From Methanocalculus natronophilus (GTDB taxonomy: Archaea > Halobacteriota > Methanomicrobia > Methanomicrobiales > Methanocorpusculaceae): 32,694 nucleotides of DNA. The position numbers and the translations under genes are program-made. The stretch covers positions 1-32,694 of the forward strand of contig NZ_JBCEXH010000012.1 of NCBI RefSeq assembly GCF_038751955.1. Reading direction: 5' to 3'. Position 1 is the first letter of the stretch. The number at the start of each line of letters is the position of its first letter. The notes beneath the pieces were generated by a model. That model ran no database searches. It saw nothing but the letters and a program-made list of their open reading frames with translations, and was not told the origin of the DNA. Below are positions 1 to 32,694 of this stretch, piece by piece.

Positions 1-305
1 GCCGCAGATGCTGGCGCGGGAGGGGCGGGAATGCTCCGGGGGCAGCCAGAGGAGATACGCCCCGATTCCTTTGGAATCGCCTTTCAGGTTGCTCTCTCGA
101 GCAAGAGCTTATCACCTCTGTTCTGCCTGGTCCCTTCGCTGACCCCGCCCCCCTATACCCGCGCCGCATGTGCTTCCAGTTGCTCCCAATGATCCCGGTT
201 GTTGTATCGTGCTCTCTACCCGGGATCTTTTCACGGGATCTTTTCCCATGCTCCGAAGAATTCAGAAAAACCCTCGTGATCGGAGTTTTTTGGAGAAGAG
301 TCATA
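1..305 (+). repeat. Dispersed structured repeat, copy 1 (left end cut by window)
   Basis: This copy is near-identical to stretches at 2797-3109 and 7090-7275. It contains strong potential RNA/DNA folds. Arm 4-29 (GCAGATGC, GGCGCGGG, GGGGCGGG) can pair with 144-173 (CCCGCCCC, CCCGCGCC, GCATGTGC), with one mismatch and small internal loops. Inside are a CGATTCC/GGAATCG hairpin (63-79) and a TTGCTC/GAGCAA hairpin with a 4-base loop (89-104). The tail from about 175 to 305 is shared only with copy 2. It lies just upstream of the nitroreductase-like gene. No protein is supported in it. Confidence 0.85.
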
Positions 306-352
306 ATAATTATCGTCTTATCTGGCACAGACTCTTTCAGGATATGGTATTC

Positions 353-949
353 ATGAGTGACTGCATCAGAACGCTGACACAACAGAGCAGGAGCACCCGC
401 CGTTTCCAGGAAGATCACTTGCTTTCCCGCGACCAGCTTACAGGACTCATCGATATTGCCAGGTTCTGCCCGTCTGCCAGGAACCGGCAGCCGCTTCGGT
501 ATATCATCTCGGTTGATCCTGACCAGACTCATGCTATCTGTTCCCTCCTTCTCTGGGCGCTTGATCTCCCTGAGTGGGACGGGCCTGTTGCTGGTGAGCG
601 GCCCCCTGCGTATATCACGATTCTTGCATCTGTCGATTGCAGCCCGGATCCTGCAATTGATCTTGGGATTGCCGCCCAGACGATCCTCCTTGCTGCTGCT
701 GAAGAGGGTATTGCGGGTTGCATCTTCGGATCAGTGCAGAAGTCCGGGCTTCGCCGCCTGCTGCAGGTTCCAGCAGAGATGGAGATTCTGCTCGTTGTAG
801 CACTCGGCTATCCGGCAGAAGAGATCCGGCTTGAGCCGCTCCCGCCCAATGGAGATACCCGGTACTGGCGATCACCTGATGGTATCCACCATGTCCCGAA
901 GCGGGCGCTAGAGGATTGTATTATTCATCAGGGAGAGCAGGCAGATTAG
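353..949 (+). CDS. Nitroreductase-family flavoprotein
   Basis: Predicted FMN-dependent NAD(P)H oxidoreductase of the nitroreductase superfamily; the substrate is unknown. From the ATG at 353 the protein has 198 residues, close to the usual 170-220. The N-terminus has the family signature: STRRF, then a segment with CPSARNRQP that matches the FMN-phosphate/ribityl contact region. The middle (DLGIAAQTILLAAAEEGIAG) is the dimer-helix segment, and the GYPAEE near the C-terminus is typical. The reading frame is open further upstream to 170, but that part translates the structured repeat, so 353 is the better start. The ribosome site (AGGA about ten bases upstream) is only fair. It is transcribed toward ftr and ends 185 bases from the ftr stop. 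Family assignment is confident, function is not. Confidence 0.8.
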   Translation: MSDCIRTLTQQSRSTRRFQEDHLLSRDQLTGLIDIARFCPSARNRQPLRYIISVDPDQTHAICSLLLWALDLPEWDGPVAGERPPAYITILASVDCSPDPAIDLGIAAQTILLAAAEEGIAGCIFGSVQKSGLRRLLQVPAEMEILLVVALGYPAEEIRLEPLPPNGDTRYWRSPDGIHHVPKRALEDCIIHQGEQAD

Positions 950-1026
950 GCAGAGGCAGGGGTCGATCAGTTATGAAGCGGTGCTCGACTGCAATCGCGT
1001 GATAGAATACAGTGGGGCGGAAATCT

Positions 1027-1040
1027 GCTAAAATTTTAGC
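1027..1040. other. Perfect 14-bp palindrome between convergent genes
   Basis: GCTAAAATTTTAGC is its own reverse complement. It lies between the convergent ends of the nitroreductase gene and ftr. It has no loop, so it is not a conventional hairpin; a protein-binding site is possible but unproven. Confidence 0.5.
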
Positions 1041-1044
1041 GTGA

Positions 1045-1061
1045 AGGTAAAAAACCCTACC
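1045..1061 (-). terminator. U-tract terminator downstream of ftr
   Basis: Read on the - strand this is GGTAGGG followed by six T residues, about 80 bases after the ftr stop codon. Archaeal transcription commonly ends at such T-runs without a strong hairpin. Confidence 0.5.
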
Positions 1062-1134
1062 AGACATCTCTCTTGTTTCGCATTCTGATATGGCCGCTGC
1101 CCTCTCTCTTTCTTGCCTCCAGCTCTCTTCTCTC

Positions 1135-2016
1135 TCAGAAGAGATCATGGAGTGCAAACCGGTGCGGTCCGAGCCTGCCATCAAAATTCGATGCCCCGAT
1201 GGCAAGGACTCCGCCCGTTGCTACGGCGGCTGTAATACCTGCTTTCATGGCCGACTGAATCGCATCCCCGCCGATCCCGTTGATGACGATCTCATAGATT
1301 GTCGTCACGCCATCCGGGACCTGTGAACCTTGCACCGTTTCCCTGAGTGCCGGGCAGAGGCGGTGGTTTGTGCTTGCTGGCATCGGGAAGCGGTAGTTGC
1401 TGCACCCGACTTTTGACCCGCTCCCGACAATTCCTCCGGCAAAACTCGTGATGACGCCTAGGAGGGGATTGATTGCCTCAACTGCTGCTTCTGCTGCGGC
1501 AAGTGCGTCTCTCTGGTTATCACTCATAACGAGGAAGTTGCCTCCTGCAATCCCCTTCACGGTTCCAAACCGTTCTTCCCCGATATAGTATCCTTCCATC
1601 ACGGGTATCTTCCAGCACTGCCTCCCGCCAACAGTGCAGCGCTCCTCGTACCCGTCCCCGAAATAATGCATCCGGGTAAAAAAGCGATCAACCGCATCCG
1701 GCAGGCCGTCATAGGCTGATGCGGTCGGTGCAGGGAGGATGCACTGGGATATCCGGTCTGCGACAAGGGATCGCATCTGCTTTTTTTCGCCACAGATCAG
1801 GATCGAGACGCCGGGCCTGCCATCTGGCGTATCGGTATATTCACCTTCGATCCCTGCCTCGCAGGGACAGTAGATTTTTGATGTCGCAAAGCCGGCTGCC
1901 TCCCCAGCAGCCACATAGGCCCATTTCAGGGAGTCGGCTGTGACGATCACCCGTGATACCCAGATTGGGAAGGCTTCAGCAAAGGTATCAAGGATGACTG
2001 TATCGTTACGCTGCAT
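1135..2016 (-). CDS. ftr: Formylmethanofuran:tetrahydromethanopterin formyltransferase
   Basis: Cytosolic enzyme of the second step of CO2-reducing methanogenesis: it moves the formyl group from formylmethanofuran to tetrahydromethanopterin. The protein matches Ftr over its length: DTFAEAFP near the N-terminus, GFATS, the CPCEAGIE block, ETPDGRPGV-like TPDGRPGV, GLPDA, the PVMEGYYIGEE block, IAGGN, a GGIVGSGSKVG block and the C-terminal HDLF. The annotated frame could begin with GTG at 2028, overlapping the upstream stop codon. However, AGAGGGTGA at 2033-2025 is a good ribosome site eight bases before the ATG at 2016, and that start gives 293 residues with the same N-terminal length as known Ftr proteins. 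It is translationally coupled to the folate cyclo-ligase gene just upstream. Methanogens can carry more than one ftr; whether this is the main copy cannot be told here. Confidence 0.95.
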   Translation of the reverse strand: MQRNDTVILDTFAEAFPIWVSRVIVTADSLKWAYVAAGEAAGFATSKIYCPCEAGIEGEYTDTPDGRPGVSILICGEKKQMRSLVADRISQCILPAPTASAYDGLPDAVDRFFTRMHYFGDGYEERCTVGGRQCWKIPVMEGYYIGEERFGTVKGIAGGNFLVMSDNQRDALAAAEAAVEAINPLLGVITSFAGGIVGSGSKVGCSNYRFPMPASTNHRLCPALRETVQGSQVPDGVTTIYEIVINGIGGDAIQSAMKAGITAAVATGGVLAIGASNFDGRLGPHRFALHDLF

Positions 2017-2024
2017 GGAGCAAT

Positions 2025-2033
2025 TCACCCTCT
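2025..2033 (-). promoter_or_regulatory. Ribosome binding site that fixes the ftr start
   Basis: AGAGGGTGA on the - strand ends eight bases before the ATG at 2016. It overlaps the stop codon of the upstream cyclo-ligase gene, which suggests coupled translation. Confidence 0.7.
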
Positions 2034-2591
2034 TTTGTAGACAACCCCGTCTTCTGTTATGATTGCATCCATGATGATGTCATGGGGATCCAGTGGCAGC
2101 GCCTCGATCTCCTGGAAGGCAAAGGCGATGCCGATCTTTCTGATCTCAGGATGCATCGAGAGGAACCTGTCATAATAGCCTGCACCATACCCGATACGCC
2201 CGCCACGGCGGTCAAACCCGAGCATCGGCAGGATGATGGTGTCGACATCCTCCCCACGGGCCGGGATCTCGCTTCCGATTGGCTCTGGAACACCGAATGT
2301 ACTTGGGATCAGAACACCCATGTCTTCCAGGTACGAGAGGCGAAGGGTGTAATCTTCTTTCTGGATGATCGGGACAATGACCGGGTTTTTGTATGCAAGG
2401 AGCATCGTGATGAGCGGAACTGTGTTCACCTCCTTCTCTTTTGAGGTATAGACCATCACCGTCTCCTTTGGCTGGATCATCTTCATCAGGTGTGAACAGA
2501 TCCGCCTGCTCTTTTCAAACCGCTCATCCGGGGTTTGAAGTTCTTTCCTCTGCCTGAGAATATTCCGTATCGTCTCCTTATCTTCAGCCAT
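2025..2591 (-). CDS. 5-formyltetrahydrofolate cyclo-ligase family protein
   Basis: ATP-dependent enzyme family that converts 5-formyl-tetrahydrofolate to the 5,10-methenyl form. In a methanogen the substrate may be a folate or a tetrahydropterin relative. The 188-residue protein has the family pattern: basic N-terminal helix, a TVMVYTSKEKEVNT strand-helix segment, the conserved LPMLGFDRRGGRIGYGAG block with YYDRFL (Mg-ATP and substrate site), KIGIAFAFQ, and a C-terminal LPLDPHDIIMDAIIT. Several upstream start codons exist (TTG 2606, GTG 2603, ATG 2600). A GGTGAT site seven bases before the ATG at 2591 makes MAEDKET the likely start. A TATA box lies at about 2627-2636. It is the first gene of a two-gene unit with ftr, linking C1-carrier repair to C1 transfer. 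Confidence 0.9.
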   Translation of the reverse strand: MAEDKETIRNILRQRKELQTPDERFEKSRRICSHLMKMIQPKETVMVYTSKEKEVNTVPLITMLLAYKNPVIVPIIQKEDYTLRLSYLEDMGVLIPSTFGVPEPIGSEIPARGEDVDTIILPMLGFDRRGGRIGYGAGYYDRFLSMHPEIRKIGIAFAFQEIEALPLDPHDIIMDAIITEDGVVYKRG

Positions 2592-2626
2592 GGGACGCAT
2601 CACCAATGGCAGTAGTATATCCGGAA

Positions 2627-2636
2627 GGTATAAAAA
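2627..2636 (-). promoter_or_regulatory. TATA box of the cyclo-ligase/ftr unit
   Basis: On the - strand the sequence is TTTTTATACC. Its centre is about 25 bases before position 2606, giving a short leader of about 15 bases that contains the GGTGAT ribosome site. Confidence 0.6.
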
Positions 2637-2740
2637 TGGTTCTTCTCCGGCTTCAGCCTTTTAAGAGTATTCGTGGTAAAAGAATCAGAGACAGGTATGG
2701 AGTTACGTTGGAGATTGGCTCTCGTACTCGCGTGTCAGAA

Positions 2741-3109
2741 TCCCCACCGCCCCGGACCCGTCCGCAAATGCTTCGCAAGGGATGTTGAGCTGGATTGCCG
2801 CAGATGCTGGCGCGGGAGGGGCGGGAATGCTCCGGGGGCAGCCAGAGGAGATACGCCCCGAAACCTTCGGAATCGCCTTTCAGGTTGCTCTGATGAGCAA
2901 GAGCTTATCACCTCTCTCTGCCTGATCCCCATCACCTGACCCGCCCCCCGATACCCGCGCCGCATGTGCTTCCAGTTGCTCCCAATGATCCCGGTCGTTG
3001 CATCAGGATCTCTACCCGGGCAATCTATCGTGCTCTCTTCCCGGGATCTTTTCCCATGCTCCGAAAATGCAGGAAAATTCTCGTGATCAGAATTGTGGAG
3101 AATGAGTCA
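2741..3109 (+). repeat. Dispersed structured repeat, copy 2 (uninterrupted)
   Basis: This is the most complete copy. A leading block at 2741-2782 (CCCCACCGCCCCGG followed by CCGTCCGCAAATGCTTCGCA) matches the sequence on both sides of the group II intron in copy 3. A core at 2797-2985 matches copies 1 and 3, and a tail to about 3109 matches copy 1 only. The long pairing arms are kept, as is the TTGCTC/GAGCAA hairpin, here with loop TGAT instead of TCTC. The upstream hairpin has changed to CCGAA/TTCGG. With the next two entries it fills most of the 900-base gap between the cyclo-ligase and permease genes. Confidence 0.85.
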
Positions 3110-3153
3110 GTTTGTGTAAGGTTTGTGTAAGGTTTGTGTAAGGTTTGTGTAAG
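3110..3153 (+). repeat. Four perfect 11-bp tandem repeats
   Basis: The unit GTTTGTGTAAG occurs four times in a row without a mismatch. It begins exactly where the homology of repeat copy 2 fades. A related motif, TTGTGTAAAC, occurs as spaced direct repeats upstream of tupA at 7332-7368. It has no spacers and is not a CRISPR. Confidence 0.9.
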
Positions 3154-3210
3154 AACAGAGCAAGGTATCTCCTGGTCATGGAGTGATCGCACATATGCCT
3201 TGATAGAGCC

Positions 3211-3333
3211 GGTCACCGAACATCCTCCGGGGGGGGCACTGCCATCCCCCCTTCGGAGTTCGGCGAAGGTGACCTGTCGGTCACCATGCGGGGCTTACCG
3301 CCCCGCCAGGAAGGATAGATGGCGCTTCGCGCC
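3211..3333. repeat. Cluster of strong inverted repeats
   Basis: Several GC-rich hairpins follow one another. GGTCACC (3211) can pair with GGTGACC (3268), enclosing CTCCG plus a G-run (3225-3236) that pairs with a C-run plus CGGAG (3246-3258). GGTGACC (3268) can instead pair with GGTCACC (3279) across four bases. GCGGGGC/GCCCCGC follows at about 3288-3306, and GGCGC/GCGCC at 3321-3333. The two GGTCACC arms compete for one partner, so alternative folds are possible. It lies 170-290 bases beyond the permease stop codon. No reading frame here looks real. Confidence 0.8.
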
Positions 3334-3451
3334 TACTTCTTGTTACCTGGTCGCTCTCCTCTTCAACCACAGTATCCCATGCACTGTCGCTTGTGTGGAA
3401 AAGGTATCTGCTGTGAGGATGAAACCAGAATATTCAGCCGATATTTGCCTG

Positions 3452-3496
3452 GAATTCAGAAAGTCTGGCGATCAGAAATTCTGAGAAGAGTCATAT
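3452..3496 (+). repeat. Extra fragment of the dispersed-repeat tail
   Basis: GAATTCAGAAA followed by a GATCAGAA-like stretch and GAGAAGAGTCAT matches, with gaps, the tail of copy 1 at about 258-306. It is a partial third occurrence of the tail, directly downstream of the permease stop codon. The match is short and imperfect. Confidence 0.5.
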
Positions 3497-3501
3497 TTGA
3501 T

Positions 3502-4641
3502 TCATCCTTTTGCAGCATCATCTTCGCTCTTCTGTTTGCCGAGGATGTATGCCAGGATCATCCCGAGTATAAAAGCCGGGGTGATGCCACTGATGAGCGT
3601 TATGATGCCGATGAAGATGGTGACCGGGTAGGAGTCGGTTTGTATCCCGTGTTTCCCAAGTTCGAGAGCGACAAAGACGAGGAGGCCGCCAAAGATACCA
3701 TAGGGGATCAGGGTCAGGACTTCCGGGGGTGCAAAGGCGACTGCAAATCCGATGATGATGAGCCCGGCGATGATGTTTGCCCCGCCGGTCCGTGCTCCAA
3801 ACCTGTACATGGCGGCGAGTCCCCCGGCACCGTGGCACATCGGGAACCCGCCGAGCGGGGCAGTGATCAGGTTCATTATGCCGGTTGTCTTTGCCAGCCG
3901 GTCAGGTTTTACCTCGTGCCTGAAGAGATCAAGGGTGAGGAGGGATGTGGCGAGGATCGCATTTCCAAGTGTCAGGGGGATCTGGGGGATCACCAGGTGA
4001 ATGGTGGCAAAGAGCCAGTCGCCTGAGAGAGGGATAATCAGTTCAGGGATCGGAATCATTCTGAGTGGCGGCATCCCGGTCATGATGATGCCTGCGGCAA
4101 GACCAATTCCGATGACGACAAGTGACGAAATATCCGGGATCTTCCTCCATGTTGCTCCAAGAAAGAAGATGACCACGATTCCAATGGCAAGAGCGGCAAA
4201 GAAGATGTCTGCTACGATATAGCCTAATGACGTCCTGAGCAGGAGCAGGGCAAGGCCCACCTGGATCCCCCTGATGACGCTCTCAGGGATGACCCGCCTG
4301 ATCCGCTCCATCCCCTTCACCATACCGAATGCGAGGAATAAGATCCCGATGATGATCCCGGAGGCTGCAATCTCGCCTGCTGTCAGTCCTTCGGCAATGG
4401 CAATGGCGCCGATTGCCTTCATCGGCTCAATCGGGATTGGGAGTTTGTAATAGAAGCCTGCGATGATGAACCAGAGGCCGACCCCGAGGAATGCATAACT
4501 GACATTCACCTGGGCGGCTATCCCTGCTCCAAGGATGATCGGAAATATTGTCCCAAAATCGCCGACAGACCCTGCAAGCTCCCTGAGGGAGAACCGGATG
4601 CCGTCTTCGCCTTCCCTCTCCCCTGGCCTACTGCTCTCCAT
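3502..4641 (-). CDS. MOT1-family molybdate (or sulfate) permease
   Basis: Predicted integral membrane transporter of the MOT1/putative sulfate transporter family, importing molybdate or a related oxyanion. The 379-residue protein carries the three family hallmarks. ELAGSVGDFGTIFPIIL lies at about residues 21-37. A P-rich PIPIEPMKAIGAIAIAEG lies at 68-85. A GFPMCHGAGGLAAMYRFGAR block lies in the C-terminal half. About ten hydrophobic segments fill the rest. It has a charged 15-residue N-terminus and a short-spaced GAGGAT ribosome site before ATG 4641. Before the group II intron arrived it was a close divergent neighbour of tupABC, which supports a Mo/W uptake role serving formylmethanofuran dehydrogenase. 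Sulfate as substrate cannot be excluded from sequence. Confidence 0.85.
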   Translation of the reverse strand: MESSRPGEREGEDGIRFSLRELAGSVGDFGTIFPIILGAGIAAQVNVSYAFLGVGLWFIIAGFYYKLPIPIEPMKAIGAIAIAEGLTAGEIAASGIIIGILFLAFGMVKGMERIRRVIPESVIRGIQVGLALLLLRTSLGYIVADIFFAALAIGIVVIFFLGATWRKIPDISSLVVIGIGLAAGIIMTGMPPLRMIPIPELIIPLSGDWLFATIHLVIPQIPLTLGNAILATSLLTLDLFRHEVKPDRLAKTTGIMNLITAPLGGFPMCHGAGGLAAMYRFGARTGGANIIAGLIIIGFAVAFAPPEVLTLIPYGIFGGLLVFVALELGKHGIQTDSYPVTIFIGIITLISGITPAFILGMILAYILGKQKSEDDAAKG

Positions 4642-4881
4642 ATCCTCTTCAAACCGGGTATTGGCTGCACTATGTCAAAAGGATTCTGCTGGGAGTTTTT
4701 GTTCTTCTCTGGCTTTCTGAAGGGTCGTGCTATCATTTTTGTGACTAATTTGCACGTGATCTCTCCTTGCTCTATGTGCACTTCTACGTTATTCATTGTA
4801 CCATTCGTTGCACAATCACCGGAATTGCATACCTGCATGCAAGAGCAATGCACGTACACAGTGATGATTATCAGGAGTGCC

Positions 4882-4892
4882 CCCCACCGCCC
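4882..4892 (+). repeat. Left exon fragment of repeat copy 3
   Basis: CCCCACCGCCC, ending at the intron junction, matches 2742-2752 of the uninterrupted copy. Joining it to 7011 onward restores the copy 2 sequence with single-base differences. Confidence 0.8.
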
Positions 4893-4930
4893 GTCGAATA
4901 ACAAGGCGGGATTACTCCCGCCCCGTCTTC
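4893..4930 (-). ncRNA. Group II intron domain VI and 3' splice site
   Basis: On the - strand a stem of CGGGGCGGGA with TCCCGCCTTG around a GTAA loop is followed by TTATTCGAC. The A in TTATTC is seven bases from the intron end, the usual branch-point distance. The intron ends in AC. Confidence 0.75.
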
Positions 4931-4933
4931 CAA

Positions 4934-4967
4934 GAACCGGACTTGCGACTTTCACCGCATCCGGCTC
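4934..4967 (-). ncRNA. Group II intron domain V
   Basis: The - strand begins GAGCCGGATGCGG, contains GAAAGTCGC in the loop region and ends GTCCGGTTC. It forms a 34-nt hairpin that matches the catalytic domain V consensus. The maturase stop codon TGA overlaps its first two bases. Confidence 0.9.
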
Positions 4968-6459
4968 ACGCATTCCTCAACCCATTGCTGGGCGGTAACG
5001 CAAAATAGGATAATTTGGTTTGAATCCATGGTGTCTGTCTTGTCATGCGCTCTTTTCTCTCCAGAAAGTAATTCCTTTCGAGATATGGATTCGCATCGAG
5101 TTTAGGGTGACTGTGTCTCCGGATTGATGCATCAGAGAATTGGAGGAGGGTGTTTTCCTGTGTCTGGAAAACCCAGTTCCTGTTCCCTTCAGATTTCCAG
5201 TATCTGTCTACAATCCATTTGAATCCCTTGTCAGAGTGTCGTCGTTTTCCCCATTGCCATGTTACGATCCAGAGGTATTTGTCCAGTTTCTTAAATGTCT
5301 GTTTGGCGACAATATGACGATGGTAGTTTGCCCATCCTCGTATAATTGGGTTTAATGTCTTTATCAGGTCGTCCTGTGACCAGGCTTGCGCCTTTTTTGT
5401 CACAGTTTTGATTTTGTCAGTGATCGATTTAATTGACATCTTTGATGGTTTGGTCAGGAATTTACCTTTGTATTTCCGGAAATTGTATCCGAGAAAATCA
5501 AAACCATCGCCAATGTGTGTGATCAACGTCTTCTCTTCCGATAGTGTTAACCCTCTCTTCGCGAGAAATCTCTGTATGACGTTCCTGGCTGCCTCTGCGA
5601 TCTCTTTCGTAGGAGCAGTTACCAGGAAATCATCTGCATATCGGATAAAATGAACTTTCATCCGTGGGAACTCTGCTTTAAGGACGTTTTCTAACCCGTC
5701 CAGCGTCATATTCGCGAGAATTGGGGAAAAAAGCCCACCCTGCGGAGTACCTTTGTCTGTCGGATAGAGTGTCTGATCGAAGACATATCCCGATTTGAGA
5801 AACTGGGTGAGGACCGATTGATCCATGGGTATATGTTCCTTGAGCCAATCGTGGAGGATGTTATCAAAACATCCGCGAATATCGCCTTCAAGGATGTATG
5901 GGGAGGACGTCTTTTTTCCAAGGCATTTGAATGCGTATTCTGACGCATCCTGTGCTGATCGGAAGAGTCTGAATCCAAATGATCGTGGATCTGCTGTCGT
6001 CTCTGCAATCGGCTGGAGAGCCAGACCATAGAGTGCCTGCATTGCGCGATCATACATTGTTGGAATCGAGATCGGACGTTTAGTATCCTTCCCTGGTTTA
6101 GGGATGTAGATGCGTCGTAATGGTTGCGCGCGATACTGTTTGTCAGTGAGCCTCAGGGCTGCCTTCATCTTCTCAGATGGGGAGTTCCAGAGTTCTCCAT
6201 CAATGCCTGGGGTACGCTTTCCCTTGTTCTGAGTCACGATTCGTACTGCCAGCATTTTTGCTGAGAGCGAGTGTGTCAACAGATAACTCAGACGTTTAAC
6301 CAGATTCCATTTTCCTTCTTGTGTTGCCTTTGCAATCCGGATCTGTAGCCGATTAACGGTGGATTTGACTTTGTCCCAGTCAATGGAGTTCCATTGCCGG
6401 GCGAGATCCTTGTCAGTATGTTTCTCGTCTTGTGACGTCGTTGAATGACATACTTTCAT
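4966..6459 (-). CDS. Group II intron reverse transcriptase/maturase
   Basis: Intron-encoded protein that binds the intron RNA, assists splicing and copies it into DNA during retrohoming. From the ATG at 6459 it has 497 residues. GAAGGAAGG seven bases upstream selects this start over a longer open frame to 6525. The N-terminal RT-0 region (WNSIDWDKV) is followed by finger/palm motifs: LRRIYIPKPGK, EGDIRGCFDNI (first catalytic Asp near 193), GTPQGGLFSPILAN (near 237-250) and YADD (274-277). The thumb/maturase domain X spans about 320-385 (FLGYNFRKY, IIRGWANYHRH). The C-terminal DNA-binding region keeps SIRRHSHPKLDANPY, but no HNH endonuclease with its Cys/His pairs follows. The enzyme therefore looks complete for RT and maturase but endonuclease-minus. 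Confidence 0.95.
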   Translation of the reverse strand: MKVCHSTTSQDEKHTDKDLARQWNSIDWDKVKSTVNRLQIRIAKATQEGKWNLVKRLSYLLTHSLSAKMLAVRIVTQNKGKRTPGIDGELWNSPSEKMKAALRLTDKQYRAQPLRRIYIPKPGKDTKRPISIPTMYDRAMQALYGLALQPIAETTADPRSFGFRLFRSAQDASEYAFKCLGKKTSSPYILEGDIRGCFDNILHDWLKEHIPMDQSVLTQFLKSGYVFDQTLYPTDKGTPQGGLFSPILANMTLDGLENVLKAEFPRMKVHFIRYADDFLVTAPTKEIAEAARNVIQRFLAKRGLTLSEEKTLITHIGDGFDFLGYNFRKYKGKFLTKPSKMSIKSITDKIKTVTKKAQAWSQDDLIKTLNPIIRGWANYHRHIVAKQTFKKLDKYLWIVTWQWGKRRHSDKGFKWIVDRYWKSEGNRNWVFQTQENTLLQFSDASIRRHSHPKLDANPYLERNYFLERKERMTRQTPWIQTKLSYFALPPSNGLRNA

Positions 6460-7010
6460 CGTTATACCTTCCTTCATTGCTTCGGAATACCCATCCCACG
6501 TCAGCACCCTTTCAGGTCGAGGCAATCGCCTCTATCCCGCTCATTACAAGCGGGCATTCGCTTCTTGGGACATCCTGTTCCGTCTACACCGTCTGTTGGT
6601 CTTGCGACCTCCATACCTCGATTGAGGAGTGTATACGGGTTTCCAAGTTCCGTATCGGAGATAATTATGAACGCTGTAGGAGTCATCTGTGAGCCGGGAA
6701 TCGTTTGTCTGCCTGTCATCCTATGGGACGTGTAGTGATGATCTGACTCCTTACCATTTTGGTTCGGGCGTGGTTACACCCTGGTTTCGCCTGTTGCGGA
6801 TTACGACCCTTTAACGATGATTCAACATGTGTTTCTCCATGGCGTTCTTTTCCTGGCAGATTGAACAGATCAGGGTTCTGTTCTTCTCCGCGTTGTTCCC
6901 TGGGCTTCACACCCTCCCGTTACCAGGAGCGCATGCCAAGGTAGGAACATCCCAGACAGATAGGATGGCGGATTTACCCGCAATCTCCGAGTACAGCTTT
7001 CTTGTCGCAC

Positions 7011-7275
7011 CGGCCCCGTCCGCACATGCTTCGCAGGGGAGGTTCGTGCCGGGTGATGGGTCTACCGGGTGTACTGGGTGTACTGTGTGGCCGCAGATGC
7101 TGGCGCGGGAGGGGCGGGAATGCTTCGGGGGCTGCCAGAAGCAGATAAATCCCCGATTCCTTTGGAATCGCCTTTCAGGTTGCTCTCTCGAGCAAGGGTT
7201 TATCAGGTCTGTTCCGCCTGTTCCCCTTCGCTAACCCCGCCCCCCTATACCCGCGCCGCATGTGCTTGCAGTTGC
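7011..7275 (+). repeat. Dispersed structured repeat, copy 3 (right part, after intron)
   Basis: The block after the intron (CCGTCCGCACATGCTTCGCA) matches 2758-2777 with one change. A spacer with two GGGTGTACT units follows, and then the core at 7090-7275, matching copies 1 and 2. The long arms and the TTGCTC/GAGCAA hairpin are intact, and CGATTCC/GGAATCG is kept as in copy 1. The copy-1/2 tail is missing. It lies about 150 bases upstream of tupA. Confidence 0.85.
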
Positions 7276-7331
7276 TTCTAATGCTTTCGTTGCCTCTCAT
7301 GCCTTTAACGAAAGCAGGCTTCGGCTGGTAT

Positions 7332-7368
7332 TTGTGTAAACAAATTGTGTAAACTAATTTTGTTTAAC
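7332..7368 (+). promoter_or_regulatory. Candidate operator: spaced direct repeats upstream of tupA
   Basis: TTGTGTAAAC occurs at 7332 and 7345, and a variant TTTGTTTAAC at 7359. The spacing of 13-14 bases is a little over one helical turn. They lie 20-55 bases upstream of the tupA TATA box, a common place for archaeal repressor or activator sites. A tungstate- or molybdate-responsive regulator is plausible but not shown. Confidence 0.55.
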
Positions 7369-7387
7369 AAAAGGCGAAAAGATAAAT

Positions 7388-7397
7388 CATATATATC
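7388..7397 (+). promoter_or_regulatory. TATA box of tupABC
   Basis: CATATATATC preceded by an A-rich BRE-like stretch. Transcription would start roughly at 7415-7420, leaving only a few bases before the ATG at 7426, so tupA may be nearly leaderless. This fits the absence of a good ribosome site. Confidence 0.65.
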
Positions 7398-7425
7398 TTC
7401 ACCCCGTACCTCCTTGTGGTCATTC

Positions 7426-8346
7426 ATGAAATGGGATTCCCAAATAGTCATAATCGCACTCCTTCTTGCAGGGCTGCTTGTTTCCGGATGTGTCAGTGAT
7501 GATACGGCATCAGCCTCCCGCGGGGAACTCCGTATCGCGACAACCACAAGCCTCTATGATACGGGTTTGCTTGATCACCTGAGGCCCGCGTTCGAGGATA
7601 AGTATAATGCGAAACTCCTTGTTGTCTCAGCCGGAACGGGGAAAGCCCTAGAGTACGGCCAGCGTGGCGATGTCGACGTGATGATGGTCCATGACCGTGC
7701 CCGTGAAGATACATTCATTGCAGACGGCGATGGGGTTGAGCGGCGTGTCATCGCATACAATTACTTTGTGATCATCGGTCCAGAATCAGATCCGGCAGGC
7801 ATCCGTGGCACAGAGCCGGAGGAAGCGTTTAAGACTCTTATGACTGAGGGCAAAGCCGGGACTCCGGGGGTTGCCTTTGTCTCACGCGGTGATGCATCAG
7901 GAACCCATGCAAAAGAGCAGGCGATCTGGAAGTCCGCAGGCTATACCTACGCAACCGATGTCCAGAATTCAGGCAACTGGTATGTCGAAGCCGGATCCGG
8001 GATGGGTGCAACCCTGGTGATGGCGAATGAGAAAGAGGCATACACACTCTCTGATATCGGAACGTTCCTTGCATACAAGGGGGACTTAAAGCTTGTGCCG
8101 ATCGTCGACTCCGGGGATATCCTCCTGAATGTCTACTCAACGATGTTGATCAATCCTGAGAAGCATGCCGGCATCGACACCGAGCTTGGGAAAGCCTGGA
8201 TCAACTACTTAATCTCCGACAAAGTGCAGCAGGAGATTGCAACCTTCGGTGTTGCAGAGTATGGTGAACCCCTCTTCTTTGCCGCATCCGGCAAATGGGA
8301 TGTTATGGGTGTTCCGGAAGCAGAGGTAACCACCCCTGTTCTCTGA
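7426..8346 (+). CDS. tupA: Tungstate ABC transporter substrate-binding lipoprotein
   Basis: Extracytoplasmic protein that captures tungstate for the TupBC importer. The 306-residue product starts MKWDSQ, followed by a hydrophobic stretch and the lipobox LLVSGC, so Cys near residue 24 is the likely anchor. The mature protein has the TupA ligand motif TTTSLYDTGLL, then AGTGKALEYGQRGDVDVMMVHDRA, the YNYFVIIGPESDPAGI segment and SRGDASGTHAKEQ. These are typical of TupA rather than of ModA or WtpA. An open frame extends upstream to 7345, but that would put the operator and TATA box inside the gene. It is the first gene of tupABC, 58 bases ahead of tupB. Confidence 0.92.
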   Translation: MKWDSQIVIIALLLAGLLVSGCVSDDTASASRGELRIATTTSLYDTGLLDHLRPAFEDKYNAKLLVVSAGTGKALEYGQRGDVDVMMVHDRAREDTFIADGDGVERRVIAYNYFVIIGPESDPAGIRGTEPEEAFKTLMTEGKAGTPGVAFVSRGDASGTHAKEQAIWKSAGYTYATDVQNSGNWYVEAGSGMGATLVMANEKEAYTLSDIGTFLAYKGDLKLVPIVDSGDILLNVYSTMLINPEKHAGIDTELGKAWINYLISDKVQQEIATFGVAEYGEPLFFAASGKWDVMGVPEAEVTTPVL

Positions 8347-8404
8347 TCCACCTATCTACCCTTTTTATCATCATATGAGAAACTGATCTGGTGAGAGTTG
8401 GCTG

Positions 8405-9091
8405 ATGAACGAGATCGCAGAAGGCTTTAAGACAGCAATCGAGCTGATCGTCACCCTCGATCCCGAGGTGATCGAGATCTCAATCCGGAGCATCATCATC
8501 TCGCTCTCAGCGACGCTCTTCGCATCACTTATCGCCATTCCGATCGGATCAGTCATCACCTTCAATGAGTTCCCGGGAAAGAAGGCTCTGGTAAACCTGA
8601 TCCAGACACTCTATGCCCTCCCGACGGTGCTTGTGGGGCTCTTTGTCTTCCTCCTGATCTCGCGTGCGGGGCCGTTTGGCTTTCTGCGCCTCCTCTTCAC
8701 GCCTGAAGGGATGGTGATTGCCCAGACGATCCTGATCCTGCCGATCATGGTCGGCCTGACCATCTCCGCATTGAAAGGGGTTGATATAACAATCCTCGAT
8801 ACATTGCGGTCACTTGGGGCCTCGCAGTACCAGTTTATCGCGGGGGTTGTCCGTGAGGCACGGTATGCGATCATGGCGGCAGTGGTGCTTGGCTTTGGCC
8901 GTGCCATATCGGAAGTCGGGGCTGCGATCATGATCGGAGGGAACATACGGGGCCATACCCGTGTCCTGACAACGGCGATCTCGCTCGAGACCTCGATGGG
9001 GAATCTTGCTATGTCCATTGCGCTTGGCATCATTCTCCTTGGAATAGCCCTTGTGATCAACCTCATGCTTGCATATGTCCAGAACCGGTGA
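8405..9091 (+). CDS. tupB: Tungstate ABC transporter permease
   Basis: Membrane subunit of the tungstate importer, 228 residues with about five or six hydrophobic segments. The ATPase-contacting EAA-type loop reads GASQYQFIAGVVREARYAI, followed by GFGRAISEVGAAIMIGGN, characteristic of the TupB/ModB/CysW permease family. A GGTGA ribosome site lies ten bases before the ATG. Its stop overlaps the possible GTG start of tupC, so translation is likely coupled. Confidence 0.92.
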   Translation: MNEIAEGFKTAIELIVTLDPEVIEISIRSIIISLSATLFASLIAIPIGSVITFNEFPGKKALVNLIQTLYALPTVLVGLFVFLLISRAGPFGFLRLLFTPEGMVIAQTILILPIMVGLTISALKGVDITILDTLRSLGASQYQFIAGVVREARYAIMAAVVLGFGRAISEVGAAIMIGGNIRGHTRVLTTAISLETSMGNLAMSIALGIILLGIALVINLMLAYVQNR

Positions 9092-10164
9092 TCCTGATGC
9101 TCGATCTGCGTGATATAACCAAAACATTCGGGGATTCAGAGGTGCTCAGGGGAGTCTCGGCGGAGATTCGGAAGGGTGAGATCTTCACGATCATCGGGCC
9201 TTCGGGTGCCGGGAAATCGACGCTCCTTCGGATCATCAATCTCCTTGAGAGCCCGAGCGGGGGTGACGTCCTCCTGGAGGGGATGCGCATTCATGGAGCG
9301 AAGTCGCTTGAGATCCGCCGCAGGATGGGCATGGTCTTCCAGAAGCCTGCCGCATTCAATACAAGTGTCTATGAGAATGTCGCCCTTGGCCTCCGGTTCC
9401 GCGGAGAGCCTGAGGCAGTTGTACGGCAGAAGGTGGCAGACGGCCTTTCGCTTGTCGGCCTCTCCGGATTTGAGGAGCGGAAGGCAAAGACACTCTCCGG
9501 CGGCGAGATGCAGCGGGTGGCGCTTGCCCGCGTGATGGTGACTGACCCTGAGATCCTGCTTCTTGATGAGCCGACCGCAAACCTCGATCCGGTCTCAGTC
9601 GAGATGATCGAGGAGCTGATCCTGAAGATCAACCGGGAATTTGCGACGACGATCCTCCTCTCCACCCATGATATGTTCCAGGGACAGCGGCTCGCAGACC
9701 AAATGGGGGTCATGGTGGATGGCAGGTTTGCACAGGTGGGAACGCCCCGTGAGATCTTCACCAGCCCCCAGGATCCGTATGTCGCCCGTTTTGTGGGGAT
9801 CGAGAATATCATCGACGGGACTATCCGCTCAACAGACGCCGGAATCGCCATTGTTGAAGCGGGGGGCGTCTTCTTTCAGGTGGTGAGCCCCCTCCCGGTG
9901 GGTGCACCGGTCTCCCTCTGCCTCCGCCCTGAGGATATTGCGATCAGCCGCACAGCCGAACATGCGGGGAGTGTCAGAAACACGCTCAAGGGATCCATTA
10001 ACTCCGTCAGGGCAATGGGTCCCCTCACGCGCCTTGTGATCGACTGCGGTATTCCAATTGTTGCTGTGGTGACCTGGAAGGCGGCAGAAGAGCTTGGGAT
10101 TTCAGAAGGGTCTGTGGTATGTGCCTCATTCAAGGCAACAGCGGTGCATGTGGTTAAGAGGTAG
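9088..10164 (+). CDS. tupC: Tungstate ABC transporter ATP-binding protein
   Basis: Cytoplasmic ATPase of the tungstate importer, up to 358 residues. Visible motifs: Walker A GPSGAGKST (37-45), Q-loop VFQKPAAF, signature LSGGEMQRVALARVM, Walker B ILLLDEPTANLD and the switch His in STHD. The C-terminal third carries a TOBE/Mop-like domain (LRPEDIAI, then KGSINSVRAMGPLTRLVID and ASFKATAVHVVKR) that may bind the oxyanion. The GTG at 9088 overlaps the tupB stop. The ATG at 9097 is also possible because GGTGATC lies four bases before it; the two differ by three residues. Confidence 0.92.
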   Translation: MILMLDLRDITKTFGDSEVLRGVSAEIRKGEIFTIIGPSGAGKSTLLRIINLLESPSGGDVLLEGMRIHGAKSLEIRRRMGMVFQKPAAFNTSVYENVALGLRFRGEPEAVVRQKVADGLSLVGLSGFEERKAKTLSGGEMQRVALARVMVTDPEILLLDEPTANLDPVSVEMIEELILKINREFATTILLSTHDMFQGQRLADQMGVMVDGRFAQVGTPREIFTSPQDPYVARFVGIENIIDGTIRSTDAGIAIVEAGGVFFQVVSPLPVGAPVSLCLRPEDIAISRTAEHAGSVRNTLKGSINSVRAMGPLTRLVIDCGIPIVAVVTWKAAEELGISEGSVVCASFKATAVHVVKR

Positions 10165-10169
10165 GGGGG

Positions 10170-10177
10170 TTTAAATC
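10170..10177 (+). promoter_or_regulatory. Candidate TATA box of the first glycan gene
   Basis: TTTAAATC just after the tupC stop. A start about 25 bases later would give a leader of roughly 110 bases, containing a CCCCT/AGGGG hairpin at 10212-10227 before the ATG at 10311. It could equally be the 3' region of tupC. Confidence 0.35.
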
Positions 10178-10310
10178 TCTGTGATGCAAGTATTTTCCAT
10201 ACGGCGGGCTGCCCCTCTCTTCAGGGGGGGTAGTACTCTTACGAGAATCATCGATGAGTGATGAGGCGGCAGATCGATACCTCATCACTTCTCCCCGGAT
10301 GAGAGCACCT

Positions 10311-11525
10311 ATGAAAATCGCTTATGTGTATGACGCCATCTACCCCTATGTCCGTGGCGGTGCCGAGAAGCGGATAGGGGAGCTTGCCACCCGGCTCGCC
10401 GCCCGCGGCCACGAGATTCATCTCTTCGGGATGAAATGGTGGAATGAGCCGGATACGGTGATCCAGCAGGGTGGTGTTACCATCCATGGTGTCTGCCCGG
10501 CTGAGCCGCTCTATGCAGGAGGCAGGCGGACTGCCGGCCAGGCGCTCCGGTTCGCCCGCTCGGTCTATCACCCGCTCCTGGCTCTTGGCAGGACCTCAGG
10601 GATTGATCTCATCGACTGCCAGAACTTCCCGTACTTCCCCTGCTTCTCTGCACACCGTGTTGCGAAACACCTTGGGATCCCCCTTGTGATCACCTGGCAC
10701 GAGGTATGGGGGGAGTACTGGTACGAGTATCTCGGGCGGCGCGGGGTCTTTGGAAAGATCATCGAAGCAAGGGCGGCCGCGCTCCCCCACTATCCGATCG
10801 CTGTCTCACCGATGACTGCACGGGCACTTGCAGGACTCGGTGTGTCTGGTAAGGTGCCGGTTATACCAAACGGGATCGATATGGGGCAGATAGCAGCAGT
10901 TGTGCCGGCTGGAATGGAAGGAGGCGGCCCTGCGGCTTGTTATGGCCGCGGGGATGGCGGCCCAGATATCCCACAATCGGATATCATCTTCACCGGCCGC
11001 CTCATCCGCGAGAAGCATGTCGATCTCCTGATCCGGGCCGCCGCCCTTCTCAGGGAGGAGCTGCCCGGCCTCCGGCTTGCCATCATCGGCGACGGACCTG
11101 AGCGGCAGGCCCTTGAGACGCTCGCACAGGAGGAGGGTATCGCCGAAGCCGTCTCCTTCACCGGCTTTCTCCCCACCCATGACGCCGTCATCGCCGCCAT
11201 GAAAGCGTCAAAAGTCTTCGTCCTCCCCTCAACAAGGGAGGGCTTCGGCATTGTGGCGCTGGAGGCAATGGCCTGCGGCCTGCCCGTGGTGACGGTGGAT
11301 CACCCCCGGAACGCCGCCGCAGATCTGGTGGAGGATGGGGTGACCGGATATCGCTGTCCGCTATCGCCGGAGGGGTTGGCAGAGGGGATCCGACTGTCTC
11401 TCTCTGAGCCTGAACAGATGCAGGATGCCCTCCGGGCGGTTGCGGGGGAGTATGTGTGGGAGGGGATTGTGGAGCGACTGGAGGATGAGTACCTGGGGAT
11501 GCAATCTACAAATGACAAGCGATAA
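10311..11525 (+). CDS. Glycosyltransferase, GT4 family
   Basis: Retaining GT-B sugar transferase, 404 residues, predicted to act at the cytoplasmic face. The N-terminal Rossmann domain begins MKIAYVYDAIYPYVRGGAEKRI, whose GGAE is the acceptor-side glycine motif. The C-terminal domain has DIIFTGRLIREKHVDLLIRA and the GT4 donor-site EX7E motif in TREGFGIVALEAMACGLPVV. A low-complexity Gly/Ala/Pro segment at about residues 200-220 links the two domains and is unusual. The frame is open to 10254, but the ATG at 10311 matches the normal family start. It is GC-rich, like the metabolic genes to its left. Donor and acceptor sugars are not predictable. Confidence 0.9.
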   Translation: MKIAYVYDAIYPYVRGGAEKRIGELATRLAARGHEIHLFGMKWWNEPDTVIQQGGVTIHGVCPAEPLYAGGRRTAGQALRFARSVYHPLLALGRTSGIDLIDCQNFPYFPCFSAHRVAKHLGIPLVITWHEVWGEYWYEYLGRRGVFGKIIEARAAALPHYPIAVSPMTARALAGLGVSGKVPVIPNGIDMGQIAAVVPAGMEGGGPAACYGRGDGGPDIPQSDIIFTGRLIREKHVDLLIRAAALLREELPGLRLAIIGDGPERQALETLAQEEGIAEAVSFTGFLPTHDAVIAAMKASKVFVLPSTREGFGIVALEAMACGLPVVTVDHPRNAAADLVEDGVTGYRCPLSPEGLAEGIRLSLSEPEQMQDALRAVAGEYVWEGIVERLEDEYLGMQSTNDKR

Positions 11526-11543
11526 TTGAAAAGATTTATCTCA

Positions 11544-11551
11544 TTTATAGG
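11544..11551 (+). promoter_or_regulatory. Candidate TATA box of the SDR/GT/exporter unit
   Basis: TTTATAGG (with a second AT-rich box, TTTATC, just upstream) lies about 90 bases before the ATG at 11636. The gene has an AGGAG ribosome site eight bases before its start. Confidence 0.45.
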
Positions 11552-11635
11552 CTATTTTACCATACAGGCGCATGTCGGGATCCTTTCCGTGGATGATATG
11601 CGTAAACATACTAACACCAATTCAGGAGCCATTCA

Positions 11636-12865
11636 ATGAGCTGGAATAATAAGAATGTTTTAATCACCGGTATCAGCGGTTTTGCAGGGTCCTATCTCGC
11701 CCGTCACCTGATTGATCAGGGTGCAGACATCTTCGGGCTTGTCCGCCGCCGGGCAGATGGCTATCTTCCCCATAATATCCGGGAGAAGAATGTCGCAAAC
11801 GGGATCACCTTTATTGAGGGGAATCTGGAGGATATAACCGGGATGGCAACTGCACTTGATATCTCTGAGCCGGATGTCATCTTCCATCTTGCAGCCCAGT
11901 CTTTTGTTCCCAGGTCTTTTTCCCACCCGATAGAGACCGCCCAGATCAACTCCATCGGGACCAATAACCTTCTTGAGGCGGTCAGATTGAAAGACTGTGA
12001 TCCGAGGATTATTTTTGCCGGATCTTCCGAAGAGTACGGCCTCGTCTTCAGTTCAGAGGAACAGTACCAGCGGATGAAGGCTGTCCACGGCACCATCTAC
12101 CCTGAACCGACCTCGATTCCGGAGGTGCCGATCAAAGAGACGAACCCGCTCCGCCCGATGTCCCCCTACGCGGTGAGCAAAGTCTATGGCGATCACCTGA
12201 TGCGGAACTACTTTTATACATATGGCACAAAAGCGATCGTCTCACGGGCATTCAACCACGAGGGAGCGGGCCGCGGTATGATGTTTGTTACATCAGTCAT
12301 CACAAACCAGGTGGCAAAACTCATTTCAGGCGAGATCAAGGAGATCACCATCGGGAATGTGAATGCCTTCCGGGACTGGTCACATGTCATTGATACGATC
12401 CACGGCTACTGCCTGTTGGCCGAGAAGGGGCTGCCTGGGGATGTCTATAACCAGGGATCCATGCGGACGACCTCGGTTCTGAGCTATATTCTTCTCAGCC
12501 TTGAATCTGCCGGAATTCCGGTGGATAAAATTGAGACGGTGCGGAATAGCAAGGTTATCAGCGAACCGACGATGCGGGATTCATCTGCTGTCTTTGGAGT
12601 GCCATTTGAGAAGACGAAGGTCGACCGGATGATGCTTGCCGGTGAGATTGACTTTTCAGCTGAAGATGGCGGTATTACAGTCTATTCCGGTGCACGGAAG
12701 ATACCGATCGTCTTCGATCCGGATCGGTTCCGGCCGGCCGAGGTTCCGATCCTCTTCTCTGATACCACAAAAATACAGAAGCTTGGGTTTTCAACAAAAT
12801 TCAGTGTGGATGATATCGTCCGTGATCAACTGAACTATTACCTGAACGAGATCAGGCGAACATGA
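11636..12865 (+). CDS. GDP-mannose 4,6-dehydratase-like SDR
   Basis: Extended short-chain dehydrogenase that modifies a nucleotide sugar, probably the first step from GDP-mannose to a deoxyhexose. In its 409 residues are the NAD(P) motif GISGFAG (12-18), the NADP-contacting GLVRRR, HLAAQSFVPRS, the catalytic Ser in SSEEYG (near 130) and YAVSK (Tyr178, Lys182). Gmd-like blocks follow: NAFRDWSHVID and GDVYNQGS. It is about 50 residues longer than usual Gmd; the extra part lies between about 300 and 360, before RPAEVPILFSD. manC at the other end of the locus would supply GDP-mannose. It overlaps the next gene by four bases. Another 4,6-dehydratase or epimerase activity is possible. Confidence 0.82.
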   Translation: MSWNNKNVLITGISGFAGSYLARHLIDQGADIFGLVRRRADGYLPHNIREKNVANGITFIEGNLEDITGMATALDISEPDVIFHLAAQSFVPRSFSHPIETAQINSIGTNNLLEAVRLKDCDPRIIFAGSSEEYGLVFSSEEQYQRMKAVHGTIYPEPTSIPEVPIKETNPLRPMSPYAVSKVYGDHLMRNYFYTYGTKAIVSRAFNHEGAGRGMMFVTSVITNQVAKLISGEIKEITIGNVNAFRDWSHVIDTIHGYCLLAEKGLPGDVYNQGSMRTTSVLSYILLSLESAGIPVDKIETVRNSKVISEPTMRDSSAVFGVPFEKTKVDRMMLAGEIDFSAEDGGITVYSGARKIPIVFDPDRFRPAEVPILFSDTTKIQKLGFSTKFSVDDIVRDQLNYYLNEIRRT

Positions 12866-13932
12866 AGATTGCGATCTTCCATGACTATTTCGGGGCGATC
12901 GGGGGAGGGGAACGGGTTGTCCTCACCCTCGCCGATATCCTCAAAGCAGATATCATCACCACAGATACGGATGCAGCAGGCAGGCTGGGTACCAGTGTGC
13001 CGATCAGGAGTCTTGGAAGTACGGTGAAAATCCCCCCTTTCAAACAGATTTCAGCTACCTGGAAGTTCGCTTCACCAGACTATTCAGAGGACTATGATTT
13101 CTTTATCTTCACCGGGAACTGGAGCCATTATGCTGCCCGGAGCCACCACCCGAACCTCTGGTACTGCTATACCCCGGTTCGGGCATTTTATGATCTCTAT
13201 CCCGCATTTCTGTTGCGCCAGGGTTTCCTGGCAAGGCAGGCATTCAGGGCGTGGACTTCCGTCCATAGACGGCTCGATCAGCGTTCTGTTACAAAGGTTG
13301 ACCGGATCGTCACCATCTCGGAAAATGTCCGCCAGAGGATTATGCAGTATTATGGCCGCGACGCAGAGATCATCTATCCTCCCATTGATACCTCCCGCTA
13401 CCGCTGTATCGAGTACGGCAACTTCTGGCTCTCAGTGAACCGCCTCTATCCCGAGAAGCGGATCGAGCTCCAGATCGAGGCGTTCCGGATGATTCCGGAT
13501 GAGCAGCTGGTGATCGTGGGCGGATATGCAGAAGGGGATCATGCTGGCCGCTACGTTGAATCTCTCCGGCAGAATCTTCCTTCGAATGTTGAGCTCCTCG
13601 GCGAAGTCACCGAAGAGTATCTCCTCGATCTCTATGGCCGATGCCGGGGCCTGGTGTGTACCGCCCTTGACGAGGATTTCGGGCTGACCCCGGTCGAGGC
13701 GATGGCCTCCGGGAAGCCGGTTGTGGCGGTGAATGAAGGCGGCTTCCGGGAGACGGTGACTCCAGGAACAGGAGTGCTGGTTTCCGCAGATGCACGCGAG
13801 ATTGCGGAGGCGGTGAGGCAGGTGTCGAGTGAGCCGGAGCGTTACCGGGAGGCATGTGTGAAGAGGGCGAAGGAGTTTGATACAATTGTCTTTTCAGAAA
13901 AAATACAGCGGGTGATAAATGATGTTTCTTAA
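12862..13932 (+). CDS. Glycosyltransferase, GT4 family (WbaZ/mannosyltransferase-like)
   Basis: GT-B glycosyltransferase of 356 residues. It starts MKIAIFHDYFGAIGGGERVV, and the GGGE loop is typical of the acceptor side. A YCYTPVRAFYDLYP segment follows; such a YxHTPxR pattern is common in mannosyltransferases of this group. The C-terminal half has SVNRLYPEKRIELQIEAF and the donor motif DEDFGLTPVEAMASGKPVV (EX7E). Its ATG overlaps the stop of the SDR gene (ATGA), and its end overlaps the permease gene, so the unit is tightly packed. The mannose donor is an inference from its neighbours. Confidence 0.88.
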   Translation: MKIAIFHDYFGAIGGGERVVLTLADILKADIITTDTDAAGRLGTSVPIRSLGSTVKIPPFKQISATWKFASPDYSEDYDFFIFTGNWSHYAARSHHPNLWYCYTPVRAFYDLYPAFLLRQGFLARQAFRAWTSVHRRLDQRSVTKVDRIVTISENVRQRIMQYYGRDAEIIYPPIDTSRYRCIEYGNFWLSVNRLYPEKRIELQIEAFRMIPDEQLVIVGGYAEGDHAGRYVESLRQNLPSNVELLGEVTEEYLLDLYGRCRGLVCTALDEDFGLTPVEAMASGKPVVAVNEGGFRETVTPGTGVLVSADAREIAEAVRQVSSEPERYREACVKRAKEFDTIVFSEKIQRVINDVS

Positions 13933-14701
13933 CCACATCAGAACCCTCTATAATTATAGAGCTCTGATCCGGGCGCTTGCCTGGGGTGAGTTCAAACAGA
14001 GATATAAAAACTCCATTCTTGGATACTTCTGGTCGCTTCTTGAACCGCTTCTATTGCTTACAGTACTGTATGTAGTATTTTCAAACCTGATGCGGATAGA
14101 GGTTGAGTACTACCAGCTCTTCCTGCTCCTTGGTATCATTCTCTGGAACTTTTTTGCAAAAGCAACATCATTTGGCCTCTCTGCAATTGTTGGAAGACCC
14201 GGTCTTGTACAGAAAATTTACTTCCCACGAGATATTCTTGTACTATCTTTCTGTATAACAGCTCTCCTTATGAGCATCTTTGAGTCCCTGGTCTTCATCT
14301 TATTTATGCTCTATTTCAAGGTAGCTCCATCAGTAACACTGTTGTATGTGCTCCCAATCCTGCTTATTCTCTTCACCCTGGCTCTTGGAGTTTCGCTTGC
14401 ACTGGCCGCCCTGAATGTCTCGTATCGCGATGTCCAGTTTATCTGGGCTGTGGTATTGTCCGCAGGTTTCTTTGCCACCCCTATCCTTTACCCGGTTACA
14501 ATTTTTCCTGAAGGACTTCGTGATATCTTTCTTTTAAACCCAATGGCCCATATCATCATTGAGGCAAGGAATGTGATAATCTATGCAACACCTCCATCGA
14601 TCGGAAGCCTTCTGTATGCAGGAATTGTCTCCCTCATTACACTTGCAGTCGGATACCTGATTTTCGCTCACTATGAACCTCGTTTTGCGGAGGAGATGTA
14701 A
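13919..14701 (+). CDS. ABC-2 type polysaccharide export permease
   Basis: Wzm/TagG-like membrane subunit of a glycan exporter, 260 residues with six predicted hydrophobic helices. The cytoplasmic N-terminus has ALAWGEFKQRYKNSILGYFW, and the core has the LGIILWNFFAKATSFGLSAI segment and the conserved ALNVSYRDVQFIW region. The C-terminus ends LIFAHYEPRFAEEM. The adjacent ATG at 13922 is equally likely, because GGTGAT at 13911 would then be five bases away. From here rightwards the DNA becomes visibly more AT-rich than the two preceding genes. Its stop overlaps the start of the ATPase gene (TAATG). Confidence 0.9.
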   Translation: MMFLNHIRTLYNYRALIRALAWGEFKQRYKNSILGYFWSLLEPLLLLTVLYVVFSNLMRIEVEYYQLFLLLGIILWNFFAKATSFGLSAIVGRPGLVQKIYFPRDILVLSFCITALLMSIFESLVFILFMLYFKVAPSVTLLYVLPILLILFTLALGVSLALAALNVSYRDVQFIWAVVLSAGFFATPILYPVTIFPEGLRDIFLLNPMAHIIIEARNVIIYATPPSIGSLLYAGIVSLITLAVGYLIFAHYEPRFAEEM

Positions 14702-15912
14702 TGAACGCAATTGATGTTGAACACCTGCGAAAGGAGTTTCGTATTCCTCACGAGAAACGGACAACATTATTTGAGGCTCTGACCGGTTTCCTAAGGCCTG
14801 TCCAGTATGAAACCTTCCCTGCACTCCATGATGTCACCTTCTCTGTTGAAGAAGGAGAGATGCTCGGCATCATCGGTGAGAATGGGAGCGGGAAGAGCAC
14901 CCTCCTGAAGATCCTGGCACAGATCATGCGGCCGACATCCGGATCAGTTTCTGTTCATCGCAGGCTTACACCATTTCTGGAGCTTGGTGTTGGTTTTAAC
15001 CCTGATTTTACCGCAGTTGAAAATATCAAGATGTATAGTACGATCATGGGTCTTTCACACCGGGATATTGCGGATAAAATTGATGAGATCCTTGAATTTG
15101 CAGATCTTACACATTTCCGGGACACAAAACTGAAAAATTACTCCTCAGGGATGCAGGTCCGGCTGGCTTTCTCAACCGCAATACAGACCGATCCAGAAAT
15201 TCTGCTCCTTGATGAAGTACTCGCCGTTGGTGATATGGATTTTCAGCAGAAATGTATGGATGTCCTCAAGCGTTACCGGAACGAAGGTGTTACAATTGTC
15301 TTCGTCTCCCATGATCTCGGCTCGGTTCGGAGGTTCTGTGATCGCACCCTCCTCCTTCGCCAGGGAGAGCAGGTTGCTTTAGGGGAGACAAGCGACGTTA
15401 TCGACCGGTATATTTATGGTAAGTCGGCTGAAGAGCCAACCGGAGCTGCACCTGAAGCCGATGCAGCACCTGCCGAACAGGTGGAGAGGACACGCTGGGG
15501 TGATGGTAAGGTCGAGATCACCGGAGTTAAATTCTACAATAAGTTTGGTGCTGAGAGTATCCGGTTCAACACCTTCGATCCGATGACGATCAGGATTTTT
15601 TACTCGACCCATGATTGCGTCAAAGATCCGGTTTTTGGTATCGCTCTCTACTTTGAACGTGGCGAACACCTCTACGGGACGAATACAGAATTAAAGGACA
15701 TTTCGATCGAATATATCACCGGTTCGGGATTTCTGGATCTTGAGATTGAGCGGATCCCGATGCTTGCCGGTCGGTTCCTCCTTAGCGCAGCAGTGCAGAC
15801 CCGTGATCAAAAACCCTATGACTGGCGGGACAAAGAGTTCTTCTTTGATGTTATCTCTACCGGGAGGGATGCAGGGATTGTGGATATTCCCTGCCACTGG
15901 GTTATTGAGTGA
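14701..15912 (+). CDS. Wzt-like polysaccharide export ATPase with C-terminal domain
   Basis: ATP-binding subunit that powers export of a lipid-linked glycan with the preceding permease, 403 residues. Motifs: Walker A GENGSGKST (59-67), a LTPFLELGVGFNPDFTA segment typical of Wzt/TagH, signature NYSSGMQVRLAFSTAI, Walker B ILLLDEVLAVGD and VSHD. An acidic/Ala-rich linker (about 235-260) leads to a C-terminal domain of about 150 residues that looks like the Wzt carbohydrate-binding beta-sandwich (VEITGVKFYN, FDPMTIRIFY, VFGIALYF). In bacterial O9a-type systems that domain recognises the capped end of the chain. It is the last gene of the + block, 41 bases from the end of the opposite block. Confidence 0.92.
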   Translation: MNAIDVEHLRKEFRIPHEKRTTLFEALTGFLRPVQYETFPALHDVTFSVEEGEMLGIIGENGSGKSTLLKILAQIMRPTSGSVSVHRRLTPFLELGVGFNPDFTAVENIKMYSTIMGLSHRDIADKIDEILEFADLTHFRDTKLKNYSSGMQVRLAFSTAIQTDPEILLLDEVLAVGDMDFQQKCMDVLKRYRNEGVTIVFVSHDLGSVRRFCDRTLLLRQGEQVALGETSDVIDRYIYGKSAEEPTGAAPEADAAPAEQVERTRWGDGKVEITGVKFYNKFGAESIRFNTFDPMTIRIFYSTHDCVKDPVFGIALYFERGEHLYGTNTELKDISIEYITGSGFLDLEIERIPMLAGRFLLSAAVQTRDQKPYDWRDKEFFFDVISTGRDAGIVDIPCHWVIE

Positions 15913-15953
15913 GGATTTTAGATCATTACGTTCAGAGATTCAATTATCCTAGA

Positions 15954-18900
15954 TTAGCAGTTTTTATTATTACTCCATTCGGTGTACCATTTCCCCTTGA
16001 ATATTAGATCCAACATCTGTTGGGTGCTTTGCTCCCAGCTTAAGCACGATTCATCATCTGAATTATAATTGTGTTGGTTTAGAACTTGAACCATTTCGTT
16101 AGGGAGGTCACGTGTTGAAGCAACATTAGCGACTTCCTTACACAAATGGAATTGGCCGATCTTGAGAGGGCGAAGACGCTTTGGGCCATTCTTTTCAAGC
16201 AACTTTATGAATTCACCTAAGCCGGCAATTGAAGTACATAATACACCATCGAACCGAACAATTGAATTCAACCACTTTTCCAGATCTCTCTCCTTATTGT
16301 CAATATTGTCCTGAGGTAATAATATTGGGTGAGTGTCATCAATCACAAAATAGATCCCTATTCCATGAAGACGGAGTGATTCCAGAGCCTCCTCTTGCAC
16401 ATATGATATATGTGTTTGCGGCGCTAATCCGATTAGAATATCACCTGATCGAAATTCGATCGGGTCATCTGGCAACCCGTTGAATGGACAATCTATAAAA
16501 TGTAGGGTGAAATTTCGCGCATAATGATAACCTGAACGTCCTGTGGGAACATAAACCGGCTCTACCCGATAGCCTGGTGGCGGGTTCTGGAGTAATTCTT
16601 TAAGTATGCACCTCGCCATATGCTGAATACTTCTTATACCGTCCTGTTGAACCAGGCCAGTGATATCCACCATAAGTTGATGTGCGGGGTGTTTTGACGG
16701 TAGGTTCTGTGCAATAGCAGTAGCCAGGGTTACTAATGTCCCATTATCAGAAGGCAATTTTTCTAATCGGGCTAGTGTGTTGATCAGCGCTTTTCTTCCT
16801 GTTTGCGCGTTAGCATAGAATTTTTCAATAGCCTGGACATATTGTTCAGCACATGTATGGGGTGCATGGCGCGTCAGAATCACTTCGCGTGCTCGAGTAC
16901 CCAGTTTCTGACGCCTTGAGGTGTCGCCCCACAATGCTTCCAGCGCCAGGATCAGATCGGTATCATCGAAATCATCTGGTAGCATCCATACGGCATCATC
17001 CGGTAATTCGGTGTTTGATCCGTTAGCGTTTATAATGGTTGCCAGACCATTATTCATACAATCCAGGATTGCTGCAGAGGTTTCTCCACGTGAATGTGAT
17101 CTGAGTTGAACGGCTATATCTGCAGATGCAAGATAGTACCTATAATCATCTTTTCCAACCCAACCTGTGATACGAATACGGTCACGAATGCCGCTCTTAT
17201 AAATAGTGTCCAGCATCTGTTTTCCATAGATGCCACCTTCATTTTCACCTACAAAGATTAGTTGACAGCGTTGATCCCTTGCAAGACTGGATTTCATCCA
17301 GGCATTCAGAAGACGGTGATTTTGCTTGGTTGATCCGAGGTGTCCGAAGCTGCATACTATGAAATCATCTGCTACCAGCCCAAGTGTCCTACGTGCTCCT
17401 ATCCTATCGTTTGTGCTGACTGGAACACGCAGAAGTGGAATTTTAACGTATTTATCGACCAGCTCCTTGCTGTAACATTCCTGTGCGAGTGAGATCGAGT
17501 AGTTTGAGTGAGTTATTAAACCCACTGCCCTCTGGAGAGTACTAAAGTTGCATGGAAATTTAAAGATGGTCTCTTCCATGTCTTTTGTGTGAAACCGCTT
17601 CCAGACTGCTGAATACCCGTGAGACTTATATAGCTCAACGCTCCATGCGCCGGGTGCCGTTCCAGTTAGTTCCAGATGTGCCAATATGCCACTCAGGAAA
17701 AAATCGTGCAGTACAACTATGCCCGGTATTTGATCAAGTAGATCGAACATGTGCTGATGGAATGGGGAGTTGCCGAAATGGTAGAGGATGCGATCATACT
17801 GATCGGCATGTTCTATGAACCATTCAACTGTTCGAATGGGCAGGCAAGCTTTAATCCAGGGATCAGACACTTCCGACTGAGCAACAATTACATCGATATC
17901 GTAAAAGCCGGCCAATTCGGGTAATAACTCAGCACTATAATCAGCAATACCGCTCCGTTCGGGTGGAAGAGGTGAGATATATGCCATCTTCGGACGATGG
18001 GGATGTACTTGGACTTTAGCGCAATTTTCCTCGTTTTTAGTATTTAATCGTTCAAAGGCTGCTATTGCCTTCTTGGCGCTCTTATCCCAGGAAAAGCTGT
18101 TTGCCTGCTTTGTGGCGTGGCTCCTCAGGCTCTCAAGGAGGCTGTCATTCGTCAACACCTCGGTTATTTTTGCTGCGATGGATTCTTCAGAAAATGGATC
18201 AAATAAAGCGTCTTCTCGCCCTATTACCTCCGGCAGACTGGAGGTGTTAGCTGCTATTACGGGCGCACCACATCGCATTGCTTCCAGCGCAGGAAGGCCG
18301 AAGCCTTCGTGCCATGATGGAAAAATAAAAAGCTTACACAAATTGTAAAAAGCAACCAAGTCTTCCTCGGGTATAAAACCTGTAAAGATTATTTCATTCG
18401 CTTTCAATCCTTGTTGTCGGGCGATTTTATCAAGTGCCTGCCGGGTATCGGGATGCACGGAACAGATAATTGCAAGTTGGTAATTCTGACGTATGGTAGT
18501 TGGCAAGATGGCGAAGGCCCGTATTAGCCTCTCGATGTTCTTGCGATGATCAATACCACCTGTATACATGAGAAATGGTTTTGTCAAACCGTACTTTAAA
18601 CGGAGATTTCCTTCATCTTCTGAGGGGATTACTATCCTTTGAAAGTGGTTGTCGGCATCAGTGGATATATTAACGACATCGGTTTTAGGAAGTCCAAGAT
18701 AACTGATACCTTCCTGACGGGAAGATTCGGAAATTGCCAACCACACATCTGCCCGACGTAGATGTTCGATTTTATTAAGATACCAACTTTGAACAATTGG
18801 ATTTTCAAGATAAGGTTTAGGATGAATAAGCGGTATGAGATCGTAGAGTACAACTGCAGTAGGTAATGAACAGGTAAACACTCCAATACTGGTGACGGCA

Positions 18901-19256
18901 TCATCACCCAAACCCTCGAACAAACTTGAGACCAGGACAACATCCGGTTTTAAGCTTGCCAGGAAAGCCTCACGAAGCAGTTCTGTTGCTTCACGTCGCC
19001 AGGTGTTTGATTGGATTATGGCACACACTGAACCTGGCAGATTCCAGACACGGATATTTTCCTGCGGTAGCAGACCGTCAAAGACCGAGCGAATATGTTC
19101 AATAGTATCAGGAAATCCCCCTTTCAGGGCGATAAATACTTCATGTATACCTCGATTGCGCACTATTGCCTGAGCTAGTGAGAGAGAGTACCGACCGATA
19201 CCTCTATTGCATGATCCCTTTGATTGTGCTCCTTGTAGATCGATTACAATACGCAT
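15954..19256 (-). CDS. Multi-domain GT4 glycosyltransferase (two full domains plus a truncated third)
   Basis: Large protein of 1100 residues, likely a polymerising glycosyltransferase. Domain 1 (about 1-400) is a complete GT4 with NRGIGRYS near the N-terminus, LMYTGGIDHRKNIERLI and an EX7E motif (E318-E326 in HEGFGLPALE). Domain 2 (about 423-820) starts KMAYISPLPPERSGIADYS; its donor motif is degenerate, with Asp in place of the second Glu (GETSAAILD). Domain 3 (about 863-1101) begins VDITGLVQQDGIRSIQHM like another GT N-terminal half. It runs from GQFHLC almost directly to a LSWEQSTQQMLDLI tail, so the donor-binding half is missing. The ATG at 19256 (TGATG with the upstream stop) is preferred to the TTG at 19259, and GGAG lies about ten bases upstream. 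Confidence 0.88.
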   Translation of the reverse strand: MRIVIDLQGAQSKGSCNRGIGRYSLSLAQAIVRNRGIHEVFIALKGGFPDTIEHIRSVFDGLLPQENIRVWNLPGSVCAIIQSNTWRREATELLREAFLASLKPDVVLVSSLFEGLGDDAVTSIGVFTCSLPTAVVLYDLIPLIHPKPYLENPIVQSWYLNKIEHLRRADVWLAISESSRQEGISYLGLPKTDVVNISTDADNHFQRIVIPSEDEGNLRLKYGLTKPFLMYTGGIDHRKNIERLIRAFAILPTTIRQNYQLAIICSVHPDTRQALDKIARQQGLKANEIIFTGFIPEEDLVAFYNLCKLFIFPSWHEGFGLPALEAMRCGAPVIAANTSSLPEVIGREDALFDPFSEESIAAKITEVLTNDSLLESLRSHATKQANSFSWDKSAKKAIAAFERLNTKNEENCAKVQVHPHRPKMAYISPLPPERSGIADYSAELLPELAGFYDIDVIVAQSEVSDPWIKACLPIRTVEWFIEHADQYDRILYHFGNSPFHQHMFDLLDQIPGIVVLHDFFLSGILAHLELTGTAPGAWSVELYKSHGYSAVWKRFHTKDMEETIFKFPCNFSTLQRAVGLITHSNYSISLAQECYSKELVDKYVKIPLLRVPVSTNDRIGARRTLGLVADDFIVCSFGHLGSTKQNHRLLNAWMKSSLARDQRCQLIFVGENEGGIYGKQMLDTIYKSGIRDRIRITGWVGKDDYRYYLASADIAVQLRSHSRGETSAAILDCMNNGLATIINANGSNTELPDDAVWMLPDDFDDTDLILALEALWGDTSRRQKLGTRAREVILTRHAPHTCAEQYVQAIEKFYANAQTGRKALINTLARLEKLPSDNGTLVTLATAIAQNLPSKHPAHQLMVDITGLVQQDGIRSIQHMARCILKELLQNPPPGYRVEPVYVPTGRSGYHYARNFTLHFIDCPFNGLPDDPIEFRSGDILIGLAPQTHISYVQEEALESLRLHGIGIYFVIDDTHPILLPQDNIDNKERDLEKWLNSIVRFDGVLCTSIAGLGEFIKLLEKNGPKRLRPLKIGQFHLCKEVANVASTRDLPNEMVQVLNQHNYNSDDESCLSWEQSTQQMLDLIFKGKWYTEWSNNKNC

Positions 19257-20479
19257 CAATAGCCTCTCCTTCTATCTCGCTCAATAGCTGCTTTCAGTTC
19301 AGTATAGGTGCAACGAGCTGAGGGAGTAAGGTCCGAATATTCTGCTATTGCCTTTTCAGGGTTGTTATATGTGATCTGTACTGTCTTTCCACCTGAGCTT
19401 ATTCTTCCTTCTACAACAAACCTGTATAGCCGGGTTTCAAGTGCAGGAATTCTATGTAAAAAAGCCATTGCTCTTATCTTTAGCCTAGGGCGAGCCAGAA
19501 TGAAATGAGCTACATAGGCCAGGATGAAACTGAACACATGTTTTATTCCATATTTGACTCTTTGTAGAGCACCTGCACCCCTTGCCCTTATCCAGAGAAG
19601 TATGTCAAATGCAATTCGTAGTGGACGGGTGATACGCCAGCAGATGCTAGCCTGCATGGAATGGAGTTCCCTGCTTAGCTCATCATTTTTTGTTTTGGCA
19701 CTGCTCAACGCAGTGGTGGCTTGATGAGCTTTTACTTCGGCTTGATGAGCTTTTACTTCGGCTTGATGGGCTTTTACTTCGGCTTGCTGCTGTATATCTA
19801 ACTTAATGTGGTCAAAGACGTTGGGGGGGTATTTAAATGCAGGGAGTAGTTCAGCATGCTCATTTGCTATGTAAAAGCGATTCAATCCATCTGCATAAGC
19901 GAAATCGTAACTTGCGGTGAGAAGAATTGGCTCCCATGCATCATAACTCTCTTCTTGGGATGAGGGTATTGTTGCTTCAACGATAACAATCCAGGGGCGA
20001 AATTTTGACCAATCGTTCCCTCTCAGTACTGGTTCTTCTGAACCTTCCACATCTACTTTAAGAAAATGAACGTCTTGGTCATTCGGCACATGTTCTTCCC
20101 ACAAGGCAGCAAGGGTTATAATTTCTACTTCCCGTTTCTGTACTACCCATCCTGCCTTGGTATGTTTTTGTGCAATATCCTCGTCAAGTGTTGATAAACC
20201 TGTTTCGCGCACAACATGAAGGGTTTGTATGCCTGTCTTATCACCCACTGCATTGCTTAAATTTACGTCACGAGTTCTATGCTTTTGAAGTAGGGCGTGT
20301 GAATCTGGATCTGGCTCGATATTAATCCCTTGCCAACCTCGCTCGTAAAATGCTCGTGTTACAGAGTCAACATCCGGGCGCCACGCACCCACATCAATAT
20401 AATATCCATTCTCAATGTGTTTTAGTGCCCGCCAGAGCATTACGTCTTCAAAGTTTTGTGCATATGATATGAAAGTCAT
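19256..20479 (-). CDS. FkbM-family methyltransferase with heptad-repeat linker
   Basis: SAM-dependent methyltransferase, probably O-methylating a glycan, 407 residues. The N-terminal domain (1-215) has NFEDVMLWRAL, the SAM-binding YYIDVGAWRPDVDSVT, INIEPDPD, and the FkbM pattern FLKVDVEGSEEPVLRG (139-153). The segment 232-252 consists of three exact QAEVKAH units encoded by three near-identical 21-bp DNA repeats (19721-19785). It continues into a predicted coiled coil that ends at ASICWRITRPLR, a motif often found at the end of such linkers in glycan enzymes. The C-terminal 120 residues include a hydrophobic stretch. It is translationally coupled to the multi-domain glycosyltransferase, suggesting that they work together. 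Confidence 0.88.
   Translation of the reverse strand: MTFISYAQNFEDVMLWRALKHIENGYYIDVGAWRPDVDSVTRAFYERGWQGINIEPDPDSHALLQKHRTRDVNLSNAVGDKTGIQTLHVVRETGLSTLDEDIAQKHTKAGWVVQKREVEIITLAALWEEHVPNDQDVHFLKVDVEGSEEPVLRGNDWSKFRPWIVIVEATIPSSQEESYDAWEPILLTASYDFAYADGLNRFYIANEHAELLPAFKYPPNVFDHIKLDIQQQAEVKAHQAEVKAHQAEVKAHQATTALSSAKTKNDELSRELHSMQASICWRITRPLRIAFDILLWIRARGAGALQRVKYGIKHVFSFILAYVAHFILARPRLKIRAMAFLHRIPALETRLYRFVVEGRISSGGKTVQITYNNPEKAIAEYSDLTPSARCTYTELKAAIERDRRRGY
19721..19785 (-). repeat. In-frame 21-bp tandem repeat inside the FkbM gene
   Basis: Three consecutive copies of a 21-base unit (GCTTGATGAGC plus TTTTACTTCG on the + strand) differ by one base. Each encodes seven residues (AEVKAHQ), so gain or loss of a unit lengthens or shortens the coiled coil by two helical turns without a frameshift. 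Confidence 0.9.
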
Positions 20480-20496
20480 GTGATTAGATGCTCCAA

Positions 20497-22734
20497 TTAT
20501 TCATTTTTGATGATGTCAATGTTTTTGACATACAGATCACTATTAAGGGGCTGAAAGACTCTGAACTCAATAAGGCGATTGGGATTATATGTATCTATTA
20601 ATAGATTCAATTGAATGGTTGTGTATTCTCCTTCAATGATTTCATTTACATATATGCTCCTCATCTTATCAGTCATAAAGGTTGGAGGGTTTTCATCTGT
20701 ATATGCACTATGGATATCTACTGTAAAGATGGGTTCATCTGGTTGGGTGACGTTTTCGGCTTTTATTTCATATTTTATTGTGTAATCTCCAGAATGTAGA
20801 CTTATGTACGGTCCATAAATCAAGTAACCTGATTGATTTGTTAGTCTTGAACTAATAAAGACAGTTTCATTGATTGAAGAATCATAATCTCTATAACCAA
20901 CTCCTGATTGGATGCTAAATCTATTTAGTATCATAAAATAAGGAATAGTGTAATCTTGGTATTGGATCACTTCTCCGGGGGTGTATACTCGATATGTTGG
21001 TTTCCAGGAGCTTGGAAGCCAGCTATGTCCAGTAATTGTATATTGCGTCATAGGAGGTAGGTATTCTCTGCTCAAATCAAAATATTCTTTCGACCAAAAA
21101 TAATAATAATACCATCGTTCCCGTTCTTCCGGCTCACTAATTGAGAGAATAGATTGCCCTGGGAACTCATATGACAACTGTAACTCTGATGCTATAGTTT
21201 GTGGAATATCACCTAGTGTAACAGGTGCATCTGATATGATGAGTTCTCCATCTGAATCAAATGGTTTCACAAGCATAAGGGGTATCCCAGAGGTGATTAC
21301 TCTTTTATCAACCAAATATTCATTTATTGAATCTACTCCACTCAAAGGTTGATAATTCAGACCGATTGATCCCCCTGGATTTCCATGATCTGCAATTATA
21401 AATATCATAGAATTATCGTAGATATCATGTTTCCTTAGCTGGTCAATGAGTCCTCCGCTTATCTTCAATGCCGCTTTTGCCTGCTCTTTGGCTCCTGAAC
21501 GATTCTGAGGTAAATCTTCCTTATGTAATTGTGAGTTCAATGTGTATGGAGCATGAGCTCCCCAGATATGATAAAATTTGAACACTTTATTATTATCGGA
21601 CACACTGGTATCAGAAACCAATGTATTGTAGAAGATCACATCACGATGAAGATCATCTCCATTCCCTAAATCAACAAAGGGTATTGTATGGAAATACCTC
21701 TTGAAAATATGTGGTAAATATCGGAACAAAGTGAGCTCACGTAGTTCCGATGCCCCCTTTTGACCATCAACCACTCTGTCTACCTCACTTTGTTGCTTAA
21801 TACCAACACTCGAAGCAATTTCCTCTCCAAGATATATTTCAGGCCCGAATAAGGGATAGAGATCCACTCTATATCCACTCTCTTTTATCGCCTTTGGAAT
21901 CGAATTCTCTAAAAATGAGTTTTTAATATGCTCCTGTATTGGAATAGAATTGTCATAGTGTTTTCCTGTTAGTATGTATGTAACAGATGGATATGTTGTG
22001 GGATGCCCTCCAACCGCATTCCTATAAAACGTAAACCCGTCAAACATTTCCCGGTATTCCGGATCCTCATCAATGATCTCCTGGAAGAGATCCGATTGGA
22101 ACATATCCAGCACCAGGATAATAACATTCTGTTCAGATGAGAACTCAAACATCGCTTCATCATCATAGCCGATTGCATAGCTCTTCCACTCGGGCTCGTC
22201 GGGTGCCTGGTACACCTCGGCGACGAGCCCTCCTCCCTGGATGACGAGGAGCAGGACGCTCGCAAGGGCGATATGCTTGTAGAAGGATGGGCCTTTGAAG
22301 AGGGCGAGAGCGAGGAGAGCGATCCAGATTACTGAGTCGATGATCCCGTTGATGAGGTAATCCTCCCAGATGATCGCTCTTCCATCAAGGACTCCATAAT
22401 CCCAGACCAGGATATGCCCCTGTATCCAGAAGAGCAGGCCGAGTGCAAACACAATGGCAACCGCCCGCTGGTGCACGGTGCCTTTGAGCAGGATCAGGAC
22501 GATGGCGAGGATGGCTCCCGCTGCAAGAGAGTATGCAACAAAGAGCCAGACAAGGTCAGTATAGTAATAGGGGATCTGCAGGAGATTTGTATAATATAGG
22601 TATGACGGGCCGAAGAACAGGAGGGTGACTGATAACAGAAATGATGCTCCAACGGCTGCCTTCACCGTATCCGGGTCGCTGAATCTGCCACGGATGTAAT
22701 CTTTGTTATTTTTTATTTTATCTTGTATCGTCAT
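20497..22734 (-). CDS. Membrane alkaline-phosphatase-superfamily (sulfatase/LtaS-like) protein
   Basis: Predicted membrane enzyme of 745 residues that may transfer or remove a phospho- or sulfo-group on a glycan or lipid outside the cell. Four or five transmembrane helices lie between about 25 and 172. The catalytic domain follows: VIILVLDMFQSD (metal Asp near 210), GGHPTTYPSVTYILTGKHY with the likely Thr nucleophile near 246, HIWGAHAPYTL (His near 389 and 394) and IIADHG (Asp449, His450). About 220 further residues rich in beta structure follow. The DNA for the membrane part (about 22200-22730) is clearly GC-richer than that for the catalytic part, suggesting a mosaic gene. It overlaps the upstream methyltransferase by four bases and has a GGAGG site. 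Confidence 0.85.
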   Translation of the reverse strand: MTIQDKIKNNKDYIRGRFSDPDTVKAAVGASFLLSVTLLFFGPSYLYYTNLLQIPYYYTDLVWLFVAYSLAAGAILAIVLILLKGTVHQRAVAIVFALGLLFWIQGHILVWDYGVLDGRAIIWEDYLINGIIDSVIWIALLALALFKGPSFYKHIALASVLLLVIQGGGLVAEVYQAPDEPEWKSYAIGYDDEAMFEFSSEQNVIILVLDMFQSDLFQEIIDEDPEYREMFDGFTFYRNAVGGHPTTYPSVTYILTGKHYDNSIPIQEHIKNSFLENSIPKAIKESGYRVDLYPLFGPEIYLGEEIASSVGIKQQSEVDRVVDGQKGASELRELTLFRYLPHIFKRYFHTIPFVDLGNGDDLHRDVIFYNTLVSDTSVSDNNKVFKFYHIWGAHAPYTLNSQLHKEDLPQNRSGAKEQAKAALKISGGLIDQLRKHDIYDNSMIFIIADHGNPGGSIGLNYQPLSGVDSINEYLVDKRVITSGIPLMLVKPFDSDGELIISDAPVTLGDIPQTIASELQLSYEFPGQSILSISEPEERERWYYYYFWSKEYFDLSREYLPPMTQYTITGHSWLPSSWKPTYRVYTPGEVIQYQDYTIPYFMILNRFSIQSGVGYRDYDSSINETVFISSRLTNQSGYLIYGPYISLHSGDYTIKYEIKAENVTQPDEPIFTVDIHSAYTDENPPTFMTDKMRSIYVNEIIEGEYTTIQLNLLIDTYNPNRLIEFRVFQPLNSDLYVKNIDIIKNE

Positions 22735-24122
22735 TCCTTCCTCCTCATTAAGTACATAATCCTTCCCGAATCCCTGATCGCGCCAGTCTGCTCAATGGTG
22801 AAATACCGGCTGAAAGCTTGCTCAAATTCTTCCTGTGAATAGTTATCAAAGATATCCTTTCTACCAGAAAGTAGCCGCTGCACCTGTACATCATCTTTTG
22901 GAATAAATTCGATGATGAGAGATCTACCAAGTCCGGAGAAGAATCTGGCAATCATATCAAGGGGCACGTTATTCGAGATGGCAAGGTGGTGAACAAGAGC
23001 AAGGGCGAGGATAGTATCCACCGGACCGCGATCGGCAAGCGAGTCACGCTCCCGGTTCTCCCATCCAATTCCCGGACTCGGGTTGGTGAGATCAAGGAGA
23101 AGAGGGATGATATTTGGCTCTTCATTTCGCCGAAGCTCCTGATAATTAAGCTCGACACAGGCGGGATCAATATCGAAAGAGATGGTCGGTATGCCGCGAG
23201 TGCCTGCCAGCCGGCTGAACTCTCCGGTATTTGCACCAAAATCCCAGACATATGAAGGCTTCAGAATATCCAGGTATTTACCAACAAGCTCCTTTTTATC
23301 TGCAAACCCTTCATCAGAATACGAGTTGTCAGCATAATAATCACGCCATTCAGTATTCTCCGGGAGCCATTTTAGGTCCCTGACCGCATTCATGAGACTG
23401 TCGAGAAGACCAAGGTGCCCAATTCTGCTAACATTTGTATGGGCAGGCCTTTTTACAGAGCCTGATGTATCTGCATACTTCTTCTGGCTTCGTGCATGAA
23501 GATGGATATGAAGCAGGCTCTGCTTCTTCAGCCAGGATCGTTTCGGAAGGAGTGCACTTGCCAGGTCAAGCGGTACTCCATCAATATAAACCCGGAGCAA
23601 TTGATTCAGCCTGATATCGGTCTGCTGCATCAGGAGGAGCGGTGCAAGAAAATGCTGGCAAAACTGGCGGTATGCCACCCAGGGTTCTCCCTCGATATAT
23701 CGCTCAAATGAGAGGGTATCGATAAAAACAGGTGTTCCATCAAGGAATTGAATATTATATGCACTTGCATCCTTTAGGGTCATACTGTGTTCCAATGCAA
23801 GCTTTTCCATCTGTAATGTTATCAGAGCTGCATCCTTCAATTGACTAAAACACCACTCATAGGGATAGGAGATGAATGGGATTGTCTTCGGCTGGATAAC
23901 CTTGTAAGCAATACCTGGAATTTCAGGTTGTATATCTGTCTCCTGATGAGGAATGAGAAGTTTTTTGGATACGAGTGTTTCATAAAGACCAGAAGAGATG
24001 AATGCTTCGAAATCTTTTCGGAAACATGTATTTATCTGACGATAGAGCATTCCATCGCGTCTAAATAAAAAACCACTGGGATCACGGAATGACGCGGGAA
24101 TTTGACCTTGAGGATTATTCAC
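22731..24122 (-). CDS. SAM-dependent methyltransferase with N-terminal extension
   Basis: Protein of 463 residues. The first 240 begin ASFRDPSGFLFRRDG and include a kinase-like phrase (LKDASAYNIQFLDGTPVFIDTLSF), a layout seen in NoeA-like and related sugar methyltransferases. The C-terminal half is a class I methyltransferase fold with the SAM motif VWDFGANTGEFSRLA, acidic SFDIDP, and LALALVHHLAI. The frame is open to a TTG at 24152, but GGTGAGG on the - strand lies seven bases before the GTG at 24122. Starting there gives MNNPQGQIPASFRDP, which fits the conserved region and overlaps the small upstream gene by eight bases. The target is unknown; the locus suggests glycan O-methylation. Confidence 0.82.
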   Translation of the reverse strand: MNNPQGQIPASFRDPSGFLFRRDGMLYRQINTCFRKDFEAFISSGLYETLVSKKLLIPHQETDIQPEIPGIAYKVIQPKTIPFISYPYEWCFSQLKDAALITLQMEKLALEHSMTLKDASAYNIQFLDGTPVFIDTLSFERYIEGEPWVAYRQFCQHFLAPLLLMQQTDIRLNQLLRVYIDGVPLDLASALLPKRSWLKKQSLLHIHLHARSQKKYADTSGSVKRPAHTNVSRIGHLGLLDSLMNAVRDLKWLPENTEWRDYYADNSYSDEGFADKKELVGKYLDILKPSYVWDFGANTGEFSRLAGTRGIPTISFDIDPACVELNYQELRRNEEPNIIPLLLDLTNPSPGIGWENRERDSLADRGPVDTILALALVHHLAISNNVPLDMIARFFSGLGRSLIIEFIPKDDVQVQRLLSGRKDIFDNYSQEEFEQAFSRYFTIEQTGAIRDSGRIMYLMRRKE

Positions 24123-24320
24123 TATCGCCCTCACCACGAGCTTTTTTTCCAAAGTAATTTTTTATTTTCATCCAATATATCTTAACTGCAAACCCAACCC
24201 CAAGAACGGTAGCAATCATCATCTGGAATAGAATACTTGCAGTACCGGGATCAAGATAAGCTGATGCCGGGGTGACCAATAACCCAACTGAAAATAAACT
24301 CAACAAAAGAATTACTAGGG

Positions 24321-25470
24321 AGCTTTTCGATTAACCCAACCAACAACGATCACTTGAGAGTTGAAAACCCAATATCTCACCCAATTTTGCTAAAAAATAA
24401 GTTATAGCCACCTTTTCAGGCCTGCTCCAACCATCATTTCCTGTGGAGAAAGATAGCTATCGCTCAAACAGGCCATCGTTTGAGCGTCTGAAGTTGCTTC
24501 AAATTGTAACCCCAACATGAGAACAGGCACTTGATATGCGCCCTTGCACAGGTTGTTACCATCACATGACCAGCTCTGAACACTTTTTTCATCACAGCAA
24601 ACGGTCGTTCAACAAGAGGACGTATCCTGTTGATCGCTCGGTTTCTACGCTTTTCCTTAGTTGATAATGGGTGGTTTCGAACTCCTCTATGCATTGTCTT
24701 ATCCATGGATGCACAGGGCTTGACGCCAAAATATCCCTTGTCCCTGTATACCGTCTCTCCGGATCGGGAGAGATCAATTTTGCTATCATGAACTGAAGCT
24801 GGTGTTGTTGCCATTCGTCGGATAAGTTGATGTTCCTTATCCATGAGAATATGCAATTTAAACCCAAAATGAGATTTTGACCCTTTCTTTGCCCATGTCC
24901 CATCACGGCTTCGCCGCGTCTTTGCATCTTTTCCTCGCGGTGTATCGGCGGGTGCATGACCCGGATCTGCAGTGATGAAACTTGCATCCTGGATCACACC
25001 ACGATGAATTGTCAATCCTTTCTGATCGATCTGATGTTGGAATTCAGTCCAGATCAATTCTTCTTTCCCTGTTTTGATCAGACGCTCTCGGAATAGCCAG
25101 ATGGTGGAGGCATCTGGAATTTTCGTTGGGTAGTCGAGAAAATGACGGAACGATAAGCGATCATAGACTTCTCGTTCAAGCTGGGGATCTGATAATCCAT
25201 ACAGTTGCTGCAGAACCATGAGTTTGATCATGAAAACAACGTCATAGTTTGGTCGGCCACCTTTTCCTTCGGTGTTGGTGTAGAGATCAGAGAGAAGAGG
25301 ACGAAACCGCTCCCAGTCGATCAAGGAGGATAAGGTACCAAGATTGTTTCCTTGTTGAGCAAAGCGGCGATATTCATCCTTAATTGCAAAATTAAAGAAC
25401 GTGCTCATTGAGTACTGATCGATCACACACTATAAAGTACTTTCGATGGAACGAGGTTATTCGAAGTTCT
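24321..25470 (-). mobile_element. IS5-family insertion sequence
   Basis: The element is about 1150 bp with one transposase. The left end (AGCTTTTCGATTAACC at 24321) and the right end read inward (AGAACTTCGAATAACC from 25470) match at 12 of 16 positions without gaps. Both flanks carry CTAGGG (24315-24320 and 25471-25476), which includes the CTAG (YTAR) target typical of IS5. The exact split between target duplication and element end is uncertain by one to three bases. The transposase points the same way as the interrupted operon. Confidence 0.85.
24464..25426 (-). CDS. IS5-family transposase
   Basis: DDE transposase of 320 residues from GTG 25426, or 314 from ATG 25408 (MSTFFNFAIKDEYRRF). The N-terminal part has GKGGRPNYDVVFMIKLMVLQQLYGLSDPQLE and RLSFRHFL, typical of the IS5 group. 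Catalytic candidates are Asp in VIQDASFITA, Asp in SVHDSKIDL and Glu in RPLVERPFAVMKK. A KSHFGFKLHILMDKEHQLI block precedes the second Asp. The length is normal for the family and there is no frameshift, so it may be active. Confidence 0.93.
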   Translation of the reverse strand: MIDQYSMSTFFNFAIKDEYRRFAQQGNNLGTLSSLIDWERFRPLLSDLYTNTEGKGGRPNYDVVFMIKLMVLQQLYGLSDPQLEREVYDRLSFRHFLDYPTKIPDASTIWLFRERLIKTGKEELIWTEFQHQIDQKGLTIHRGVIQDASFITADPGHAPADTPRGKDAKTRRSRDGTWAKKGSKSHFGFKLHILMDKEHQLIRRMATTPASVHDSKIDLSRSGETVYRDKGYFGVKPCASMDKTMHRGVRNHPLSTKEKRRNRAINRIRPLVERPFAVMKKVFRAGHVMVTTCARAHIKCLFSCWGYNLKQLQTLKRWPV

Positions 25471-25627
25471 CTAGGGATTTTTGTTGCATAATATTATATT
25501 CTTTCGAGATAGGAAAAATGTTTTGCTTTCCTTTAACAGGAATTAAACGTGGTCAGGTTTTCTTTCTATTGATTTTTTCAGAGAAATACCCCAACAATAT
25601 CACACCAGTGAACTGTAGCCCCTCCTT

Positions 25628-26995
25628 TCACACCCTCCGGTAATCATCCTCGATCCTCACAATATCGTCCTCTCCCGTATACTCCCCTATCTGCACTTCG
25701 ATCAGCTCAAGCGGCAGGAGGCCGGGGTTTGCAAGCCGGTGGACGGTGCCGGCAGGCACATAGGTGCTCTGGCCGTTCGTCAGGAGGTATCTCTCTTCGC
25801 CGATCGTCACCTCGGCAGTGCCCCGGACAACAATCCAGTGCTCGCTTCGGTGATGGTGCATCTGGAGCGAGAGGCGGCGGCCGGGGGGGACCGAGACCCG
25901 CTTTATCCGGTATGCATCGCCGCCTTCAAGCATCGTGTAGGATCCCCAGGGGCGGTGAACCTCCATGTGATGGATGGCGCGTTCGTCCCCCTGTTCCTTC
26001 AGCTCTTTTGCGATTTCACCGATACGCTGCGCCTGGTCTCGTGAGGCAACAAGGATCGCGTCTTTTGTCTCGATGATCGCGAGATTGGAGACGCCGACCG
26101 TCGCGATCAGCCGGTTGCCAATGATCAGGTTCTTTTCTGAGTTGATCCCGATATGCTCGCCTCGGATGGCGTTTGCATCTTCATTCTTCGGAAAGGTGTC
26201 ATAGAGGGCATCGAAGGTGCCGAGATCATTCCATCCTGATGAGAAGGGAACAACTGCGGCACGGTCTGTCCTCTCCATGATTCCATAGTCAATTGAGATC
26301 TTCGGCACCTTCGCATATGCCTCTTCAACCGAAAGATTGGAGAACGCGGCGACTATCTCCCAGGCATACTTCTCTGCCTCGGAGAGAAAAAGGGAGGGGG
26401 AGAAGACGAACATCCCGCTGTTCCAGAGGTATCCCAATGCACAGTACTCCTCTGCGGTCTCCTGGTCCGGCTTCTCCACAAAGCAATCGACGAGATAGCC
26501 GTCATCTCCAAGCGGCGATCCGGGCCGGATGTATCCATAGCCGGTATGGGGGGCAGTGGGGCGTATCCCGAATACCACAAGGTGCCGATCTGCCAGACGA
26601 GCGGCCGCGCGGAAAGCAGCAAGAAATGCATCATCCGGTTCGATCAGGTGATCGGAGGAGACGACCGCGATCCGATCATCGCCTGCGTCTGCACCACTCT
26701 CAGCAAGCACCTTCACCCCATAATAGATGGCAGGGAGCGTATTCTTCCCCACCGGTTCGGTGAGAACCGGGCATTCACACCCGATATCGGCGAGCTGGTC
26801 GCGGATCAGGAACTGGTGTTCCTCGTTTGTGACAATGGTGATATCCGATGCAGCTGACAGAAGCAGCTGCCGCTTCACCGTCTTCTGGAAGAGCGATTCG
26901 CCATCAAAAAGCCTGATGAACTGTTTTGGGAACTGCTCGCGTGAGAGAGGGAAGAGCCGGGTCCCGCTCCCCCCGGCGAGTATGAGGGTTTTCAT
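25628..26995 (-). CDS. manC: Mannose-1-phosphate guanylyltransferase / mannose-6-phosphate isomerase
   Basis: Bifunctional enzyme making GDP-mannose: the C-terminal half converts fructose-6-phosphate to mannose-6-phosphate, and the N-terminal half charges mannose-1-phosphate with GTP. The 455-residue protein has the nucleotidyltransferase signature GGSGTRLFPLSREQFPKQF (8-26), TEPVGKNTLPAI, SSDHLIEP and a FVEKPDQETAEEY-NSGMF block. A type II PMI cupin then runs from RPWGSYTMLEGG, with the metal-binding PPGRRLSLQMHHHRSEHW. It is GC-rich, unlike the genes downstream. A GGAGG site precedes the ATG. It supplies the donor for the Gmd-like SDR and the mannosyltransferase-like enzymes of the locus. 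Confidence 0.95.
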   Translation of the reverse strand: MKTLILAGGSGTRLFPLSREQFPKQFIRLFDGESLFQKTVKRQLLLSAASDITIVTNEEHQFLIRDQLADIGCECPVLTEPVGKNTLPAIYYGVKVLAESGADAGDDRIAVVSSDHLIEPDDAFLAAFRAAARLADRHLVVFGIRPTAPHTGYGYIRPGSPLGDDGYLVDCFVEKPDQETAEEYCALGYLWNSGMFVFSPSLFLSEAEKYAWEIVAAFSNLSVEEAYAKVPKISIDYGIMERTDRAAVVPFSSGWNDLGTFDALYDTFPKNEDANAIRGEHIGINSEKNLIIGNRLIATVGVSNLAIIETKDAILVASRDQAQRIGEIAKELKEQGDERAIHHMEVHRPWGSYTMLEGGDAYRIKRVSVPPGRRLSLQMHHHRSEHWIVVRGTAEVTIGEERYLLTNGQSTYVPAGTVHRLANPGLLPLELIEVQIGEYTGEDDIVRIEDDYRRV

Positions 26996-27354
26996 ACCTT
27001 GAAATGCCTCCTTGATAAACTATGTCTGCTGAATGCGGCGGCGGGGATCGGCAATCTGACATACCTGATGCCGACGACGCAGATGGTTGTGTGGGGGGGA
27101 TCCTGGCTCTTCATTCCTGAATTGAACACCTCTAAAGTAATGGTTGGTATACAAGACTTTAAGGGCTTTGATCCGGATGTGGCATTCTTCCGCAACATTG
27201 TATTATTGTATTGCTGAAGCCAGGGGTGGAGGAGGCGTGGGAGGGTGTGATCCTTATCCCATGATCAGCCCGATAGCCGGGACACCGTATAGCTTCTGAA
27301 ATGGGAGAGAGAAAGAAGGAATGAGAGACCGGGCGAAATGAGAGATGGCATGCA
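26996..27354. other. Intergenic region upstream of manC
   Basis: No convincing coding frame was seen. It should contain the manC promoter. The best - strand TATA-like site is CTTGTATACC at about 27147-27156, which would give a long leader. A manC ribosome site (AAGGAGG) lies at about 27006-27012. The remainder toward the relE stop has no recognised feature. Confidence 0.4.
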
Positions 27355-27621
27355 TCAGAAACCGCGGTATGCAGTGCGGCGGTGACGGACAAAGACAATA
27401 GTGACCTGTTTCTTTTCATGACAGACTTCATAGAGTACGCGATATTCACCAACCCGGATCCGGTAGAGGGATACAGAACCGCTGAGTTTACGAGCACTGT
27501 GTGGCACCGGGTTTTGCATAAGGTCTTCGACCGCATTCAGGATCCGTGAAACACTCTCGTGAGGTACATTCGCTATATCTTTCTCAACGCTTTTCCTGAC
27601 GTGAATCTCATACAGATCCAT
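27355..27621 (-). CDS. RelE/ParE-family toxin
   Basis: Small basic protein of 88 residues of the RelE superfamily (ribosome-associated mRNA nuclease or gyrase poison). It shows the family layout: YEIHVRKSVEKDIANVP, a helical hairpin, then ARKLSGSVSLYRIRVGEYRVLYEV, whose LYRIRVGEYRVLYE core is the beta-sheet bearing the conserved arginines. It ends VTIVFVRHRRTAYR. It follows its antitoxin gene by six bases. The - strand order antitoxin-toxin is standard for relBE. Confidence 0.9.
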   Translation of the reverse strand: MDLYEIHVRKSVEKDIANVPHESVSRILNAVEDLMQNPVPHSARKLSGSVSLYRIRVGEYRVLYEVCHEKKQVTIVFVRHRRTAYRGF

Positions 27622-27627
27622 GACGAT

Positions 27628-27801
27628 TCAGAGTCGCTTTTTGAGTTCTTCAAGTGTGATTGTCGAATCAGTTCTTCTCTCTGCCACAACGGCCAGATCG
27701 TGGAGATCTTCCTGCAACTGCTCGTATTCATCTAGAGGCAGGATAACTGCAACACGCTCACCCTGCTCATCAATAATAAACTGCTCTTTGACTGCACCCA
27801 T
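27628..27801 (-). CDS. RelB/Phd-like antitoxin (57 residues)
   Basis: Short reading frame starting MGAVKEQFIIDEQGERVAVI, then LPLDEYEQLQEDLHDLAVVAERR, and ending EELKKRL. This matches the size and pattern of antitoxins that pair with RelE toxins: a beta-strand/helix N-terminus with an LPLDEYE-like motif and an acidic C-terminus that wraps the toxin. A GAGGGA ribosome site lies about seven bases before the ATG. A TATA box is at 27836-27846. The stop codon is six bases before the toxin ATG, so the two genes form one operon. Confidence 0.85.
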   Translation of the reverse strand: MGAVKEQFIIDEQGERVAVILPLDEYEQLQEDLHDLAVVAERRTDSTITLEELKKRL

Positions 27802-27835
27802 CGTTGTTTCCCTCGTTATCTAGATATGATTCAGG

Positions 27836-27846
27836 GGATATATAAG
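27836..27846 (-). promoter_or_regulatory. TATA box of the relBE-like operon
   Basis: CTTATATATCC on the - strand. It predicts a start near 27815 and a leader of about 15 bases containing the GAGGGA ribosome site. Confidence 0.65.
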
Positions 27847-27869
27847 TGCTGACAATCACCTGTTTCTGC

Positions 27870-27892
27870 AGAGGTATAACCCGGGTACCTCT
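27870..27892. other. Inverted repeat between relBE and the vapC remnant
   Basis: AGAGGTA and TACCTCT form a 7-bp stem around a 9-base loop containing CCCGGG. It is upstream of both neighbouring reading frames; operator or terminator cannot be decided. Confidence 0.4.
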
Positions 27893-27948
27893 TTCAGTCG
27901 GGAACTATCCTCACGCGCTTCCTCAATACTCAGAACCCATCTGAAACA

Positions 27949-28100
27949 ATGAAGGTGATGGTCGATTCAAATATCCTGATCTTTTTCGAATATCGCGGAT
28001 ATGTCTGAATACCCCCTTGCCAGGCAGAGATTGCTGAGATTGATTGATCAAGGGTGTACTTTTGCGGTCAATACAATCATAATAAATATGATGATGAACG
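27949..28100 (+). pseudogene. Frameshifted VapC-like PIN-domain remnant
   Basis: ATG 27949 encodes MKVMVDSNILIFFEYRGYV before a stop at 28006. MKVMVDSNILI is the typical first strand and active-site Asp of PIN-domain toxins. In the next frame, from 28001, the DNA encodes EYPLARQRLLRLIDQG followed by FAVNTIIIN, which resembles the next PIN segment. It then breaks off before the remaining catalytic residues. The whole is a short decayed fragment with a frameshift. No adjacent antitoxin remains. Confidence 0.6.
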
Positions 28101-28114
28101 CCCATTGTGTATAT

Positions 28115-28522
28115 ATGAGATCCTGCATGCCCCCCACAGAAGACCTTGCAGACAAAGCATTGAAGCGTATCAAAGCTATCGATGGCTTTGATCGCGTCTG
28201 TTTCATCTTCCTCTATGGATCCGTTGCAGCGGGGCAGGCACGGGCTGATTCGGATATCGATCTCTGTCTCTGGTATGATGGCGATGCCATTGAGGCTGAA
28301 CGATTCCGGTTTGCATGCATAAAAGAATTATCGGATTCCCGGATTGATATCCAGATCTTTTCACATCTCCCGCTCTACATCAGAATTGAGGTCATCCGGG
28401 GCCGTCTCCTCTATGCAAAGGATATGCGTTTTGCGTATGATGTTGCGTATCGGACAATCAGGGAATTTGATGGCTTCAAACACCGTTTCTACGACTATAT
28501 CGGAAAAGAGGCGATGGTATGA
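28115..28522 (+). CDS. MNT-domain nucleotidyltransferase antitoxin (MntA-like)
   Basis: Minimal nucleotidyltransferase of 135 residues. It carries the full GSX10DXD motif (GSVAAGQARADSDID) and a downstream Asp in RIDIQIF. In characterised MNT/HepT modules this protein inactivates HepT by AMP transfer. The frame is open upstream to 28001, but that stretch is the PIN remnant, so ATG 28115 (or 28127, MPPTED) is more likely. A TATA-like ATAAATATG lies about 30 bases upstream. It overlaps the hepT gene by four bases (ATGA). Confidence 0.9.
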   Translation: MRSCMPPTEDLADKALKRIKAIDGFDRVCFIFLYGSVAAGQARADSDIDLCLWYDGDAIEAERFRFACIKELSDSRIDIQIFSHLPLYIRIEVIRGRLLYAKDMRFAYDVAYRTIREFDGFKHRFYDYIGKEAMV

Positions 28523-28980
28523 GCGGTGGTATGAGGGGCGGTATGAGTGGTGTTGTCAGGGACACACTGATCCGGACAAAGCTTATCGAGATGGAGGAGA
28601 GCGTTCAGCTGGTGAAGAAACATCTGCCGGAATCCTTTGAAGAGTTCCTCGATATGGGCCTGATGAAGGATGGGATATACAAAAGAATCGAATATGCAAT
28701 TGAAAATGTCTTCGATATCTGCGCAATCCTGAATGCGGATTTGAAGCTTGGGATTCCTGGTGAGGATGAGGATAGTATCATCCACCTCGTGACACATGGA
28801 ATCATCAGCTCTGAAATGCATGAAAAACTCCGGACAATGAAGGGTTTTCGCAATCTGGTGGTTCACAGATATGGCCGGATGAACGATGAGATTGCATTTT
28901 CAATCCTGCAGGAAAACCTTGGAGACTTTGCTCTCTTCAAACAGGCCATTGAAGAATACCTCAATACAAATGCAGAGTGA
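28519..28980 (+). CDS. HepT-family RNase toxin (DUF86)
   Basis: All-helical HEPN-domain protein, 153 residues at most, with the RX4HXY active-site motif (RNLVVHRY) in the C-terminal half. HepT toxins are RNases, neutralised by the adjacent MNT protein. The N-terminus is odd: three 12-base repeats, each starting ATGAG, encode MSGG-MRGG-MSGV. Translation could start at any of three ATGs (28519, 28531, 28543). The conserved domain begins at about VRDTLIRTKL, so the last is sufficient. Confidence 0.9.
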   Translation: MSGGMRGGMSGVVRDTLIRTKLIEMEESVQLVKKHLPESFEEFLDMGLMKDGIYKRIEYAIENVFDICAILNADLKLGIPGEDEDSIIHLVTHGIISSEMHEKLRTMKGFRNLVVHRYGRMNDEIAFSILQENLGDFALFKQAIEEYLNTNAE

Positions 28981-29108
28981 TTGGGATGTCCGTCTTCAGA
29001 TCCCAAATCCCTATACCACTGCGGAATAAGATGCCAGGTTCCCCTCCCGGCAACTGGCTCCCTGACATTACCCGGGAGGGAAGTTGTGAGACATCCATCT
29101 TTCACAAC
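28981..29108. repeat. Three consecutive inverted repeats after hepT
   Basis: TTGGGAT/ATCCCAA (28981-29006) starts immediately after the stop codon and may act as a terminator. CCCTCCCGG/CCGGGAGGG (29042-29080) has a nine-base perfect stem. GTTGTGA/TCACAAC (29083-29108) follows. Stems are perfect, loops 12-21 bases. Confidence 0.7.
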
Positions 29109-29597
29109 CATTCTTGTCCGACACATTATCTGAAATATGCCAGACAGACAAGCGCTTACAGGCAGCCTCCATTTCTCTTTGATATCTGTCAGACTGTGAC
29201 ATCCCTCCCGCAGGCAAACCCCCCTGCCCCCATTCACCTGAAGGATGGAGTAAGGATAGCATGGGGAACCGGGTAAATCGCGAATGAGCATCGGTACCTG
29301 GTTCAAGGGAGGGTAAGCCGATGGAGATGCGGTAGGGGAGATAGTAAGGACGCGATTGCAGGTGGGCGGTGTTCCTCTTCTCAAATGGGAGCGGCAGGGT
29401 GCGTTCACAATCGATATTCTGCATCTGAAGGAGATCCAGTGCAACCTCATGAGCGCGGGAGCGCAAATATCCTCCCGGCGGGGCGGCGAGCCCCGTTCGG
29501 TTGGCCATGAGGATCCCCTTCACTGGAGCAGGAAAAGGCAGGGGCATTGAGGAGTGTTCCGCCTGGAGGGATAAGGTGAGAGATTATTGTATTATTC
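29109..29597. other. Non-coding gap without recognised features
   Basis: About 490 bases between the hairpins and the acylphosphatase gene. Open frames here are rich in Pro, Arg and Ser and resemble no family I know; one overlaps hepT antisense. One short GGGGC/GCCCC hairpin occurs near 29480-29495. I see no RNA gene. Confidence 0.4.
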
Positions 29598-30284
29598 TCA
29601 GGACTTTACGGCATTCATAATTCCATAGTTTATCAATGCCGTCCTGATCTCCTTTAATTCCATACGCATCTCAGAGATCTCCTTATTGAGATGGTTATCG
29701 AGATCACTTCTCATGCCTTTAACTTCAGTGAGTGTTTCTTGTTGAAGACTGATAGTATCTTTCTGAAGTCCGATTGTCTCCTTCTGAAGACCGACGGTCT
29801 TTTCCTGCAGGCCGATTGTCTTTTCCTGCAATGAAATTGACGTATCGTGCTTGTCAAGGGAGATATCCTGTTTCCTCTCCATCCGTGAAAAGATAGCAAT
29901 TGCAGTATCAAATCTCTCTGCAAGTTCATCTTCCGGAGAGCCCCTGATCACCGCAAAATAAGAATAATCTCCTTTATATTCTTCTTCAACGGTACAAATC
30001 TCTTCAACTTCTATTGGATACTCCACAATCCTGATAGCCTGGATAAATGCATCAAGGTCGTCTACACGACCCTCTGCTATGATATGCACGTCATATCCTT
30101 CAAGGTTCTCGATATACCCGGTAATATGTAATTTTCGGGCAATATTCTGAACAATATGCCGATAGCCAACCCTCTGTACCGCTCCTGAAACCTGTATTGA
30201 ATATCTGGAGAAGGTATGAGAATCCATAATCAGCATTGGGTTTTCATAATTCAAAGGCTTTTCTATCACACAAGATGGCTTCAC
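29598..30284 (-). CDS. Acylphosphatase domain fused to a heptad-repeat coiled coil
   Basis: The N-terminal part (about 25-115) is an acylphosphatase fold with the signature GAVQRVGYR (34-42; catalytic Arg42) and GYIENLEG (catalytic Asn60), followed by EGRVDDLDAFI. The C-terminal part contains five to six consecutive seven-residue units of the form K/E-x-T-I-G-L-Q (147-186), then an amphipathic helix (MRMELKEIRTALINYG). Stand-alone acylphosphatases have about 90-100 residues, so this is an unusual fusion, probably oligomeric. The first codon GTG overlaps the stop of the AbiEii gene, so the two are translationally coupled. ATG at 30224 (MDSHTF) would also give an intact domain. Function in the context of a toxin operon is unknown. 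Confidence 0.8.
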   Translation of the reverse strand: MKPSCVIEKPLNYENPMLIMDSHTFSRYSIQVSGAVQRVGYRHIVQNIARKLHITGYIENLEGYDVHIIAEGRVDDLDAFIQAIRIVEYPIEVEEICTVEEEYKGDYSYFAVIRGSPEDELAERFDTAIAIFSRMERKQDISLDKHDTSISLQEKTIGLQEKTVGLQKETIGLQKDTISLQQETLTEVKGMRSDLDNHLNKEISEMRMELKEIRTALINYGIMNAVKS

Positions 30285-31093
30285 ATCTCGGCCAGCTGGT
30301 TATTGACCACGTCTTCATGAGAATACTCTTCAAGCTTCAGAAGAGTTGTTTCAAATGCGGCACTGAAGTCAGGGATTTGTTTCATCTGATGCCGCAATGA
30401 GTTGTTCCATGCTGATCTGAACTTTTCTTCTTTATTGTGCAAGATGTCTGCATCTAAAACTATGCCCCTGGCTTTACACTTTCTTTGAAGAATTGCCATT
30501 ACATCTTCTGAACGCACACGTTCAGCCAGTTGCCAGATATCATAAATATCCCTCGGCCGAACACGTTGAAAGATTGAGCGGATCTTCTCAGCCATTATCT
30601 CTTCCAGACTGTAGGAGGAAAAAATAGCCTCCGGATTATCAGAATACGGATGGAAGATATCTCTTCTCTGAACAGGGAGTAATACCTCTTCATAGTCCAT
30701 GCGTGTCAGATCAAAATCGATCTTTATCGGCGAGAGTGCACTTCCTGATAGAATGCGAAACCTGGCTGTAGCCCTATATCCGGTTTTTGTATTGATCAGC
30801 CCGATATCATCCTCAAAACGAATGCCACACTCTTCAGAGACCCAATGAACCGCATTAGAAACTGCGGTTGCAATTTCATTCCTCTCAAATGGTTCAAGGA
30901 AGGTGAAATCGAGATCATCTGAAAACCGATACTGTTCGATATACACTTTTCTGATACCGGTTCCACCCTTGAGAGCCATTGGAAGAGAGCCAAGAGCTGC
31001 AAGGAGCCAGTTCTGCGCATAATCCCGTTCTATCGTTGATACAGGAACCCCGGATTCACGCGCCATCTCCTTGATCTCGCGAGCAGGAATCAT
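30281..31093 (-). CDS. AbiEii/AbiGii-family nucleotidyltransferase toxin
   Basis: Protein of 270 residues of the AbiEii (MenT-like) nucleotidyltransferase family, the toxin half of the AbiE abortive-infection system. The hallmark LKGGTGIRKVYIEQYRFSDDLDFT contains the GG-T-R loop and the DLD metal-binding pair. SPIKIDFDLTR supplies the third acidic site, and EEIMAEKIRSIFQRVRPRDIYDIWQL is the conserved helical segment with the K and RD-YD residues. All motif positions look intact. Its ATG overlaps the stop of the AbiEi gene (ATGA), as is usual for abiE operons. Confidence 0.92.
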   Translation of the reverse strand: MIPAREIKEMARESGVPVSTIERDYAQNWLLAALGSLPMALKGGTGIRKVYIEQYRFSDDLDFTFLEPFERNEIATAVSNAVHWVSEECGIRFEDDIGLINTKTGYRATARFRILSGSALSPIKIDFDLTRMDYEEVLLPVQRRDIFHPYSDNPEAIFSSYSLEEIMAEKIRSIFQRVRPRDIYDIWQLAERVRSEDVMAILQRKCKARGIVLDADILHNKEEKFRSAWNNSLRHQMKQIPDFSAAFETTLLKLEEYSHEDVVNNQLAEM

Positions 31094-31863
31094 GCGAATT
31101 CTCCATCAGTCACATCAGTATTGATAACCAGCCTCCATGCAGGATTCTTCCTCCCGACAGCTGGCATCGTCGGATCCAGGAGCAGATAGTTATGTGACTT
31201 CGGCCGGGGAAGGGTGTGACCGACATCCAGTCCAACTGTATCTGCCAGATAGCCAAGACGCCGAACAACTGCTGAATTCCCAATATCGATGGCATACCTG
31301 CTCATTTTGTTCAGATCAAACGTATCCGTCATCTGATGGGTGCCCAGTGCCTGAGCAACCAGGGTGATGCCACCGGCATACTGCGGCTTATCAAGACAAT
31401 CGATGATCGTCTTCTCCTTATCGGTGATAATAACCTGAGCATCATCAATCCATTCCTTCCGAAGTCCAAAGATCTTCTCTTCCTTTAATCGGATAATACG
31501 GAACGTGATTCCGAGCATCTCTATCAGGGTCTTCTTTGATCGGGCAGTTGTCTGTATGAATACAGTCCCTGGAATCTGCTCAGTCAATCCATAATGGTGA
31601 AGAGCACTCCAGTATCCAATGGCATATGGTCTGATGAGATGGGATGCAAGCACAAATTCATGCATTGTATATCTTCCTTTCTCGCTTGAGAGTGGAATGA
31701 TGAGATAGGTTCCCCGCTTTATCCTCTCTAAAAAGCCTCCTTTCTCCATTCGGGAAAGGATTACGCGCAATATCTCCTTTTGTATCCCGGTCTTTTCGTG
31801 CACCTGATCGATGGTAAAAACCTCCCCCTCACGGGCCATCATCTTCAGAAGTTGCATACTCAT
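31090..31863 (-). CDS. AbiEi-family winged-helix antitoxin/repressor
   Basis: Protein of 257 residues from the ATG at 31863. An N-terminal winged helix-turn-helix (FTIDQVHEKTGIQKEILRVILSRMEKGGFLERIKRGTYLI) is followed by the AbiEi core: HEFVLASHLIRPYAIGYWSALHHYGLTEQ, FRIIRLKEEKIFG and TDKEKTIIDCLDKPQYAGG. Known AbiEi proteins neutralise AbiEii and repress their own promoter. AGGA eight bases upstream supports 31863; a TTG at 31920 would add 19 residues and shorten the leader. A perfect inverted repeat overlaps the predicted promoter. Confidence 0.9.
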   Translation of the reverse strand: MSMQLLKMMAREGEVFTIDQVHEKTGIQKEILRVILSRMEKGGFLERIKRGTYLIIPLSSEKGRYTMHEFVLASHLIRPYAIGYWSALHHYGLTEQIPGTVFIQTTARSKKTLIEMLGITFRIIRLKEEKIFGLRKEWIDDAQVIITDKEKTIIDCLDKPQYAGGITLVAQALGTHQMTDTFDLNKMSRYAIDIGNSAVVRRLGYLADTVGLDVGHTLPRPKSHNYLLLDPTMPAVGRKNPAWRLVINTDVTDGEFA

Positions 31864-31941
31864 GATATCCGTCCTATATGGAATGCTCAAGAGGTATCTC
31901 AGGTTATTATGTGTGTCCAAGAGTCATTCCCAATTATATAC

Positions 31942-31961
31942 ACAATAGTTATCACTATTGT
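31942..31961 (-). promoter_or_regulatory. Operator/promoter of the abiE operon
   Basis: ACAATAGT and ACTATTGT form a perfect 8-bp inverted repeat with a 4-base centre, embedded in AT-rich sequence. On the - strand, TATAATATAC just upstream looks like the TATA box. This is the expected position for AbiEi autorepression. Confidence 0.7.
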
Positions 31962-32149
31962 ATATTATAGTGTTGTAAATAAGGATCTATTCGAATTGTT
32001 CGTGGTCAAAAACGAATGAGCCCTAGGGGCAATTTTGAATGAGAGTGTACAGATAACTCCACTTGATCTCATTCTTCAAAAAAAGTATCACCAAATGAGA
32101 GTCCACCCAGGTTGCATCCGATAGGGGGTAAGGCATTTGTTCGCTGCTA

Positions 32150-32170
32150 CTGATCTGACCGTCAGATCAG
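32150..32170 (+). promoter_or_regulatory. Perfect 10-1-10 palindrome upstream of the TATA box
   Basis: CTGATCTGAC, one central C, then GTCAGATCAG. It ends directly at the A-rich BRE/TATA stretch (32171-32182), so bound protein could block or recruit TFB/TBP. Confidence 0.7.
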
Positions 32171-32174
32171 AAAT

Positions 32175-32206
32175 ACTATATACCACCAAGGTGGTACATG
32201 GTGGTA
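32175..32206 (+). promoter_or_regulatory. TATA box overlapped by a second operator
   Basis: ACTATATA (32175-32182) runs into TACCACC-AA-GGTGGTA (32181-32196), a perfect 7-bp inverted repeat. A third half-site GGTGGTA lies at 32200-32206, immediately before the coding region. The arrangement suggests tight autoregulation of the downstream gene. Confidence 0.65.
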
Positions 32207-32214
32207 TGCAGAGC

Positions 32215-32634
32215 ATGAGTTCAATCAAGATCGCAACAGGAGTAAAGGATCTGCTCAGTCAGATGAAGGAGCACCCCCGCGAAACATATAGTGACGTGAT
32301 TGAACGGCTTGTTAACGAGCGTGCAACCGATACACATGACCGGTCACTTTTCCACATCCCTCTCTTTCATGTACGGATTCATGATACGATCCATACGCTT
32401 TCAGATCCAATCGAACTCTCATGTGAGAGAGATGATGAGGATTTTATCCTCTATAACCACGAATTTCATCTCCTTGCAACAGCACCAAATCTTCATGATG
32501 CTCTTGTGGAGATAACAGATGAATTCGAAGAGAACTGGAAGGATTACGTAGAGCAGGATATTCACAAGCTCTCTTCAGGTGCACAAATGTTCAGGCAGAA
32601 GCTCATATCCCTTATGCCAGAAGGGCACGTGTGA
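32215..32634 (+). CDS. VapB-like antitoxin/regulator with a C-terminal extension
   Basis: Protein of 139 residues. The N-terminal 35 (MSSIKIATGVKDLLSQMKEHPRETYSDVIERLVNE) look like the short archaeal antitoxin family with a ribbon-helix-helix-like DNA-binding segment. The remaining 100 residues (HVRIHDTIHTLSDPIELSCERDDEDFILYNHEFHLLATAPNL and an acidic helical tail) are not a typical toxin-binding tail, and I do not recognise them. Starts at 32206 (MQSMSS) or 32137 would include operator or promoter DNA, so 32215 is preferred. No toxin gene follows before the window ends. Confidence 0.7.
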   Translation: MSSIKIATGVKDLLSQMKEHPRETYSDVIERLVNERATDTHDRSLFHIPLFHVRIHDTIHTLSDPIELSCERDDEDFILYNHEFHLLATAPNLHDALVEITDEFEENWKDYVEQDIHKLSSGAQMFRQKLISLMPEGHV

Positions 32635-32640
32635 TAGAGC

Positions 32641-32694
32641 CTAAGTTTGCCACTTTGGCTTCCAGTCACCGGTCACAGCATCCACTACCATGAT
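32641..32694 (-). CDS. C-terminal end of a gene entering from the right (partial)
   Basis: The - strand frame open from the window edge ends MVVDAVTGDWKPKWQT and a TAG at 32641. It would be convergent with the VapB-like gene, six bases away. Only 17 residues are visible, so this is a weak call. Confidence 0.3.
   Translation of the reverse strand: MMVVDAVTGDWKPKWQT

Follow-up and report, generated by a model that had tools for sequence, protein, structure and literature searches.

The transposases of ISL3 insertion sequences act at double-stranded ends. ISL3 insertion sequences and MITEs are like the repeats described here in Methanocalculus natronophilus in their terminal repeats, their AT-rich 8-bp duplications and the presence of a transposase remnant. 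REP and BIME sequences are likewise conserved extragenic palindromes in many copies; to our knowledge, REPs have neither terminal repeats nor target duplications. REPs measure 20–40 bp (PMC3733652), whereas the unit in Methanocalculus is about 170 nt long and lies within a MITE. The TTTTTTTG left by a published ISL3-type element (PMC8615141) is close to CTTTTTTT and ATTTTTTT in the Methanocalculus elements. Compared with ISL3 elements, the latter carry no transposase gene and have a large, GC-rich, structured interior that bears no relation to the coding region of ISL3; two subfamilies have this interior in common. Bacterial MITEs such as Coxiella QMITEs, SPRITE/BOX and ERIC are also short, multicopy and intergenic with stable stem-loops, and sRNAs are known to derive from QMITEs (review PMC10969869, whose text on a term search makes no mention of ISL3 or methanogens). 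However, in the QMITE example of that review the whole element folds via its terminal repeats, whereas in Methanocalculus the folding part is an internal module of its own, which has covarying pairs and also moves between element types.

MITE interiors are usually regarded as decaying filler, and descriptions of such elements from archaea are few. In Methanocalculus, two ISL3 MITE subfamilies have one interior, and compensatory change has conserved its pairing across six genomes. The carriers are of a known kind, ISL3 MITEs, and bring a structured cargo with them. We put the probability that the repeats are ISL3-type MITEs carrying a structurally conserved nested module at about 0.88.

Repeat copies and their carriers

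The window, 32,694 nt, is one entire Methanocalculus contig. Near-identical blocks had been noted at 1–173, 2797–2969 and 7090–7265, and all three are present, each with long complementary arms and a TTGCTC/GAGCAA hairpin (loops TCTC, TGAT and TCTC). The blocks stand as described and their length does not, since the common core begins about 50 nt further upstream (window position ~2742) and sits, according to our alignments, within transposon-like elements having their own ends. The arms, taken originally for terminal inverted repeats, are internal and belong to a nested palindrome of ~170 nt ending in a four-way junction. The replacement of CGATTCC/GGAATCG by an alternative CCGAA/TTCGG hairpin in copy 2 was read correctly; the AA change behind it is rare (3 of 63 copies) and therefore disrupts the common stem instead of compensating for it.

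Copy 1 (1–302, plus strand) is truncated by the start of the contig, so that its left part is lacking; what remains is the hairpin unit at 1–173 and the right-hand portion of an ISL3-type MITE of type A, whose right terminal repeat, ..TTTTTTGGAGAAGAGTC, extends to 302. Copy 2 lies in an 855-bp insertion (2638–3492, plus strand) with left end GGTTCTTCTCC at 2638–2648 and right end CAGAAATTCTGAGAAGAGTC reaching 3492, and we read its flanks, ATAAAAAT and ATATTTGA, as a decayed duplication of the congeners' ATATAAGA. On the plus strand, the insertion contains the linker CCCCACCGCCCC..CCCGTCCGCAAATGCTTCGCAAGGG.. (2742–2796), a conserved core portion preceding the hairpin; the hairpin unit itself (2797–2969), with arms GCAGATGC-TGGCGCGGGAGGGGCGGG and CCCGCCCCCCGATACCCGCGCC-GCATGTGC around the four-way junction and the direct repeat GCCGCAnnTGC on either side; an internal type A right end GATCAGAATTGTGGAGAATGAGTC (3085–3108); and a structured 'type C' tail (3109–3492), whose sequence is also found at G000:C7, where it comes after the stop codon of a remnant of an ISL3 transposase. 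The whole block 2638–3492 is absent at this point in four congeners (G001, G003, G004 and G006).

Type A elements measure about 575 bp and type B elements about 360 bp, and both have only short ORFs and no transposase of their own. The ends of both types match ends adjoining PF01610 transposases in relatives. Intact ISL3 elements (PF01610) of other Methanomicrobiales have ends GGCTCCTCGCTGTTTTATGTGGGTAA and GGTTCTTCGCTATTTCATGTGGGTAA, resembling type B GCCTCCTCGCTATTTTATGTGGGTAG; one of the intact elements, L153, has an 8-bp duplication, AAGAAATA, and the ends of L155 and L158, G[GA]CTCTTCTCCATATTTCTGAA, resemble type A. In the host genome, a PF01610 remnant is followed by a type A right end. 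Target duplications, the expected signature of a MITE, were found: they are 8 bp long and perfect in 5 of the 30 copies with both ends found, and in these copies, with ends anchored, flank identity averages 4.83 of 8 positions against 2.78 ± 0.28 after shuffling (maximum 3.87 in 10,000 shuffles). The 3′ flanks of the elements are 80–85% AT. The mobile-element half of the original prediction is therefore strongly upheld by the 8-bp duplications, the empty sites in congeners and the ISL3-like ends, with the exception of the long arms as terminal repeats.

Such features would be explained if an ISL3 transposase acted in trans on the GGYTCTTC ends of the MITEs and inserted the element at AT-rich 8-bp targets, which would be duplicated in the process. 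A search of eight Methanocalculus genomes found no intact ISL3 transposase and no more than a C-terminal remnant in the genus, which speaks against this reading; because these genomes are drafts, both loss of the transposase and failed assembly are possible. The presence of a transposase in trans bears on whether the elements are currently mobile, not on their MITE status. An IS1595 partner, our first guess from the 8-bp duplications and the GGCTCTTC ends, was rejected, since PF12762 occurs as one fragment in one congener and does not adjoin such ends.

Matching pieces of the repeat number 49 in the host genome, where some 26 cores are near-complete and fragments also occur; this rules out a local duplication confined to the window. 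A coding repeat or local segmental duplication is accordingly extremely improbable: some copies are overlapped by short ORFs, but indels between copies break the frame, and dozens of dispersed copies have target duplications. Cores are present in five of seven congeners, with several copies in M. taiwanensis, and in none of 142 other Methanomicrobiales, a covariance model run with strict filters against 150 genomes of the order found nothing beyond the genus, and a pattern scan of 84,980 genomes matched Methanocalculus only, bar one chance spirochaete match without the surrounding core. The viral contigs searched held no match to the repeat. Among the genomes searched, the element family thus appears only in Methanocalculus.

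A folded interior common to two MITE types

In our alignments, both MITE types hold one interior, a conserved linker of ~55 nt followed by the palindromic unit of ~170 nt, which is predicted to form a long stem with a four-way junction at its tip. The hairpin tree contains seven changes of MITE type, at least two of them forced by strongly supported branches, and there are two hybrid elements (L021 and L016); the interior unit has been passed between MITE types. The hairpin is conserved at 83%, compared with 62% for the type A 5′ flank, and is exactly missing in five alleles, where the loss lies between the flanking GCCGCAnnTGC repeats. One type A element, L078, has both ends and no core. Since alleles lacking the hairpin occur naturally, elements of one kind can be compared with the fold present or absent, a contrast relevant to the question of whether selection can maintain a MITE interior as structured RNA or DNA.

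The unit folds far better than dinucleotide shuffles, with z = −4.4 as plus-strand RNA, −5.4 as minus-strand RNA and −6.1 as minus-strand DNA. Over 63 copies, in an alignment fitted to the structure (a hand-set structure gave a covariance model, and the model its alignment), 92.5% of cells are paired and compensatory cells number 70, against 32.8 ± 3.6 in shuffled and at most 14 in slid controls, values to be read with copy relatedness, the fitted alignment and arm-copying repair in mind. Both sides have changed in 11 of 54 pairs, a modest excess, as 18 of 500 shuffles reach that count, and single pairs show 6, 7 and 4 Watson-Crick switches on a tree built from unpaired columns. A half-swap test, which is alignment-free, found that native halves fold better than exchanged ones on both strands. 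RNAalifold on a MAFFT alignment gave a weak structure (−5.8 kcal/mol) because stem columns are misaligned there. The comparison of copies thus indicates that pairing is kept through compensatory changes beyond chance. Selection on structure, as originally proposed, gains support from this covariation, part of which arm repair could yield; the structured RNA proposed with it goes further than these results do.

Mismatch types favour, as a leaning, the minus strand: A.C mismatches (G.U on minus RNA) occupy 127 cells and G.T mismatches 35, an asymmetry that comes largely from two pairs (46 and 25 cells) and falls to 56 to 34 without both.

Why the fold is kept

One reading, less likely than not, is that the four-way-junction unit functions as a structured nucleic acid, most probably as minus-strand RNA. 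It would be a cargo, either selfish or of use to the host, common to different MITE families of the genus; its fold would be under selection, and it would be able to enter or leave its carriers at GCCGCAnnTGC. Our leading guess for its upkeep, itself a doubtful one, is that the folded unit ends or stabilises the transcripts that run across it, more probably those in which it is read from the minus strand. The unit would then make insertions at gene 3′ ends tolerable, and elements keeping it would persist and spread. Of the 15 copies that have a type B right end and are flanked by ORFs on both sides, 12 lie between convergent ORFs, as counted from rough ORF calls; since any harmless insertion can persist in a convergent gap, the bias is no proof of function. 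A scan designed for bacterial promoters found no promoter-like site in copy 2. The C1 or Mo/W genes that adjoin the window copies, to which the repeat had been tied, are probably coincidental neighbours, since other copies adjoin genes for OTCase, a helicase, an RNA methyltransferase, a photolyase and others.

Quasipalindrome correction, a doubtful explanation, would have one arm template the other in replication, so that paired changes would reflect repair rather than selection and the module would hitchhike in the MITE. The arms do recombine, as seen in the hybrid elements and in one element with one arm region inverted; distant copies (for example L014, L015 and L026) have hairpin halves in common; and the hairpin has been lost precisely between short direct repeats, leaving the dinucleotide of one repeat or the other, as replication slippage predicts. 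Yet arm copying should erase the central A.A mismatch of the P2 stem, which is retained in 52 of 57 copies, and the strand asymmetry of mismatch types and the free variation of loops but not stems also speak against it.

Rather unlikely, in our view, is a discrete structured non-coding RNA gene with its own promoter carried as MITE cargo. Covariation above chance, a strict four-way junction in which no base is left unpaired and the higher conservation of the hairpin than of the type A 5′ flank would suit such a gene, and type A has an AT-rich TATA-like stretch, AATATATTTTGACATTCAT, upstream. However, this stretch is absent from type B, the opposite strand is better paired, and there is no Rfam match: apart from group II introns the window gave none, and a permissive search of a locus with a full copy, including HEARO, returned nothing relevant. 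Still less probable is a single-stranded DNA structure bound by a host recombinase or the ISL3 transposase, for instance for excision or target choice. The strong fold of the minus strand as DNA and the alleles with precise hairpin loss agree with it, but double-stranded ends are the substrate of ISL3 transposases and the core-less L078, with both its ends, suggests that the core is dispensable.

The group II intron in copy 3

The first 13 nt of the copy 3 core, CCCCCCACCGCCC (4880–4892, plus strand), are severed from the remainder by a 2.1-kb group II intron (4893–7010, minus strand) inserted antisense to the core as written, a junction that we read directly: the intron starts with GTGCGACAAG at 7010 and ends with ..TTATTCGAC at 4893, and the core resumes at 7011 with CGGCCCCGTCCGCACATGC. 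The rest of copy 3 (7011–7283, plus strand) comprises a linker with an extra insert of ~30 nt (7011–7089) and the hairpin unit (7090–7265); no MITE right end was recognised in it. The intron encodes a reverse transcriptase/maturase of 519 aa (4966–6525, minus strand) with RVT_N, RVT_1 and GIIM domains, and two group II intron models are the only Rfam matches in the window. We rejected the idea that the intron has settled in the core repeatedly, as it is single-copy in the genome and its best relative, in G001, is located elsewhere. The repeats account for local assembly breaks and for the intron-split copy in the host genome.

Carrier elements and their distribution

The three near-identical blocks at 1-173, 2797-2969 and 7090-7265 (copies 1, 2 and 3) were confirmed, with the sequence that the original prediction described. 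The window is one entire contig (C12, 32,694 bases) of a 2.0-Mb genome in 143 contigs, and a search with window 2741-3109 recovered 49 matching pieces genome-wide, around 26 of them near-complete cores. Cores were also found in five of the seven Methanocalculus congeners. Because of these genomic pieces and congener cores, a duplication limited to the window, the alternative raised at the outset, is excluded. The core was absent from all 142 genomes outside the genus, sister genus and other sampled genera of the order included. A scan of 84,980 genomes for exact matches to its 21 most conserved bases returned Methanocalculus (M. taiwanensis, M. chunghsingensis and MAGs, including one with no label below Methanocorpusculaceae) plus a single chance match in an unrelated genome; together with the per-genus counts of the core, this assigns the genome studied here to Methanocalculus. 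At one locus (L013, G000:C3:266467-267164), two tandem partial cores precede a full copy, joined via similar 'AATCGGGTTTTATAG' stretches.

Alignment of oriented copies with their flanks revealed that a shared core of ~225 bp is nested in two kinds of element. Type B (~360 bp in total) runs from 5′ GGCTCTTCGCTGATTTGTATGGGTTTTA to 3′ AAACTACCCACATAAAATAGCGAGGAGGC and type A (~575 bp) from 5′ GGTTCTTCTCCATATTTCTGA to 3′ TCAGAATTTTGGAGAAGAGTC, these end sequences being terminal inverted repeats; two hybrid elements (L021 and L016) have a type A left end and a type B right end. The flanking 8-mers agree at a mean of 4.83 of 8 positions versus 2.78±0.28 in shuffled pairs, and the perfect duplications are AAAAAAGA, TTTATTCT, AAAAGTAT, AAAATATG and CAATAGAT. 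Thus, of the proposed mobile element with long terminal inverted repeats, mobility is strongly supported by the elements' own ends and 8-bp duplications, but the long arms are interior and do not form the termini.

Of ISL3 (PF01610) transposases, the genome retains one C-terminal remnant (C7:3832-3969); behind it come a structured tail and then a type A right end. In other Methanomicrobiales, type B-like ends are carried by elements with intact ISL3 transposases, and an 8-bp duplication (AAGAAATA) is clear around one of these; the ends of a separate ISL3 group resemble type A. Insertion of a published ISL3-type element likewise yields an 8-bp duplication rich in T (PMC8615141). Therefore, types A and B are MITEs belonging to two ISL3 subfamilies. 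IS1595 was tested as partner family and rejected. The carrier is a further archaeal ISL3 MITE, a kind already known; what is new is its shared, covarying four-way-junction interior, and a literature search, mostly outside subscription journals, found no published description of it.

The elements would be mobilised in trans by an ISL3 transposase that has since been lost or was not assembled, and they may persist because gene ends tolerate the folded unit or benefit from it. By rough ORF calls, 44 copies have a neighbour on each side, and 21 of these lie between convergent ORFs; among those whose right end is type B, the count is 12 of 15. The proximity to Mo/W and C1 genes noted in the window is a coincidence, since the neighbours vary across copies.

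A structured and exchangeable interior

Within the core, the hairpin unit extends from GCAGATGC to GCAnnTGC, with a direct repeat, GCCGCAnnTGC, on both sides. Its arms (GGCGCGGG/CCCGCGCC and GGGGCGGG/CCCGCCCC) enclose the P2 stem (CAGAG..GATAAACCC / GGGTTTATC..CTCTG) along with three hairpins (CGATTC/GAATCG, CCTTTCAGG and TTGCTC/GAGCAA); these adjoin directly, leaving no base unpaired between them, and give a four-way junction. Five alleles from three genomes lack exactly this unit. Precise loss accounts for them more simply than pre-insertion sites would, because they retain either the 5′ GA or a 3′-type dinucleotide (CC, TG).

Selection on structure, as originally proposed, is supported by pairing beyond that of shuffled alignments. 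Among 63 distinct copies, 92.5% of cells are paired in a fold of 54 pairs, and 70 cells are compensatory, compared with 32.8±3.6 in 500 shuffles, none of which was as high. Slid structures gave at most 14 compensatory cells and 47% pairing. The covariation score was 0.065 (shuffled 0.042±0.002), and two-sided changes occurred in 11 of the 54 pairs (shuffled 7.8±1.5, with 18 of 500 shuffles as high). An alignment-free half-swap test folded each 5′ half either with the 3′ half of the same copy or with one from another copy; own halves were favoured on both strands, by shifts of -1.8 kcal/mol (permutation sd 0.42) and -2.8 kcal/mol (0.47). Minimum Watson-Crick switches were 6 for pair 60-129, 7 for 67-123 and 4 for 69-122, rough counts because the tree rests on few, unpaired columns. 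In the short central hairpin, both variable pairs change jointly, from CCT/AGG to TCC/GGA. The main rival for this covariation signal is quasipalindrome correction; however, an A.A mismatch in P2 is kept in 52 of 57 copies, which counts against simple arm-copying repair. As to the strand on which structure would be selected, an A.C mismatch becomes G.U when read on the minus strand, opposite to the core as written. Since A.C exceeds G.T at paired positions (127 versus 35; 56 versus 34 without the two largest columns), the asymmetry weakly points to the minus strand.

By parsimony, the hairpin tree requires at least 7 changes of element type, against 12.4 expected with shuffled labels, and well-supported branches force at least 2 of them. 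Hence the hairpin partly tracks element type and has also crossed between types. At 83%, conservation of the hairpin exceeds that of the type A 5′ flank (62%); in type B, hairpin and flanks are about equally conserved.

Insertions at copies 2 and 3

Copy 2 displays an insertion polymorphism. Its flanking genes are direct neighbours in four congeners, and in one congener genome (G001) window positions 2635 and 3493 abut (congener GGTATATAAGATTCATCC versus window GGTATAAAAAT, 855 bp, ATATTTGATTCATCC). Copy 2 therefore lies within an insertion, 2638-3492, composed of a shortened type A element and then the ISL3 tail, 3109-3492 being the same tail as that behind the C7 remnant. Where copy 2 meets this tail (3110-3153), tandem copies of GTTTGTGTAAG have apparently expanded from the ISL3 transposase gene end (AAAAAGTTTGTTTAAG in L083). 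The GC-rich, hairpin-rich sequence of 3109-3492 (GGTCACCGAACATCC..GGGGGG..) constitutes a second module; it occurs downstream of the ISL3 transposase stop codon as well as in other elements, at times adjoining the core (L073, L083 and the flanks of L041, L044, L057 and L059).

Copy 3 is interrupted by a 2.1-kb group II intron on the minus strand (4893-7010) with a reverse transcriptase/maturase (4966-6525). Rfam matched both intron ends (4893-4969 and 6818-6967, minus strand), and without 4893-7010, CCCCCCACCGCCC meets CGGCCCCGTCCGCACATGC, the consensus core start. This intron is single-copy in the genome and has a close relative (88%) at a different site in G001:C39. At two other loci, L034 and L060, sequence resembling a group II intron 5′ end (..TTGTCGCA) abuts the type B left terminal repeat. 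The two loci come from two species and the position is nearly identical, a hint that type B ends are targets for introns. In congeners (L186, L187 and L188), the gap corresponding to window 4607-7525 has two extra genes missing here, encoding an amino-acid-kinase-like and an 'IDDTDT' protein; therefore, the repeats in this interval coincide with a local rearrangement.
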